The notes under the pieces: generated by a model
Told to the model about the DNA's origin: nothing
Databases searched by the model: none
Seen by the model: only the letters and a program-made list of their open reading frames with translations
Assembly (NCBI RefSeq): GCF_037996765.1
Contig: NZ_JBBNAD010000005.1
Span: 1,272,001-1,336,000 of the forward strand
Origin: Bdellovibrio sp. GT3
Lineage (GTDB): Bacteria; Bdellovibrionota; Bdellovibrionia; Bdellovibrionales; Bdellovibrionaceae
Direction of reading: 5' to 3'
DNA: 64,000 nt
Translations under genes and position numbers: made by a program
Shown here: positions 1-64,000 of the stretch, in pieces
How positions within the stretch are numbered: position 1 is the first letter of the stretch
How the letters are laid out: each line of letters opens with the position of its first letter

Positions 1-237
1 CCCACACTTCCAGAAAAGTGAAAATCATCACGGGGTAAAATCTTGGGAGTTGGGGAAGATGGCTCATTATTTGACTTTGAATCTTTAGGCTTCACAAAGA
101 CCTCCAGTACGAAGCAAAGCATCTCGCAATCAAAATAAATTTAAATAGGAGGCAGATATAGCAGCAACGCAATATTCAAAGATTTGTGAGGACTCAAGCG
201 AGGACTGACTTTCACCCAGTGAGAGGTGACAGAGACT

Positions 238-1131
238 CTAGGGCTTTCCTTTGCCGAGGGGATGAAGCGACTCCATCGTTCGTGCTAATTGATCGATGCC
301 CAGATGGGTGTACTTTTCCGTCGCTTGCAGGCTTTCGTGACCAAGCATTTCCTGTAGTGTTCTTAAGTTTGCACCACTCGATAATAGGTGAGTGGCAAAG
401 CTGTGTCTTAGGGCGTGGGGATGCAGCGGTTTTAAAAGACCAGCGCGTTGCCCACTCTTTCGAACCATTTCGTAAGCAGTTCTTTGCACCAGCGGTTTTT
501 CACCGAAAATAAAATCATCAAAGCCACATTCTTTTTTCCAGCGCTGCAAAACCTGCACAGTCATCTGGGGAAGCGCGACCACACGTTCTTTGTTTCCCTT
601 ACCCAGCACGCGCAAAGTTTTTTGCGGTAGTTGCACGGAAGACCAACGCAGATTGCAGGCTTCGCTGATACGCAGACCACCACCGTAAAGAAGTAAGAAC
701 AAAACTTTCTCATTCAAGGGCACTTGATGTTCACGATCAAAGGTGTGAAGCACAGCAAGTGCTTCATCAACACTCAAAAAATGTGGCAGCTTGCGAGGCA
801 CCTTCGGGCACACCACCTGTATCGCGAGATTCCGCTCCAGCAGATTCTCTTCCGTGTAGGCCCAGTTAAAAAAACTCTTCAAAGTGGCGGCTTTTCGGTT
901 CCGGGAAGCCAGAGAAAGGGAGGCCCAACGGTTGAAAGCAGCCCGCACCGAACCCATCAATTCGGCCTCAGACCATGAGGTTTTCTCGGATTGTGAGTTT
1001 TTGTCCAACTCGAAGGCCTGCTGCAAATCGAGGGTGTAGTGCTTGATTGTAAGGGGCGAGGCCGATTTGACAAAGGCCATGTATTTCAAATACTTATCTA
1101 TATTTTTAGAGAGCTGAAAAGCCTTGCTCAT
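238..1131 (-). CDS. Tyrosine recombinase, XerC/XerD family
   Basis: Site-specific recombinase of the phage-integrase fold. Xer proteins resolve chromosome dimers at dif. At 297 residues it has the normal Xer size: an N-terminal SAM-like DNA-binding domain (about 1-95) and a C-terminal catalytic domain. The whole catalytic set is visible: R154 in GGLRISE, K178 in GKGNKER, H239 and R242 in PHALRHS, H265 in LGHES and the nucleophile Y274. I chose the ATG at 1131 because AGGGTG lies five bases upstream; a GTG at 1137 is the alternative. It diverges from the sigma-54 activator. No dif-like site or attachment repeat was recognised nearby, so this looks like a housekeeping Xer protein rather than a mobile-element integrase. 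XerC cannot be told from XerD by eye. Confidence 0.9.
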   Translation of the reverse strand: MSKAFQLSKNIDKYLKYMAFVKSASPLTIKHYTLDLQQAFELDKNSQSEKTSWSEAELMGSVRAAFNRWASLSLASRNRKAATLKSFFNWAYTEENLLERNLAIQVVCPKVPRKLPHFLSVDEALAVLHTFDREHQVPLNEKVLFLLLYGGGLRISEACNLRWSSVQLPQKTLRVLGKGNKERVVALPQMTVQVLQRWKKECGFDDFIFGEKPLVQRTAYEMVRKSGQRAGLLKPLHPHALRHSFATHLLSSGANLRTLQEMLGHESLQATEKYTHLGIDQLARTMESLHPLGKGKP

Positions 1132-1198
1132 AAGCACCCTGAAGTGTCGGCTCCGGGCATGACGGATAAAAAAAATATAACGCCATGCATTTTTTTTA

Positions 1199-1227
1199 TT
1201 GAAAAAGGTACAGGACTAAGGTTATAA
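1199..1227 (+). promoter_or_regulatory. Sigma-70-type promoter for the sigma-54 activator gene
   Basis: TTGAAA (1199-1204) and TTATAA (1222-1227) are separated by exactly 17 bases. They sit about 90 bases before the ATG at 1318 in the divergent spacer. This is close to the housekeeping consensus, which suggests the downstream activator is made constitutively. Confidence 0.6.
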
Positions 1228-1317
1228 CTCAATGCGTCGGAAGCGTATCACACTGAGTCATTCAAAGTGAGACAGCTACCAAAACTCTTTAGAAGAACGT
1301 TACCGAAAGGTGGAGCC

Positions 1318-2373
1318 ATGAACGATAACAATTCTACGATCCTGCCCTCTTCTCAGAATGCTAACCAAATCATGTGGAATACAAACACAACTTCCAAAGT
1401 GATGGAAAACAAGACCATCGTCTACACTTCTGAAGTTATGGGCAACCTGATGAAAATGATCGATCGCGTAGCTCCATCTGGCGCGAATATCCTGGTACTT
1501 GGTGAGTCAGGTACAGGTAAAGAGTTGATCGCTCGCTCCATCCATGAGCGTTCAAACCGTAAAAACAAACCATTTATCGCTATCAACTGCGGAGCTCTTC
1601 GCGAAACATTGCTAGAGTCTGAGTTGTTCGGTCACGAAAAAGGTTCTTTCACTGGCGCTTACAACCGTAAAATCGGTTTGGCTGAAGCTGCTAACGGCGG
1701 GACATTGTTCCTGGACGAAATCGGTGAACTTGATCCAGCTATCCAGGCTAAACTTTTGCGCTTCATCCAAGAAGGCGAAATGTTCCGCGTAGGCGGCAAA
1801 GAGCCAATCAAAGTTGATATCCGTCTGATCTGTGCGACGAACCGTGAGTTGGATCAAGAAGTTGTTCGCGGTAACTTCCGTGAAGACCTTTTCTATCGTA
1901 TCAACACGATCGTAGTAAGTGCTCCGCCACTTCGTCGTCGTAAGGAAGACATTCCTTCTTTGATCAACCATTTCTTGAATAACTCTCAGCATGCATACTT
2001 GAACCGTGGTCGTTCAGTTTCTGAAGACGCGATGAAAGTTTTGATGAAATACGAGTGGCCAGGAAACATCCGTGAACTTCAAAACGTATGTGAGCGCCTT
2101 CAGATCCTGTCTGACGGTCACATGATCATGTTGAACGATCTTCCAGAGAACATCAGAAACCCTGAGACTCAAAAAGACGTGATCGAGTATGATCCAAACA
2201 TGACTTTGCATGATCTTGAGAAGCGTTACATCTTGAAGGCTCTTCAGCACTTCGGTGGTAACAAAACTCAAGCGGCAAACAACTTGGGTATCACGATCAA
2301 GACTCTTTATAACAAACTTCATGAGTACGGCGAGTTCGAAAAATTCGCAGTTCACACGAAGCCAGCTAAGTAG
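1318..2373 (+). CDS. Sigma-54-dependent transcriptional activator without receiver domain
   Basis: Bacterial enhancer-binding protein of the NtrC class, which remodels sigma-54 RNA polymerase using ATP. It has a short N-terminal segment (about 1-35), an AAA+ domain with Walker A GESGTGKE (62-69), a GSFTGA version of the sigma-54 contact loop (109-114) and Walker B with D133. A Fis-type helix-turn-helix fills the last 50 residues. There is no receiver, GAF or PAS domain, so activity is probably set by protein level or a partner protein. The ATG at 1318 follows AAGGTGGAGCC; an upstream in-frame GTG at 1267 lacks such a site. A strong terminator follows. The target genes cannot be read from the sequence. 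The Ala-to-Ser change in the loop is conservative. Confidence 0.9.
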   Translation: MNDNNSTILPSSQNANQIMWNTNTTSKVMENKTIVYTSEVMGNLMKMIDRVAPSGANILVLGESGTGKELIARSIHERSNRKNKPFIAINCGALRETLLESELFGHEKGSFTGAYNRKIGLAEAANGGTLFLDEIGELDPAIQAKLLRFIQEGEMFRVGGKEPIKVDIRLICATNRELDQEVVRGNFREDLFYRINTIVVSAPPLRRRKEDIPSLINHFLNNSQHAYLNRGRSVSEDAMKVLMKYEWPGNIRELQNVCERLQILSDGHMIMLNDLPENIRNPETQKDVIEYDPNMTLHDLEKRYILKALQHFGGNKTQAANNLGITIKTLYNKLHEYGEFEKFAVHTKPAK

Positions 2374-2433
2374 GTCTACACTCCGACTTCGTCGGAGTAG
2401 GTCTTCACTTCCCAAAATTAAATAACGTTCTAT

Positions 2434-2480
2434 GGCTCAGTGGGGTTCCTCTCTCTTCCCTCACTGGGCCTTTTTTATTT
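2434..2480 (+). terminator. Rho-independent terminator
   Basis: GGCTCAGTGGGG and CCCTCACTGGGCC form a stem around a pyrimidine loop, followed by six T residues. It ends the sigma-54 activator transcript. A smaller hairpin, CTCCGAC-TTC-GTCGGAG, lies just before it, right after the stop codon. Confidence 0.85.
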
Positions 2481-2646
2481 GGATGGGCTGGGAAGTGCTT
2501 TTTAGGGCGGCGGGGATTGTCTCTGTATAAGACGTTTACAGCTGGGTGTGTGTTTATTTCAATCTGGGGCTGGTCTGGATCCTGCTTTGTAAGTTGGTGT
2601 TGAAAAACTAACTTTTAGCCCTTGATGGGCGTAACGAGGCGGAATT

Positions 2647-3261
2647 ATGAAATCATTTAAAGTTTTTATCGCAACAGCTGTAGTCACTTTGAGTGCTTCC
2701 ATCAGTGTTGCAAGCATGTCGCAAAACTCCCAACAATATTCAGCGTGTGTGAATGAACTTGCCCGTATCGGTTTTACGGATATTGCCCAGGTTCAGCGCT
2801 CTTGCTTTTCCGGTCTTCGTGAGGACGGTCTTGGGTATGCGGCTTGTATGGCAAATATGACCATTATCGGTCTTCCGTTGGGTACCAGTCAGTTGGCGCC
2901 AAAACAAAAAGGCATCACGGCTGCTGAGGTTTGCACGGCAGGTACAGATTCTCAATTCCTGAATTGTGCATTTAACCAGGTTCAACAACAGGGTAGAACT
3001 GCTGAGGAAGCGGTTCGCTCTTGCCCAAATCAATTCTACCGTCCACAGAATACGGTGACGAATGGTGCTGAGTTCTCCCGCAAGTCAGACGAAGTGATTG
3101 TTCAGGAATCTATTGACGACCTGGTCAATAACTACGGTGGCAGCAGACATTCCACTTACACTGCTCCAAGAGCACAACAGCCTTCCCAAGAGTCTCAGCC
3201 AACGTACGAATCTCAACCAGCTTCCGGCACAGTTTACTCTGACCTTCCAGAAGTTGAGTAA
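2647..3261 (+). CDS. Secreted Cys-containing hypothetical protein
   Basis: Not a family I recognise. The 204-residue product starts with a clear Sec signal peptide (MKSFKVFIATAVVTLSASIS), with cleavage likely near residue 23, so it should reach the periplasm or beyond. The mature part has three similar segments of about 35 residues. Each begins with a Cys in an A/SAC or NCA context and ends in a second Cys followed by a short polar stretch, which suggests three disulfide-linked alpha-hairpin repeats. The C-terminal 60 residues are rich in Gln, Ser, Pro and Tyr and look disordered. GAGGCGG precedes the ATG. Its TAA directly abuts the stop codon of the convergent PLP-enzyme gene. Confidence 0.8.
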   Translation: MKSFKVFIATAVVTLSASISVASMSQNSQQYSACVNELARIGFTDIAQVQRSCFSGLREDGLGYAACMANMTIIGLPLGTSQLAPKQKGITAAEVCTAGTDSQFLNCAFNQVQQQGRTAEEAVRSCPNQFYRPQNTVTNGAEFSRKSDEVIVQESIDDLVNNYGGSRHSTYTAPRAQQPSQESQPTYESQPASGTVYSDLPEVE

Positions 3262-4410
3262 TCAGATTTTGGCGACCGCGGCCTTGATGTCAGTTGTGTC
3301 GTGATACAGTCCAAAACCAAATCGTAAACGTGAGCCCCGGGAGTCCGTCATAAGACCCCGGGTTTTCATTTCTTTGACCAGCTGTGAAGTCGCTTCAGTC
3401 GATGGCAGATTGAAAGTTAAAAAGTGACCGTGATTTTTCAAGTTATCCTGGATTAGGTTCTGACGGTTCACCAGGGGATGATTCACTTTTGCAAGTTCCT
3501 CAAGAAACAGCTGTTGATTGTTCTGAATCAAAGTGTGAATCCTGGTGATGTCCAACCCCTGATCCTTGAAAGTTTCAAGAGTGGCAATCAATCGATACAT
3601 TCCGGAAAAATCCATGGTGCTGCCGGCATACTGATAAGCATCGGTCGGATAGCCGACTTCGTTGCCGATCGCTGACAGTTTCGAGAGCTCTGCAAACCAA
3701 CCGGTATACATCGGACGGTGACGGGTGCTTGGTGGGACATAAAGGAAGCAACAGCCTTCTCCACCCTGTGCATATTTATAGGATCCGGCGACATAAAATA
3801 CCTTCTCCTGAATGGGCTTCAGGTTCAGGGGCGCCGCCATGAACGAATGATAGCCATCGATCACAAAAGGAACATCGGAAGGGGCATCCTTCACAAGTCT
3901 TTCAACATCGCAGACCAATCCCGAATTGAAGAATACATGGCTAAGGAAAATCATATTCCAATCTGAGGATTCCATGGCTTGTTCGAAGCGTTCGTGAAAT
4001 GTGTCGAAGGGGAGAGTGGGGATTTTCACAACTTCAAAATGAGGAAGTTCTGCAAGGCGGCTGACCTGGCGGTCGAACGAGTAGAATTCAGAATCTGTGG
4101 TTAGAATCCGGACTTTCTGATTCCAATCCAGGGAACTCAATAGTCGGAAAACAAACTCGTGGGTATTCGGAGCAAATACTATTTGCTGGGAATGTGTCAG
4201 ATTCAAAACGTCAGAAATAAGTCTTTGAGCTTGAGGAACCTTGACTGAAAAGATGTGGGACCATTTGTCGTCGACATATTTGGCGCAATCGTCCCAGTAT
4301 TGAAGCTGGGCTTCGCGAGTCACGTCAGGCCAATAGTGATGGCTGTGGCTGGCAAAATGGAGCAGGGTGGGATTCGCTTCTGTAAATCGACGATAAAGAT
4401 GTTTGTACAT
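3262..4410 (-). CDS. PLP-dependent enzyme, aminotransferase class V / kynureninase-like
   Basis: Fold-type I pyridoxal-phosphate enzyme of 382 residues. D185 in VIDGYHS should contact the cofactor nitrogen, and K212 in GSYKYAQGGEG should form the Schiff base. That last motif resembles kynureninase and the class V aminotransferase/cysteine desulfurase group. No tryptophan-degradation or iron-sulfur genes are nearby, so the substrate is unknown. It is a single gene between two convergent or tandem neighbours. Its stop codon touches the stop codon of the secreted protein on the other strand, with no base between them, so the two transcripts must share terminator sequence or overlap. Confidence 0.85.
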   Translation of the reverse strand: MYKHLYRRFTEANPTLLHFASHSHHYWPDVTREAQLQYWDDCAKYVDDKWSHIFSVKVPQAQRLISDVLNLTHSQQIVFAPNTHEFVFRLLSSLDWNQKVRILTTDSEFYSFDRQVSRLAELPHFEVVKIPTLPFDTFHERFEQAMESSDWNMIFLSHVFFNSGLVCDVERLVKDAPSDVPFVIDGYHSFMAAPLNLKPIQEKVFYVAGSYKYAQGGEGCCFLYVPPSTRHRPMYTGWFAELSKLSAIGNEVGYPTDAYQYAGSTMDFSGMYRLIATLETFKDQGLDITRIHTLIQNNQQLFLEELAKVNHPLVNRQNLIQDNLKNHGHFLTFNLPSTEATSQLVKEMKTRGLMTDSRGSRLRFGFGLYHDTTDIKAAVAKI

Positions 4411-4424
4411 GCAGCGATGATAAT

Positions 4425-4454
4425 AAAAAAGGGAGTCGTTGACTCCCTTTTTTT
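4425..4454 (-). terminator. Bidirectional terminator, GGGAGTC/GACTCCC stem
   Basis: A perfect 7-bp stem with a GTT loop is flanked by an A-run on one side and a T-run on the other. It ends the H1-like transcript on the minus strand and would also stop plus-strand readthrough toward it. Confidence 0.9.
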
Positions 4455-4476
4455 GATTGCGATGTGCAATTAATGA

Positions 4477-5031
4477 CTAGAAGTAACCTTCGCCGTCTTC
4501 ATCTTCATCTTCGTCGTCTTCATCGTCGTCATCAGAAGATTCTTGCATGTCGTCTTCAGACTCTTCATCTTCCATGTCTTCGAAAGATTCATCAGATTTT
4601 TCTTCAGATTCGTCATCAGACCACTCGTCGTCAGAAGAAACAGTTTCCTCTTCGATATCAACCATAGCATCCATTTCAGTTTCATCGTCGAAATCAGAAG
4701 CGATTTCAACCGGTGCTACTGCTGCTACTGGTTTAACTGCTTTTTCAGCTTTTGCTTTTGGAGCGGCAGCTTTTTTAGGAGCAGCTTTTTTCGCTGCAGG
4801 CTTTTTAGCGGCTTTCTTAGGAGCAGCTTTTTTTGCAGCAGCTTTTTTAGGAGCGGCCTTTTTAGCTGGTTTAGCAGCTTTCTTAGCTACTTTTTTCGCA
4901 GGCTTCTTGGCAGCTTTTTTCGCAGCCTTTTTCGCCGGTTTAGCAGCTTTTTTCGCTACTTTTTTAGCTGGTTTAGCAGCCTTTTTAGTTACTTTTTTAG
5001 CAGGTTTTGCTTTTGCTTTTTTCTTTGCCAT
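4477..5031 (-). CDS. Histone H1-like Lys/Ala-rich protein with acidic C-terminal tail
   Basis: A 184-residue, strongly two-sided protein. Residues 1-110 are almost only Lys, Ala and Pro in PAKK/KKAA repeats, as in the histone H1 C-terminal tail and bacterial H1-like proteins that coat and compact DNA. Residues 115-184 are highly acidic (Asp, Glu, Ser), ending in a run of Asp and Glu before GEGYF. DNA binding by the basic half is inferred from the family; the acidic half could mask it or bind other basic proteins, as in chaperone-like nucleoid factors. The ATG at 5031 follows GAGGGAG. An upstream in-frame extension to 5079 lacks a ribosome-binding site. The low-complexity DNA makes long antisense open frames that are not genes. 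Confidence 0.85.
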   Translation of the reverse strand: MAKKKAKAKPAKKVTKKAAKPAKKVAKKAAKPAKKAAKKAAKKPAKKVAKKAAKPAKKAAPKKAAAKKAAPKKAAKKPAAKKAAPKKAAAPKAKAEKAVKPVAAVAPVEIASDFDDETEMDAMVDIEEETVSSDDEWSDDESEEKSDESFEDMEDEESEDDMQESSDDDDEDDEDEDEDGEGYF

Positions 5032-5359
5032 GGCGTTGCTCCCTCGAGGTAGTCGTATGTATAAAACGAATGCCCTCATAGACTAACGAGGTTTATTAGG
5101 TGAGGCAATTCAAATTGAATTCTCAACATTTGGTCTGGTTTTTCAGAGGAGAAACTCATTTCAAACAGGAAATAAAAGTAGCGAACAAAAGTTTTTACTC
5201 CACAGGACACACCGGAGTTGGGGATCAGGCAGGAGGGGACGGTATGGACGCTTTGGTCGCCTAAGTATCTGATTTCATTGCTGGAATAAAAAAACCCGGC
5301 AAGTTTCCTTGCCGGGTTTAAGTTCTTTAAGTAACTTCGTTCAGTCCGTTGAGCCGAAA
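5032..5359. other. Intergenic region between H1-like gene and flagellin
   Basis: No gene seen. It holds the H1-like ribosome-binding site, an AT-rich palindrome AATTCAA-A-TTGAATT at 5107-5121 that could be an operator for the H1-like gene, and the flagellin terminator near 5292-5319. No convincing promoter pair was found by eye. Confidence 0.6.
5286..5319 (-). terminator. Flagellin rho-independent terminator
   Basis: AAACCCGGCAAG (5292-5303) pairs perfectly with CTTGCCGGGTTT (5308-5319) around a 4-base loop. On the minus strand the stem is followed by a run of T (the A-run at 5286-5292), just after the flagellin stop. Confidence 0.93.
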
Positions 5360-6193
5360 TTAACCGATTAGTTTCAAAGCCAATTGGTTAGTTTGGTTCG
5401 CTTGAGCCAAAGTTGAAGTACCAGCTTGCAACAAGATGTTGTTACGAGTCATCTCAGAAGAAGCCTGAGCTACGTCAGTATCACGGATACGTGAGTTAGC
5501 AGCAGACATGTTCTCTTGAGCTACACCCAAGTTATCAACAGTTGAAGTCAAACGATTTTGAAGGGCACCCAAGTTAGCGCGTGTACCATTCACAGAAGTT
5601 TGAGCTTCATCAAGCATGGATAGAGCTGATTGTGCACCGTCTTTAGAAGAAAAGTCGATACCAGCTAGACCCAAAGAGTCCAAAGTAGCTACGTTTTCGC
5701 TTGCTTTGAAGGAGATACGATCTTCTTCAGCATTGTTACGGATACCTACTTGGAAATCGAAGCTTGGTGAAGAACCATCCAACAATTTCGTTGTACCCCA
5801 AGTTGTAACGTTAGCGATACGTTGCATCTCGTCTTTAAGTTGAACAACCTCTTTATTCAACATACCGCGCTCTTTGTCACCGATAGTGTCAGAAGAAGCC
5901 TGGATACCAAGCTCACGTAGACGTACGATGATGTTACCGATTTCATTCAAGCCACCCTCAGCAGTTTGAACCATGGAGATACCATCGTTCGCATTACGTT
6001 GAGCTTGTGCAGCAGAGCGGATCTGAGCTTTGAAGCTTTCAGAGATCGCCAAACCTGCAGCGTCGTCAGCAGCTTTATTGATACGGCTACCAGAAGCCAA
6101 TTTTGCCATTGAATCGTTGATAGTTCTTTGTGAACCAACCAAGTTTCTTTGAGCGTTAATTGCAGCGATATTTGTTGTTACTCTCATTCCCAT
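5360..6193 (-). CDS. fliC: Flagellin
   Basis: Subunit of the flagellar filament, secreted through the flagellar type III export channel. The 277-residue chain has the conserved N-terminal D0/D1 region (VTTNIAAINAQRNL, then LASGSRINKAADDAAGLAIS) and the conserved C-terminal D1/D0 region ending in SSEMTRNNILLQAG and QLALKLIG. The variable D2/D3 domains are reduced to a short central segment, so this is a minimal flagellin. It starts at ATG 6193, eight bases after CGGAGG; a second in-frame ATG two codons later is possible. It is a single gene with its own terminator and a long leader of up to about 350 bases. Bdellovibrio-type genomes carry several flagellin paralogues; only this one is here. 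Confidence 0.96.
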   Translation of the reverse strand: MGMRVTTNIAAINAQRNLVGSQRTINDSMAKLASGSRINKAADDAAGLAISESFKAQIRSAAQAQRNANDGISMVQTAEGGLNEIGNIIVRLRELGIQASSDTIGDKERGMLNKEVVQLKDEMQRIANVTTWGTTKLLDGSSPSFDFQVGIRNNAEEDRISFKASENVATLDSLGLAGIDFSSKDGAQSALSMLDEAQTSVNGTRANLGALQNRLTSTVDNLGVAQENMSAANSRIRDTDVAQASSEMTRNNILLQAGTSTLAQANQTNQLALKLIG

Positions 6194-6441
6194 TTTAAAA
6201 TCCTCCGTTAAAATTTATTTTTCATATTCATTACCTTCCTTGATTTGTTTTTTGGGAGAGCAGAACCTACTTCTGCTTGCCCGGCACTGACATCCGAGTC
6301 TGTGCTTTGGCCTTTAGCCTTTTAGTGGACCATGCTGTGCTAGATGTCTTCGGGTCTCTCAACCTCTTGTTCCAGCGCACAGCTTGAACAATCTGTTGTT
6401 CATTATTATTTCATCCTTGAAGGCCCTCCTTTCGGTATTAG

Positions 6442-6464
6442 CAAGAGAGTGACCTTCTCTCTTG
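6442..6464. repeat. Perfect 8-bp hairpin CAAGAGAG/CTCTCTTG
   Basis: A perfect 8-bp stem with a 7-base loop lies in the long flagellin upstream region. There is no T-run on either side, so it is not a standard terminator. It may be a leader RNA structure or a protein-binding site. Confidence 0.5.
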
Positions 6465-6518
6465 ACTCCTTCTGAGTGAATCTTTGATGTGATTAAGATC
6501 GGGATCTGAATGCGAGTC

Positions 6519-6547
6519 TTGACAGGACGAGAGGCGGGTTTTGTATT
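6519..6547 (+). promoter_or_regulatory. Candidate promoter for the P-type ATPase gene
   Basis: A perfect TTGACA at 6519-6524 is followed, after 17 bases, by TGTATT (6542-6547). It points toward the ATPase gene about 210 bases away, leaving a long leader that contains an inverted repeat. Confidence 0.4.
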
Positions 6548-6582
6548 TTTTAAACAATACTGGTCAAAGGCCGGATCTGGAT

Positions 6583-6606
6583 TTCAGGACTAAGATTTGT
6601 CCTGAA
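6583..6606. repeat. 8-bp inverted repeat TTCAGGAC/GTCCTGAA, possible operator
   Basis: Perfect inverted repeat with an 8-base spacer, about 40 bases downstream of the candidate promoter. ACTAAGAT also occurs twice as a direct repeat (6589-6596 and 6609-6616), one helical step pair apart. This suits a dimeric repressor site or an mRNA hairpin. Confidence 0.4.
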
Positions 6607-6759
6607 TCACTAAGATACAGTACTTTCAGAGGGAAAAACGGCGTTCCCCACGACTTTGAGAGAGTCAATTTTTCGAATGGGACGTCGGTTGTGGCAATAC
6701 AGGCAGGTGTTTCGACAAAGGCACTGTGCTCATTGGTAAAAAAATCTGACAATTTGTGA

Positions 6760-9432
6760 ATGGAAATTGAAAAATACACTGAGCCACATCAGCGGTCACT
6801 TGAGGATGTGTTGAAATCGTCGCCCTCTGTAAATCAGGGCCTCACTTCGTTGGAAGCGGAGCTGCGTTTGCAGGCGAATGGTCCCAATGTTTTTCCAACC
6901 AAGAAGCCGCGGCCATTGTGGAAGATATTTCTGGGGCAATTCGCCAGTCCATTGATCTATATACTTCTCGCTGCTGGAGGTGTGGCACTTGCAATTGGTG
7001 ACACACGCGATGCTCTTTTTATCGCAATCATACTTCTGATTAACTCAGTCATAGGCACCACCCAGGAAAAGGGGGCGCAGAACAGCGCCCTGGCGTTGAA
7101 ACGAATGGCTGAAACCAGATCCATGGTTATGAGGGATGGGCGACAGATGGAGATCCCATCCGAAGAAATAGTACTGGGTGATGTTGTTTATCTGGAGTCG
7201 GGAAATAAAGTTCCCGCGGATTTGCGCCTTATCAATACACACTCTCTGGAAGTCGACGAGTCCCTGCTGACCGGCGAGTCCCTTACTGTGGTCAAGGACG
7301 CGTCTGGCCAGTTTGCGGAGCATGCATCTCTGGGGGATCGCAAGAACATGGCTTTCACCGGATCTTTGGTGGTTCGCGGGCGGGCCACCGGTCTGGTCAC
7401 TGCTGTAGGATTGCAGTCGGAGTTGGGTCGAATCGTCAACTCATTGAACTCGGAGGAGTCAGCGGGTACGCCGTTATTGATCCGCATGAAGAAGCTAACA
7501 CACAAAATCGCCATTGCACTCCTCGTGGTGACGGCTTTGATGGCGGTCTTTCTGTTTTTGAAGGGCTATGGATACTATGAGGTTCTTGTGTTCAGTGTGG
7601 CCCTGGCAGTATCCGCGATTCCTGAAGGATTGCCGGTGGCGTTGACAGTGGCATTGTCTGTTGCCAGTCGCCGGATGGCCCAGCGAAATGTCATCGTAAG
7701 AAAACTTCCTGCCGTCGAGGCCTTGGGGTCTTGCACATATATCGCCACCGATAAAACGGGAACATTGACCGTAAACCAAATGACTGTGCGAAAAATCGTG
7801 GCGCCGGATGGTGAGCAATTCGATATTGAAGGAAGCGGCTTGGATCCGGGCTCCAAGAAATTCGACAATGTACACATGGAATCACTGGTTCGATGTGGTG
7901 TGCTTTGCAACGAGGCCAAACTCTTTTTTCAGGAAGGCAAGTGGACAGGGCATGGTGATGCTGTGGATCTGGCATTTTTGGTGCTTGGAGAAAAGGCCGG
8001 AGTTAATCCATCCGATTCGGGTGGTTTGGTTTCTGATATTCCTTTCGAGCCTGAGCATCAGTTTGCGGCGACACTGCACGAAGGAAATGATCATAAACGG
8101 ATTCTTTCAGTAAAGGGTGCTGTCGAGAAACTGTTGCCCATGTGTGACAGTATGCTCGTGCAGGGACATAAGCATCGCATAAATACAGACGCTATTTTAA
8201 ATCAGGCCGATGAGTTGGCGGAAGCCGGTTATCGGGTTTTGGCTTTGGCCGGACACATGGTATCCCGTTCGGAGAGTGAAATTTCCAAATCCCCGACAGG
8301 ACTTGTGTTCTATGGACTGGTTGGAATGATAGATCCTTTACGTCCCGAGGCTGCCAAAGCCGTCAAGCAATGCCAGCAAGCCGGAATTCGTGTGGCTATG
8401 GTCACGGGGGATCATCCAAAAACTTCTTTGGCGATCGCACGGGAATTGGGGTTGGCGCAGACCATGGATGAGGTTGTTTCCGGACCTGCGTTGAAGCAAG
8501 TTGAAAGTGAAGATCAGCTTTCGAAAATGATTCTGGAGGGGCGAGTCTTCGCTCGGGTGGAGCCCCAACAGAAGCTGCAGATTGTGCAGCATTTAACTCA
8601 GAAGGGATTTTTCGTGGCGGTCACCGGCGATGGAGCGAACGATGCTCCGGCGTTGAAAGCCGCCAACGTCGGAGTGGCAATGGGTCTTAGTGGAACAGAT
8701 GTCGCAAAGGAAACAGCGGATCTGATTGTTGCTGATGACCGGTTTTCCTCGATTGTTGCGGGGGTCGAACAGGGCAGAATCGTCTATAACAATCTCCGCA
8801 AAGTCGTGTACCTGCTAATTTCAACGGCCGCGGCAGAAATTCTGATTTTTGTTCTAAGCTTTGTCTTCAACGCTCCGATGCCGCTGACCGCGGCTCAGAT
8901 TCTTTGGCTTAATTTGGTCACAAACGGAATCCAGGATATTGGATTGGCATTTGAGCCGGGCGAAGGCGACGAACTGGCCCATCGTCCAAGAAAGCCCAAT
9001 GAATCCATATTCGACCGATTGATGATGGAAAGAGTTCTGTTGTCGGCAATCGTAATCGGTGGAATAGGCTACTGGTACTTCCATCAATTGGTTCAAAGTG
9101 GGGTGGGTATTGAAGCAGCCCGTAACAACCTGTTGCTGTTCCTGGTGATATTCGAAAACCTGATGCTGGGGAATTGTCGTTCAGAAGAAAAGTCCATCTT
9201 CAAGCTCAATCCGTTACGCAATAAGTTCCTTCTCGGCGGGGCGATACTTGCCCAGGGCATTCATATCGTGGCTATGTATACACCGGGGTTGAATATCCTG
9301 CTTGAGGTCGGTCCAGTTCCAATCGGTGAATGGGCTCGAATGTTTGCAATGGCGCTGGCAGTTCTGGTGGTCATAGAAGTGCACAAAATGATCAAAGCGC
9401 GGGGAATCAAAGCTCAGCTTGCAAGCTCTTAG
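6760..9432 (+). CDS. P-type cation-transporting ATPase (P2-like)
   Basis: ATP-driven inner-membrane cation pump of 890 residues, close to the usual P2 length. Visible parts are an N-terminal cation-ATPase domain, a first membrane pair, the actuator motif LTGES, the M4 motif PEGLP, the phosphorylation site DKTGTLT with D331, the nucleotide-binding domain, the hinge VTGDGANDAPALKAANVG, and four further C-terminal membrane helices. In M6 the sequence is NLVTNGIQDIGLAFEPGE: Asn replaces the Asp that coordinates calcium in SERCA-type pumps (NLVTDG). Calcium specificity is therefore not secure; Na+, K+, H+ or another cation is possible. It starts at ATG 6760 with no good ribosome-binding site. Its last four bases overlap the convergent small gene. 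Confidence 0.93.
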   Translation: MEIEKYTEPHQRSLEDVLKSSPSVNQGLTSLEAELRLQANGPNVFPTKKPRPLWKIFLGQFASPLIYILLAAGGVALAIGDTRDALFIAIILLINSVIGTTQEKGAQNSALALKRMAETRSMVMRDGRQMEIPSEEIVLGDVVYLESGNKVPADLRLINTHSLEVDESLLTGESLTVVKDASGQFAEHASLGDRKNMAFTGSLVVRGRATGLVTAVGLQSELGRIVNSLNSEESAGTPLLIRMKKLTHKIAIALLVVTALMAVFLFLKGYGYYEVLVFSVALAVSAIPEGLPVALTVALSVASRRMAQRNVIVRKLPAVEALGSCTYIATDKTGTLTVNQMTVRKIVAPDGEQFDIEGSGLDPGSKKFDNVHMESLVRCGVLCNEAKLFFQEGKWTGHGDAVDLAFLVLGEKAGVNPSDSGGLVSDIPFEPEHQFAATLHEGNDHKRILSVKGAVEKLLPMCDSMLVQGHKHRINTDAILNQADELAEAGYRVLALAGHMVSRSESEISKSPTGLVFYGLVGMIDPLRPEAAKAVKQCQQAGIRVAMVTGDHPKTSLAIARELGLAQTMDEVVSGPALKQVESEDQLSKMILEGRVFARVEPQQKLQIVQHLTQKGFFVAVTGDGANDAPALKAANVGVAMGLSGTDVAKETADLIVADDRFSSIVAGVEQGRIVYNNLRKVVYLLISTAAAEILIFVLSFVFNAPMPLTAAQILWLNLVTNGIQDIGLAFEPGEGDELAHRPRKPNESIFDRLMMERVLLSAIVIGGIGYWYFHQLVQSGVGIEAARNNLLLFLVIFENLMLGNCRSEEKSIFKLNPLRNKFLLGGAILAQGIHIVAMYTPGLNILLEVGPVPIGEWARMFAMALAVLVVIEVHKMIKARGIKAQLASS

Positions 9433-9707
9433 TCGATCTCGATAAAGCGGCAGAAGGCCATATTTCCAGAAAGCTCGTACTGGTGAGTTTGAGTGGCTTT
9501 TAAGTGATGTTTTGTATCATATCCCAAAGTGCATTTTACAGTTTCGCTGGCAAAGTGCGTGCAATCCTCGCAGGAAAAGCGCGTGTCGAATTTCAGAAAG
9601 TCCGTTGGATTGACCCGGTCCTTATGAATGGAGGGACGGATGCGAGGCTGGGATTTACCTTTTCCTTTAGGGTTCACTATACCTTTAGGATTAACAATAC
9701 CTGGCAT
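9429..9707 (-). CDS. Small Cys-containing hypothetical protein
   Basis: Not recognised. The 92-residue basic protein opens with a duplicated IVNPKG motif and a Lys-rich stretch, then has FSCEDCTHF, a single Cys in VKCTLGY, a cluster of His and Tyr, and [11 protein letters not shown] at the end. The CxxC plus two later Cys could bind a metal such as zinc or an iron-sulfur cluster, but this is inference. AAGGA lies about nine bases before the ATG. It is convergent with the ATPase (4-base overlap) and divergent from clpB, so its promoter region must overlap that of clpB. I regard it as real because the cysteine spacing is orderly and it fills an otherwise empty gap. Confidence 0.65.
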
Positions 9708-9772
9708 TTTATAAAGTCCTTGGAGTTGACATTGGCAAAATAGACCTCATTCTTATTTCAGATGGAGGAGCT

Positions 9773-12355
9773 ATGAGCAATGATATTGAAAAAATGACGC
9801 GAAAAAGCCAAGAGGCCATGCAGGCCGCTGCAAAGCTGGCTGAACGCAAGTCAAATCCCTCTGTTGAACCCGAGCACCTTTTGCTGGAACTGGTTCAGCA
9901 AAGTGAAGGGATCATCCCTCGTCTTTTGGATAAGTTGAATGTCGCTCAGGCGGATTTCCTGGGTGAGTTGCGTAAAAAAATCGATCGTTTTCCTACAGTA
10001 AGTGGTGGTGGACAAAAGCAGTTTGCAAGTCCCCGTCTGGAAAAAATATTCCGCGGAGCGGAGGTCGAAGCCGACGAGTGGGGGGATGCCTATATCTCCA
10101 CAGAGCACTTCTTTTTGGCGATGCTAAAAGGCGGTGATGCGGAAATGTCCGCGTTTTTTAAAAAGTTCAATTTGAATCAGGATAAAGCAAAGGCCGCATT
10201 GAAGGAAATGCGTGGCAGCCAAAAAGTGACGGATGATGATCCCGAGAACAAGTACGAGGTATTAGCCAAGTACGCTCGTGATCTGACGGCGTTGGCTGCG
10301 GAAGGCAAACTGGATCCTGTCGTCGGTCGTGACGAGGAAATTCGTCGTGTGGTGCAGGTTCTGTCCCGTCGTACGAAAAACAATCCAGTGCTTATCGGTG
10401 AGCCGGGTGTGGGTAAAACCGCCATTGCAGAAGGTCTGGCATTGCGAATTTTGAAACACGACGTTCCTGATAATTTGATTGGCAAGAAACTGATGTCCCT
10501 GGATATGGGCGCGTTGATTGCCGGTGCAAAATACCGTGGGGAATTTGAAGACCGTCTGAAAGCTGTGATCAAGGAAGTTACTTCCAGCGATGGACAGATT
10601 ATTCTGTTTATCGATGAACTTCATACTTTGGTTGGCGCAGGTAAAACAGATGGTGCCATGGATGCGGGGCAGTTGTTAAAACCGGCTCTGGCGCGTGGTG
10701 AGCTTCGCTGTATTGGGGCAACGACTCTGGACGAGTATCGCAAATATATCGAAAAGGATGCGGCGTTGGAACGTCGTTTCCAGACAGTCATGGTTGAAGA
10801 GCCCAGCGAAGAGGACGCCATCACGATTCTGCGTGGCTTAAAGGAAAAGTACGAAGTCCATCATGGAATTCGTATTACTGATTCCGCTCTGGTCTCGGCA
10901 GTTAAATTGTCGCGACGTTATATCACCAATCGTTTCCTGCCGGACAAGGCCATCGATTTGATCGATGAAGCCGCAAGTAAATTGGGTATTGAGACCCGCT
11001 CAGTTCCTGAAGAGGTCGACAAAATCGAGCGTGAGTTGATGCAGCTGCGTATCGAAAAGGAAGCATTGAAAAAGGAAAAGGAGCAGGAAGCGAAAGATCG
11101 CATCGTCGTTATCGACAAGGAGATCGCAGAGCTCAGTGCAAAGAACCAATTGTTGCGTGAACAATGGGAATTCGAAAAAGGCGGCATCAATCAGATCAAA
11201 AAACTGAAGGCCGATATCGAGGATATCAAGGTGGCAATCGCCAAGGCTGAACGTGAAGGTGATCTGGGTAAAGCTGCAGAGCTGAAATATGGCAAACTTC
11301 CTGAGACTGAGAAAAAAATCAAAGCGATGGAAGAACGCAGTAAAGAGCAGGGCGGAAGTGAAGGCCGCATGCTTAAGGAAGAGGTCACTCCAGAGGATGT
11401 CGCTGAAGTGGTTGCGAAATGGACTGGTGTGCCAGTCAGCAAAATGCTTGAAAGCGAAACGCAAAAGCTTTTGCACATGGAAGATCAGCTTAAAAAACGC
11501 GTTGTGGGTCAGGACCATGCATTGACCGTGGTTTCCGATGCCATTCGACGGGCTCGTGCCGAGATCTCAGATCCCAACAGGCCTATCGGAACTTTCATGT
11601 TCCTGGGACCGACGGGTGTGGGAAAGACTGAAACTGTAAAAGCACTTGCAGAGTTTCTATTTGACGACGAGCAGGCCGTGGTTCGCATCGATATGAGTGA
11701 ATACATGGAGAAGCACGCGGTATCCCGACTGGTCGGTGCGCCTCCTGGATATGTCGGCTACGAAGAGGGCGGTCAATTGACCGAAGCTGTTCGTCGCAGA
11801 CCATACAGCGTGGTGCTTTTGGATGAAGTCGAGAAGGCGCATCCGGATGTTTTCAACATTCTGTTGCAAGTATTGGATGATGGTCGATTGACCGATGGTC
11901 AGGGCAGAACTGTGGATTTTAAAAACACGGTGCTGATCATGACCTCCAATGTTGGGTCTCATTCAATTCTCGATCCGAAGATGTCAGAGGCTGACAGACA
12001 AAAAGCGGTGACCGAAGCTCTTCGTGAGCATTTCCGTCCTGAGTTTTTGAACCGTATTGATGAAGTTGTGATTTATCGCTCACTTGGTGAGGATCAAATT
12101 TCCGGAATCGTGCAGGTTCAGTTGGATCTGGTTGCGCAGCGTTTGAAAAGCAAGAAGATTGGAATTTCATTCAGCAAAGACGCCGTCGAATTGTTGGCTC
12201 GTAAAGGTTACGATCCAATTTATGGAGCCCGTCCTTTGAAACGTGTTATCCAGAACGAACTGCTTAATCCACTGTCTAAAAAAATTATCAGTGGTGGCGT
12301 TAAGGCGGGTGACACAGTTGAAGTCAAAGCGAATGGCAACCAATTGACAATGTAA
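9773..12355 (+). CDS. clpB: ATP-dependent disaggregase ClpB
   Basis: Hexameric AAA+ chaperone that, with DnaK, extracts proteins from heat-induced aggregates by threading them through its pore. The 860 residues match the family. An N-terminal repeat domain (about 1-150) is followed by the first AAA+ module (Walker A GEPGVGKT, Walker B ILFIDELH, pore loop AKYRGEFE). The long coiled-coil middle domain (about 400-530) comes next, then the second module (GPTGVGKTE, pore loop [13 protein letters not shown]) and a small C-terminal domain. GGAGGAG precedes the ATG. The middle domain distinguishes it from ClpA and ClpC. TTGACA at 9726 with ATTCTT 17 bases later is a weak promoter candidate; I did not find a clear sigma-32 site. 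Confidence 0.98.
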
Positions 12356-12428
12356 AACTTGGCATGGGTTTCGCTTACTCCTGGATAGGCAGGCAATGAT
12401 GCCTGCTTATCTAACAGGAGAACCACAA

Positions 12429-12602
12429 ATGGGTATCGACAAAAACAGACCAAACTCATCATCTACTGACAAATCTGGCAACAGAGCTGAAGACATGCGC
12501 AGAGAGTCTTCAAACTCCAGCCGTCGTGATTCCAATTCCAAAGATTCACAAAGACCTTCTCAAGGCAGAGATGAAAGAAATTCTTCTTCAGGCAGAAGAT
12601 AG
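12429..12602 (+). CDS. Tiny Ser/Arg-rich hydrophilic protein
   Basis: Unrecognised 57-residue protein made mainly of Ser, Arg, Asp, Asn and Gln with no hydrophobic core. It is expected to be disordered and possibly nucleic-acid binding. The ATG at 12429 follows AACAGGAGAACC. The frame opens earlier, but the upstream codons have no such site. It lies 73 bases after clpB and before a strong terminator, so it may share clpB transcription. Its composition recalls small stress-associated hydrophilins and RS-type tails, but no family assignment is justified. Confidence 0.6.
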   Translation: MGIDKNRPNSSSTDKSGNRAEDMRRESSNSSRRDSNSKDSQRPSQGRDERNSSSGRR

Positions 12603-12623
12603 TTCGTCTGAAAAAGTTTTTAG

Positions 12624-12656
12624 AAAGGGTTTCCAGAATGGAAGCCCTTTTTTATT
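12624..12656 (+). terminator. Rho-independent terminator after clpB and the small Ser/Arg gene
   Basis: AAAGGGTTTCC (12624-12634) pairs with GGAAGCCCTTT (12640-12650), with one G-T pair, around a 5-base loop, followed by a T-run. Confidence 0.88.
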
Positions 12657-12696
12657 TGCCAAAATGCACCAGTAAACGCGCCTCACGAGGTAAATA

Positions 12697-12733
12697 GCCC
12701 CGGGGAGACTTTCCCTGGTGTCGGGGCATTTTT
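12697..12733. terminator. GC-rich hairpin between convergent transcripts
   Basis: GCCCCG (12697-12702) pairs with CGGGGC (12722-12727). Five T residues follow on the plus strand, while the minus side has only TATTT. It probably ends the DUF1328 transcript on the minus strand and backs up the plus-strand terminator. Confidence 0.5.
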
Positions 12734-12746
12734 AACCGCAGAAGTT

Positions 12747-12920
12747 CTACCTAGGACCCTTCCTGCCAATCATATTCACGAAGAAACTGATAACTGCCAA
12801 TACCAGGAACACGATCAGCAGGATTCGGCCGATCTCCATGGACATTCCTGCAATACCATTTGCTCCAAGAACAAATGCGACGATGGCTAAGATGAAAAAT
12901 GCGATTGCAGCCCGTAACAT
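12747..12920 (-). CDS. DUF1328 / YtjA-family small membrane protein
   Basis: A 57-residue inner-membrane protein with two hydrophobic helices (about 5-25 and 30-50), a Gly-rich turn GANGIAGMS between them and a basic end GRKGPR. This matches the UPF0391/DUF1328 family, whose function is unknown and which is often stress-induced. The ATG at 12920 follows a perfect GAGGAGG. A longer frame starting at 12974 adds 18 polar codons but no better start signal. It is transcribed in the same direction as the sigma-54 activator, beta-barrel-like and XerC-type genes, opposite to clpB. Confidence 0.85.
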
Positions 12921-12977
12921 GCAAACCTCCTCAGTGGGTGTTACTGAAATAGAGACAAGCAAATCAGATGCCAACCA

Positions 12978-13952
12978 TCACAAAGACGAGTGTCTTTTGC
13001 CAAGTTTTCTGTAAAGGGTTTTTCTGTCTATTCCCAGATCGCGCGCGGTTTTTTCCTTGGCGCCTTTGTTTAATGCCAGAACATATTCGATATAGAGATC
13101 GTTCATTTCCTCGATGGACAGAACACGGCAAATATCTTCGCGCAATTGTTCTCTCAGGAACTTCAGCGTGTTTTTCTTTTGGTTTTGGATTTCATTGGCT
13201 TCCGGGTGAAGATCTTCAACTTCGATATGGGAGTTTGCTGCAAGGACAACGGCGCGCTCGATGCGATTTTCCAATTCGCGAACGTTCCCGGGCCATTTTT
13301 GTGAAACAAGATACTGAATCGCAGCAGGAGTCAGTCCCAGAATTTTTTTGGCATTCACCGTAGAGAACTTTTTCACGAAGTGATGCGCCAGGGGAGGGAT
13401 GTCTTCACCGCGTTCGCGCAAGGACGGAACATTGATCGAGATAACATTCAGTCGAAAAAAAAGATCCTCACGGAACTTTTTCATTTGAACAGCCCGCTGC
13501 AGATTTTGGTGGGTGGCGGCAATCACCCGGATATTGATCTGGCGAAGTGCGTTTTCGCCAAGACGTTTTATTTTTCGTTCCTGCAGAACTCGCAGTAGCT
13601 TCGCTTGCAGACCAAAATCCATATCTGCAATTTCGTCCAGAAACAGCGTGCCGCCTTCGGCTTCTTCAAATAGCCCGGTCTTGGTGGCAACCGCGCCGGT
13701 GAATGCTCCACGGGCATAACCAAACAGTTCTGACTCCAGAAGGTGATCGGGAATGGATGCGCAATTAATGGCGACGAAGTTGCGGGTGCGGCGGGTGCTG
13801 AGTTCATGAATATGTTTTGCGATGATTTCTTTGCCGGTGCCGCTTTCGCCCGTGATAAGGATATTCGAACAGCTGTCGGCCACTCGACGGGCCAGTGTCA
13901 AAGCAGACAAGAAGGCGGGACTTTCAGCGATGATGTCTCGACCCTCTTGCAT
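12978..13952 (-). CDS. Sigma-54-dependent transcriptional activator, Fis-type
   Basis: Second NtrC-class activator in the window, 324 residues. The AAA+ domain begins almost at the N-terminus with Walker A GESGTGKE (35-42), an intact GAFTGA loop (82-87) and Walker B with D106/E107. A linker and a Fis-like helix-turn-helix (AKEKTARDLGIDRKTLYRKL) end the protein. No sensory or receiver domain is present, so control must come from outside the polypeptide. AAGGAG precedes the ATG. The gene starts 11 bases after the beta-barrel-like gene ends, so the two are very likely one operon; the activator may respond to, or control, that envelope function. It is separated from DUF1328 by 57 bases. Confidence 0.92.
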   Translation of the reverse strand: MQEGRDIIAESPAFLSALTLARRVADSCSNILITGESGTGKEIIAKHIHELSTRRTRNFVAINCASIPDHLLESELFGYARGAFTGAVATKTGLFEEAEGGTLFLDEIADMDFGLQAKLLRVLQERKIKRLGENALRQINIRVIAATHQNLQRAVQMKKFREDLFFRLNVISINVPSLRERGEDIPPLAHHFVKKFSTVNAKKILGLTPAAIQYLVSQKWPGNVRELENRIERAVVLAANSHIEVEDLHPEANEIQNQKKNTLKFLREQLREDICRVLSIEEMNDLYIEYVLALNKGAKEKTARDLGIDRKTLYRKLGKRHSSL

Positions 13953-13963
13953 TCATTGACTCC

Positions 13964-14461
13964 TTATAAGCTGCCACCGCCAGAGATGATGATAAAGTAT
14001 TGAACTTCTTCTTCGGGCATCTTGAATCCAAATTTGTCTCGGCGGGTGTCATAGTACTTCGTGACTTGAGCGCCGCCACCAATTCGTAGGCCCCCAATGG
14101 CAAAAATCAAACCGCCTTTGCCGAAATAACCGCTGGCGTCCTCATTGGCAAAACGCAAACCGGGGCCGATGAAACCTTCGATGCCCAATTTCCCGGCGTC
14201 ATTGTAAAAGCTTGTTCCGAAGATGGCGGCTGTGTCCAAGCCATAAACATTGTCGATGCTGCTGCCAAACTGGGTGAACAGGGAGTTGCGCCAGTTCAGG
14301 TAATTGGTGAGGTACCAATTCAAACCCACATCAATTTCCGTGTAAGTGTTGCCGTTATAAGTTCCGACCCCTCCGCTGACGTCATAAGAGAGCTTTTGCG
14401 CCACGGCAGGACAAGAAAACAAACCACCAACTATCGCTAAAATGCTTATTAGTTTTTTCAT
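13964..14461 (-). CDS. Predicted outer-membrane beta-barrel-like protein
   Basis: Not assigned to a named family. The 165-residue protein has a signal peptide (MKKLISILAIVGGLFSCPAVA, first 21 residues). It then has alternating aromatic, Gly and polar segments typical of small 8-strand barrels (LSYDVSGGVGTYNG, VGLNWYLTNYLNWRNSLF, GLRIGGGAQVTKYY). It ends in SGGGSL rather than the usual terminal Phe or Trp, so membrane insertion is inferred only from composition. The frame extends upstream to 14497, but the ATG at 14461 begins the signal peptide. It forms a likely operon with the downstream sigma-54 activator. Confidence 0.75.
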   Translation of the reverse strand: MKKLISILAIVGGLFSCPAVAQKLSYDVSGGVGTYNGNTYTEIDVGLNWYLTNYLNWRNSLFTQFGSSIDNVYGLDTAAIFGTSFYNDAGKLGIEGFIGPGLRFANEDASGYFGKGGLIFAIGGLRIGGGAQVTKYYDTRRDKFGFKMPEEEVQYFIIISGGGSL

Positions 14462-14602
14462 ATCTACATGTTCCAAAGCTCTTGGGGGCAAGGTCAATCA
14501 GAATGCGGCTTTCCGGGTATTCAACACTCTGAAAATAGGCGGCTTTTCTTGCCATTTTCCCTGCGAAAGGGTAGGTTTCACCGCATTCAAACAGGGGCCC
14601 GT

Positions 14603-15205
14603 ATGTTTTCTGGAATTGTTGAATCTGTCATGCCGATTGAGAGCTCGGAAGAGCTGCAAAACGCCTATCGTGTAAAAATTAAAAAACCTTCTGAATTCAA
14701 TGATTTAAAGCTTGGGGATAGCATCGCTTGCGATGGTGTTTGCCTGACGGTGGAAGCCTTTGACGAACAGCAAATGACGTTCGCGCTGGCAGCGGAAACA
14801 ATCAAGATTCTTGATTGGAACCCTTCCAGGTGGATTGGCAAAAAGGTCAATTTAGAGAGATCTTTGCGTTTTGGGGACCGTATTCACGGTCATTTGGTAA
14901 CGGGCCATGTTGATAGTTTGGGCTCTGTGACAAGAGCTGAACTGGTGGGGGAGTCTTTCTTTTTGGACGTCAAAGTTCAGGATACGATCCTTCCCTATGT
15001 TTGGAAAAAAGGCAGTATCACCCTGAATGGCGTCAGCCTTACGGTCAATGAACTTAGCAAGCACACAGTCTCTGTGTGCTTGATCCCGGAAACTCTGAAA
15101 AGAACAAATCTGGGTGACTTGAAAATCGGAAGCAAAATCAATGTTGAGCCGGACTATATGGCTCGCGCGATCCAACGTTCTTTGGAAGTTAAGAAGGACC
15201 AGTAA
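14603..15205 (+). CDS. ribE: Riboflavin synthase, alpha chain
   Basis: Catalyses the dismutation of two 6,7-dimethyl-8-ribityllumazine molecules to riboflavin, the last step of the pathway. The 200-residue chain has the two duplicated lumazine-binding domains: MFSGIVESV, then IACDGVCLTVE and HLVTGHVDS in the first, with GSITLNGVSLTVNE in the second. I start it at ATG 14603, where the conserved MFSGIVE begins; the frame is open for another 45 codons upstream but without family similarity. The stop shares its last base with the start of ribBA (TAATG), indicating translational coupling. No FMN riboswitch consensus was recognised upstream, so control is unclear. Confidence 0.95.
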   Translation: MFSGIVESVMPIESSEELQNAYRVKIKKPSEFNDLKLGDSIACDGVCLTVEAFDEQQMTFALAAETIKILDWNPSRWIGKKVNLERSLRFGDRIHGHLVTGHVDSLGSVTRAELVGESFFLDVKVQDTILPYVWKKGSITLNGVSLTVNELSKHTVSVCLIPETLKRTNLGDLKIGSKINVEPDYMARAIQRSLEVKKDQ

Positions 15206-16335
15206 TGGAATTCAATACAATCCCTGAAATTCTCGATGATGTAAGAGCGGGTAAAATCGTTATCCTGGTGGATGATGAGGATCGTGAAAACGAAGGTGAT
15301 CTGATTCTGGCGACGGATCACGTAAATGCCCAGTCCATCAACTTCATGATTTCTGAGGCGCGTGGTTTGGTTTGTCTGTGCATGACTCCACAGCAAATGG
15401 ATCGCCTGCAACTTCCTTTGATGGTGCGTGACGAGTACAACTATGCTCCGAACAAAACAGCCTTCACGGTTTCTATCGAGGCGGCAGAAGGAATCTCTAC
15501 AGGTATTTCAGCGGCAGACCGCGCACACACGTGCAAAGTTGCGGCAAATCCTCACGCCAAACCTGCTGACGTTCATATGCCAGGTCATATTTTTCCGATT
15601 CGTGCTCAGCACGGTGGCGTACTAAAGCGTGCCGGTCACACGGAGGCCAGCGTGGATCTTGCGCGCATGGCGGGCTTGAATCCAGCTGCGGTTATTTGCG
15701 AGGTTATGAATGCAGACGGCAGCATGGCGCGCGTTCCTGACTTGAAGGAGTTTGCAAAAAAACACGGACTTAAAATCGGCACCATCGTGGATCTTATTGC
15801 ATATCGCCTGGCCAATGAAACTCTGGTTGAAGAGCTGGCTAGCATTCCATTGCCGGCTTCTTTCGGCGAAGGCTATCAGGCTCGCGTATTCCGTTCCACA
15901 GTGGATGGACTTGAGCATCTGGTAATTCAAAAAGGCGAGATCGTAAAAGACGAGCCGGCGCTGATCCGTGTGCATGTCGACAACTTTACTCGTGACTTCA
16001 TGTCCGTAGTACAAAGAGGTGCATCCTCTGTAGTTGAAAGTTTAAAAATGATTGAAGAGGCCGGCCGTGGTGCTTTTGTGCTTCTTCGTGGTAACAACCG
16101 TGTTCATGGTCTTACTCAGGAGTTGCAAGCTCTGGTTGGAATGGAGGATCTTCGTCCTTCCACTCCGCTGATGGACGAGCGTGATTACGGAATTGGCGCG
16201 CAAATTCTGCGCGAGATCGGTGCGAATAAAATCCGCCTGATCACTAACAAACCGGAGAAAAAAGTCGGTTTGAAGGCATTTGATTTGGAAATCGTTGAAA
16301 TCGTAGCAATTGAAAATCTTAAAGGGGCTCAATAA
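15205..16335 (+). CDS. ribBA: RibB with degenerate GTP cyclohydrolase II domain (RibBX-like)
   Basis: The N-terminal half (about 1-200) is 3,4-dihydroxy-2-butanone-4-phosphate synthase, making the four-carbon unit of riboflavin from ribulose 5-phosphate. DDEDRENEGDL, the acid loop AAEGISTGISAADRAHT and the GHTEASVDLARMAG segment are intact. The C-terminal half aligns with GTP cyclohydrolase II but lacks its key residues. The zinc cysteines in the usual VHSECLTGDVFGSLRCDCG are all replaced (VHVDNFTRDFMSVVQRGAS), and the catalytic LRQEGRGIGL is LRGNNRVHGL. Parts such as DYGIGAQILREIG and LITNKPEKK remain. This matches the RibBX variant known in Proteobacteria. GTP cyclohydrolase II activity is unlikely. 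It is coupled by TAATG junctions to ribE and ribH. Confidence 0.93.
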   Translation: MEFNTIPEILDDVRAGKIVILVDDEDRENEGDLILATDHVNAQSINFMISEARGLVCLCMTPQQMDRLQLPLMVRDEYNYAPNKTAFTVSIEAAEGISTGISAADRAHTCKVAANPHAKPADVHMPGHIFPIRAQHGGVLKRAGHTEASVDLARMAGLNPAAVICEVMNADGSMARVPDLKEFAKKHGLKIGTIVDLIAYRLANETLVEELASIPLPASFGEGYQARVFRSTVDGLEHLVIQKGEIVKDEPALIRVHVDNFTRDFMSVVQRGASSVVESLKMIEEAGRGAFVLLRGNNRVHGLTQELQALVGMEDLRPSTPLMDERDYGIGAQILREIGANKIRLITNKPEKKVGLKAFDLEIVEIVAIENLKGAQ

Positions 16336-16901
16336 TGGCAAACATCAAAGTTGGTGTGGTAACAGCACGTTGGAATTCAGAAATCACTCAAAAGCTTGAA
16401 GAGGGCGCAATCTCTTATCTGGAGTCATGTGAGGGTGTTGAAATCTATGCAGCACTTGTTCCGGGTGCAGTTGAAATTCCATTGGCTTGCCAAGCGTTCC
16501 TGGATGCTGGTTGCGACGGTGTTGTGGCGTTGGGTGCTGTTATTCGTGGGGAAACTTCTCACTATGATTATGTCTGCAACTCAGTCACAGATGGTCTGAC
16601 TCGCTTGATGTTGGACTATAAGAAACCAATCGGTTTCGGTGTGTTGACGACTGAAAATGAAGAGCAGGCAATGGCTCGTACGGGCAGTGCTGAACACATG
16701 AACAAGGGCGAGGAATCAGCTCAAGTTGTTATGGAAATGATCGGCCTTGTTGGTGAAATTCCAGCAACATTGAAAACTGCCAAATTGTTGGCGGCTATGC
16801 CTGCGCCAAAAGCAAAAGCGGCAAAGGCAGCAAAAGCAGCGAAAGCTCCAAAGAAAGCTCCTGCTAAGGCAAAAAAACCAGCGAAAAAAAGCAAAAAGTA
16901 A
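16335..16901 (+). CDS. ribH: Lumazine synthase with Lys/Ala-rich C-terminal tail
   Basis: Condenses 5-amino-6-ribitylamino-uracil with dihydroxybutanone phosphate to give dimethylribityllumazine. Substrate motifs are present: TARWNSE, VPGAVEIP, GAVIRGETSHYDYV with the catalytic His, and GVLTTENEEQAMAR followed by NKGEESA. The family usually ends near residue 155. Here about 35 more residues follow, almost all Ala, Lys and Pro in the histone H1 style, ending in KKSKK. The tail should project from the icosahedral or pentameric assembly and could bind nucleic acid or other polyanions; this is inference. It begins within the ribBA stop (TAATG) and is the last gene of the riboflavin operon. Confidence 0.95.
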   Translation: MANIKVGVVTARWNSEITQKLEEGAISYLESCEGVEIYAALVPGAVEIPLACQAFLDAGCDGVVALGAVIRGETSHYDYVCNSVTDGLTRLMLDYKKPIGFGVLTTENEEQAMARTGSAEHMNKGEESAQVVMEMIGLVGEIPATLKTAKLLAAMPAPKAKAAKAAKAAKAPKKAPAKAKKPAKKSKK

Positions 16902-16921
16902 TTTAGCATTGTAGTCTCAAT

Positions 16922-16959
16922 GGCCACGGGTTCAGAGTAAAAATACGTCAGCCGTGGCC
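16922..16959 (+). repeat. Perfect 8-bp inverted repeat between ribH and ntrY-like gene
   Basis: GGCCACGG (16922-16929) and CCGTGGCC (16952-16959) flank a 22-base loop. No T-run follows. The right arm contains a GTG at 16954 that is an alternative but poor start for the kinase; the likely ribosome-binding site AAAAGGA lies just after the hairpin. It may act as an mRNA boundary or a protein site. Confidence 0.5.
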
Positions 16960-16977
16960 TCACAAAAGGAATTGTTG

Positions 16978-19179
16978 GTGAGCGAAACTTCAGGTGATGA
17001 TTTTCTTCCACATGGTCCCGGGGAACACAAAAAAAGAAGACGCGAGATCTTCATCGTTCTTGTCGTCTCTTTTTTGTTCGTCCTGCTGACCTGGTTTGAA
17101 ATCAGACTGTTTGCAACCAGCCAACAACTTCCGTTCGTTCATAGTATATTTTTCTTCGGTCTGGTGAACTTCAACATCATCCTGTTGTTGTTGCTTCTGT
17201 TCATGATCTTCAGAAACATTGTGAAGGTCTTCGTCGAACGGCAGGGCAAGCTGTTTGGAAGCAGTTTGAAGGCCAAACTGATCGCTGCGTTCGTGGCATT
17301 CAGTTTCGTTCCCACCGTACTAATGTTCATCATTTCGGTGTTTTACATCAATTCCAGTTTCGACAAGTGGTTCAGCGTGAAGATGGCCGGAGTATTGAAA
17401 AGCTCCATTGAAGTCACGAATGCCTATTATTTCAACGCCAAGAAAAAGAACTATCACTTTGCGCATCAGATTGCTGACGCTGTTCGTCCGTTGAATAATT
17501 CCAATGATGTCAAACGCAAGGTCGAGCAACTCCGCAAGGAGTTCAGTCTGGATGCTGTGGAATATTACCCATCGTTATTCGGCAAAAGAGTCGTCGTTGC
17601 CGCAGAGGATGACACCGTTCCAACGGTTCCTGCCGTGTCCTTGGAGTTCCTGCAAAAAGGTATCAAAGTGCAGGCGGAAGCCTCGATTATCCATCAGTTC
17701 GGGGATGGAAATCTGGTGCGCGTGATCGTGCCGGTCAAAGAGGGCGCTGATAAGGGCGCCATTGTCGTTTCCAGTTTTCTGCCGCTTTCATTGGTTAGTA
17801 AAATGGATGACATTTCCACGGCCTACGATGAGTTTCGTGATATCAATCCCCTGGAGTATCCGCTTAAATCCATTTACCTGATTATTCTGGTTCTGATGAC
17901 CTTCGTGATCCTGTTGGCGGCCACCTGGTTTGGATTTTATCTGGCCAAACAGCTTTCCATACCGATTGTGCAGTTGGGGCGGGCGACCCGCCGGGTTGCT
18001 GGCGGGGACTACACCCCTTTGCAGATCAAATCAGGGTCTGAGGAAATCAACGACCTGATTTCAAGTTTCAATCAGATGACAGTGACCCTGGAAAACACAC
18101 TTGAAGAGCTGGATCAGCATGCTCGTTATACGGATACGGTCTTGCGTAACGTAAATACGGGTGTGATCTCCGTGGATCAGTCGGGCCGCATTTCAACGAT
18201 CAATCGCCATGCGGCTCAGCTTTTGAAGGTCGATGCCGAACGCTACATCGGGAAATCCGTGCGTGAACTTCTGACCTTGGAGTACTTCCGTACTTTTGCG
18301 GAACTCCTGAAGACCATGCAGGATCATAAAATTGAAAGTATTCAAAAAGAATTCCGCCTGAATGTTCAGGGTGAGGCTGTTCCGTTGCAAATGAGCCTTT
18401 CGATCCTTAAAGACGAAAAAGGTGAGGCTGTCGGTAAAGTTCTGGTATTTGATGACATGACACCGATCGTGAATGCGCAACGATCAGCGGCTTGGACCGA
18501 AGTGGCCCGCCGTATCGCTCATGAAATTAAAAACCCTCTGACTCCGATCAAGCTTTCCGCAGAACGCCTGCAACGAAAATTTGGTGCCACAATCACAGAT
18601 CCGGCATTCAGTGAATGTACAACGATGATTGTTAAGCAGGTTGATGGCTTGAAAAATCTGGTAAATGAATTCAGTAACTTTGCACGCTTGCCGCAGGCTC
18701 GTCCGGTGGTGGCGAATTTCAACTCGGTCATTGAGGAGTCTTTGGCTTTATATCGTCAGGCCCATCCCCAGGTTCGTTTCGACTTCCTGCCCGATGCGGA
18801 TCTGCCTGAATTTAAGTTTGATCCGGACCAATTCCGCCGTGTACTGGTGAATCTGGTGGAAAATGCTGTGGCGGCTGTGGCTAAAGAACCACAGCCGATT
18901 GTCCAAATAGTCACAAGATATGACAAAGACATTAAAACAATGCGCATGACGGTGGCAGACAATGGAGACGGAGTGTCACCAGAGCAAAGAAACCGAATTT
19001 TTGAACCGTACTACTCTACAAAAGAGGGCGGAACTGGTTTAGGCTTACCTATCGTGAAAAGAATCATCGAGGACCACAATGGCTTCATTCGCGCGACTGC
19101 AAATGAGCCCAAAGGTCTGAAGTTGGTAATTGAAATCCCTGTAAACGAAGTGGGCGCTTGGAAGCCCGCTGAAGAATAA
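16978..19179 (+). CDS. ntrY: NtrY-like sensor histidine kinase
   Basis: Membrane-bound kinase partner of NtrX-type regulators. N-terminal membrane helices and a periplasmic or extracytoplasmic sensor region are followed by a further helix near residue 300, a HAMP linker, a PAS domain, the dimerisation domain with H515 in ARRIAHEIKNPLTPIK, and an ATPase domain with DNGDGVSPEQ and STKEGGTGLGL. Starting at GTG 16978 puts AAAAGGA at a proper distance; TTG codons at 16972 and 16975 and a GTG at 16954 are alternatives. The following regulator starts 15 bases after its stop, so they form an operon. The signal sensed is unknown; NtrYX systems elsewhere handle nitrogen, redox or envelope cues. Confidence 0.92.
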   Translation: MSETSGDDFLPHGPGEHKKRRREIFIVLVVSFLFVLLTWFEIRLFATSQQLPFVHSIFFFGLVNFNIILLLLLLFMIFRNIVKVFVERQGKLFGSSLKAKLIAAFVAFSFVPTVLMFIISVFYINSSFDKWFSVKMAGVLKSSIEVTNAYYFNAKKKNYHFAHQIADAVRPLNNSNDVKRKVEQLRKEFSLDAVEYYPSLFGKRVVVAAEDDTVPTVPAVSLEFLQKGIKVQAEASIIHQFGDGNLVRVIVPVKEGADKGAIVVSSFLPLSLVSKMDDISTAYDEFRDINPLEYPLKSIYLIILVLMTFVILLAATWFGFYLAKQLSIPIVQLGRATRRVAGGDYTPLQIKSGSEEINDLISSFNQMTVTLENTLEELDQHARYTDTVLRNVNTGVISVDQSGRISTINRHAAQLLKVDAERYIGKSVRELLTLEYFRTFAELLKTMQDHKIESIQKEFRLNVQGEAVPLQMSLSILKDEKGEAVGKVLVFDDMTPIVNAQRSAAWTEVARRIAHEIKNPLTPIKLSAERLQRKFGATITDPAFSECTTMIVKQVDGLKNLVNEFSNFARLPQARPVVANFNSVIEESLALYRQAHPQVRFDFLPDADLPEFKFDPDQFRRVLVNLVENAVAAVAKEPQPIVQIVTRYDKDIKTMRMTVADNGDGVSPEQRNRIFEPYYSTKEGGTGLGLPIVKRIIEDHNGFIRATANEPKGLKLVIEIPVNEVGAWKPAEE

Positions 19180-19194
19180 GAAAGAAGGTCCGTG

Positions 19195-20571
19195 ATGACG
19201 GCTCTATCTACAAAAATTCTGATTATTGATGACGAAGCTCCCATTCGTGATGTGCTTTCAGCTTCTTTGAAGGATGAAGGCTATCAGGTATTCCTGGCAC
19301 ATGATGGTGAGTCCGGATTGCAGGCGATCAAAGATGTTCAGCCCGATGTTGTATTCCAGGATATTTGGATGCCCGGAAACATTGACGGTATCGAGGTTCT
19401 GACTCGTGCTCGCAAGGAATTCCCGAACGTTGAGTTCGTGATGATTTCTGGTCATGGAACGATCGAAACAGCAGTTAAGGCGACGAAGCTGGGCGCTTGG
19501 GATTTCATCGAAAAACCACTGTCCATGGATAAAATCCTGATCGTGATTTCCAATATCCTCAGTTACCAACAGCAAAAAGAGGAAAAAGCTCTTTTGCTTA
19601 ACAAACTTCGCAAGTCGATTGCCCTGGTGGGCGAGGCTCCGACAATCGTTGAAACCAAGCAGGTTATTGCCCGTGTGGCGCCTACGAACTCTTGGGTTTT
19701 GATCCAAGGGGAGGCGGGCACTGGTAAGGAGCTTGTGGCTCAAAACATTCATTATCTTAGCGCTCGTGCAAGCCGTCCATTCGTTGAAATCAACTGTGGC
19801 GGTATCCCTGAAGACCTTCTGGAATCCGAAATTTTCGGTATCGAAAAAGGTGCGATGCCGGGCGTGGATCGTACAAAAAAAGGAAAGTTGGATCTGGCTT
19901 TTGGCGGTACTTTGTACATCGCGGAAATCAGCGAAATGACCAAGGACGCTCAGGCTAAACTTCTGACGTATCTGGATGAGAAAAAATACCGCCGTGTCGG
20001 TGGTTCCGAAGTTATCCAGAACGACGTACGCATTATTGCAGCGTCCTCCAAGGATCTGGATAAAGAAGTTAAAGAAGGTCGTTTCCGCGAGGATCTGTAT
20101 TACCGTCTGAACGTCATTCCATTCCGTGTGCCGGCACTTCGCGAGCACCCTGAAGATATTCCGGTCCTGGTTTCTTATTTCTCAGATAATGTTTCTCGCG
20201 AAAGCGGTTTCCCGAAAAAGGCGATCAGCGAGCAGGCGATGAACAAGATGCTGGCCTACCAATGGACCGGCAACGTTCGTGAGCTTAAGAATTTCATCGA
20301 GCGCGTTTACATCCTGACTCCAGGGGAGTTCGTCGATGTCCACGATCTGCGTTTTGCGGGATTGATCGACAAAGGTGATGAACAAGGATTTGAAATGCAG
20401 GATCTTTCCACGTTCCGTGAGGCCCGAGCTCAGTTCGAGAAAGAATACCTGCTTCGCAAGATCAACGAGAACGGTGGCAATATTTCCAAAACCGCTGAAG
20501 TCATCGGTCTTGAAAGAAGTTACCTTCACAGAAAAATTAAAGCCTACGGCATAGATACAAAAGACAATTAG
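19195..20571 (+). CDS. ntrX: NtrX-like response regulator with degenerate sigma-54 contact loop
   Basis: Receiver domain (about 1-120) with the phospho-acceptor Asp in [10 protein letters not shown] and the conserved Lys in EKPL, then an AAA+ domain and a Fis-type helix-turn-helix ([19 protein letters not shown]). Walker A GEAGTGKE (172-179) is intact. The GAFTGA loop, however, reads GAMPGV (219-224), and Walker B is YIAEIS with Ala at 243 in place of Asp; E244 remains. Such changes should block sigma-54 activation and weaken ATP hydrolysis, so it probably acts as a phosphorylation-dependent DNA-binding regulator with sigma-70 or as a repressor. The ATG at 19195 follows AAGAAGG; GTG 19192 is the alternative. 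It sits immediately after the NtrY-like kinase. Confidence 0.92.
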
Positions 20572-20617
20572 TGTCCAATATAGACGCTAATATACTTAGT
20601 TTTAAGGAAATATAGAA

Positions 20618-22117
20618 ATGTCAGATACAGCAATTAAACCAACCCGTTCCGAAAACTACCCAGAGTGGTATCAACAAGTTATCACAGCAGCTGATATGGC
20701 CGAAAACTCTCCGGTCCGTGGTTGCATGGTGATCAAACCCTGGGGCTACGCTGTATGGGAAAACATGCAGGCTGTATTGGATCGCATGTTTAAAGATACA
20801 GGTCACGTTAACGCCTACTTCCCATTGCTAATCCCACTCAGCTTCCTGGAAAAAGAAGCTGAGCACGTTGAAGGCTTTGCCAAAGAGTGCGCAGTTGTTA
20901 CTCACCACCGCTTGAAAGGCGATGGCAACGGCAAACTGGTTCCAGATGGCGAACTGGAAGAGCCTCTTATCATCCGTCCAACGTCTGAAACGATCATTGG
21001 TCACCAATTCGCAAAATGGGTGAAGTCCTACCGTGACCTTCCGGTTTTGATTAATCAATGGTGTAACGTGATGAGATGGGAAATGCGCACGCGCATGTTC
21101 CTAAGAACGGCGGAGTTCTTGTGGCAAGAAGGCCATACAGTTCACGCAACGGCAAAGGAAGCCCAAGATGAAACTTTGCAGATGTTGGATTGTTATGCTG
21201 ACTTCGCAGAAAATTATATGGCAATGCCAGTTATCAAAGGCATGAAGACTTCTGACGAGCGTTTCCCGGGTGCGGTTGACACGTACACGATCGAAGCTCT
21301 TATGCAGGATAAAAAAGCCCTTCAAGCGGGGACGTCTCATTTCTTGGGTCAAAACTTCGCAAAAGCTTCTGGCATCAAATACCTAAGCGCTGAGGGCAAA
21401 GAGGAAACAGCTTGGACGACATCGTGGGGTGTCTCCACTCGCCTTATCGGTGGTCTGATCATGACTCATTCAGACGATAATGGCTTCGTGGTGCCGCCAA
21501 GAATTGCTCCGTTGCACGTGGTGATCGTGCCGATTTACCGCAACGACGCTGAAAAAGCGCAAGTATTGGAGTTCGTAAATAGCCTGGCAAAAGACGTGAA
21601 AGCTCAAAGCTTCAGCGGTGGCAATATCCGTGTGAAAGTCGACGATCGCGATATCCGTGGTGGCGATAAAGCATGGCAATACATCAAGCAAGGTGTTCCA
21701 GTTCGCGTAGAAGTAGGTCCTCGTGACATGGCTAAAGGCGAAGTGTTCGTCGGTCGCCGTGACAAAGGCCCGAAAGAAAAATACGGCCAGGCACGCGATG
21801 CTTTCGTTTCAGGAATCAGTGCACTTCTTCAAGAGATGCAAGACGGCCTGTTCGAAAAAGCCAAAGCCTTCCGTGACAGCAACATCAAAAAAATCACAGA
21901 CCTTAAAGAGTTCGAAACGTACTTCAAAGGCGAAGAAAATTCTGCTCCAGGTTTCGCATTGGTTCCTTGGTGTGAAGAGGGTATCGGTCATGCCTTGCTT
22001 GGAGCTTTGAAGGTCACTCCACGTTGTGCTCCTTTAAGCCAGGAGCCAGTTTCCGGGAATTGCATATTCTCCGGAAAACCAGCAACTAAATGGGTTCTTT
22101 TCGCGAAATCATACTAA
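20618..22117 (+). CDS. proS: Prolyl-tRNA synthetase, archaeal/eukaryotic-type (type 3)
   Basis: Attaches proline to tRNA-Pro. The 499 residues have the class II core beginning YPEWYQQVITAADMAENSPVRG, motif 2 in VMRWEMRTRMFLRTAEFLWQEGHT, motif 3 near HGDDNG-like THSDDNGFVVPP, an anticodon-binding domain and the zinc-binding-like C-terminal extension ending FAKSY. It lacks the large editing insertion of the typical bacterial enzyme. This is the eukaryote/archaea-like class, found in only part of the bacteria and probably spread by horizontal transfer. AAGGAAATATAGA precedes the ATG. The gene has its own terminator region downstream. Confidence 0.96.
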   Translation: MSDTAIKPTRSENYPEWYQQVITAADMAENSPVRGCMVIKPWGYAVWENMQAVLDRMFKDTGHVNAYFPLLIPLSFLEKEAEHVEGFAKECAVVTHHRLKGDGNGKLVPDGELEEPLIIRPTSETIIGHQFAKWVKSYRDLPVLINQWCNVMRWEMRTRMFLRTAEFLWQEGHTVHATAKEAQDETLQMLDCYADFAENYMAMPVIKGMKTSDERFPGAVDTYTIEALMQDKKALQAGTSHFLGQNFAKASGIKYLSAEGKEETAWTTSWGVSTRLIGGLIMTHSDDNGFVVPPRIAPLHVVIVPIYRNDAEKAQVLEFVNSLAKDVKAQSFSGGNIRVKVDDRDIRGGDKAWQYIKQGVPVRVEVGPRDMAKGEVFVGRRDKGPKEKYGQARDAFVSGISALLQEMQDGLFEKAKAFRDSNIKKITDLKEFETYFKGEENSAPGFALVPWCEEGIGHALLGALKVTPRCAPLSQEPVSGNCIFSGKPATKWVLFAKSY

Positions 22118-22124
22118 GGCCAGT

Positions 22125-22147
22125 GAGGGAATTCGTATAATTCCCTC
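22125..22147 (+). repeat. Perfect 9-bp hairpin after proS
   Basis: GAGGGAATT and AATTCCCTC pair perfectly around CGTAT, eight bases after the proS stop. No T-run follows, so it may stabilise the mRNA end while the true terminator lies 70 bases downstream. Confidence 0.6.
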
Positions 22148-22215
22148 GCAAATCAAGGGGCCAAGGTCCCCAAAAGTTGCGAAGTTCTTATTTCAAATTA
22201 CTTATAAATTTGGCG

Positions 22216-22243
22216 AACGGAGGGAATTTACCTCCGTTTTTTT
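22216..22243 (+). terminator. Rho-independent terminator after proS
   Basis: AACGGAGG (22216-22223) pairs with CCTCCGTT (22231-22238) around a 7-base loop, followed by seven T residues. Confidence 0.92.
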
Positions 22244-22331
22244 ATTCGCTTTGACCACTGCGGTTTCCGAGAGGATTCTGATATCGGAACTAGGGACTTT
22301 TCCATAAAGCCAATAACAGGAGGGATTTCTT

Positions 22332-23057
22332 ATGAAAACCTTAGCTTTATCCTTGTTGTTGCTCGTTTCAGGTACTTCCCCAGGTTTGTTCGCATCCGAT
22401 GAGTTCTCCATCAACCCACCATCGCCGGAATACTCCCAACCCCTTGATGATTTGATGACCACGGACGAAATCGCCAATGAAATAGGAGCGCCTCGCACCG
22501 AGATGCGCGCCCCGGTGATTGACCCCGAAATCATCGCCTTTCAGGACGGAATTGATGTCTATAAGGAATATGCAATCGTTCTGCGAATCAATAAGGCAGC
22601 GATCGGTCCCGCTGCTCAGCAAATGCAAGTGGTGGAAAATGGCGTGCTGATCGCCAACTGGCTGGTGTCTACGGGTCGTGAAAAATACGAAAAAGCGAAA
22701 AGTGGCCGCTGGTATTGGACGGTGACTCCGACGGGAACTTTCACTCCGTACAAATTGGTCCTAAAACACTACTCCTATACATGGAAAGCCAATATGGAGT
22801 TTGCAATGTTCTTTAATGGGGGCGTCGCAGTCCATGCCACGACTCCTGATCACTACGCAGAGTTAGGTAAGCGTGCTTCCGGAGGCTGTGTCCGCCTTCA
22901 CCGGGACAATGCTTTGGTCATCTGGAATAAAGTCACAGCTCAGCCTAAAAAACTTGTGCCGCTGTTTAATGAAAACGGACGGGTGGCTCGTGACGTGAAT
23001 GGAAATCCAATCCGTGTCATGGGTTGGAACACTCTGATTATTGTTGAAAACAAATGA
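22332..23057 (+). CDS. L,D-transpeptidase (YkuD domain), secreted
   Basis: Periplasmic peptidoglycan enzyme that forms 3-3 cross-links or attaches proteins to stem peptides. Its catalytic Cys lies in the family signature: His in AVHATTPDHY, then RASGGCVRLHRDNA with the nucleophilic Cys. A signal peptide (MKTLALSLLLLVSGTSPGLFA) precedes an acidic linker, and the YkuD domain covers about residues 75-215. GGAGGGATTTCTT precedes the ATG. In predatory bacteria such enzymes can also modify the prey wall, but nothing here separates self from prey use. It sits alone between the proS terminator and pyrF; pyrF begins 43 bases later. Confidence 0.9.
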   Translation: MKTLALSLLLLVSGTSPGLFASDEFSINPPSPEYSQPLDDLMTTDEIANEIGAPRTEMRAPVIDPEIIAFQDGIDVYKEYAIVLRINKAAIGPAAQQMQVVENGVLIANWLVSTGREKYEKAKSGRWYWTVTPTGTFTPYKLVLKHYSYTWKANMEFAMFFNGGVAVHATTPDHYAELGKRASGGCVRLHRDNALVIWNKVTAQPKKLVPLFNENGRVARDVNGNPIRVMGWNTLIIVENK

Positions 23058-23083
23058 CCTGAATCCGAGTTTATGAGAGGGTG

Positions 23084-23120
23084 GAGCGCAGGAGTTGTTC
23101 ATGAATAAAAACCTGCGCTC
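23084..23120 (+). promoter_or_regulatory. Hairpin covering the pyrF ribosome-binding site
   Basis: GAGCGCAGG (23084-23092) pairs perfectly with CCTGCGCTC (23112-23120). The stem includes the first two bases of the GGAG site at 23091-23094, and the loop holds the ATG at 23101. ATGAGAG upstream and TCAT downstream can extend the pairing imperfectly. Such a fold would hide the start signal and could regulate translation. Confidence 0.5.
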
Positions 23121-23820
23121 TCATCCCATGAAAAATCCATTAATTCTTGCGCTTGATGTGGATACCCGCGATCAGGCATTGAAAATCGCGGATCTTGTCG
23201 GCGATATCGTCGGCGGAATCAAAGTCGGCCCTCGTCTGTGCCTGCGCTACGGGTTGGATTTTGTCCAGGAGCTTGCTCAAAGAGCTCCCATCTTTATGGA
23301 TAACAAACATTTTGATATTCCCTCGACGATGGAGGCGGCCGTTCGCGCGAGCTTTGATGCCGGAGCCTCTTTGGTGACAGTGCATGCTCTAAGCGGGGCG
23401 GAGGCACTTAAAAGAGTTGCAGCTGTCGAGGCGGAGCTTAATAAACAGCGTCCCTTCCGTGTTCTCGCGGTCACGATTTTGACTTCCTGGGATCAAAGCT
23501 CCGTGCCGGAAGTGATGAGATCTCAGCCGATCTCTCAACACGTGACCGAATTGGCGAGTTTGGTTCAGAACTCAGGGGTGAATGGCGTGGTCTGCTCTCC
23601 GCATGAACTGGACCTTTTACAAAATCGCGGTCTCTATCTTGTCACGCCGGGAATTCGCTTTAGTATGAACGACTCTGGCGATCAAAAGCGAATTATGGGT
23701 CCGCAGGAAGCACTTGAAAAGGGTGCTTCCGCTCTTGTGGTGGGTCGTCCGATTTTAGAGGCAAAAGATATCAAGCAAGCTGCAAATCAATTTGTGATGG
23801 CGATGTATGAAAAAGAATAA
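23101..23820 (+). CDS. pyrF: Orotidine 5'-phosphate decarboxylase
   Basis: Decarboxylates OMP to UMP, the last step of de novo pyrimidine synthesis. The 239-residue TIM barrel shows LALDVDTRD at the first strand, GIKVGP, the catalytic tetrad motif MDNKHFDIPSTM (Asp-x-Lys-x-x-Asp), and TPGIRF with the phosphate-binding GASALVVGRPI near the end. GGAG lies six bases before ATG 23101; ATG 23128, at MKNPLILALD, is the family-typical length alternative but has no ribosome-binding site. The 3' end overlaps the next methyltransferase gene by 14 bases in another frame, so the two are co-translated. A hairpin spans its start. Confidence 0.95.
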   Translation: MNKNLRSHPMKNPLILALDVDTRDQALKIADLVGDIVGGIKVGPRLCLRYGLDFVQELAQRAPIFMDNKHFDIPSTMEAAVRASFDAGASLVTVHALSGAEALKRVAAVEAELNKQRPFRVLAVTILTSWDQSSVPEVMRSQPISQHVTELASLVQNSGVNGVVCSPHELDLLQNRGLYLVTPGIRFSMNDSGDQKRIMGPQEALEKGASALVVGRPILEAKDIKQAANQFVMAMYEKE

Positions 23821-24721
23821 TTTCCGTTCCGGCTCGAAAAACAACTCTCAACGCTCTTCCCAGCCACCTTCCCGTGGGGGATCTCGCCCTCAGGGTGGTG
23901 GTCGCCCTCAATCAAGTGGCGGTCGTTCTCCTCAAGGCGGTGGACGCTCTGAAAATCAAATTCCTCGAGAGTGGCGCATCGTTGTCGGCAATCACGCAAT
24001 CAAAGAAGCTTTGGCAGTTCGTCCTCGTGCTGTGAAGGGTTTGTGGTTGAAAAATGGCTGGGAAACTTCAGGTGATTTGCGCGAGATTGAAGAGCTTGCA
24101 CGCAAGAACAAAATCACAGCGGACATCAAGCAAGATACAGTGATCGATAAATTCGGTTCTTCTCATCAAGGTGCGGCTTTGTTTCTGGATAAAGCTCCAG
24201 AATTTGATATGAACGACCTGGACCAGCATGAAAATTCAATTCTTTTGATGCTGGACGGTATCGAGGATCCTCACAATCTGGGAGCAATCCTAAGAACCAG
24301 CTGGTTGGTTGGTGGTCATGGTGTGTTAATTCCAGAGGACCGCGCGGTGGGTCTAACTCCGACTGTGCATAAGGTAGCCTGTGGTGGGGCGGAGCATGTT
24401 CCGGTTGAAGCCACGACTAATTTTAGTAAGTACGCGGAAACATTAAAAGAAAAAGGCTATTGGATCTACGGTCTTAGCCCTCGCGGAAAGCGATCAATTT
24501 TCGAATTAGATTTGCCTGAGAAGGTAATTTGGGCAATCGGAGCCGAGGACAAAGGTTTGAGAGTGACAACAGAACGCCTTTGTGATGAATTGGTCTTCAT
24601 TCCGCAAACGAGTGCTTCTGCATCTTATAATGCGTCTGTCGCCACGGCTATGGCCTTGACGGAGACTTTAAGGCAGCACGCGGTGCGCGGAAATCGCAAA
24701 AAATCGCCATCCGACAAATAA
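23807..24721 (+). CDS. rlmB: SpoU-family 23S rRNA methyltransferase (RlmB/TrmH-like) with Gly/Arg-rich N-terminus
   Basis: SPOUT methyltransferase that 2'-O-methylates ribose in rRNA or tRNA using S-adenosylmethionine. The C-terminal trefoil-knot motifs are DPHNLGAILRT, WAIGAEDKGLR and SASYNASVATAMAL. A substrate-binding domain (about 55-130) with VVGNHAIKEAL resembles RlmB. Residues 1-50 are Gly, Arg, Ser and Gln rich with repeated PQGGGR units, an RGG-like disordered RNA-binding tail unusual for RlmB. It begins inside the 3' end of pyrF, with only a weak ribosome-binding site, so coupled translation is likely. Its exact target nucleotide cannot be read from the sequence. Confidence 0.9.
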   Translation: MKKNNFRSGSKNNSQRSSQPPSRGGSRPQGGGRPQSSGGRSPQGGGRSENQIPREWRIVVGNHAIKEALAVRPRAVKGLWLKNGWETSGDLREIEELARKNKITADIKQDTVIDKFGSSHQGAALFLDKAPEFDMNDLDQHENSILLMLDGIEDPHNLGAILRTSWLVGGHGVLIPEDRAVGLTPTVHKVACGGAEHVPVEATTNFSKYAETLKEKGYWIYGLSPRGKRSIFELDLPEKVIWAIGAEDKGLRVTTERLCDELVFIPQTSASASYNASVATAMALTETLRQHAVRGNRKKSPSDK

Positions 24722-24727
24722 TTATCT

Positions 24728-24757
24728 TTGACGAATGTAGATTTTTTCCACTATAAC
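24728..24757 (+). promoter_or_regulatory. Promoter of the tRNA-tuf operon
   Basis: TTGACG (24728-24733) and TATAAC (24752-24757) are 18 bases apart and lie 22 bases before the first tRNA. The short leader and the GC-poor spacer fit a strong stable-RNA promoter. Confidence 0.65.
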
Positions 24758-24778
24758 TCTTTCGGTTATCTCAGTGAT

Positions 24779-24854
24779 GCTGGTTTAGCTCAATTGGTAG
24801 AGCAGCTGATTTGTAATCAGCAGGTTGCGGGTTCGAGTCCCATAACCAGCTCCA
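24779..24854 (+). tRNA. tRNA-Thr (anticodon UGU)
   Basis: Acceptor stem GCTGGTT/AACCAGC, anticodon stem GCTGA/TCAGC with loop TTTGTAA, T-arm GGTTCGAGTCC and an encoded CCA. First of four tRNAs leading into tuf, the same Thr-Tyr-Gly-Thr-tuf order known from enterobacteria. Confidence 0.96.
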
Positions 24855-24884
24855 AATTTCTCTGAGTAAGTATTTAAAAAAAAT

Positions 24885-24970
24885 GGGTAGGTGCCCGAGT
24901 GGCTAAAGGGGACGGACTGTAAATCCGTTAGCTTACGCTTACGAAGGTTCGAATCCTTCCCTGCCCACCA
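24885..24970 (+). tRNA. tRNA-Tyr (anticodon GUA)
   Basis: 86-base class II tRNA with a long variable arm (TAGCTTACGCTTACG), anticodon stem ACGGA/TCCGT and loop CTGTAAA. Acceptor GGGTAGG pairs with CCTGCCC with one wobble; CCA is encoded. Confidence 0.96.
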
Positions 24971-25015
24971 TTTTTTTAAATATTTTCTCGGGGAAATTAG
25001 GGTTTTCTGTAATGG

Positions 25016-25092
25016 GCGGGAATAGCTCAATTGGCTAGAGTATCTGCCTTCCAAGCAGAGGGTTGCGGGTTCGAGACCCGTTTCCCGCTCCA
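25016..25092 (+). tRNA. tRNA-Gly (anticodon UCC)
   Basis: Acceptor GCGGGAA/TTCCCGC, anticodon stem TCTGC/GCAGA with loop CTTCCAA, T-arm GGTTCGAGACC, encoded CCA. Confidence 0.96.
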
Positions 25093-25102
25093 ATTTTCAG
25101 AT

Positions 25103-25177
25103 GCCCATGTAGCTCAGTGGTAGAGCACACCCTTGGTAAGGGTGAGGTCGTCGGTTCGGCTCCGATCATGGGCTCCA
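25103..25177 (+). tRNA. tRNA-Thr (anticodon GGU)
   Basis: Acceptor GCCCATG/CATGGGC, anticodon stem CACCC/GGGTG with loop TTGGTAA, T-arm GGTTCGGCTCC, encoded CCA. It lies 73 bases before tuf. Confidence 0.96.
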
Positions 25178-25250
25178 CTTAGTTTTACTTGAATTTGCAA
25201 TTAAATGTATTAAGTTAGATAAAAATAAAAAATCTCTGCAGGAGGATATA

Positions 25251-26441
25251 ATGTCTAAAGAGAAATTCACGCGTAATAAGCCGCATGTTAACATCGGTAC
25301 AATCGGTCACGTTGACCACGGTAAAACAACTTTGACTGCTGCTATCACTACTACTCTTGCAGCGGCTGGTAAAGCTCAAGCGATGTCTTACGATCAAATC
25401 GATAAGTCTCCTGAAGAGAGAGAGCGTGGTATCACTATCTCTACTACTCACGTTGAGTACGAAACTGACAACCGTCACTACGCTCACGTTGATTGCCCAG
25501 GACATGCTGACTACGTAAAAAACATGATCACTGGTGCTGCTCAAATGGACGGCGCTATCCTAGTTGTTTCTTCTGCTGACGGTCCTATGCCACAAACTCG
25601 TGAACACATCCTTTTGGGTCGCCAAGTTGGTATCCCTGCAATGGTTGTTTTCATGAACAAAGTTGACATGGTTGACGATAAAGAACTTCTTGAGCTAGTT
25701 GAGCTTGAAATCCGCGAGCTTCTTTCTAAATACGAATACCCAGGTGACGAGATCCCAGTTGTAATGGGTTCTGCTTTGAAAGCATTGGAAGGTGACACTT
25801 CTGATATCGGTCGCCCTGCTATCATGAAATTGATGGCTGCTTGTGACGCTTACATCCCACAACCAGCTCGTGCTACTGACAAAACTTTCTTGATGCCAGT
25901 AGAGGACGTGTTCTCTATCTCTGGTCGTGGTACAGTTGTTACTGGCCGTGTTGAGCGTGGTATCGTTAAAGTTGGTGACGAGATCGAAATCATCGGTATC
26001 CGTCCAACTCAAAAAACTACTGTTACTGGTATCGAGATGTTCCGTAAACTTCTTGATGAAGGTCAAGCGGGCGACAACTGCGGCGTTCTTCTTCGTGGTA
26101 CTAAAAAAGAAGACGTTGAGCGTGGTCAAGTTCTTGCTAAACCAGGTTCAGTTAAACCTCACAAAAAATTCAAAGCTGAAGCGTACATCCTTACTAAAGA
26201 AGAAGGTGGACGTCATACTCCATTCTTCAACGGTTACCGTCCACAGTTCTACTTCCGTACAACTGACGTAACTGGTGTTTGTACTCTTAAAGCTGGCACT
26301 GAAATGGTTATGCCAGGTGACCGCGTTGAATTGGCAGTTGAGTTGATCGCTCCAATCGCGATGGAAAAAGAATTGCGTTTCGCGATCCGCGAAGGTGGCC
26401 GTACAGTTGGCGCCGGCGTTGTTATCGAAATCCAAGAGTAG
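25251..26441 (+). CDS. tuf: Elongation factor Tu
   Basis: GTPase that delivers aminoacyl-tRNA to the ribosomal A site. The 396 residues have the G1 loop [10 protein letters not shown], switch [21 protein letters not shown] and GSALK, followed by beta-barrel domains 2 and 3 ([18 protein letters not shown], ending VIEIQE). GCAGGAGGATATA precedes the ATG. Codons are strongly biased toward T- and C-ending forms, as for very highly expressed genes. It follows four tRNA genes rather than fusA; no second tuf copy is in the window. Confidence 0.99.
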
Positions 26442-26472
26442 GATTTAACGCAGCATAGGCTGAAATAAAAAT

Positions 26473-26514
26473 CACCCGGGGGACTCCTTGACAAAAGGGT
26501 CCCCCTCGGTGTTT
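26473..26514 (+). terminator. Hairpin after tuf, probable terminator
   Basis: GGGGGAC (26478-26484) pairs with GTCCCCC (26499-26505), extended by CACC/GGTG, then GTTTCTT. The T-run is weak, so partial readthrough into the tRNA-Trp unit is possible. Confidence 0.55.
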
Positions 26515-26590
26515 CTTGCGGTAACGAAAATTTCTAGCAAGAATGTTGTTTTCCTTTTTGGGAAAGAAAAAGCCAAAACTATGTTTTGGG

Positions 26591-26698
26591 TTTTTATTGA
26601 CGAGAAGTGGTCAGCACCAAGGCGCAAGGCGGAGGCCCTACGAATAGTAGGCCGACAACGAAGCAACGCAGGGGATGGCCGATTGTCGTCAATAAAAA
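26591..26698. repeat. 108-bp imperfect palindromic element between tuf and tRNA-Trp
   Basis: The ends are a perfect 13-bp inverted repeat, TTTTTATTGACGA (26591-26603) and TCGTCAATAAAAA (26686-26698). At the centre GGCCCTAC (26634-26641) pairs with GTAGGCC (26647-26653) across GAATA. The flanks contain GGCGCAAGGCGGAGG and CGAAGCAACGC, with partial pairing between them. The whole could fold into one long stem. It has no open reading frame and looks like a dispersed palindromic repeat or a structured RNA just upstream of tRNA-Trp. Confidence 0.6.
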
Positions 26699-26701
26699 TG
26701 C

Positions 26702-26777
26702 AGGGGTGTAGCTCCAGTGGTAGAGCGAACGACTCCAAATCGTTAGGTCGTGGGTTCGAATCCCTCCGCCCCTGCCA
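26702..26777 (+). tRNA. tRNA-Trp (anticodon CCA)
   Basis: Acceptor AGGGGTG/CGCCCCT with one wobble, anticodon stem AACGA/TCGTT with loop CTCCAAA, T-arm GGTTCGAATCC, discriminator G and encoded CCA. It lies 36 bases before secE, the common tRNA-Trp-secE-nusG arrangement. Confidence 0.96.
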
Positions 26778-26813
26778 ATTTCTACAGAAATATTTCAACA
26801 GGAATGAGGTATC

Positions 26814-27191
26814 GTGGAAAAAACTAACTCTAAGATTATTACTCTTAGTTTCGCAATCGCAGGTGCTTTGGTTGGATTGACCGTGCACATGCTTATCAAG
26901 GCATTCTCTGGTGCATTTGGTATCGTTGCAAAATTGGCTGACAACGACTTGTTCAAGCACGGTCTTCCGGTTGCTTCAGGTATCTTGTTGTTCGTGGCAC
27001 TTCAGTTCAACCCACGCGTACAGGCATGGGCTGAGGAAGTTGTATCTGAGATCCGTAAGGTTGTATGGCCTTCACGTAAAGATACAACGGCTATGACTAT
27101 CGTTTGTATCGTAATGGTTCTTATCTCAAGCGTGATTATCAGCTCTTTTGACCTGATTTCTGGCTTCTTTATCAACTATCTAATGAAGTAA
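26814..27191 (+). CDS. secE: Preprotein translocase subunit SecE
   Basis: Clamp subunit of the SecYEG channel in the inner membrane. The 125 residues carry three predicted membrane helices (about 9-30, 50-65, 97-120), as in the longer enterobacterial form. The conserved amphipathic segment ends EVVSEIRKVVWPSRKD, which packs against SecY. It starts with GTG at 26814 after GGAATGAGGT. It lies between tRNA-Trp and nusG, the normal operon. Confidence 0.95.
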   Translation: MEKTNSKIITLSFAIAGALVGLTVHMLIKAFSGAFGIVAKLADNDLFKHGLPVASGILLFVALQFNPRVQAWAEEVVSEIRKVVWPSRKDTTAMTIVCIVMVLISSVIISSFDLISGFFINYLMK

Positions 27192-27200
27192 GGATCGGCC

Positions 27201-27734
27201 ATGGACAAAAAGTGGTACATCGTCAACGTTCAGACAAGTTGTGAAAATACGGCTAAAAAGGCTATCGAAGAGAAGATCAAAACTTCCAAAATGGAAGAGT
27301 TCTTCGGCGAGATCCTTATTCCGGCTGAAAACGTAGTTGAGCTTGTAAAAGGCCAAAAACAAACTAGATCGCGTAAATTTTTCCCGGGTTATATCTTCGT
27401 TCAAATGTTTTTGAATGATGAGACTTGGCATTTGGTGAGAAATGCGTCAAAAGTAACAGGCTTCGTGGGTGGCACTAAAACGCGTCCTCCAGAAGTACCT
27501 GAAGCTGAGGTTTTCCGCGTAACACAGCAAATGGCTGGCGTTGCAGAAAAACCAAAAATGAAGGTGAAGTTCACTATTGGTGAAAATGTGACTGTTGTTG
27601 ACGGTCCATTTGCTAACTTCCAGGGAACAGTAGAAGAAGTGAACGAGGACAAAGCGAAGCTTAAAGTTCTTGTGAGCATCTTCGGTAGACCAACTCCAGT
27701 TGAGTTGGACTACATTCAAGTAGATAAAGCTTAA
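27201..27734 (+). CDS. nusG: Transcription termination/antitermination factor NusG
   Basis: Binds RNA polymerase to suppress pausing and links it to Rho or the ribosome. The 177-residue chain has the NGN domain ([21 protein letters not shown], then [14 protein letters not shown]) and a C-terminal KOW domain ([27 protein letters not shown]). Normal length. It starts 9 bases after secE and precedes rplK by 60 bases. Confidence 0.97.
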
Positions 27735-27794
27735 ATCCTAGGCCGCATGGGGCGGACCAAGGACTTTTAATTACACCTCTTGCAGGAGTGGGTC

Positions 27795-28217
27795 ATGGCA
27801 AAAAAAGTTACAGGAATGATCAAGCTGCAAATACCGGCAGGGAAAGCTAATCCAGCTCCTCCCGTTGGACCGGCACTTGGACAGCACGGGGTAAACATCA
27901 TGGAATTCTGTAAGCAGTTCAACGCTCGTACACAAGCGTTGGGTGATAGCATCATCCCTATCATCATCACTGTTTATCAGGACAGATCGTTTACTTTCAT
28001 CACAAAAACACCACCGGTGTCTTCTTTGATTAAAAAGGCGTTGAAATTGGAATCTGGTTCCAAAATGCCTCAAAAAGACAAAGTTGGAAAAATTAATAAC
28101 GATCAAATCAAGCAAATCGCTACAACGAAATTGCCTGACTTGAACTGCTTGAAAGTTGAATCTGCAATGTCACAAGTTGCTGGTACAGCTAAGAGCATGG
28201 GCATCGACATCGCGTAG
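27795..28217 (+). CDS. rplK: 50S ribosomal protein L11
   Basis: Stalk-base protein contacting 23S rRNA helices 43-44 and translation factors. 140 residues with [21 protein letters not shown] at the N-terminal domain and the rRNA-binding C-terminal domain ending [11 protein letters not shown]. The frame opens at a TTG five codons earlier, but ATG 27795 follows GCAGGAGTGGGT and begins the family-typical MAKKVTG. First gene of the L11-L1 pair. Confidence 0.98.
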
Positions 28218-28226
28218 GAGTGAACA

Positions 28227-28934
28227 ATGGCAGGTAAAAAGTTCGCAGCTGCTTCTAAAAAAGTAGATTCTGCAAAAAAATACTCTGTTGAAGAAGCATT
28301 CAAACTAGTTGTTGAGTCCGCTCCAGCAAAATTTGATGAATCTATCGACGTAGCATTGCGTTTGGGTATCGACCCTAAGCAATCTGATCAACAAGTTCGT
28401 GGCGCAATCGCATTGCCTCACGGTTTGGGTAAAGAAGTAAAAGTAGTTGTTTTCGCAAAAGGTCCTAAAGAGACTGAAGCGAAAAACGCTGGCGCAGACT
28501 TTGTTGGCGCTGACGACCTTGTGGCTAAAATCCAAGGTGGCTGGTTGGATTTCGATAAATGTATCGCGACTCCAGATATGATGGCGACTGTTTCTAAAGT
28601 TGCTAAAATTCTAGGGCCTCGTGGTTTGATGCCGAATCCAAAAATCGGTACTGTAACTATGAACGTTGGCGAAGCCGTAACTGCTGAGAAAAAAGGTAAG
28701 TTGGATTTCCGCGTTGATAAAGCAGGTATCGTACATGCTGGTATCGGTAAGAAATCTATGGGCGATGCTAAACTTCGTGATAACTTCATGGTCCTTTTGG
28801 GCGCATTGGTTAAAGCGAAACCAGCATCTTCTAAAGGTATCTACCTTCGCTCTATCTCCGTAGCATCAACTATGGGTCCAGGCGTGAAGATCGAGCCAAA
28901 TGCGGCAGCAGCTGCAACTGGTTCACTAGCGTAG
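28227..28934 (+). CDS. rplA: 50S ribosomal protein L1
   Basis: Forms the L1 stalk at the E site; in many bacteria it also represses its own operon by binding the leader mRNA. The 235 residues include the two-domain fold with VALRLGIDPKQSDQQVRG and the signature GPRGLMPNPKIGTVT. TAGGAGTGAACA precedes the ATG, 9 bases after rplK. A terminator hairpin follows, separating it from rplJ. Confidence 0.98.
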   Translation: MAGKKFAAASKKVDSAKKYSVEEAFKLVVESAPAKFDESIDVALRLGIDPKQSDQQVRGAIALPHGLGKEVKVVVFAKGPKETEAKNAGADFVGADDLVAKIQGGWLDFDKCIATPDMMATVSKVAKILGPRGLMPNPKIGTVTMNVGEAVTAEKKGKLDFRVDKAGIVHAGIGKKSMGDAKLRDNFMVLLGALVKAKPASSKGIYLRSISVASTMGPGVKIEPNAAAAATGSLA

Positions 28935-28940
28935 TTTTAT

Positions 28941-28974
28941 AAAGCTCCGGCGTTGTCGGGGCTTTTTGTTTTTT
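28941..28974 (+). terminator. Rho-independent terminator between rplA and rplJ
   Basis: AAAGCTCCG (28941-28949) pairs with CGGGGCTTT (28957-28965) with one wobble, followed by TTTTGTTTTTTATTTT. rplJ and rplL are therefore a separate or attenuated unit. Confidence 0.88.
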
Positions 28975-29019
28975 ATTTTAAAGCGATCAGAGACAGTAGG
29001 TTTTCTTCAGTGAATGTAA

Positions 29020-29134
29020 TCCCATGATTGTGTGGGGCCTGCCGAGATAAGGCTAAAAGGTTATTACCTCCAAACCGACCTGATTCGCACTCACCCCTTC
29101 GTAAGAAGGGAGTCTAATGAAAGGAGGCTCACTT
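29020..29134 (+). promoter_or_regulatory. Candidate L10 leader of rplJL
   Basis: The stretch before rplJ lies after the rplA terminator and contains GTGGGGCCTGCCGAGATAAGG, a purine-rich middle and a hairpin CCCTTC-GTAA-GAAGGG (29095-29110) just before the ribosome-binding site. In many bacteria the L10-L12 complex binds such a leader to repress translation. The match is by position and structure only. Confidence 0.4.
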
Positions 29135-29665
29135 ATGATCACTCGCGCAGATAAAGAGCAAGAGATTAAGCTTATCACTGAGAAATTCGGTAAAGCTAAA
29201 GGAGCTTTCATCGTTGACTTCAAAGGCATCAAGGTTGAGCAAGTAACTAACTTGCGCAAAAAATTGAATGCTGCTGATTCAGAGATGAAAGTTGTCCGTA
29301 ATACTCTGGCAAAAAGAGCGTTCAAAGATCACCCAGCAATTGAATCTGCATTTTCTACTTCAATGAAGGGTACTAACGCCATCGTATTCTCATACGGTGA
29401 AGTGAACGCGACTGCTAAAACATTGGCTGATTTCGCTAAGGACGTAGAAGTTCTTCAAATCAAGTCTGGTGTAATGGACGGCGAAGCTTTGAATGATGCT
29501 AAAATTAAGTTTTTGGCAACACTTCCTGGCAAAGACCAACTCCGTGCTATGTTCTTGGCTACACTTCTTGCTCCAGCAACTACACTTGCTAGATGCTTGA
29601 ATGTTTACGCTGAAAAACTTGGTGGCGGCGCTGACGCTGGTACTGAAGCAGCTCCACAAGCATAA
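29135..29665 (+). CDS. rplJ: 50S ribosomal protein L10
   Basis: Anchors L7/L12 dimers to the stalk base. The 176 residues have the rRNA-binding N-terminal domain ([20 protein letters not shown], then [11 protein letters not shown]) and a C-terminal helix for L12. ATG 29135 follows AAAGGAGG by seven bases; the earlier ATG at 29117 would put the ribosome-binding site inside the gene. Ends 81 bases before rplL. Confidence 0.97.
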
Positions 29666-29746
29666 TGCTTGAGCTCCGGCTATTCGGAGTTAATGGTGCT
29701 AAACAATTGAATTTTAAATAATTTTTTAAATCCCTGGAGGATTAAA

Positions 29747-30112
29747 ATGTCTCTAACTAACGATCAACTTGTTGACGCATTGTCTGCGAAAACAGTTCTT
29801 GAAATCGCTGAACTTGTAAAAATGCTTGAAGAAAAATGGGGCGTTTCTGCTGCTGCTCCTGTAGCTGCTGCAGCTGGTCCTGCTGCTGCTGTTGAAGAAA
29901 AAACTGCATTCGACGTAATCTTGGTTGATGCTGGCGCGAACAAAATCAACGTAATCAAAGAAGTACGTGGTTTGACTGGTTTGGGTCTTGCTGAAGCTAA
30001 AGCACTAGTTGAAGCTGGTGGCAAAGCTGTTAAAGAAGGCGCGACTAAAGAAGACGCTGAAAAAATCAAAAAAGCTCTTGAAGCTGCGGGCGCGAAAGTT
30101 ACTGTTAAGTAG
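29747..30112 (+). CDS. rplL: 50S ribosomal protein L7/L12
   Basis: Flexible stalk protein that recruits and stimulates translational GTPases. 121 residues: N-terminal dimerisation helices, an Ala-rich hinge ([18 protein letters not shown]), and the C-terminal domain with [36 protein letters not shown] precedes the ATG. A terminator follows, so unlike the usual rplJL-rpoBC arrangement this unit ends here. Confidence 0.98.
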
Positions 30113-30144
30113 TTTTTTGCTACCAAAATTTTTGGTTCATGCCG

Positions 30145-30179
30145 AAAGCCTCGTGGAAACACGGGGCTTTTTGCTTTTT
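30145..30179 (+). terminator. Rho-independent terminator after rplL
   Basis: AAAGCCTCGTG pairs with CACGGGGCTTT (one wobble) around GAAA, followed by TTGCTTTTTA. A GNRA-type tetraloop and T-rich tail make it convincing. Confidence 0.92.
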
Positions 30180-30202
30180 AGGACCTTGAATTTGCGAAGA
30201 CC

Positions 30203-30346
30203 GCCGGGCTTTTCGAGAATCCGCTGGCTTCCCTCTGTATTTTTCGACACGCGCATCCGGCGCTCACCCGGCTTGGGTACCGCATCCTGCGGGCCGGGAG
30301 GTCGAAAACTTCAGAGGCAATCCATCAGCTTCTCGAAAATCCCGGC
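30203..30346. repeat. 144-bp element with 46-base imperfect terminal inverted repeats
   Basis: The left arm 30203-30248 and the reverse complement of the right arm 30301-30346 agree at 38 of 46 positions without a gap, sharing blocks GCCGGG, TTTTCGAGAA, CCTCTG and TTTTCGAC. Inside, CCCGGC (30267-30272) and GCCGGG (30293-30298) form a second stem. No coding frame is credible. It lies between the rplL terminator and the convergent lipoprotein gene, and resembles a MITE-like insertion or dispersed palindromic repeat. Eight mismatches suggest age or selection on structure rather than a recent copy. Confidence 0.7.
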
Positions 30347-30401
30347 TTGTTGCTAAATGTGTGGATAAAAAGCAACAAGATCCGAATTTTTTGAGATGGA
30401 G

Positions 30402-31145
30402 TTACCAGGCGAAGCCTATTTTTACTGCTAGGGCGTCTTGGTTTTTTATGTGGCGGGCTTTTTTCCAGTCGATGATGATTTTATTGTATTCGATGCCGTA
30501 GCGGAGACCGCTTCCTGTTGAGGTGATTCCTGTAGCGAAGTATTCGTGGGTGCCGTTGGTGTCGTAGGGGCCGAAACTGCCGTTAGGGTTTGTTACGTTT
30601 GTTGAGACATCGTGGGTTTCGCGGATATACGAGAAATAGGGGGCTATTTTTTCGTATTTGTATCCGATGCTTGCACCCAGTTGTCTTGTGCTGACTTTGG
30701 ATTTTGCTTCGCTGGTGCTGCTGTTGGTTGTATTTTCTGTGGTAACATCTCTGTTGCCGGCGGCTCCGTGGATGCTGGCAACCCAATTGTTCGAGGTTGC
30801 TCCGTGATTTAAGATTTGAACTCGGGCACCTAGGAGTGAGTTATCAAAGAAAAGTTCCAGTCCTTTCCATGCGGTGATTCTGCCGTCTAAGCCTACGTTA
30901 TTAAAAAGGAAAAAGTCTCCAGTGTCCACGTCTGCGTTGATCACCGTTGGGTCGGTGACGGGTGGGTTTGAGGAAGTGTCGTTCACGACAGTCACTTTGG
31001 TTACGGATCCGACAACGACCGCGAGCTGGCCGCTGCCGGCATTGTCTTCGACGATCGGGGTGGCGAAATGGGATGATCTGAAGTTAATTGTGTGGGTGCA
31101 GCCAGTGAATAAGATAGCAGCTAATAGCGGTAAAAAACTTTTCAT
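30402..31145 (-). CDS. Predicted outer-membrane lipoprotein with barrel-like C-terminus
   Basis: Unassigned 247-residue protein. The signal peptide ends in the lipobox LFTGC with the lipidated Cys at 16. The rest is Ser/Thr/Asn-rich with alternating hydrophobic strands (LGASIGYKYEKIAPYFSYIRE, GLRYGIEYNKIIIDW) and a terminal Trp (VKIGFAW), typical of outer-membrane barrels. A lipid anchor plus barrel is unusual, and the Cys could instead be a coincidence. ATG 31145 follows GAGGAC; ATG 31157 is four codons earlier. It is the only minus-strand gene in the supercluster and sits exactly between rplL and rpoB, divergent from rpoB. Confidence 0.75.
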   Translation of the reverse strand: MKSFLPLLAAILFTGCTHTINFRSSHFATPIVEDNAGSGQLAVVVGSVTKVTVVNDTSSNPPVTDPTVINADVDTGDFFLFNNVGLDGRITAWKGLELFFDNSLLGARVQILNHGATSNNWVASIHGAAGNRDVTTENTTNSSTSEAKSKVSTRQLGASIGYKYEKIAPYFSYIRETHDVSTNVTNPNGSFGPYDTNGTHEYFATGITSTGSGLRYGIEYNKIIIDWKKARHIKNQDALAVKIGFAW

Positions 31146-31286
31146 AGTTGTCCTCATGTGAAAATCCTACGGACTGCTTTGTGATATGACAACAAATGCG
31201 GCAAACGAGGTCCCAATGCGATGCGCTAATCAATCGAGCTGATGGCTGTGGAATAGTGCCAAAAACCATCAGAATCACTTGATTTA

Positions 31287-31314
31287 TTGGAAACTTAGAG
31301 TAGCTTGGGATACT
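31287..31314 (+). promoter_or_regulatory. Candidate rpoBC promoter
   Basis: TTGGAA (31287-31292) and GATACT (31309-31314) are 16 bases apart, about 80 bases before the rpoB start. A separate promoter is needed because rplL is terminated and the lipoprotein gene runs the other way. The match is only moderate. Confidence 0.4.
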
Positions 31315-31392
31315 TGCGTTTTCTTTATTTAATGTGGTTCTTGATTCTTCCGCCCGAAGTGAAGTTTCGATTTTCTTATCACGGAGAGTACA

Positions 31393-34300
31393 TTGGAAAA
31401 AACTCCAGTTACGGCTTCTAACATTCGAGTTAGAAAGTCTTTCGCGAAAAATAAGCAAGTCATTGATATTCCAAATTTGATTGAATTGCAGAAGTCTTCT
31501 TACGAAGCTTTCATTCAAAAAGATATGGATCCAGATCGCCGTGGCGAAGCTGGTCTTAATGGCGTTTTCAAATCTGTTTTCCCAATTACAGATTTCAACA
31601 ATACAGCAAGCCTTGAGTTCGTATCATACACTCTTGAGCCAGCAAAATACGACGTAGACGAGTGCCGTCAACGTGGTATGACTTTCGCTGCTCCGATCAA
31701 GGTGACTCTTCGTCTAATCGTTTTCGATGTTGATGAAGAAACTGAAGCACGTTCAATCCGTGACGTAAAAGAACAAGAAGTTTACTTGGGCGAAATCCCA
31801 TTGATGACTGCTAACGGTTCTTTCATCATCAACGGTACTGAGCGCGTTGTTGTATCTCAGTTGCATCGTTCTCCGGGCGTGTTCTTCGATCACGACGGTG
31901 GTAAAAACAATGCTTCTGGTAAATTGATCTACTCTGCACGCGTGATCCCATACCGTGGTTCTTGGTTGGATGCTGAATTTGACCAAAAAGATTTGATCCA
32001 CGTTCGTATCGATCGTCGTCGTAAATTCCCTGTGACAATTCTTTTGAAAGCATTGGGTTACAACGCAGAACAACTTCTTGAATACTTCTACGACCTTGAC
32101 GAAGTTTACGTTAAAGGCGGCAAGTTGTTCCGTAAGTTGGATATCGAAAGAATGTCAGGTCAAAGAGCATTGACTGATATCCTTGATCCAAAAGGTGGCG
32201 AGGCACTGGTTAAAGCTGGTCGTCGTATCACTCGTGCGATCGTTAAGAAAATCAAAGATCTTAATATCACTGAGCTTGAAGTTGAGCCAAAAGACCTTGA
32301 TGGTAAAGTTTTGGCGAAACCACTTATCGATGAATCCACTGGTGAGATCATCGCTGATGCAAATGCTGAGTTGAACGCTGCAATCATCAAGCGTTCAATC
32401 GAAGCTGGTATCGACAGCTTCTTCATGATCTTCTTCGACGGTTTGACTGTTGGACCTTATCTTCGCAACACATTGTTGGTGGATAAAGTTTCAAACAAAG
32501 ACGAATCATTGGTTGAGATCTACAAACGCCTTCGTCCTGGTGAGCCTCCAACTTTGGAAGCTGCTACGACGTTCTTCGGTCGTTTGTTCTTTGATCCAGA
32601 GACTTATGATCTTTCTGAAGTTGGTCGTATCAAGATCAATCACAGATTCGGTATCTCTATGGAAGAGTGCCCACCGTCTCACAGAACACTGACTCACAAA
32701 GATATCTTGAGCACTATCAAAACTCTGATCGATCTTAAAAATGGTCGCGGTGTTATCGACGATATCGATCACTTGGGTAACCGTCGTGTTCGTTCAGTAG
32801 GTGAGTTGCTTGAAAACCAATACCGTATCGGTTTGGTTCGTATGGAGCGCGCTATCCGTGAGCGTATGTCTCTTCAAGACGTGGAAACTATGATGCCGCA
32901 TGACCTGGTAAACGCAAAACCAGTGAATGCAGTTGTTAAAGAATTCTTCGGTTCTTCTCAATTGTCACAGTTCATGGATCAAACAAATCCGTTGTCTGAG
33001 ATCACGCACAAACGTCGTTTGTCTGCTCTAGGACCCGGCGGTTTGACTCGTGACCGTGCAGGTTTCGAAGTACGTGACGTACATCCTACGCATTACGGTC
33101 GTATCTGCCCAATTGAAACTCCAGAGGGACCAAACATCGGTTTGATCGCATCTTTGGCTACTTACGCTCGTATCAACAACTATGGTTTCATCGAGACTCC
33201 ATACCGTAAAGTTGATCAAGGTTCTGTATCTAAAGACATCAACTACTTGTCCGCTCTGGAAGAAGCTGGTCACTACATCGCTCCTGCGGCTCGTGACGAA
33301 GCTGGAAACAAAGCAATCCAAACTGCTACGACAATCACTCGTCGTGACGGTGAGTATGAAATCGTTGATAAAGACAAAGTTGCATTGATGGACGTTTCTC
33401 CATCTCAGCTGGTTTCTATCGCGGCATCTTTGATTCCGTTCCTAGAACATGACGATGCCAACCGTGCCCTGATGGGATCGAACATGCAACGTCAAGCGGT
33501 TCCATTGTTGCGTTCTCGCGCACCACTTGTTGGTACAGGTGTTGAGCGCTTGGTTGCTCGTGACTCTGGTACATCTGTCGTTGTTCAAAATGATGGTATC
33601 GTTGAAGAAGTAGATGCTTCTCGTATCGTTATCCGTCGTTTTGCTAAAGGCGGAGAACTTGGTGCGAACGTAGATATCTACAATCTTACTAAGTACCAAC
33701 GTACGAATCAAAATACATGCTTCAATCAAAAACCAATCGTAACTGTTGGTGACAAGGTTTCCAAAGGTGACATCGTTGCCGATGGTCCTTCAACTGAGCT
33801 TGGTGAGTTGGCTCTGGGTCAAAACATCCTGGTAGCGTTCACTCCTTGGCAAGGTTACAACTTCGAGGACTCCATCCTTATTTCTGAGCGTTTGTTGAAA
33901 GACGACGTTTACACTTCTATCCACATCGAAGAGTTCGAGTGCGTAGCTCGTGATACGAAATTGGGTAAAGAAGAGATCACTCGCGATATCGCAAACGTAG
34001 GTGAAGAAGCACTTAAAGACCTTGATAGCTCTGGTATCATCCGCATTGGTGCGGAAGTTCGCCCTGGCTTCATCTTGGTTGGTAAAGTTACTCCTAAAGG
34101 TGAAACTCAACTTTCTCCTGAAGAAAAACTTTTGAGAGCGATCTTCGGTGAAAAAGCTGGTGACGTACGTGATACATCACTTCGCGCACCATCTGGCGTC
34201 TACGGTACAGTTATCGACGCTCAAGTTTACTCTCGTGAAGGCGCAGACCGCGATGAGCGTTTGTCTTCAATCATCGAAGAGAAAAAACGCAAGCTTGAAA

Positions 34301-35592
34301 AAGACTTGGCTGTTGAGCAAAACGTTATCAAAAATAACTCCATCACGAAACTTCGCGATATCCTGGTAGGCAAAATCACTACTGGCGTATTGTTGAATGA
34401 AGATGGATCTCAAAAACTTTTGAACAAAGGTCAAAACATCACGATCGCGGATATCGAGACAATTCCATTCGAATTGTTGAACTATATCCCTCTTGAGCAA
34501 GATCTTGAGTTCCAAGTTAACAAAATCATCGACAACGCCCGTAACCAACTTGACGCAGTTAAATTGGTATTCAACGAGAAGATCGATCGCCTTCGTAAAG
34601 GTGACGAGCTTCCTCCAGGCGTTATCAAAATGGTTAAAGTTTACGTTGCGATTAAACGTAAAATGCAAGTCGGCGATAAATTTGCCGGCCGTCACGGAAA
34701 TAAAGGTGTCGTTTCTAAAGTATTGCCTGTTGAAGACATGCCATACCTAGCAGACGGTTCTCCGGTTGACATGGTCTTGAATCCACTGGGCGTACCTTCA
34801 CGTATGAACATTGGTCAGGTCCTTGAGGTTCATTTGGGTTGGGCAGCGCACAACTTGGGTAAACAAATCGGTTCTCACCTTGATAAGTGGAATGCAGAAA
34901 ACGCACGTAAAGAAATGAAAGATATCTTCAATGACTCTGATATCAGCGCAAAACTTGATGGCGCTGACGAAGGCTCTTTGAAATCAATGGTAACTCGTAT
35001 GAAGAACGGTATCCACGTTGGAACACCGGTATTCGACGGTGCTCGTGAATCAGACGTTAAGAACTTGCTTGCGAAAGCAGAAGTTCCACTTTCTGGTAAG
35101 TCCATCCTATTCGATGGTCGTACTGGCGAGCCGTTCACGAACCCAGTTACTGTGGGTATCATGTACATGCTTAAACTTCACCATCTGGTTGAAGAGAAGA
35201 TCCATGCTCGTTCTATCGGACCTTATTCTCTAGTTTCGCAACAGCCATTGGGCGGTAAAGCTCAATTCGGTGGTCAGCGTCTAGGGGAGATGGAAGTTTG
35301 GGCGATCGAAGCATACGGTGCCGCATACTCTCTACAAGAGTTCCTAACTGTTAAGTCAGATGACGTAGCTGGTAGAACTCGTATGTACGAAAGTATCGTT
35401 AAGGGTGAAAACATCCTTGAGCCGGGTCTTCCTGAATCGTTCAACGTTCTAGTGAAAGAGCTTCAGTCTCTTGCATTGAATGTTGAGTTGATGGAGTCCG
35501 ACATCCTACGCGACCAAGATGAAGATCTTGATGGCGGTGGCGATGTTATTGAAGCAACTGTTGTGGCTCCTACTGAGCCAGAGCAGCACTAA
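31393..35592 (+). CDS. rpoB: RNA polymerase beta subunit
   Basis: Catalytic subunit of RNA polymerase, 1399 residues. The rifampicin-binding region is fully conserved ([33 protein letters not shown] read in parts), with the residues usually altered by resistance unchanged, so the wild type should be sensitive. The C-terminal switch and clamp-connecting segments ([33 protein letters not shown]) are present. It starts with TTG at 31393, nine bases after ACGGAGAG; no ATG or GTG lies near. rpoC follows after 26 bases. Confidence 0.98.
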
Positions 35593-35618
35593 TTAAACTT
35601 TAACAACAGGGGTGTTCT

Positions 35619-38600
35619 TTGAGAGACTTGTTGAATTTTTTCGATAAACCAAAAGATCCACTTTCGTTTGACGCCGTACGAGTATCGTTGGCGTCACCTG
35701 AAATGATTCGTGATTGGTCATTTGGTGAAGTTAAGAAGCCAGAAACTATCAACTATCGTACATTCAAACCAGAGCGTGATGGTTTGTTCTGTGCGAAAAT
35801 CTTCGGTCCTATTAAGGATTATGAGTGCTTGTGCGGTAAGTATAAACGTATGAAGTACCGTGGCGTCGTCTGTGAAAAGTGCGGCGTTGAAGTTACACAA
35901 ACTAAAGTTCGCCGTGAACGTCTAGGTCACATTGAGCTTGCGACTCCAGTTGCACACATCTGGTTCTTGCGCTCTCTACCTTCTCGTATCGGTAACTTGC
36001 TTAACCTTTCTTTGAAAGACGTTGAGAAAGTTTTGTATTGTGAAGCACACGTGGTTATCGATCCAATGGAAACTACATTGGAAGAAGGCCAAGTATTGAC
36101 TGAAGAAGCTTTGAACGCAGCTTTGAACGAATTCGGTCCTTCATTCAAATACGGCATGGGCGGCGAAGCTGTTCGTGACCTTTTGAGAAAAATCGATCCT
36201 GAATACTTGTCTCGCAAGCTTCGTATGGAAGCTAAAGACGTTAAGTCTGAAGCGGGCATGAAAAAGATCACTAAACGTCTTAAGGTTGTTGAGGCTTTCA
36301 AAGGCTCTATCAACAAACCTGAATGGATGATGTTGGAAGCACTTCCAGTGTTGCCACCAGATCTACGTCCTCTAGTTCCACTGGATGGTGGTCGTTTCGC
36401 GACTTCAGATCTAAATGATCTTTACCGTCGTGTGATCAACCGTAATAACCGTTTGAAACGTCTTCAAGAGCTGAACGCTCCAGACATCATCATCCGCAAT
36501 GAAAAACGTATGTTGCAAGAAGCAGTAGACGCATTGTTGGATAACGGTCGTCGCGGTAAGACTTTCACTGGTCCAAACAAACGTCCTCTTCGCTCCCTTT
36601 CTGATATGTTGAAAGGTAAGCAAGGTCGTTTCCGTCAAAATCTACTTGGTAAACGTGTGGACTACTCTGGTCGTTCCGTTATCGTAGTTGGTCCGACGTT
36701 GAAATTGCACCAATGCGGTCTTCCTAAGAAAATGGCTCTAGAGCTATTCAAACCGTTTGTTTACAACAAATTGGAAGAAAAAGGCCTTACTGCAACTATC
36801 AAGCAATCCAAAAAAATGGTTGAGCAAGAATCAGTTGAAGTTTGGGATATCCTGGCTGACGTGGTTAAAGAACATCCAGTTCTTCTAAACCGTGCGCCAA
36901 CTCTTCACAGACTTGGTATCCAAGCCTTCGAACCTGTACTTCACGAAGGTAAAGCTATCCAATTGCATCCACTAGTGTGTGGTGCCTTCAATGCCGACTT
37001 CGACGGTGACCAAATGGCGGTTCACGTTCCACTTTCTGTGGAATCCCAAGTTGAAGCTCGTGTTTTGATGATGTCCACGAACAACGTACTTTCTCCAGCG
37101 TCTGGTAAGCCGGTTATCAATCCATCACAAGATATCGTGTTGGGCTTGTACTGGTTGACTCGTAACCGTCTTGGGGCAAAAGGAACTGGCAAAATCTTCT
37201 CGAATGTTCAGGAAGCGCAATACGCTTACGAAACAGGTTTGGTTGACTTGCAAGCTACTTGTAAAGTTCGTATCAACGGTAAATTGCAAGAGACGACTGT
37301 AGGTCGCGCGATTCTTTCTGATAGCGTTCCTAAAGAAGTTCCTTTCAATGAAGTCAACGTAATCATGACTAAGAAACAAATCGCAGCTTTGATCGATAAG
37401 ACTTTCCGTCTTGCTGGTACAAAAGCGACTTGTATCTTGGCTGATAAAATCATGGAACTTGGTTTCAAATATTCAACAGCTGCAGGTATGTCTATCGGTA
37501 TCGATGACATGGTTATCCCGGCTGCCAAGGCTCCGATGATCGCTGACGCTGAAAAACAAGTGACTGAGATCCAAACTCAGTACGATGAAGGTTTGATCAC
37601 AGATGGTGAGCGCTACAATAAGGTAGTGGATATCTGGGCACAAACAGCTGATAAAATTGCCAAAGAAGGTATGAACGCGATTGAAAAACAAACGTTCATC
37701 GTTGATGGCAAGGAAGTAGTTGGACCTTCATTCAATCCAATCTACATCATGGCTGAATCCGGAGCCCGTGGTTCCGCGACTCAGATCCGTCAGTTGGGTG
37801 GTATGCGTGGTTTGATGGCTAAGCCTTCTGGTGAGATCATCGAAACACCGATCACTGCAAACTTCCGTGAAGGTTTGACAGTTATTCAGTACTTCATTTC
37901 CACGCATGGTGCTCGTAAAGGTTTGGCCGATACAGCATTGAAAACTGCGAACTCCGGTTACTTGACTCGTCGTTTGGTTGACGTTGCTCAAGACGTAGTT
38001 GTTTCAGAGTTGGATTGCGGTATTGACGACGGTTTGGAAATCACTCCGATTTACGAAGCTGGTGAAATCATCCAAAACATCGGTGATCGTATCCTGGGTC
38101 GTACAACATTGAGAGATGTTGTTGATCCTCAAACTAACAACGTGGTTGTTAGAGCGAATCAGGAAATCACTGAAACTGACGTTAAAACTATCGAAGGTAT
38201 GGGTATCGATAAAGTCGACATCCGTTCCGCTCTAGTGTGCCAATCTAAACGTGGTGTGTGTGTGAAATGTTACGGCCGCGACTTGTCTCGTGGTGCGACT
38301 GTGAACCTTGGTGAAACAGTTGGTATCATTGCTGCACAATCTATCGGTGAGCCGGGTACTCAGTTGACGATGCGTACGTTCCACTTGGGTGGTGCGGCTT
38401 CTCGTTCCGTTGAGCAATCCGTTCATACGACTCGTTATGACGGTACAATCAAACTTCAAAACGTTCATGCTGTTGCAAACCGTAACGGTAAATTGACTGT
38501 AATGAATCGTAACGGTTCTGCACTAGTTATGGACGAAGCAGGTCGTGAGCGCGAGAATTTCAAACTCGTTTACGGTGCTGTTTTGAACTTTAAAGAAGGT

Positions 38601-39749
38601 GACAAAGTTGCCAAAGGGCAAACAGTTGTCGAGTGGGATCCATATTCGAATCCAATCATCGCAGAGGTTTCTGCGAAGATCCAATATCAGGATATCGAAG
38701 AAGGTTCTACGATGCAGGAGCAAGTGGATGCGGTAACTGGTTTTGCGACTAAAGTTATCATGGAATCCAAATCTTCTGACATCAAACCAACTGTGTTCCT
38801 GGTTGATGGCAACGGTAAAGTATTGAATCTTCCTGGTCGTGACATCCCTGCGAGATATTTGATCCCAGTGGGTGCACAATTGTCAGTTACTGACGGCCAA
38901 GAGATCCATGCCGGTGACGTTATCGCGAAAATGCATCGTGAGACTTCGAAAACGAAGGATATCACGGGCGGTCTTCCGCGCGTTGCTGAATTGTTTGAAG
39001 CTCGTAAACCGAAAGAAGCAGCAATCATCTCTGAAATTGATGGTTATGTGACATTCGGTAAAGACGTTAAAGGTAAACAACGTGTGATCGTAACTCCTGA
39101 AGTGGGTGAGCAAAAAGAATACCTCATCCCTAAAGGTAAGCACGTTGCTGTAAGAGAGGGCGAGTACGTAAGAGCGGGTGAGGCTTTGATGGATGGTCCA
39201 ACAAATCCTCATGACATTCTGGCTGTTCTGGGTGCTAAAGCGCTTTCTGCATACCTTGTTGATGAAATCCAAGAAGTTTACCGACTTCAAGGTGTTGCTA
39301 TCAATGATAAGCATATCGAAGTTATCGTTCGCCAAATGCTACGTAAAGTAGAGATCAAGGACGCTGGTGACAGCCGTTTCTTGGCTGGTGAACAAGCTGA
39401 AAGATATGCTTTCGATCAAGAGAACGAACGTATCAACCGTGAGGGTGGACAACCTGCTACATGCAATCCACTTCTTCTTGGTATTACGAAAGTTTCTTTG
39501 AGCACTGATAGCTGGATCTCAGCAGCGTCATTCCAAGAAACAACAAAAGTACTTACAGAAGCGGCGATTAATTCTCGCACAGACCATTTGCGTGGTTTGA
39601 AAGAGAATATCATCATGGGTCGTTTGATCCCTGCAGGTACTGGCTTAACTTCTTACAAACGTTGGAAAGTTTCAGTTGCAGAAGACGACGATACTTCATT
39701 CGTGGCTTTGCCAGGGATGACGGCTTCTTCTCAGCCTCACCAAGGTTAA
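35619..39749 (+). CDS. rpoC: RNA polymerase beta' subunit
   Basis: Catalytic subunit of 1376 residues. Features seen: the N-terminal zinc finger [20 protein letters not shown], the catalytic [12 protein letters not shown] with the three metal-binding Asp, the second zinc site ([13 protein letters not shown]), the trigger loop ([20 protein letters not shown]) and the C-terminal region ending near GRLIPAGTG. It starts with TTG at 35619 after ACAGGGGTG, as does rpoB. A 12-bp hairpin follows the gene. Confidence 0.98.
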
Positions 39750-39769
39750 TGAACCGCGGTGCCCCACGA

Positions 39770-39800
39770 CCTCAAAGCCGCCTCACTAGCGGTTTTGAGG
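39770..39800 (+). terminator. Strong hairpin after rpoC
   Basis: CCTCAAAGCCGC (39770-39781) pairs with GCGGTTTTGAGG (39789-39800), with one wobble and a 7-base loop. No T-run follows, so it may be a Rho-dependent end or a transcript-stabilising hairpin. Confidence 0.55.
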
Positions 39801-39891
39801 GCTAAGGCCCCGGATCTTGTAAGAAAATTGTAAAAAACTCAAAAAGTGGAACTCACGCCAGTTTTTGGGAAATAAAAATAACAACAATGTC

Positions 39892-39920
39892 TTGACCCGG
39901 ACACTTGCGACAATGTAAGT
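39892..39920 (+). promoter_or_regulatory. Candidate promoter of the rpsL-rpsG-fusA operon
   Basis: TTGACC at 39892 is followed 16-17 bases later by TGTAAG/GTAAGT, about 45 bases before rpsL. The -35 element is good and the -10 is weak. Confidence 0.4.
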
Positions 39921-39965
39921 TCCAGCGTCTTGAATTAGATCTAAATTGTTTAAGGGGTTATAAAA

Positions 39966-40340
39966 GTGCCTACAATTAACCAGCTCATCAAAAGTGAGCG
40001 TAAAGTTCAAAAAAACCAAACTAAATCACCTGCTTTGGTGTCATGCCCTCAGCGTCGTGGTGTTTGTACTCGTGTTTATACAACAACTCCAAAGAAGCCG
40101 AACTCCGCTCTTCGTAAAGTAGCAAAAGTCCGTCTTTCCAATGGTTTTGAAGTTATCTCTTACATCCCAGGTATCGGTCACAATCTTCAAGAGCATAGCG
40201 TTGTCTTGATCCGTGGCGGCCGTGTTAAGGACTTGCCGGGTGTTCGTTACCACATCGTTCGCGGTGTTCTAGATCTTCAAGGTGTGAACGGCCGTCTACG
40301 CAGCCGCTCAAAATACGGTACTAAGAGACCTAAGAAATAA
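39966..40340 (+). CDS. rpsL: 30S ribosomal protein S12
   Basis: Decoding-centre protein of 124 residues. The loops that contact 16S r[21 protein letters not shown] and [17 protein letters not shown], keep the lysines whose mutation gives streptomycin resistance, so the wild type should be sensitive. It starts with GTG at 39966 after AAGGGGTT. First gene of the str operon, 10 bases before rpsG. Confidence 0.98.
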
Positions 40341-40350
40341 GGATTAAGAG

Positions 40351-40824
40351 ATGTCACGTCGTAAAAAGACCTTTAAAAGAGAAATCATTCCTGATCCGGT
40401 TTTCAAGGATCTAACAATTGCTAAGTTCATCAATAAAATGATGTACCAAGGTAAAAAAGCTACTGCACAGAAGCTTTTCTACGGAGCATTGAAAGAGCTT
40501 GAAGGAAAAGTTGCTGGCGAAGAACCAGTTGCAGTTTTCAAAAAAGCTCTAGAGAACGTAAAACCTTCTATCGAAGTTCGTTCTCGCCGTGTTGGTGGTG
40601 CTACATACCAAGTTCCTATCGATGTTCGTCCAACTCGTCGTCTAGCTCTAGCTATGCGTTGGTTGGTAGAATACTCTCGTGAACGTGGCGAAAAAGACCA
40701 TGCTAAGCGTTTGGCTGGCGAATTCATCGATGCTTACAACAATAGAGGTAACTCTATTAAGAAGAAAGATGAAGTTCACCGTATGGCTGAAGCTAATAAG
40801 GCTTTCTCTCACTACAATTGGTAA
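40351..40824 (+). CDS. rpsG: 30S ribosomal protein S7
   Basis: Primary binder of the 16S rRNA 3' major domain at the E site. 157 residues, family length, with [38 protein letters not shown] and a C-terminal HYNW. AAGGATTAAGAG precedes the ATG. It lies between rpsL and fusA. Confidence 0.98.
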
Positions 40825-40833
40825 TCTGTCTAC

Positions 40834-42939
40834 ATGTCAGCTAAAGATCCAAAAGTTGTAGCTGATCTCAAGTATACTCGTAATATCGGCATCATGGCTC
40901 ACATTGATGCCGGTAAAACGACGACCACCGAGCGCATTCTTTACTACACTGGAAAAAGTCATAAAATTGGTGAAGTTCACGACGGCCAGGCCACTATGGA
41001 CTGGATGGTTCAGGAACAAGAGCGTGGTATTACCATTACCTCCGCTGCCACTATGGCGTTCTGGAAAGACTACCGCATTAACATTATCGATACTCCGGGA
41101 CACGTTGACTTCACAATTGAAGTTGAGCGTTCTTTGCGCGTTCTTGATGGTGCAGTTGCGGTTTTTGACGGCGTAAACGGTGTTGAGCCTCAGTCTGAAA
41201 CTGTTTGGAAACAAGCTGACAAGTACAAGGTACCAAGAATCTGTTTCATCAATAAAATGGATCGCGTGGGTGCTGATTTTGTGATGTCTTACGGGACTAT
41301 CAAAGAGCGCCTTCAAGCGAACCCAATTCCTGTTCAAGTACCTATCGGTGTTGAAGACACGTTCCGTGGGGTTGTCGATTTGTTGGAAAATCGAGCTTAC
41401 ATTTGGACGACATCCGGTATGGGTGACAATTTCGAAGTTACCGATGTTCCTAACGACATGAAGGAAGAAGTTAATCGCTTCCGTACAGAGGTCGTTGAAA
41501 AGATCGTTGAGTTCGACGATGTTCTTCTTGAGAAATATCTCAACGGAGAAGAAGTGACTGTAGCAGAGCTAAAAACAGCTCTTCGCAAAGGCACTCTTGA
41601 ACTAAAAGCATTCCCGGTATTCTGCGGAGCTGCTTTCAAAAACAAAGGCATTCAACCTTTGCTTGATGGTGTGATTGATTATCTTCCATCTCCTATTGAA
41701 GTTCCGGATATCGTGGGTCATGACCCTGAAAAACCGGAAAAAGAAATCATCTGTAAAACTGACTTTGATGCCCATGTGGCGGCTTTGGCTTTCAAAATTG
41801 CCAATGACCCGTTCGCAGGGACTTTGACTTATATCCGTGTTTATTCCGGTGAAGTGAAAGTGGGCGATCAGCTGTTGAATCCTCGTACTCAAAAGAAAGA
41901 GCGTATTCAAAAGCTGGTAAAAATGCATGCGAACTCCCGTGAGGAAGTGGGCAGTCTGAAAGCAGGGGATATCGGAGCCGTTATTGGTCTGAAATTCACT
42001 GGTACGGGCGACACTCTATGCGAAACCTCTCATGCTGTTGTTCTTGAATCTATTACTTTCCCAGAGCCGGTAATCGCAGTGGCGATTGAAGCTAAATCTT
42101 CTGCTGATCAGGAGAAGATGTTGGCGGGCCTGGAGAAGCTTCAAAAAGAAGACCCTTCCTGTAAGCTAAGAAATGACCCTGAAACAGGGCAGATTTTGCT
42201 ATCCGGTATGGGGGAGCTTCATTTGGATATCCTGGTGGATCGTCTTCTTCGTGAGCACAAGGTGCAAGCGAATGTCGGTAAGCCACAGGTTTCCTATCGC
42301 GAAACAATCACTTCAGCGGCGTCTGCGTCTCATGTTTATGAGCGCGAAATTGCCGGTGACATGAATTTCGCATCCGTTACCTTGACGATTGAGCCGATCT
42401 CTCAAGCAGATCACATCCAATTCGTTAGCAAGGTATCAACGTCTAAAGAGTTTACACCAACGATGCTGAAAGCAGTAGAAATGGGCTTCCGTGAAGCTGC
42501 TGAAGTGGGTCCGTTGGCAAGCTATTCTATGCTCGGTATTAAGGGGACTTTAACAGCTGTTGAGGCTCGCCCGGTAATGTCTACGGAAATGGCCTTTAAG
42601 GCGGCCACTTCCCTGGCGTTCAGAGATGCCGTAAAAAATGCCCAGGTTGAGCTTATGGAGCCGATCTTTAAGCTTGAGGTGACTTGCCCTGATGATTTCG
42701 TGGGCAATATCGTGGGCGACTTGAACTCTCGTCGTGGTAAAATTCTCACGATGAACGTTAAGCCAGGGGGCGGGCAGGTTATCTTTGCCGAGGCTCCATT
42801 GGCCACTCTATTTGGTTATGCGACGGATGTGCGCAGTTTGAGCCAAGGTAGAGCAAGTTTCAGTATGGAATTCCTAGAATACGCCGTTGTCCCTCCTAAG
42901 GTGAAAACGGAAATTCTACATAAAATGGGAAGATATTAA
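40834..42939 (+). CDS. fusA: Elongation factor G
   Basis: GTPase that drives translocation and, with RRF, recycling. The 701 residues show [32 protein letters not shown] and NKMDRVGAD, then domains II-V ([19 protein letters not shown], and the C-terminal [34 protein letters not shown] read in parts). It starts 9 bases after rpsG with only a weak ribosome-binding site, suggesting coupling. No tuf gene follows, unlike the textbook str operon. Confidence 0.98.
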
Positions 42940-42957
42940 TTATTTAATTTTTTCCCT

Positions 42958-42986
42958 TTGACAAAGATTTTTTAAATGCGCATACT
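42958..42986 (+). promoter_or_regulatory. S10 operon promoter
   Basis: A perfect TTGACA at 42958-42963 and CATACT at 42981-42986 with 17 bases between, directly after fusA. The leader of about 155 bases before rpsJ contains CCCCG/CGGGG pairing (43021-43025 with 43061-43065) and a GCAA-capped inner hairpin, possibly regulatory. Confidence 0.65.
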
Positions 42987-43149
42987 CGCGCACTCGTGAC
43001 ATCTAAATTTACAAAAAACCCCCCGCGTTTGGTGGACTTTCTAGGCCGCAAGGGCTAATTCGGGGCAAGTTTTCGATGGGATTGGATGTTCAGTTATTAA
43101 CAAGTTTGCTAGTAATTACGCTACCTTACAAAAGAAGAGAAGTGTCCTT

Positions 43150-43467
43150 ATGCAAAGTCAGAAGATTAGAATCAGATTGAAGGCATTCGATCATAAATTG
43201 CTTGATCAGTCGACGAAAGAAATCGTTGAGACTGCTCGTCGCACAGGCGCAAAAGTTGCGGGTCCAATTCCCTTGCCTACTCGCATCAACCGCTACACAG
43301 TGCTTCGTTCTCCACACGTAGATAAAAAATCTCGTGAGCAATTCGAAGTTAGAACTCACAAGCGCATGCTTGATATCCTTGAACCTACTCAACAAACAGT
43401 AGACCAATTGATGAAATTGGATCTTTCAGCTGGTGTTGACGTCGAAATCAAACTTTCAGCGGTTTAG
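43150..43467 (+). CDS. rpsJ: 30S ribosomal protein S10
   Basis: 105 residues; head protein of the small subunit and also the NusE antitermination partner of NusB. Shows [21 protein letters not shown] and [26 protein letters not shown]. First gene of the S10 operon, with a leader of about 200 bases after fusA. rplC begins 9 bases later. Confidence 0.98.
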
Positions 43468-43476
43468 GAGTAAGAC

Positions 43477-44142
43477 GTGAGCGAAACTACAGAAAACACA
43501 CAAACGTCTACAGGCCTAAAACTTGATGGCTTGTTCGCATTCAAAGAAGGTATGGCTACCATCTATAATGAGCAAGGTGAAGCTATCCCTGTTACGGTTC
43601 TTCGTTATGAGCCTTGGTTTGTTTCTCAAATCAAAACTAACGAAGCAGATGGTTACGAAGCTATTCAAGTAGCTTGCGAACCTAAAAAAGCAAAAAATTC
43701 AAACAAAGCTGAACAAGGCCACCTTAAAGGTGCTGGCTTCGAAAATGGCGCGCGTTTCGTAAAAGAAATTCGTCAAGCTATTCCAGAAGGTCTTACAGTA
43801 GGCGCCCAAGTATCTATCGACTCTTTGGCTAAAGGTGACACTGTTAAAATGACAGCGAAATCTAAAGGTAAAGGTTTTGCGGGCGTTATGAAGCGTTGGA
43901 ACTTCGCCGGTGGACCTGGTTCACACGGTTCTAAATTCCACCGTCGTCCGGGTTCTTCTGGTAACAGAACATGGCCAGGTCGCGTAATGCCAGGTAAGAA
44001 ATTCCCAGGTCATCTTGGTAACGAAACAGTAACTGTAAAGAACGTTGAAATCGTAGAGATCATCCACGCTGAAAACGTTGTTTTGGTTAAGGGCCCAGTT
44101 CCAGGTGCGAAAAACACTTTGGTGAAATTGGTGAGAGTGTAA
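43477..44142 (+). CDS. rplC: 50S ribosomal protein L3
   Basis: Early-assembly protein near the peptidyl-transferase centre. 221 residues with [27 protein letters not shown] split by family motifs and the tip loop [24 protein letters not shown]. It starts with GTG at 43477 after TAGGAGTAAGAC. The N-terminal 15 residues ([12 protein letters not shown]) are an unusual Ser/Thr-rich addition to the family start. rplD follows after one base. Confidence 0.97.
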
Positions 44143-44143
44143 T

Positions 44144-44773
44144 ATGGCAACAGTAAATGTACTTAACTGGAAAAAAGAAAAAGTAGGATCTATCGATCTT
44201 GCAGCTGATGTTTTCGAAACTCCTATTAAAAAAGAAGTTTTGCACACAGTAGTTCAATGGCAATTGGCTAGCCGTCGCCAAGGTACTCACATGACTAAAA
44301 CAAAAGGTCTAGTGAGCGGTGGTGGTAAGAAGCCTTTCAAACAAAAAGGTACTGGTGGAGCTCGTCAAGGTTCTAGCCGTTCTATCTTGATGCCTGGTGG
44401 TGGTACTGCTTTCGGTCCTCAACCTCGCAGCTACGCGTTCGTACTTCCTAAAAAAGTTCGTCGCTTAGGTTTGAGCATGGCACTTTCTCACCTTCAAAAA
44501 GAAGGCAAGTTGTTCGTAGTAGACAGCATGCAATCTGAAGGTAAAACAGCTGAATTGAGCAAACGTCTTAAAGCGTTCGGCTTGAAAAAAGCAGTTTTGA
44601 TCGATGCAAATGTTAACGACAAGTTCAATCAAGCTTCAAAAAATCTTCCAACATTCAAATACTTCCCAGTTGAAGGTTTGAACGTGTTTGATCTTTTGAA
44701 ATACGATGCTGCAGTTATCACTAAAGAATCTGTAGCTAAAATCGTAGATCGCTGCTCAATGGAGAAAGCGTAA
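44144..44773 (+). CDS. rplD: 50S ribosomal protein L4
   Basis: Lines the exit tunnel with an extended loop (KGLVSGGGKKPFKQKGTGGARQGSSRS in parts). 209 residues. In gamma-proteobacteria L4 also represses the S10 operon; whether that applies here is unknown. ATG 44144 follows the rplC stop almost directly. rplW starts one base after its stop. Confidence 0.97.
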   Translation: MATVNVLNWKKEKVGSIDLAADVFETPIKKEVLHTVVQWQLASRRQGTHMTKTKGLVSGGGKKPFKQKGTGGARQGSSRSILMPGGGTAFGPQPRSYAFVLPKKVRRLGLSMALSHLQKEGKLFVVDSMQSEGKTAELSKRLKAFGLKKAVLIDANVNDKFNQASKNLPTFKYFPVEGLNVFDLLKYDAAVITKESVAKIVDRCSMEKA

Positions 44774-44774
44774 G

Positions 44775-45053
44775 ATGAAACAAGTAATTAAAACTCCACT
44801 AATCACGGAGAAAAACACATACCACAACGCAGCTGGCGTTTACGTGTTCGAAGTAGATATGAAATCTACAAAAACAGAAGTAAAAGCAGCAGTAGAGAAG
44901 AACTTCAAAGTTAAAGTAGACAGCGTAAGAACTAGCGTTTGCCGCGGTCACTCTAAAAACACGAAGTTTGGTGCAACTAAGGTCCCTTACTGGAAAAAAG
45001 CTTACGTTAAGCTTGTTGAAGGTGAGAAGATCGCTCTTTTTGAGGGAGTATAG
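44775..45053 (+). CDS. rplW: 50S ribosomal protein L23
   Basis: Tunnel-exit protein and docking site for trigger factor and SRP. 92 residues beginning [18 protein letters not shown], with the [17 protein letters not shown] end. It nearly abuts rplD upstream and rplB downstream (2 bases), so translation is coupled. Confidence 0.97.
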
Positions 45054-45055
45054 AG

Positions 45056-45874
45056 ATGGGTATCAAGACGTTCGCCCCGCGCTCTCATGGTCGTAGAGGA
45101 ATGACTGGTTTCGATTTCAAAGAAATCACAAAGACAACTCCAGAGAAGTCTTTGCTTGCTCCTCTAAAGAAACAAGCAGCTCGTAACAATCACGGTCAAA
45201 TTACTATTCGTCACCAAGGTGGCGGTCATAAACGTAAATACCGTTTGGTTGATTTCAAACGTATGAAACTAGAAGTGCCAGCGAAAGTTGCTGCGATCGA
45301 GTACGATCCAAACAGAACTTGCCGTATCGCTCTTCTTAACTATGTAGACGGTCAGAAAGCATACATCATCGCGCCAGTTGGCTTGAATGTAGGCGACACT
45401 GTACTTTCTTCAGACAAAGCCGATATCAAACCAGGCAACTCTTTGTCTTTGGCAGCTATCCCTGTTGGTACAGTAATTCACAATATCGAATTGCGCCCAG
45501 GTAAAGGTGGTCAAATTTGCAGAGGTGCAGGTGCAAGCGCGACTTTGGCTGGTAAAGGTGATATGTACTGCCAAGTACGTATGCCATCTGGTGAGTTGAA
45601 GCAGGTTCTTTCAGTATGCCGCGCTTCAATCGGTCAAGTTGGTAACACTGACAACGAAAATATTAATCTTGGTAAAGCTGGTCGCTCTCGTTGGAGAGGT
45701 ATCCGTCCTTCAGTTCGTGGTATGCACATGAATCCAGTAGACCATCCATTGGGTGGTGGTGAAGGTGTGGGTAAAGGTCATCATCCTGTAACTCCATGGG
45801 GTCAACCATGTAAAGGTTACAAGACAAGACATAATAAGAGAACTGACTCTTCAATCATTAAGAGACGTAAGTAG
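45056..45874 (+). CDS. rplB: 50S ribosomal protein L2
   Basis: Large rRNA-binding protein at the subunit interface, needed for peptidyl-transferase assembly. 272 residues with [38 protein letters not shown] and [13 protein letters not shown], which carries the conserved His. Standard length and position. Confidence 0.98.
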
Positions 45875-45883
45875 GAGTAGACT

Positions 45884-46174
45884 GTGGCACGCTCGATTAA
45901 AAAAGGTCCATTTGTTGATCTTCACGTACAAAAGAAGATCGACCACGCGATTGCAAAAAACGACAAGAAAGTTATCAAAACTTGGTCTCGTCGTTCAACA
46001 ATTCTTCCAGAAACTATCGGACTTACGTTCGCGGTTCACAATGGTAGAAAGTTCGTTCCAGTTTACATCACTGAGAACATGATCGGTCACAAACTCGGTG
46101 AGTTTGCTCCGACAAGAACTTTCCAAGGCCACGCTGAGAAGAAAGCGGCAGCTCCGGCTGGCGCTAAGAAGTAG
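45884..46174 (+). CDS. rpsS: 30S ribosomal protein S19
   Basis: Head protein contacting the A-site tRNA via S13. 96 residues: [39 protein letters not shown] and FAPTRTF. It starts with GTG at 45884 after TAGGAGTAGACT. A short Ala/Lys tail ([12 protein letters not shown]) ends it. Confidence 0.97.
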
Positions 46175-46187
46175 GTAGAGGTTTATA

Positions 46188-46520
46188 ATGGAAGTTAAAG
46201 CTAGTCTAAAATACGCAAGAGTAGGTGCTCAAAAGGCAAGACTTGTTGCAGACCTTGTTCGCGGTAAAGACGTGAATGAAGCTGTTAAAACTCTTACTTT
46301 CTTGAACAAAAAAACTGCAGGTATGGTAAAAAAACTTATCGAATCTGCTGTTGCTAACGCTGAATACAAAAAAGTTATGGACATTGATAACTTGGTTGTT
46401 AAAGCCATCTGGGTTGATCAAGGTCCGGTTCTTAAGAGATTCCGTCCACGCGCTCAAGGCCGTGCATTCGGTGTTCGTAAGAAAACAAGCCACATCAACG
46501 TAGTACTTGAGGAGAAATAA
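46188..46520 (+). CDS. rplV: 50S ribosomal protein L22
   Basis: Tunnel-wall protein whose beta-hairpin meets L4 at the constriction. 110 residues with [19 protein letters not shown] and the hairpin [20 protein letters not shown]. The hairpin is intact, so macrolide susceptibility is not altered by deletion here. Follows rpsS by 13 bases. Confidence 0.97.
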
Positions 46521-46522
46521 TC

Positions 46523-47188
46523 GTGGGACAAAAGGTTAATCCAATTGGTTTACGCGTTGGTGTTATTAGAACTTGGGACTCTCGCTGGTATGCGAAGGGT
46601 AACCAATATTTCGAAAATCTACATGAAGACATCCGCTTGAGAAAATACCTAAAAGGTAAACTTAAGCATGCTGGTGTAGCTAAAATCGAAATGGAACGTG
46701 CAGCGAAGAAGATCAAAATCATCATCTCTACTGCTCGCCCAGGTGTTGTTATTGGTAAAAAAGGTACTGGTATTGACGCTCTTAAAGCGGAAGTTCAAAA
46801 ACTTACACCCAACGAAGTTTTCTTGAGCATCCAAGAAGTGCGCAAGCCAGACCTCGATGCTCAGCTCGTTGCTGAGAGCATTGCTCAACAACTTGAGAAA
46901 CGTATCTCTTGGAGAAGAGCTCTTAAAAAATCTATTGCAGCTGCGATCAAAGGCGGCGTGAGAGGTATCAAGATCCGTGTTTCCGGTCGTCTTGATGGTG
47001 CAGAGATTGCTCGTTCAGAGTGGTACAATGAGAAGAGTGTTCCTCTTCATACATTGCGTGCAGATATCGACTACGGTACTGCTGAAGCTCTAACTGCATA
47101 CGGTATCATCGGATTGAAAGTATGGATCTATAAAGGCGATATCTTATCTGCTCGCGAAGTTGAGGAGGCAGGTCGTGTTAAGTCCTAA
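46523..47188 (+). CDS. rpsC: 30S ribosomal protein S3
   Basis: mRNA-entry protein with helicase role. 221 residues: [23 protein letters not shown] domain with [15 protein letters not shown], and [31 protein letters not shown] in parts. It starts with GTG 46523. Its last 14 bases overlap the L16 start in a different frame. Confidence 0.97.
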
Positions 47189-47582
47189 AAGAGTAAAATG
47201 GCGTAAACAATTTGTAGGCCGCGCAACTGGTTTTGCGTACAGAGGTTCTAACCTTGATTTTGGAGATTTCGGTCTTCAAGCAGTTGAGGAAGGACGTCTT
47301 ACAGCACGTCAGTTGGAAGCAGGTCGTATTGCTATCTCCCGTTCAGTTAAGCGTGGTGGTAAAATTTGGTGCCGTGTATTCCCGAATACACCAGTAACAA
47401 AAAAACCAGCTGAAACTCGTATGGGTAGCGGTAAAGGTAACCCGGAGCTTTGGGTAGCCCGTGTTCTTCCTGGAAAAGTTCTTTTCGAAATGAACGGTGT
47501 GACTCGTGAGCAAGCTAAAGAAGCTTTCGAACGCGCAGCTCACAAACTTCCTTTCAAAACTCGTTTCTTGGTTAGGGAGTAG
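47175..47582 (+). CDS. rplP: 50S ribosomal protein L16
   Basis: Sits near the A site and helps tRNA accommodation. 135 residues from [19 protein letters not shown], with [21 protein letters not shown] use GTG 47175, which begins the conserved LSPKR and follows GAGGAGGCAGGT; the frame also opens at TTG 47160 inside rpsC. The start overlaps rpsC by 14 bases. Confidence 0.97.
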
Positions 47583-47584
47583 TT

Positions 47585-47776
47585 ATGAAGTTCGTAGAGA
47601 TTAAAGATCTTTCTGTAACTGAATTGAAAAAGAAAAGAGCAGCTCTTTCCGAAGAGTTGTTCCAAGCTCGTATCAAGAATTCAATTGGTCAACTTTCAAA
47701 TCCAATTGTTATTCGTGATCTTCGCCGCAATATCGCGAAAATCAATACAGCAATCGTAAAGAAAGTAGCGAGGTAG
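47585..47776 (+). CDS. rpmC: 50S ribosomal protein L29
   Basis: 63-residue helical protein at the tunnel exit: MKFVEIKDLSVTELKKKRAAL, SNPIVIRDLRRNIAKINTAI. It follows rplP after two bases, and rpsQ begins four bases after its stop. Confidence 0.95.
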   Translation: MKFVEIKDLSVTELKKKRAALSEELFQARIKNSIGQLSNPIVIRDLRRNIAKINTAIVKKVAR

Positions 47777-47780
47777 TTAA

Positions 47781-48053
47781 ATGACAACTGAAACAAATAC
47801 TCGTGGTCGTAAAATCGAAGTAGTTGGTGAGGTTATCAGCGACAAGATGGATAAAACTATCTCTGTCCTAATCTACCGCATGGTTAAACACGCTAAATAC
47901 GGTAAGTACGTTAAGAAAACTTCTGTGTTCAAAGCTCATGACGAAAACAACCAAGCTAAAATTGGTGACATCGTTAAGATCCGTGAAACACGTCCTCTTA
48001 GCAAAACTAAACGTTGGGCTCTTTCTGAAGTCGTAGAGACGGCGAAAGCGTAG
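47781..48053 (+). CDS. rpsQ: 30S ribosomal protein S17
   Basis: OB-fold 16S rRNA binder. 90 residues with [21 protein letters not shown] and [20 protein letters not shown]. Last gene of the S10 unit by usual definition; rplN follows after 10 bases with no terminator, so the S10 and spc units are fused. Confidence 0.97.
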
Positions 48054-48063
48054 GGGTGTTGTC

Positions 48064-48432
48064 ATGATTCAAATGCAAACTAGACTAAATGTAGCTGACA
48101 ACTCTGGCGCAAAAGAAGTTATGTGCGTAAAGGTTCTTGGTGGTTCTAAACGTCGTGTAGCATCCATCGGTGATGTTATCGTTGTTTCCATCAAAGAAGC
48201 TTTGCCAAACGCTAAAGTTAAAAAAGGTGACGTTGCGAAAGCCGTTGTAGTTAGAACTGTTGCTAAGCTTCGTCGTCCAGACGGTTCTTACATCCGTTTC
48301 GATGATAACTCTGCAGTTTTGATCAACGCCAATAAAGAACCAATTGGAACACGTATCTTTGGCCCAGTTGCCAGAGAATTGAGAGCTAAGTCGTTCGTTA
48401 AGATCGTATCTTTGGCTCCGGAAGTTCTGTAA
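48064..48432 (+). CDS. rplN: 50S ribosomal protein L14
   Basis: Subunit-interface protein and anchor for ribosome silencing factor. 122 complete residues: [64 protein letters not shown]. Directly downstream, where rplX (L24) normally lies, there are only 10 bases before rplE. Confidence 0.98.
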
Positions 48433-48442
48433 GGGGTATGAG

Positions 48443-48982
48443 ATGAATCGCTTAAAAGCTAAATACAATAAAGAGATCGCTCCTGCTCTAAAAAAACAAT
48501 TGGGAGTTGAAAACGTAATGCAAGTTCCTCGCTTGGAGAAAATCACTCTTAGCGTGTGCTTGAGCGAAGCTGTTCAAAATCCAAAAATTTTGAACACTGT
48601 TGTTGATGAGATCACTGCTATTGCTGGTCAAAAAGCAGTTATCACTAAAGCAAAAAAAGCTATCTCCAACTTTAAGTTGCGTGCTGGCATCCCATTGGGT
48701 GTTCGCGTAACTTTGAGAAAAGAGAAAATGTGGTCTTTCATGGACCGTTTGAACACTTTGGCACTTCCACGCGTACGTGACTTCCGTGGTTTGCCAAACA
48801 AAGGTTTCGACGGCCGTGGTAACTACAACATGGGTCTTAAGGAGCAAATCGTGTTCCCTGAGATCAACTTTGATAAAGTTGATAAAACTCGTGGTATGAA
48901 CATCACTATCTGTACAACAGCTAAAAACGACACTGAGGGCAGAGCGCTTCTTGAAGCACTTGGTATGCCTTTCAGAAAGTAG
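48443..48982 (+). CDS. rplE: 50S ribosomal protein L5
   Basis: 5S rRNA-binding protein of the central protuberance. 179 residues: [70 protein letters not shown] in parts. It is complete at both ends, so no L24 sequence is fused to it. Immediately follows rplN. Confidence 0.98.
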
Positions 48983-48991
48983 GATGATCAA

Positions 48992-49297
48992 ATGGCACGC
49001 AAATCAGCAATTATTAAAAATAACAAAAGAAAAGCTACTGCTAAGCGCTACACTGAATACAGAACAGAGCTTAGAAATAAAGCCGTTGACATGAAACTTT
49101 CTGATGACGAAAGAGCAGAAGCTCGTAAAAAGCTTCAAGCTCTTCCTCAAAAGACAAACATCAACCGTGTTATCACACGTTGTGAAATTTCTGGTCGCCC
49201 TCGTGGTAACTACAGAAAATTCGGTTTGTCTCGTATCGCCTTCAGAGCTCTTGCACTTGACGGTAAATTGCCTGGCGTAACGAAAGCTAGCTGGTAA
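48992..49297 (+). CDS. rpsN: 30S ribosomal protein S14 (zinc-free long form)
   Basis: Head protein binding 16S rRNA. At 101 residues it is the long, zinc-independent type: the CxxC pairs of the short form are missing and only one Cys remains ([20 protein letters not shown]). TAGGATGATCAA precedes the ATG. Between rplE and rpsH as usual. Confidence 0.97.
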
Positions 49298-49307
49298 GAG
49301 GAAGACT

Positions 49308-49697
49308 ATGGATACAATTTCTCAGTTCCTTACAATCATTAGAAATGCTGGAGCAGCAAAGCACGAAAAAGTGGATTTGCCTGCTTCTAAAGTTCGCGCT
49401 GGTATCGCACAAATCCTTGTTAACGAAGGTCTTATCCGCAGCTTCAAAGTTGCGAAAGACTCTAAACAAGGCATTATGCGTGTTTACTTGAAGTACGATG
49501 AAGCTGGTCAACATGCGATCAACTCTATCGACCGTGTAAGCCGTCCAGGCAGACGTGTATATGTTAAATCAGATAAAATTCCTCAAGTTCGTTCTGGAAT
49601 GGGTATGACTATCCTTTCTACGAGCAAAGGGATCATGAGCGGTAAGCAAGCGGCACAAGCAAATCTTGGCGGCGAATTGCTTGCAACACTTTGGTAG
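49308..49697 (+). CDS. rpsH: 30S ribosomal protein S8
   Basis: Central 16S rRNA binder; in E. coli it represses the spc operon at a site overlapping the rplX-rplE region. 129 residues with MDTISQFLTIIRNAGAAKHE, VSRPGRRVYVKSDKIPQVRSGMG and ISTSKGIMS-like LSTSKGIMSGKQA. Since rplX is missing, the known S8 target site cannot be placed as in E. coli. Confidence 0.97.
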   Translation: MDTISQFLTIIRNAGAAKHEKVDLPASKVRAGIAQILVNEGLIRSFKVAKDSKQGIMRVYLKYDEAGQHAINSIDRVSRPGRRVYVKSDKIPQVRSGMGMTILSTSKGIMSGKQAAQANLGGELLATLW

Positions 49698-49704
49698 GTG
49701 AAAC

Positions 49705-50247
49705 ATGTCTCGTATTGGTAAAGCACCCGTTATTTTTGATAACACAGTAAAAGTAGATGTTACACCTGCTAACGAAGTAGTAATTAAAGGCGCGAAATCT
49801 TCTTTGAAGATTGGTATGCAACCTCAAGTTACTGCTAAAGTTGATGGCAACAAGGTAGTGTTGACTCGTAAAGACGACTCTAAAGAAGCTCGTGCATTGC
49901 ACGGTCTTTACAGAGCTTTGGTTCAAAACGCAGTAACTGGCGTAACTAAAGGTTTCACTAAAGGTCTTGAGCTTCAAGGTGTAGGTTATCGTGCAAACGT
50001 TTCAGGGAAAAAGTTGGAGCTTTCTTTAGGCTTCTCTCACCCTGTAATCTTCGATATCCCTGAAGGCATCGAAATCAAAGTTGAAAAACAAACAGCACTT
50101 TCAATCACTGGCGCTAGCAGAGAACTTGTTGGTCAAGTAGCTGCTAAAATCCGTTCGTTCCGTCCACCAGAGCCATACTTGGGCAAAGGTGTTCGTTACG
50201 CTGGTGAGCATATCCGTCGTAAAGCCGGTAAGTCTGCTGGTAAATAG
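49705..50247 (+). CDS. rplF: 50S ribosomal protein L6
   Basis: Protein near the factor-binding site and sarcin-ricin loop. 180 residues: MSRIGKAPVIF, LQGVGYRANVSGKKLELSLGFSHPV in parts, and RPPEPYLGKGVRYAGEHIRRKAGKS. Follows rpsH by 7 bases. Confidence 0.98.
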   Translation: MSRIGKAPVIFDNTVKVDVTPANEVVIKGAKSSLKIGMQPQVTAKVDGNKVVLTRKDDSKEARALHGLYRALVQNAVTGVTKGFTKGLELQGVGYRANVSGKKLELSLGFSHPVIFDIPEGIEIKVEKQTALSITGASRELVGQVAAKIRSFRPPEPYLGKGVRYAGEHIRRKAGKSAGK

Positions 50248-50256
50248 AGGTAATGT

Positions 50257-50622
50257 ATGAAATTGAAAATGAGTAAACATACAAGCGATCGTAAAGTTAA
50301 TCGCCTTAAAAAGAAGATCCGTATCCGTAAAACGGTTAACGGAACTGATGAAAGACCTCGTCTTTGCGTATACAGAAGCGGTAAGCATATGTATGCAAGC
50401 GTTATCAACGATGTAACTGGTCACACTCTTGTGTCAGTTTCCTCTCTTGGTAAAGAAGACAAAGCTGGCATCGATATGGCGAAGCTTGTTGGTATGGAAG
50501 TAGCGAAAGCTGCTACCGCTAAAAAAATCACGAACGTGGTATTTGACCGTAACGGTTACTTGTACCACGGCCGTGTTAAATCTCTAGCTGATGGCGCTCG
50601 TGAGGGCGGCCTCAATTTCTAA
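50257..50622 (+). CDS. rplR: 50S ribosomal protein L18
   Basis: 5S rRNA-binding protein. 121 residues: basic N-terminus with DRKVNRLKKKIRIRKTVNG, then RPRLCVYRSGKHMYASVIND, ending YLYHGRVKSLADGAREGGLNF. AGAGGTAATGT precedes ATG 50257; another ATG four codons later is possible. Confidence 0.97.
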   Translation: MKLKMSKHTSDRKVNRLKKKIRIRKTVNGTDERPRLCVYRSGKHMYASVINDVTGHTLVSVSSLGKEDKAGIDMAKLVGMEVAKAATAKKITNVVFDRNGYLYHGRVKSLADGAREGGLNF

Positions 50623-50631
50623 GGAGTGAAT

Positions 50632-51093
50632 GTGGAGAAAGTTCAAGCTCAAGCAGCTGAATTAGAAGAGCGTGTAGTAGCGATCAACCGCGTAACAAAA
50701 GTTGTTAAGGGTGGTCGTCGCTTCTCTTTCGCAGCTCTAGTAGTTGTTGGTAACAAAGCTGGTGATGTTGGTTTTGGTTCTGGTAAGTCTGTGGAAGTTC
50801 CAGAGGCTATCGGCAAAGCTAGCCGCGCTGCTAAGAAATCAGCTAAATCTGTGACTCTTAAAGAAGGTCGCACAATCCCTCACGAAGTAATCGGTAAATT
50901 CGGTGCTGCAAAGGTTATTATGAAACCAGCAGCTCCAGGTACTGGTGTGATCGCGGGTGGTGCAGTTCGTGCCGTTCTTGAGTCAGTTGGCGTTAAAGAC
51001 ATTCTTACTAAATGTGTTGGTACTCGTAACCCGCACAATGCAGTAAGAGCAACAATCGATGGTTTGAATCAACTTAAAGAGTTGAGCAAATAA
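50632..51093 (+). CDS. rpsE: 30S ribosomal protein S5
   Basis: Accuracy and mRNA-entry protein. 153 residues: double-stranded-RNA-binding fold with [36 protein letters not shown] and [22 protein letters not shown] use GTG 50632, five bases after AAGGAG; a GTG at 50626 overlaps that site. rpmD follows after 12 bases. Confidence 0.97.
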
Positions 51094-51105
51094 TCGGAGG
51101 CGATC

Positions 51106-51291
51106 ATGGCTAAAACATTTATCGTAAAATTGAAAAAATCGACTATCGGCTGCACTCAAGAACAAAAAGATGCAGTTCGTTGCCTTGGTTTGAAGAAAGT
51201 TAATTCTACTGCAACAGTGAATGATACTCCTGCAAACCGTGGTCAAATCATGAAAGTTCAACATCTAGTAAATGTTGAAGTTAAGGGGTAA
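51106..51291 (+). CDS. rpmD: 50S ribosomal protein L30
   Basis: 61-residue protein: KTFIVKLKKSTIGCTQEQKD, LGLKKVNSTATVNDTPANRGQ, ending HLVNVEVKG. CGGAGGCGATC precedes the ATG. This gene is missing from some bacterial groups; its presence here fits Proteobacteria-like lineages. Confidence 0.96.
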   Translation: MAKTFIVKLKKSTIGCTQEQKDAVRCLGLKKVNSTATVNDTPANRGQIMKVQHLVNVEVKG

Positions 51292-51294
51292 TCC

Positions 51295-51732
51295 ATGAGC
51301 TTGCTTAATCAACTAGCTCCAAAAGCTGGATCTAAACACGCTCCAAAAAGAATCGGTCGTGGTATCGGTTCTGGTATGGGTGGCACATCTACTAAAGGTC
51401 ACAAGGGTCAATTGGCTCGCACTGGTGGTACTGTGCGTCGTGGTTTCGAGGGTGGTCAAACACCTATGCACCGCCGTTTGCCAAAATTTGGTTTTAGCAA
51501 CGTCGCGTTTGCTAACAACTTTGAGATTGTCAACGTAGGACAACTTGCTAAATTTTCTGGAGAAGTAACTCCTGAAACTCTTTTCAACGCTGGACTTGTT
51601 AACAAGGGCGCGGTTAAGATTTTGGGAATGGGCGAGCTTAAAACAGCTTTGACTGTAAAAGCTCACAAATTTTCAGAAAGCGCTAAGAAAGCTATTGAAG
51701 CTGCTGGCGGCAAAGTCGAGGTAATTAAGTAG
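51295..51732 (+). CDS. rplO: 50S ribosomal protein L15
   Basis: Core assembly protein of 145 residues: Gly/Arg-rich start [32 protein letters not shown], and the C-terminal globular domain. Its TAG shares bases with the GTG start of secY (TAGTG), so the two are coupled. Confidence 0.97.
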
Positions 51733-53060
51733 TGTCTGCAATTGAAAGCATCGCAAAGAATTCGGATCTTCGTAAACGTATATTCTTCACGTTGGCCTTA
51801 TTGGCCGTCTACAGAATCGGAGTTCACGTTCCAACGCCAGGCGTGGATGGAACTGCGGTGCTTTCTTTCTTCCAGGCTCAAAGCCAGGGGATTTTCGGAC
51901 TCTTCAACACCTTTACGGGTGGTGCACTTTCCCAGTTCAGTATTTTTGCGCTGGGAATTATGCCTTACATCTCTGCTTCCATCATTTTCCAACTTCTGAC
52001 TTCAGCGGTTCCTCTTTTGGAATCTTTGAAAAAAGAGGGCGAAGCAGGACGTCGTAAAATCAATCAATACACTCGCTATGCGACTGTGGCTTTGGCAATC
52101 GTTCAAGGTTACGGTATCTCAACTTGGTTGATGAACTCTACAAGCCCAGATGGTCGTTCCCTTGTGGTCGCTCCAACTGTGGCATTCCTTCCATTCCAGT
52201 TGATGACAATCATCACTTTGACTGCAGGTACTTGCTTTATCATGTGGTTGGGTGAACAGATCACTGAAAGAGGTATCGGTAACGGTACATCTTTGATCAT
52301 CTTCACTGGTATCGCAGCAGCTATTCCTCAAGGTGCTCATCGTCTTTGGGAGCTAATGGTTTCTGGCGAAATGAAATTCGCAGTTATCTTGCTTCTATTG
52401 GTTTTGATGGTCGCTATTATCGCTGCGGTTATCTATATGGAAGTTGCACAACGTAGAATTACTGTTCAGTATTCTCAACGTGCTGGCGGCGGCGGTATGC
52501 AGTCTATGCAAACTCCGACAAGCCATCTTCCAATTAAAATCAATTTCTCTGGGGTTATCCCACCGATCTTCGCGAGTTCTTTGCTAATGTTCCCAGCAAC
52601 AATGGCTCAGTTCGTTCAAACACCATGGTTGAAGGCGCTTCAGGATTCTTTGAATCCATCAGGCACAATCTTCAATATCATGTTCGTGATGTTGATCGTA
52701 TTCTTCTCGTTCTTCTATACAGAGATCGTTTTCAATCCAAACGACGTTGCTGATAACTTGAAAAAGTACGGCGGTTTCATCCCTGGCGTTCGCGCTGGTA
52801 AGAGCACTGCTGATTACATTCAAAAAGTACTTGAGCGCGTTAACGTATTGGGTTGCATCTACTTGTCAGCGATCTGCGTAATGCCAGGTATTTTGGCTTC
52901 TCAAATGAGTCTTCCGTTCTACTTCGGTGGTACATCACTTTTGATCTTGGTTGGTGTTGCTTTGGATACTGCTCAGCAGGTTCAATCTCACATGATCACT
53001 CAAAAATACGAAGGTTTCATGAAGGGTGCGAAAATCCGCAGCAGAAGGGTTCAATTTTAA
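51732..53060 (+). CDS. secY: Preprotein translocase subunit SecY
   Basis: Channel of the Sec translocon with ten membrane helices; 442 residues. Plug and lateral-gate segments are seen in HVPTPGVDG and [15 protein letters not shown]; cytoplasmic loops include [16 protein letters not shown] and [10 protein letters not shown]-like [15 protein letters not shown]. It starts with GTG inside the rplO stop. adk starts in its own stop codon (TAATG). Confidence 0.98.
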
Positions 53061-53695
53061 TGAACTTGATTCTGTTTGGAGCCCCAGGGGCCGGTAAAGG
53101 TACGCAATCTGAGTTGTTGATCAAGCGATTGCAAATGACTCAAATTAGCACTGGGGATTTGTTCAGAGCAGCTATCAAAGGTCAAACTGACCTTGGTAAA
53201 AAAGCCCAAGAGTACATGGATAAAGGTCAACTTGTGCCAGATAGCATTGTTATCGGCATGGTTGAAGAAGTACTTCAAAAAGGCGTAAATAACTTTATCC
53301 TAGATGGTTTCCCAAGAACTGTGGCGCAAGCTGAAGCATTGGATAACCTTTTGAATAAGATGACACTTTCCATTGGAAAAGCCATTTTTTTGGAAGTTCC
53401 GATGGAAATCTTGATGGATCGTTTAACAGGTAGACGCGTATGTAAAAATTGCGGGGCTGTCTACCATATCGTCAGTAAGCCTACCAAGACGGAAGGCAAA
53501 TGTGATAACTGCGGCGGTGAAGTAATTCAGCGCAATGATGATAAGGCAGACGTTATTGAGACGCGCCTTAAAACCTACCAGGAATTCACAAGCCCACTAA
53601 AAGAGTTTTATAAAAAATCAGGAAAATACATCGAAGTCGACGGTAATAGGGACACCGAGCAGGTCTATACAGAGATCGAAAAAATAATAGGCTAA
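53060..53695 (+). CDS. adk: Adenylate kinase
   Basis: Interconverts ATP + AMP and 2 ADP. 211 residues: P-loop [13 protein letters not shown]-binding [10 protein letters not shown] and [13 protein letters not shown], the lid domain with four cysteines (CKNCGAVYH, then CDNCGGEV) that bind zinc, and [12 protein letters not shown]. The open frame extends far upstream into secY, but ATG 53060 is the family start and overlaps the secY stop. Downstream map and infA, usual in this cluster, are not present. Confidence 0.97.
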
Positions 53696-53777
53696 CCACT
53701 TTTATTATTTTTTTGCTCTAGACATTAATACTGCTCAGTGATAGCGTCCGACTCCTCGTGTGTAATTTTGCTGTGTA

Positions 53778-53802
53778 TTTTTGGTCATTTTTCGACCAAA
53801 AA
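53778..53802. terminator. TTTTTGGTC/GACCAAAAA hairpin before rpmJ
   Basis: A perfect 9-bp stem with a 7-base loop between adk and rpmJ, with A residues after it on the plus strand and T residues before it. It may end the spc transcript or be a leader structure for the rpmJ unit. Confidence 0.5.
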
Positions 53803-53824
53803 AATAGCAAGTATGGGAAGAAAT

Positions 53825-53938
53825 ATGAAAGTAAGACCATCAGTAAAAGCAATCTGTAACAAGTGTAAAGTTATTAAAAGAAAAGGCGTTATTCGCGTTA
53901 TCTGCGAGAACCCTAAACATAAGCAAAGGCAGGGTTAA
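53825..53938 (+). CDS. rpmJ: 50S ribosomal protein L36 (zinc form)
   Basis: 37-residue protein of the large subunit: [20 protein letters not shown], with the zinc ligands Cys-x2-Cys, a third Cys and His ([11 protein letters not shown]). ATG 53825 follows GGGAAGAAAT. The frame opens earlier but the upstream part is not family sequence. rpsM starts two bases after it. Confidence 0.96.
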
Positions 53939-53940
53939 TC

Positions 53941-54315
53941 ATGGCACGTATTCTTGGTGTCGACTTACCTAGAAATAAGCGCGTTGAAATCGCGTTGACA
54001 TATATCTACGGCATTGGACGTCCTCGTTCGGCTATGATTTGCAAGCAAGTTGGCATTCCTTCCACTCTAAGAACTGAAGGTTTGACAGACGAGCACATCG
54101 CTAAAATTCGTGGAATCATCGAGCAAAACTTTAAAGTAGAGGGTGATCTTCGTCGTGAAGTTGGCCAATCTATTAAGCGTTTGATGGATCTAAACTGTTA
54201 TCGCGGTATCCGCCATCGTAAAGGCTTGCCAGTTCGTGGTCAGAACACTCGTTCTAATGCACGTACTCGCAAAGGTCCTAAGAAGACGGTAGCTAACAAG
54301 AAAAAAGCCGTGTAG
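53941..54315 (+). CDS. rpsM: 30S ribosomal protein S13
   Basis: Head protein contacting S19 and P-site tRNA. 124 residues: [57 protein letters not shown] in parts. Ends in a basic Lys-rich tail. Starts the alpha-type operon with rpmJ. Confidence 0.97.
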
Positions 54316-54331
54316 TTAAAGGGAATTAGCG

Positions 54332-54730
54332 ATGAACACTGAAAATAAAAACAAAACAGTTGCTAAGAAAAAAGTAAAAAGAAACGTTCCTCAAGGGAAC
54401 TGCTACATCCAAGCTGGTTTCGGTAATGTTATCATTACTATGACTGACCTTACTGGTGCTACAGTTTCTTGGTCATCTGCGGGTCACCTTGGTTTCAAGG
54501 GTAGCCGTAAAGGTACACCATTCGCAGCGCAAGTTGCGGCAGAAGACGCTGCTAAGAAAGCTATGGAAGCTGGCATGAAAGCAGTGGACGTATATCTTAA
54601 AGGTCCTGGTGCTGGTCGTGAGCCTGCTATCCGTGCATTGGCTGCTACTGGTATGAGAATCTTGACTCTTAAAGATATCACTCCAGTTCCGCACAACGGT
54701 TGCCGTCCTCCTAAGCGCAGAAGAATCTAA
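54332..54730 (+). CDS. rpsK: 30S ribosomal protein S11
   Basis: Platform protein forming part of the mRNA exit. 132 residues with a Lys-rich N-terminus, [39 protein letters not shown] and [12 protein letters not shown] at the end. rpsD (S4), which usually follows, is not there; the next gene is rpoA after 224 bases. Confidence 0.97.
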
Positions 54731-54740
54731 TAAACTCACT

Positions 54741-54818
54741 AGGCGACACCTAATAAGGTCGCCTTTTGGTTTGAAGATTTCTGGATTTCGATCGACAGCG
54801 TGAAGTGATTCACGCTGT
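54741..54818 (+). terminator. Two hairpins between rpsK and rpoA
   Basis: AGGCGAC/GTCGCCT (54741-54747 with 54758-54764) is followed by TTTT, a modest terminator. A second, perfect 10-bp hairpin ACAGCGTGAA/TTCACGCTGT with loop GTGA lies at 54795-54818, with no T-run. They occupy the place where rpsD normally lies and may attenuate rpoA. Confidence 0.55.
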
Positions 54819-54954
54819 TTGATTCAAAAACCGTGCCGCGAAGCAAGACAGCTTGTTAAAATCGTCCATTTCTAGTTGAATGGAGAGTGAATAAGTTCGC
54901 TCCTAGCGTTTTTTAACAAAAATTACTCAGTTTATTTAACCTCTCGGGGGATCC

Positions 54955-55986
54955 ATGCAAGAGCATTATTATAAGTTTTGGAGAGAAATGATCAAACCAA
55001 AGGGATTTGAGGTTGATCGTGATACTCTTCGTGATGACTACGCAAAATTCATTATCCGTCCGCTTGAAAGAGGTTTCGGCGTTACTCTTGGTAACTCCCT
55101 AAGAAGAATTCTTCTTAGCTCTATGATGGGTTCTGCAATCACTGCGGTTAAATTCGAAGGCGTATTGCACGAGTTCACTACGATCCCAGACGTTCTTGAA
55201 GATGTTACTGACATCATCTTGAACCTTAAAGAAGTTCGTTTCAAACAATACACTTCTGACTCTTTGACTTTGAAGATCTCTAAAAAAGGTCCAGGCAAAG
55301 TTACTGCAGCAGACATCCAAGTTTCTGATAAGATCGAAGTTTTGAACCCAGATCTTCACATCGCTACTTTGGGTGCGAACGGTAACTTCGCAGCGGAAAT
55401 CGTTGTAAGTTTCGGTCGTGGCTACGTACCTGTTGAAAACAGAGAAACAGATCTTCCAATTGGCTTCATCGGTGTTGACGCTCTTTACAGCCCAATCCGT
55501 AAAGTTAATTACAATGTTTCCAATGCGCGTGTTGGTCAAAGAACTGACTACGATGCATTGACTTTGGAAGTTTGGACTGATGGTTCATTGAAACCGGACG
55601 AAGCAGTTGCTCTTTCTTCTAAAATCATGAAAGAACAACTTCAAATCTTCCTTACTTTCGATGAAAGCATGGAACCAGTTGAAGAATCTCGCGAGCTAGG
55701 TTCGCCTTCATTGAACGAGAACTTGTTCCGTTCTGTTGACGATCTTGAGCTTTCTGTTCGTTCTGCGAACTGCTTGAAAAACGCTAACATCCGTTACATC
55801 GGTGAGTTGGTTGTTCGTTCTGAAGCAGAGATGCTTAAAACTAAAAACTTTGGACGCAAGTCTTTGAACGAGATCAAAGAGATCTTGGGCGAGATGGGTC
55901 TTGGCCTTGGTATGAAAATCGAAGGTTGGCCGCCTCCAGGTTGGGATCCTTCTCAACCACCAGTAAAAAGAGAAACACAACAATAG
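54955..55986 (+). CDS. rpoA: RNA polymerase alpha subunit
   Basis: Assembly subunit of RNA polymerase. 343 residues: N-terminal dimerisation domain ([21 protein letters not shown]), a linker, and the C-terminal promoter-binding domain with [23 protein letters not shown] and [23 protein letters not shown] precedes ATG 54955. The spacing to rpsK (224 bases) and to rplQ (136 bases) is long, so it may have its own control signals. Confidence 0.98.
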
Positions 55987-56002
55987 TCACAAGCTGTGAT
56001 GA

Positions 56003-56090
56003 CACCAACTCCCTGAGGGGTTGGTGAGGGCTGGAGCCCGAAAAAGAAACACCGAGCAATTCCGCTTGAGTGTTCTTCGTGAGGATACCT
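56003..56090 (+). promoter_or_regulatory. Structured rpoA-rplQ intergenic spacer
   Basis: CACCAACTCC (56003-56012) pairs with GGGGTTGGTG (56017-56026) around CTGA. A second stem, AACAC-CGAGC with GCTTG-A-GTGTT, lies a little downstream, before the L17 ribosome-binding site. No T-run follows either. This spacer is unusually long for an operon-internal gap. Confidence 0.45.
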
Positions 56091-56122
56091 GATACGGTCC
56101 CCACGTTTTAACCGGAGAACAT

Positions 56123-56650
56123 ATGAGTTCACACAGAAGAAGAGTAAAGCATTTCGATCGTAAATCTGGCCCAAGAAAAGCGTTGTTGCGCGGTTTGGTT
56201 GAGTCTCTAGTAGAGCACGGCCGTATCACTACAACTGTTGACCGTGCGAAAGAAACTCGCCGTCACGTTGAGCGCGCTATCACTTTGGGTAAAAAAGGTG
56301 ACTTGAACACAACTCGTTTGTTGTTGTCTCGCTACCCAAATAAAAACGTTGTAAGCATCATCATGAAGGACTTGTCTCCTCGTTTTGCTTCTCGTCCAGG
56401 TGGTTACACTCGCATCATCAAAATCGGTCGTCGCCCAGGTGACACTGCTGAGATGGCGTTCCTTGAGTTCGTAGACTACGATTTCGAAGCTAAAACAGCT
56501 GCTAAAGAAGAAAAATCTGCTAAAGCTACTGAAAAGCCAGCTAAAAAAGCAGCTTCTAAAGCGAAAAAAGCGACTACAAAAACTGTAGCTGCTAAAAAGA
56601 AAACTGTTAAAAAGACTCAAAAGAAAGCACGCGCTAAATCTCGCGCTTAA
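56123..56650 (+). CDS. rplQ: 50S ribosomal protein L17 with Lys/Ala-rich tail
   Basis: Tunnel-exit protein. The conserved part covers about residues 1-120: MSSHRRRVKHFDRKSGPRKA, LVEHGRITTTVDRAKETRRHVE, GYTRIIKIGRRPGDTAEMAFLEFV in parts. About 50 extra residues follow, nearly all Lys, Ala and Thr (AAKEEKSAKATEKPAKKAA onward, ending KKARAKSRA). The tail resembles the histone-like tails of RibH and the H1-like protein and would lie near the nascent chain exit or bind rRNA. ACCGGAGAACAT precedes the ATG. A strong terminator ends the supercluster. Confidence 0.97.
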   Translation: MSSHRRRVKHFDRKSGPRKALLRGLVESLVEHGRITTTVDRAKETRRHVERAITLGKKGDLNTTRLLLSRYPNKNVVSIIMKDLSPRFASRPGGYTRIIKIGRRPGDTAEMAFLEFVDYDFEAKTAAKEEKSAKATEKPAKKAASKAKKATTKTVAAKKKTVKKTQKKARAKSRA

Positions 56651-56673
56651 TTTCGAGGATCAAAACTGATTTT

Positions 56674-56706
56674 CCAAAAAACCCAGGGCAACCTGGGTTT
56701 TTTTTT
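56674..56706 (+). terminator. Rho-independent terminator of the ribosomal supercluster
   Basis: AAAAAACCCAGG pairs with CCTGGG plus the following T-run around GCAA; nine T residues follow. It is one of the strongest in the window. Confidence 0.95.
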
Positions 56707-56733
56707 GGTACTTTACGATCAGGAGGAACTTCA

Positions 56734-57297
56734 ATGAAACAACATCTAAAAGCATTGGCCTTGGTTCTGGTAATTGGCGCGTTGTCTGTTTGGGCATTCG
56801 ATCGCTATTTCATGACCCGCATGGAACAAAGTCCAACTACGATTTCTTCCGTAGAAAAAATGGAAACAGAAGGGGCTCCGAATTTCACTGCAAAATCTTT
56901 GGATGGGCAGTCTTTTGAATTGCATGGTTTAAAAGGGAAAGTAGTCATTCTGAATTTTTGGGCTTCTTGGTGTGGGCCTTGCGTGGAAGAAGTGCCGTCC
57001 TTAATTAAGCTGGTGAACGAATTCAAAGGTGACGTGCAGTTGATTGCCGTTTCTGGTGATAGCAATGAACAGGATATCCACGTTTTCCTAAAGTCATTCC
57101 CTGAGTTGAAAGGCGCGAATATCAAGATCGTTTACGATCAGGATCGCAGCCTGATGAAGATGTTCGAAGTCACTCGTTTACCAGAATCATTGGTGCTGGA
57201 TAAGAATTCGAAGCTGGTTAAGAAGCTGGTGGGTTCTATCGACTGGCATACCAAGGATTCTGTTGAGTATGTGAAGACCCTCTTGCAAGCCAAGTAG
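56734..57297 (+). CDS. TlpA/ResA-like thioredoxin, membrane-anchored
   Basis: Periplasmic thiol-disulfide oxidoreductase. Residues 7-22 form a signal anchor (LALVLVIGALSVWAF). The thioredoxin fold shows APNFTAKSLDGQSFELHGLKGK, the redox site WASWCGPC with C80 and C83, and the cis-Pro segment VTRLPESLVLD. Such proteins reduce apocytochrome c or envelope disulfides; no cytochrome maturation gene is next to it, so its partner is unknown. AGGAGGAACTTCA precedes the ATG. It is a single gene between the rplQ terminator and a convergent lipoprotein gene. Confidence 0.9.
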   Translation: MKQHLKALALVLVIGALSVWAFDRYFMTRMEQSPTTISSVEKMETEGAPNFTAKSLDGQSFELHGLKGKVVILNFWASWCGPCVEEVPSLIKLVNEFKGDVQLIAVSGDSNEQDIHVFLKSFPELKGANIKIVYDQDRSLMKMFEVTRLPESLVLDKNSKLVKKLVGSIDWHTKDSVEYVKTLLQAK

Positions 57298-57305
57298 ACG
57301 GTCTG

Positions 57306-57369
57306 TAGAGGCAAGCACAGTCGCCTCTAGAATGTGGAAACGTCAGAGACAAATCCTGTGTCTCTGACG
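57306..57369. terminator. Two perfect hairpins between convergent genes
   Basis: TAGAGGC/GCCTCTA (57306-57312 with 57323-57329) and an 11-bp stem CGTCAGAGACA/TGTCTCTGACG (57341-57351 with 57359-57369). Neither has a good T-run, but together they separate the TlpA-like gene from the opposite-strand VWA gene. Confidence 0.6.
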
Positions 57370-57404
57370 CTCTCAAAATTATCTAATAATTTAAAACTTG
57401 GAAT

Positions 57405-58466
57405 CTATTGGCAATCAAATGCCAGGTCGATTTTCGTGCCCTCAACAAGTGGCGAGTTGAATTTCAAAATATTGCCTGAAACTGAGAACTTTGTGAAAGC
57501 AGAGCCATTGATTTTGATCTGCACGGTTCCTGCGGCAGGCACACATTGAAGTGTCATGTGAGTCATTGAATTCACGATTTTGTCGCGGAAGGTATTCAAG
57601 TTATTCGCGAAGCTCGAATCACAGATGCTACCCACACCACCATCAGTCAGTACTGATAGTTTTTCGTAGTACACACCCTCATGGCTTGGGGAAGCTGAAG
57701 CTGCATCTTGCATAGCCTCACAGGATTTATCGCCTGGTTTTACAATGATACTGTTAAATGTGAAGCGGACATCGTTACCGAAGCGGTTTTTCGCCATTGC
57801 CAGAACGTTCTCTGGCTGGTCTTCAGCCTCCAGTGGAATAAGGCTCCCGACAGCGTCGTTAGCTTTGACTTTAGCAGGATCGCCACCCACTGAACGCTCG
57901 TCTTCATTTGAAATAAGGATCACGGAAAGTGCAGCGCCTGGACGATAGCATCCGTTGGAACCTGAAAGAGCAAAGTGATTGTAAGTGGCCTTCAAGCCAC
58001 GTTCATCAGCCGAGCCGGATCCACCAATAGTCATTGCCGTGACGGTGTTCTCGAAAATGCTGCCAAGATTTGATGCGCCTTTTTTCAGTAAGTAAGCTGG
58101 AACACCGGAAGCCGGGGAGTATCCAACCCAATCTGACGAGTAACCCCAAACTGAATTCATGGCGCGCGTGTTGGTCATACACATTTGCCAGTCGATACCT
58201 GAGCTTTCAAGAGATGCGACGAAATCACCCATGCCGGCCGCCAGCTTCTTAAGATCTGGGAGCATGGAGTTTGAGTCGTCGAATACTATAAGGAAGTCGA
58301 CCTGTTTATTCCCGTAACCTACGACTTGGGAGAAACTTACTGAAGTGCCTGGTACGGATGAAGCTAATTCCTGTGGTACTGGAGAAAACTCCATTTTGGA
58401 GCAGGCTGCTGTTGCTGCAGTCACAATACTTAGGAACAGAAGATTTGTTAGATTCATCTTTTTCAT
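57405..58466 (-). CDS. Lipoprotein with von Willebrand factor A-like domain
   Basis: A 353-residue envelope lipoprotein. The signal peptide ends at a lipobox-like TAAC with Cys at 22. From about residue 55 a VWA fold begins: VDFLIVFDDSNSM contains the metal-ion-dependent adhesion motif D63-x-S65-x-S67. Cysteines in QMCMTN, NGCYRPG, SCEAM, SICDSS, LQCVP and the final DCQ probably form disulfides. VWA domains mediate metal-dependent protein binding; a surface adhesion role is plausible but unproven. GAGGT lies about ten bases before ATG 58466. Confidence 0.82.
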   Translation of the reverse strand: MKKMNLTNLLFLSIVTAATAACSKMEFSPVPQELASSVPGTSVSFSQVVGYGNKQVDFLIVFDDSNSMLPDLKKLAAGMGDFVASLESSGIDWQMCMTNTRAMNSVWGYSSDWVGYSPASGVPAYLLKKGASNLGSIFENTVTAMTIGGSGSADERGLKATYNHFALSGSNGCYRPGAALSVILISNEDERSVGGDPAKVKANDAVGSLIPLEAEDQPENVLAMAKNRFGNDVRFTFNSIIVKPGDKSCEAMQDAASASPSHEGVYYEKLSVLTDGGVGSICDSSFANNLNTFRDKIVNSMTHMTLQCVPAAGTVQIKINGSAFTKFSVSGNILKFNSPLVEGTKIDLAFDCQ

Positions 58467-58792
58467 AATTTGCTACCTCACAAAAAGGCTAGCACATTGG
58501 GTGACCTCAAAAAAAGAGGAAAAGATAAATGCGAGCTAAAATACCTAATGATTTTAATAATTTACAAGTTAGCGTCGAACTCCTGTTCAGGTCCTGCAAA
58601 TAACCTCTACGAATCTTTTGGAAAGAAAAGAATGAGTGTTTGAACGATGAACAGTTTTTGGAAAATAGAGAAGATGAGTTTTCTCAGATCGAAAATGGAA
58701 TCTATTTTGGATTGGGTTGGCAGAAGGGGATTTGTGAATCCGATCGACGAGTTTGCGCTCAGTATGTGCAAACTCGCCTGGTGTTTTTTTCG
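58467..58792. other. Intergenic region upstream of the VWA lipoprotein
   Basis: No credible gene; the short open frames overlap the next gene in antisense. It holds the lipoprotein upstream sequence, with weak TTGTAA and TATTTT elements on the minus strand about 80 bases before the start, and a perfect 9-bp hairpin near 58748-58776. Confidence 0.5.
58748..58776. terminator. CGAGTTTGC/GCAAACTCG hairpin
   Basis: A perfect 9-bp stem 17 bases beyond the stop of the TIGR03545-like gene on the minus strand. The T-run lies on the plus-strand side (GTGTTTTTTT), so as a minus-strand terminator it lacks a tail. Confidence 0.5.
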
Positions 58793-60763
58793 TTATAGGC
58801 CGAAGCGTTTTTTTAGTTCATCAACAGCTTTTTGGCCTTCTTTTTCCAGCTGTTTACGACCTTGGTTTTCAGCATCTTTCTTGGCGGTATCAATGCGGGA
58901 TTCAGCTTGTTTCTTTTGCGAATCCAATTGTTCCTGGGCTTTCTTTACTTCTTTGTCGAATTGCCCTTTGAATTGATTGATCTGTGCTTCGACTTCAGCT
59001 TTTTGTTTGCCGATTTCCTGCTCTACGTAAGCTTCAATTTTCTTGCGGGCTTCATCGACTTTGGCTTGGATCTGTTTTTCAAATCCTTTCGAAAGTTCAG
59101 GCCCCAGATTGGAATTAATTGATAGCGGAACGTTCGGCAAATCGCCCTGACCTTTTGCAGTCAGTGTAACCACGGGAATGCCAGCGAACACTGCTTTTAG
59201 GATTTCGTCAGCGATGTTGTTCGTCGACGAAACGTTGTAGTCAATCTTTGTGAACTTGTTGTCGAAGTCCACCGACAGATTCTTCATGCCCACAAGCTTG
59301 CCTTGAATACCCATTTCGCCATTGGCTTTGTTGAAGGCGATTTTAACATCAGGGCTTTGCACAAGATCTTTGCCGGTGATGGCATAAGAGGAAACTTTAA
59401 ACTGATAGTCGATAACTGAATCATCCTGGCGATTGTCCAAGGAAAGACGAAGCAAGAAACCCAAAATCTCCATGGCTGGGAAGTCTCCAGCGACAGTTGC
59501 AATGGTCGGGCGCCCTATCAATCTTTGATTGGAAGTAATGTCCAGGATTTCTCCTTTGATATTGCCAGAGTTCGGTGTCAGGCCCGCTTGCGAGCTGATC
59601 GCTGTGCGCTTTGCCCAGAACATTGGGTAGGAATTGGGACGACCGAATTCATAGGAAATGCCTTCCTCGCGCGGATGAGGTTGAATTGCAACTTCCTCCT
59701 CTTTGTTGGCACCTTTCTTGGTGAACTTTGGTGGAAGGTACTTTTCTGCCAAAGATTTATAGCGGAAGAACTTGGCCTTGTACGGCTCCAAGTAGCGATT
59801 GAAAACGGCCATGGTCAACGCTTTCGCATCCACTTGCGGAATACGGAAGTGCTGCTCAAGGGATTTGATGTCCACCTTGATCTGTTTTTCAATGTCGCCG
59901 TACTGTGCTTGCAAAGCTTTCAGATCCTTGTCCAAATCGTTGCTGACAGCTTGCAGTTGTTTGTAGTGTCCATCGGCTTCTTTGTAAATGCCGTCCAATT
60001 GCTGAACCGAGGATGCAATTTCCTGAGGGTTCTTAAAGTCCTTGTATTGAACCTTGTTCAGGCGGTCACCCAAAGCTTTGATGTCTTTTTCCTGTGGAAG
60101 TGTTTTTAAGCGGGCATCCCAGGCTGTTTGCTTCTCTTTCAGATCCTTGTCGAATTTTTCGATCATGGCTTTGGAAGGCAGCGACTCCTGCAGCTTTTGC
60201 AACTGAACATTGGCATCTGTTCCACCCAACATGGCGATAACATCACCCAATACGTTTTCTCCGTATTGTGCATCCAGTTCTTTTTCCGCCTGAGTCTTCA
60301 GTTTATCGCCCTCAACGGCCAGGACTCCTGGCTCATTGGAAACCGGTGGGGGAGGTGCCACCTTGCCGGGGCGGGAGCGTTGATTGCCGAACTCAATTTG
60401 TTCAACAACAGCTTCGTTGATCACGAACTTCACACGCAGCAGGGCATCCCAAAGCATTCCGAAGCGGATTTCACCGATTTTCAGGGAGTTGTGGGTCGGC
60501 TTTTCGGCATCGGTAAATTCGATGCCTTTAATGCTGATATGGGCATTGAAAAAGCTTGTTTTAAGATCGGCAATATTAACTTCGGCACCCAGTGCTTTGT
60601 AGCCACTCCACTCCATAGCGCGGCGTAAATGCCCATCAAAGAAGAAATGGAAGTAGAGGCCGACAACAGTACAGAAAATGATGAATGGAATCAGAGCGCC
60701 CCAGCGGATGATGCCTTTTTTCTTTTTCATTTTTACTTCAGGAGGTGTTTGAGTGTTTGTCAT
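58793..60763 (-). CDS. TIGR03545-like membrane-anchored AsmA-type protein
   Basis: A 656-residue protein with a basic start (KMKKKKGIIRW), one membrane helix (about 20-42) and a large periplasmic part. The part after the helix resembles TIGR03545/AsmA-like envelope proteins (ALGAEVNIADLKTSFFNAHISIKGIEFTD in parts). A long coiled-coil segment lies at about 180-300, beta-rich segments follow, and a second Lys/Gln/Glu coiled coil covers the last 100 residues. TIGR03545 members are typically paired with a TIGR03546 partner, as here. The function is unknown; AsmA-like proteins are linked to lipid transport across the envelope. AGGAC precedes ATG 60763, 9 bases after the partner gene. Confidence 0.8.
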   Translation of the reverse strand: MTNTQTPPEVKMKKKKGIIRWGALIPFIIFCTVVGLYFHFFFDGHLRRAMEWSGYKALGAEVNIADLKTSFFNAHISIKGIEFTDAEKPTHNSLKIGEIRFGMLWDALLRVKFVINEAVVEQIEFGNQRSRPGKVAPPPPVSNEPGVLAVEGDKLKTQAEKELDAQYGENVLGDVIAMLGGTDANVQLQKLQESLPSKAMIEKFDKDLKEKQTAWDARLKTLPQEKDIKALGDRLNKVQYKDFKNPQEIASSVQQLDGIYKEADGHYKQLQAVSNDLDKDLKALQAQYGDIEKQIKVDIKSLEQHFRIPQVDAKALTMAVFNRYLEPYKAKFFRYKSLAEKYLPPKFTKKGANKEEEVAIQPHPREEGISYEFGRPNSYPMFWAKRTAISSQAGLTPNSGNIKGEILDITSNQRLIGRPTIATVAGDFPAMEILGFLLRLSLDNRQDDSVIDYQFKVSSYAITGKDLVQSPDVKIAFNKANGEMGIQGKLVGMKNLSVDFDNKFTKIDYNVSSTNNIADEILKAVFAGIPVVTLTAKGQGDLPNVPLSINSNLGPELSKGFEKQIQAKVDEARKKIEAYVEQEIGKQKAEVEAQINQFKGQFDKEVKKAQEQLDSQKKQAESRIDTAKKDAENQGRKQLEKEGQKAVDELKKRFGL

Positions 60764-60772
60764 GGTTCAGTC

Positions 60773-61300
60773 CTAGTTCCCGTAAAGATCATCATATTTA
60801 ACGTACCAATTATAAAACTTGGTGGCCGTCAGGGCCTTCCAGAATTTCGTACCTTTGAAGCGAGCCACAACAGCGGCGCGGTAGGCGATGATCATGGCTT
60901 TGAAACCGTAGTAGGCAAACGGAAATAATAAAACAGAGACGATCATCGATCCCATGATGATGCTGTTGTTAAAGCGGGTCATAGGAACAAAAGGCATGTT
61001 GTACATGCTTACGAAAAGTGGACGAAGGCTTTCCATTTCCAATACGACTTTGCCAAGGTGATGTGCCGGCATGTCGAACAGAAACGCCACGAATTTATAA
61101 AAGAAAGCGGAAAGAAAAGCCGCTCCCAATTGAACTCGGAAAACGAAAACGATAAACAGCACAATGGCCGTCTGAATTGAGAAAAACGGTGCGAACCCCA
61201 GAAGCAGACCCAACGAAAGACCAAATGCCAAGGGCATCGTGTCTGTGTCGGAATTCAGAAGTTTGATAAAATTAAAAAGCTGTTTTAACAGTAACGTCAT
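60773..61300 (-). CDS. TIGR03546-like membrane protein (partner of TIGR03545)
   Basis: A 175-residue integral membrane protein with about four hydrophobic segments (LAFGLSLGLLLGFAPFF, TAIVLFIVFVFRVQLGAAFL, IIMGSMIVSVLLFPFAYYG and one between). The N-terminal part resembles DUF2062-type proteins. It heads a two-gene operon with the TIGR03545-like gene, 9 bases apart, which supports a joint function in the envelope. GAGGACAACT precedes the ATG. Its start is two bases from the TTG that opens the divergent HAD frame. Confidence 0.82.
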   Translation of the reverse strand: MTLLLKQLFNFIKLLNSDTDTMPLAFGLSLGLLLGFAPFFSIQTAIVLFIVFVFRVQLGAAFLSAFFYKFVAFLFDMPAHHLGKVVLEMESLRPLFVSMYNMPFVPMTRFNNSIIMGSMIVSVLLFPFAYYGFKAMIIAYRAAVVARFKGTKFWKALTATKFYNWYVKYDDLYGN

Positions 61301-61302
61301 AG

Positions 61303-62400
61303 TTGTCCTCGTTATTAAGGTCTGATTCGAAACTCTATAAAGTTTATGACAAAAATGCGTGGCGGCAAGTGAAAAGCGAGGACAGTCCCAAGCGTTTGTC
61401 GTATGTTTTTAGGTATATGAAATCATGGGCACAACTTGTTGCAGACACAGTTCGAATGGGCGGGATGCTGGTATTTATTAATGACCAGGCTCCGCAGGAT
61501 CTAACAAAGTGGCTAAGTCCACTGAGTCAGCAGTTCTCCGGGCGAATTCCATTCGCAGTTCGTAGTCATAATGACTTTTTGCGTGGCAATCATCGCACAG
61601 GCCCCCATGATCTGATTTTCTTTTTTGAGGGTCAGAAAAGTGTGCTGCAAAGTCTGGATGCAAAGCTGCAAGGGCAGCGTGTTTGGGTTTCTCCAGCGGA
61701 TAGCATGCCTCATGCCGTGGATTATCTATGGCACAATGCTGATCTAAGTTCCTGGGAGATCTTCTGGCAGAGCCTGGCAACGCAATTTGATTCGTTGATG
61801 GAGAACTGGCAGGAAGAGGCCGCGGACTTTACTCCCTGCTTGTTTCTGGACCGCGATGATGTCGTGGTTAAAAATGTTCCCTACAACAAGGATCCTGAAA
61901 AGGTTGAGTTAATTCCTGAAGTGGTCTCGTTGATACGCAAAGCACATGACCTGGGGTACTGGGTCGCTGTGGTTACCAATCAATCCGGTATCGGGCGTGG
62001 GCGTATTTCTTGGTCGGAATACAAGTCCGTGCACCAGCGTATGCTAAGAATGCTGGCTCAGAATGGTGCCTGGATTGATGAGTGTGTGTGGTCTTCGTTT
62101 ATTGAAAACGAAGCAGTGCCGGAAGGACGAACTTTCGCCAGTTTAAGAAAACCCCGGGCTGGTATGTTTCAAATTGTGAAAGAAAAGCTGAAAGTGGATA
62201 TGCCAAAATCGTTGATGGTTGGAGACAGCGCAACGGATTTGATCGCGGCCTATTCCGCCGGGGTCGGACAGTGCTTTTTATTGAAGTCAGAGAAATTTGA
62301 TCAAGAGCGCGAAACTTTGGAAAAGTTCCGCCTCGCAAATGCTGGATTTAAATATCAGGCCATATCTGAAGCTTCGGAGATATCTTTAGGGCGTTTGTAG
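61303..62400 (+). CDS. HAD-family phosphatase (HisB-N/GmhB-like) with N-terminal extension
   Basis: The C-terminal half (about 178-360) is a HAD phosphatase: nucleophile FLDRDD with D183 and D185, VVTNQSGIGRG, LRKPRAGMF and MVGDSATDLIAA. It resembles D,D-heptose-bisphosphate and histidinol-phosphate phosphatases, but the zinc-binding Cys loop of GmhB is not seen. The N-terminal 170 residues are unrecognised. The frame opens at TTG 61303, which overlaps the divergent gene's ribosome-binding site; GTG 61369 is a likelier start. The 3' end overlaps the convergent membrane gene by 46 bases. A sugar-phosphate role fits the neighbouring nucleotide-sugar gene, but this is inference. Confidence 0.82.
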   Translation: MSSLLRSDSKLYKVYDKNAWRQVKSEDSPKRLSYVFRYMKSWAQLVADTVRMGGMLVFINDQAPQDLTKWLSPLSQQFSGRIPFAVRSHNDFLRGNHRTGPHDLIFFFEGQKSVLQSLDAKLQGQRVWVSPADSMPHAVDYLWHNADLSSWEIFWQSLATQFDSLMENWQEEAADFTPCLFLDRDDVVVKNVPYNKDPEKVELIPEVVSLIRKAHDLGYWVAVVTNQSGIGRGRISWSEYKSVHQRMLRMLAQNGAWIDECVWSSFIENEAVPEGRTFASLRKPRAGMFQIVKEKLKVDMPKSLMVGDSATDLIAAYSAGVGQCFLLKSEKFDQERETLEKFRLANAGFKYQAISEASEISLGRL

Positions 62401-63359
62401 CGCATATAAAAGAAAGCTCCCAGCAAGCTCACCACGAATGAGCAGACTTGAAATGCCGTGATTGTCGTCGGACCCACGTCTGTGGATTTGCCAGTGTAAA
62501 CGTTAAACAGGAAATAGAAAGCGGCCTGACCCACGCCAACTCCTGCCGGGGAAATGGGAATAGCCGTCGCCATAAAGCCCAAAGGTGCCACCAGGAAGTA
62601 TGTTTTTGCTGGGATATCTGTAAAGCCCGAAGCGACTCCTACCATGTACAAAAATAAGATAGCCGTCGTTTGTGCGATCAAACTTAATACGATCACCTGG
62701 ATGATTCGCGGCATATGATTGCCATAAAGGTGCAGGCTTTCGTAGATCTTCATGAACTTTTCAGAAAGTGGAAGCTTGTTGATGACGCGTTTTAGAAGCT
62801 GGCGGTCATAGATTTTCGTTGAGAAAACCAAACCCAGTGCAACTGAAAAAACGACAAACAAAGCCACGATAAAATAAAACAAATTCAAAAGCGTCGAAAC
62901 ATGGCTGACATGAGCGAAGTCATAAATCATCACCACCATCGCCAGTAAGATCATGGAATAGAGGCCCAGTACACGGTCGATCAACACGCTGGTGGCTGCA
63001 ACCACTTTGGTACCAGGGAATTCACGAGTAAAATAAAATGCCTTGATCACGTCGCCGCCGACACCGCCGGGCATGGCAAAATTAAAGAACTGACCAATCA
63101 AAGTAAGCTTAAACGAAGACCAGGCCTTTGCCGGAATACCCTGAGACTTTACCAGAACTCTCCAGCGTTCGCTGGCCAAGAAGAAGTTCACAAGAACGAT
63201 GCCCGCGGCAAGGGCCATGATGCCTGGATTTAAAAGATTTCTTAGGGCCGAGAAGTTCAGTTTACCTGATTGGACCAACCAATAAATAATACCGGCTGCG
63301 AACAGGATTTTTATTAACTGAGCTGCAATCTTCTTGGTCTTTTTAATCATAGGTCCCAT
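62355..63359 (-). CDS. Lysylphosphatidylglycerol synthase TM-region (UPF0104) family protein
   Basis: Integral membrane protein of 334 residues with about eight hydrophobic helices, the family motif QFFNFAMPGGVGGDVIKAF and a later SPAGVGVGQAAFYFLF. Members act as lipid flippases or as membrane parts of polysaccharide and phospholipid-modifying enzymes; here there is no soluble synthase domain, so it is a stand-alone flippase-like protein. It ends inside the HAD gene on the other strand (46-base overlap). The ATG at 63359 has no strong ribosome-binding site; ATG 63350 is an alternative. Confidence 0.88.
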   Translation of the reverse strand: MGPMIKKTKKIAAQLIKILFAAGIIYWLVQSGKLNFSALRNLLNPGIMALAAGIVLVNFFLASERWRVLVKSQGIPAKAWSSFKLTLIGQFFNFAMPGGVGGDVIKAFYFTREFPGTKVVAATSVLIDRVLGLYSMILLAMVVMIYDFAHVSHVSTLLNLFYFIVALFVVFSVALGLVFSTKIYDRQLLKRVINKLPLSEKFMKIYESLHLYGNHMPRIIQVIVLSLIAQTTAILFLYMVGVASGFTDIPAKTYFLVAPLGFMATAIPISPAGVGVGQAAFYFLFNVYTGKSTDVGPTTITAFQVCSFVVSLLGAFFYMRYKRPKDISEASDMA

Positions 63360-63490
63360 TCATACTGTAAAGATCTCTCAAACTCCACTTTAGATATAAA
63401 ATAACCTATGACAAGCTGGGCCATGCGGGGTAGGAAATACCCAGTTTTTAGCTCTGGTGTTAAGATGTTCCCCCAATGTTCGGAGGTTAT

Positions 63491-64000
63491 ATGATTCCTG
63501 TAGTATTATCTGGTGGAAGCGGCACGCGTTTGTGGCCGGTATCGCGTCAGCAAATGCCTAAACAGTTTTGCACCATTTTCGAGAAACCTTTGCAGACCAT
63601 GACTTTGGAAAGATGCCATAAAATGGGCACGCCATGGATTGTGACTTCAAAAGCTTTGCAGAATCTGACAGAGATCAATCTTCAAACAAATAAAATGAAC
63701 GACGTACAAGTGGTGTATGAGCCTTATGGCAAGAACACGGCTCCTGCGATTGCCGTTCTTTGTAAACTTTTGGACCTGAAAGGGCTGGGACAGGAGATCG
63801 TGGGGATTTTCCCATCGGATCACCTGATCTCCAAAGAGCAGGCCTTTTTGAAGGTCGTTGATTTTGCCGCGTCTGTCGCCAGCAACAACAAAGTTGTTAC
63901 CTTGGGCATTACGCCCTCCTATCCGGAAACGGGTTACGGCTATATTCAGACGAAAGCCGTCAGCCTGAAAGAAAAAGACGGCTTGAAGGCCTACTCCGTT
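63491..64000 (+). CDS. Mannose-1-phosphate guanylyltransferase, partial (runs off the window)
   Basis: Makes GDP-mannose for polysaccharides and LPS. The visible first 170 residues have the nucleotidyltransferase signature MIPVVLSGGSGTRLWPVSR, then MPKQF with the conserved Lys, YEPYGKNTAPAIAV, FPSDHLI and PETGYGYIQT. CGGAGGTTAT precedes ATG 63491. The frame stays open to the last base, so the 3' end, and whether a mannose-6-phosphate isomerase domain follows, is outside the window. Confidence 0.93.
   Translation, partial: MIPVVLSGGSGTRLWPVSRQQMPKQFCTIFEKPLQTMTLERCHKMGTPWIVTSKALQNLTEINLQTNKMNDVQVVYEPYGKNTAPAIAVLCKLLDLKGLGQEIVGIFPSDHLISKEQAFLKVVDFAASVASNNKVVTLGITPSYPETGYGYIQTKAVSLKEKDGLKAYSV

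Follow-up and report, generated by a model that had tools for sequence, protein, structure and literature searches.

Anatomy of a large hairpin downstream of rplL

The window, a 64,000-nt stretch of the Bdellovibrio sp. GT3 genome (contig NZ_JBBNAD010000005.1), carries rplL at 29747–30112 (Pfam L7/L12) and rpoB from 31393 onwards. The following features lie between the two genes.

30144–30180, plus strand: rplL intrinsic terminator, distinct from the hairpin element
30192–30358, minus strand: whole element, approximate ends, its basal stem/internal loop (TTTGCGAAGACCGCC.../...TTGTTGCTAAA) conserved in part
30203–30248, minus strand: left arm (3′ arm of the folding strand), locus-specific in sequence, pairing kept
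30246–30303, minus strand: three-way-junction head (GAC...GTC), GC-rich, the main sequence-conserved part among copies
30251–30263, minus strand: head hairpin P2 (GCGC-atccg-GCGC on the plus strand), pairing 100% across 17 copies, with covariation at one pair
30267–30298, minus strand: head stem P3 (CCCGGC/GCCGGG) with a UUGGGUA bulge, three of six pairs covarying
30280–30292, minus strand: apical hairpin P4 (CCGCAtccTGCGG), the most conserved stretch, occurring once in the window
30301–30346, minus strand: right arm (5′ arm of the folding strand), identified by fold, complementarity and covariation
30347–31100, minus strand: skewed flank, T+G-rich on the plus strand and hence A+C-rich on the minus strand
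30402–31157, minus strand: ORF of 251 aa between rplL and rpoB, ahead of rpoB

Each arm is 46 nt long, and 38 of the 46 positions are complementary (83%) across a spacer of 52 nt, just as the preliminary description had it. The second CCCGGC/GCCGGG stem that it placed inside the repeat (30267–30272/30293–30298) is also there and corresponds to head stem P3. The 191-nt region with the window copy has a predicted fold of −78.3 kcal/mol (z −4.0), and none of 200 shuffled sequences was as stable. Since the element lies past the rplL terminator and the junction holds a minus-strand ORF, it is intergenic between rplL and the 251-aa ORF. An insertion between rplL and rpoB had been described, of which the intergenic position stands; the exact neighbours are rplL and the ORF, which had gone unmentioned. 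The ORF has no Pfam match; it is lipoprotein-like and, among the loci compared, is found at rplL–rpoB in this species only. The basal motif TTTGCGAAGACCGCC.../...TTGTTGCTAAA is common to rplL–rpoB copies of several species.

An apparently undescribed hairpin family in Bdellovibrionota

A DNA search of 40 relatives showed that the central 58 bases (30246–30303) are dispersed in 12 genomes, with a second place in the window's own genome, where the arms of the window copy have no second match. For wider counts, we used a covariance model built from an alignment of 17 copies. It placed copies in 22 of the 24 genomes of the genus (1–26 per genome, eight in this one) and gave matches in 47 of the 144 genomes of the class as well as in other families of the phylum Bdellovibrionota, with 241 genomes searched in total; weak matches were accepted by eye on their anatomy for those displayed, not for all. 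Distant copies show the same anatomy, i.e., an imperfect base, a long unique stem and a three-way-junction head with hairpins, whose loops are mostly UC(C/G). CsrA-type GGA loops on the minus strand were considered and dropped, since the loops also read CGA.

Rfam 15 contains no match at gathering score. In phage, plasmid and viral collections, queried with the window sequence and the Bdellovibrio-type head only, no copy of either was detected, and the exact head pattern was returned from two Bdellovibrio MAGs only. A literature search yielded nothing relevant on Bdellovibrio REP sequences, hairpin sRNAs or strand-asymmetric flanks. The window copy belongs to a dispersed family of giant hairpins in Bdellovibrionota that is apparently undescribed. 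The earlier proposal of a dispersed palindromic element is thus borne out: the head recurs at other loci of this and related genomes, rather than at one place only, and its structure is conserved.

Many copies begin 40–80 nt past the stop codons of conserved genes (rplL, ssb, MmgE/PrpD-like, rpoD), as expected if the hairpin were a long terminator, an mRNA 3′-end structure or an RNase III processing stem of the upstream gene. We consider this improbable. At rplL, the gene's own intrinsic terminator precedes the element and is the only one near it, no U-tract directly follows the hairpin, some copies lie between divergent genes (dnaX locus), and many genomes have no copy at a given gene. The large processing stem offered in the preliminary description fails in addition to explain a conserved head at many unrelated loci and the one-sided skew of the flanks described below.

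Related heads were found within single genomes (G082, G074 and G087), which would imply amplification or concerted evolution. Close pairs of elements (L013, L015, L042, L053, L032 and others) are always arranged plus then minus on the model strand, ∼300–740 nt apart. The copies of G074 (L132–L138; one genus) are ∼285 nt long, carry the extra conserved internal-loop boxes GGCTGCGGCGTGGG and CAAGCTCGGTCTTCC, and end with GGGGATTTTT, which resembles a transcript 3′ end. A second type of giant hairpin with near-perfect arms and another conserved head (GACAGTCCTCGCGGACGC...GCTGCTGCGGAACTCG) was seen 160–220 nt from an element in two species (L161:1287–1362 and L175:1249–1323).

Arm sequences are replaced with pairing kept

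Over 166 distinct elements, the strict stem, paired almost perfectly, reaches a median length of 36 bp, with irregular pairing on to ∼76 bp, and nearly every locus has an arm sequence of its own. In the 17-copy alignment, 33 of 35 stem pairs are changed on both sides, and the covariation score is 0.646 compared to 0.157 for shuffled and at most 0.22 for slid alignments. Orthologous copies of two species, with flanks ∼91% identical, have arms that range from identical to wholly different yet paired, and at L074/L091 the arms are replaced wholesale between flanks of ∼91% identity. Hence, arm turnover is faster than flank turnover. In most ortholog pairs with arms alignable in phase, double Watson-Crick changes are more frequent than single ones: nine double and no single changes at L078/L090, 13 and one at L079/L095, six and two at L072/L088. 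The arm changes are therefore compensatory, a point that the preliminary description had left to be checked.

Isolated mismatches differ strongly between the strands and, read on the minus strand, are mostly G.U (71 vs. 23 A.C) and G.A (74 vs. 9 C.U). The G.A excess stems in part from an internal loop of one subfamily; the G.U/A.C sites are scattered. The mismatch types show that one strand, the minus strand in the window, is kept foldable. Because RNA and single-stranded DNA share this mismatch preference, the asymmetry tells which strand folds, but not which molecule.

The main rival to a hairpin acting at the DNA level is an RNA reading, in which the minus strand in the window encodes one copy of a multicopy structured non-coding RNA with a protein-binding head, a sequence-free double-stranded spacer stem and an A/C-rich 5′ flank selected to be unstructured. 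The strong covariation, the RNA-like mismatch tolerance on one strand, the internal-loop modules and 3′-terminal GGGGATTTTT of the G074 copies, and the divergent arrangement of paired copies on the minus (folding) strand all speak for such an RNA. Yet the arms in the 17-copy alignment contain few G-U pairs, a search upstream of the elements revealed no promoter-like enrichment over composition, the three copies of the presumed HD100 genome, at 423474–423602, 2307508–2307639 and 3086125–3086247, lie off its attack-phase sRNAs (PMC3627812), and there is no Rfam family. Together with the flanking skew, these points leave the RNA a serious but rather unlikely explanation.

A one-sided skew extends up to 1 kb into neighboring genes

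The DNA on one side of the element, the side 5′ of the folding strand, is strongly biased in composition. In the window this side points rightwards, towards rpoB; its minus strand is enriched in A and C at the expense of G and T. On the plus strand, T+G amounts to 0.62–0.67 per 150 bp between 30351 and 30800 (window mean, 0.513), and the element-level value is 0.67 compared to 0.52 on the other side. On the minus strand, A+C makes up 75% of the four-fold degenerate sites of the 251-aa ORF, more than in any other minus-strand gene of the window (28–59%).

Across the family, A+C is 0.62 at 100–250 nt from the element and returns to baseline near 1 kb; the opposite side is flat. The skew is present in 146 of 166 elements (p ∼1e-24, with orthologous loci and related species not being independent) and in every genome group examined. 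Loci without it exist, e.g., L084 of G022 (A+C 0.48). It crosses coding sequence in either orientation: with flanking genes called by simple ORF rules, four-fold sites of genes sense to the folding strand fall from 0.76 to 0.46 A+C over 1.2 kb (baseline, 0.40), and those of antisense genes show 0.71 against a baseline of 0.59. The opposite flank shows no such gradient at four-fold sites beyond the first 200 nt. An A/C gradient running ∼1 kb into genes of either orientation at synonymous sites argues against an RNA whose 5′ flank is selected to be unstructured. As the purine total stays nearly constant along the skewed flank, the shift is for the most part consistent with transitions (G>A and T>C on the minus strand, i.e., C>T and A>G on the plus strand).

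This sign is that of a non-template strand, and a recurrent R-loop triggered by the hairpin, or strong transcription in plus direction, might expose the plus strand and thereby give a one-sided, decaying skew. Promoters are not conserved, however, and the skew occurs even at L066, a locus with no gene transcribed towards the element, making this explanation highly improbable. Replication orientation was rejected as the cause, since the copies of G011 are evenly split by strand in both chromosome halves (origin assumed at position 1).

The skew follows the element among orthologous genes

In two species, an element lies ∼150 nt past the stop codon of a methyltransferase-like gene. Over the last 600 nt of this gene, A+C at four-fold sites is 0.91/0.86/0.84/0.76 in one and 0.91/0.73/0.92/0.82 in the other; in ten orthologs lacking the element most bins lie at 0.27–0.65, with one higher value of 0.71 (G017, last 150 nt). 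For an outer-membrane-like gene, 23 orthologs were compared. The values are 0.95/0.84/0.85/0.71/0.64 in G019, where the skewed side of the element faces the gene, and 0.38/0.45/0.60 in G014, where the element is reversed. Over the last 450 nt, 20 of the 21 other orthologs have 0.44–0.64, and G017 reaches 0.90/0.78/0.71 next to a hairpin whose head is divergent and which escaped the model. This hairpin (L254) lies ∼200–330 nt after the stop codon, and the family may include head types missed by the model. At L237 and L238, downstream of the same gene, runs of N fall exactly within hairpin loops; assembly gaps or masking may hide more copies.

Polarising the changes over the terminal 450 nt of the gene in G019 gave more keto>amino (32/143) than amino>keto changes (14/155, p 0.002); the former comprise 21 transitions and 11 transversions. 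In the element-less sister of G019 the corresponding numbers are 14 and 23. The one-sidedness of the skew, its tracking of element presence and orientation in two sets of orthologs and the family-wide gradient lead us to attribute it, on comparative grounds, to the element as the probable cause.

One site suggests loss by deletion, and the family fits known mobile repeats poorly

The single near-empty site compared is L084, where G022 has a copy and G011 and G021 have differing arm remnants without a head. The remnants look as if left by palindrome deletion, which suggests loss rather than clean insertion: the two deletion scars differ, and there is no visible target-site duplication. The flank on the skew side of this locus in G022 has 43 derived changes in 937 sites compared to 16 in 925 on the other side, with no strong A+C excess; in G011, which has lost the hairpin, there are 38 and 33. 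The L092 gap is filled with other DNA in both relatives and hence gave no empty-site comparison. Terminal sequence is shared only as subfamily-level basal motifs (G044, G074), the arms being otherwise unique. Locus-unique arms, the lack of a visible duplication and the deletion scars fit a classical MITE or simple transposition poorly, contrary to the MITE-like origin suggested earlier.

A REP/REPIN-type miniature element moved by a RAYT would be another form of mobility. Within the genus, Y1_Tnp gene counts track element counts (Spearman 0.65, p 0.0006), and REPIN spacers likewise carry compensatory changes (PMC3116915). But both counts also track genome size, the association is not significant at class level (Fisher p 0.07), and G044 has 18 copies and no Y1 gene. 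An element is near only two of 20 Y1 loci, ∼1.5 kb off, and long flanking inverted repeats of the element's kind are present at none of them. Five Y1 loci carry a different repeat, no GTAG/CGTC tag is conserved at the palindrome foot when heads, arms and bases are aligned, and the conserved part is the apex, not the ends. RAYT mobility is thus largely refuted and hardly probable at all. The five Y1_Tnp loci in question (L185, L188, L189, L191 and L192, in G000, G011 and G022) are ringed by their own repeat, GGGGTATCGGTCA, often as inverted pairs, which is likely a REP/REPtron system of Bdellovibrio. A retron or diversity-generating retroelement was rejected, as RVT_1 is absent here and from 20 of the 24 genomes of the genus (present in four).

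A possible hairpin-directed mutator

We favor, with moderate confidence, a family of giant hairpins that acts at the DNA level, seeding one-directional synthesis or single-strand exposure, with template switching renewing the arms. Somewhat more tentatively, the hairpin may be a local, orientation-dependent mutator that rewrites its own stem and pushes up to 1 kb of its neighbors towards A+C on one strand. The extruded hairpin would be recognised via its head and then processed, either through nicking or by serving as a start or stall site. To its right, the plus strand would undergo repeated displacement and resynthesis, or stay single-stranded, and wobble misincorporation or deamination could then convert C to T and A to G on this strand. 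During synthesis, the new end might fold back, switch template and copy one arm from the other. Fold-back switching of this kind would account for perfect arms, for the prevalence of double Watson-Crick changes and for the fast turnover of the arms.

Perfect stems are known to arise, and to be kept, through template switching (PMC8794818), and mitochondrial strand gradients are reportedly produced by single-strand exposure linked to replication (PMC8565317, PMC3269015). Against an action at the DNA level, no nuclease, polymerase or deaminase is linked to the element; the Y1 transposase is absent from the 18-copy genome and RVT_1 is rare. Transversions (G>C, T>A) also contribute to the skew, whereas simple deamination predicts none.

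If the element causes the skew, bacteria carry a dispersed hairpin that steers mutation to one side and one strand, measurably altering codons and amino acids of neighboring genes. One could then test orientation-controlled local mutation directly in a predator amenable to genetics, and the family would offer a clean natural system for how long stems stay perfectly paired as their sequence changes. Should it turn out to be an RNA, the family would still be an unlisted one, spread across the phylum and with covariation of unusual strength.

Comparison with known systems

We know of no counterpart of the kilobase one-sided skew among REPINs and BIMEs. In other respects these repeats, with their RAYTs, are similar to the Bdellovibrionota element in being dispersed intergenic hairpins that are strand-asymmetric, often located at gene 3′ ends and subject to compensatory changes in their variable part (PMC3116915, PMC2817692, PMC6006769). 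However, REPINs conserve their ends, whereas the Bdellovibrionota element conserves its apex and varies its stem; it has 1–26 copies per genome, no GTAG/CGTC tag was seen, and the local RAYTs are associated with another repeat. Within the same genus, merRNA, a c-di-GMP riboswitch RNA (PMC3627812), is likewise a structured non-coding locus; in contrast, the element is multicopy, lacks an Rfam match and lies at other coordinates in the presumed HD100 genome.

The hairpin of the mitochondrial light-strand origin likewise comes with a strand-specific, distance-dependent C>T/A>G gradient on the exposed strand, which is replication-linked and strongest at third codon positions (PMC8565317, PMC3269015). 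Unlike this origin, the element is present in many dispersed copies on bacterial chromosomes, its gradient spans ∼1 kb, and origin activity is only putative. In template-switch hairpins and quasipalindrome correction, one arm is likewise copied from the other, giving apparent double substitutions (PMC8794818, PMC7202029). The Bdellovibrionota element differs in that close species can also have entirely new arms at one and the same site, around a conserved head.
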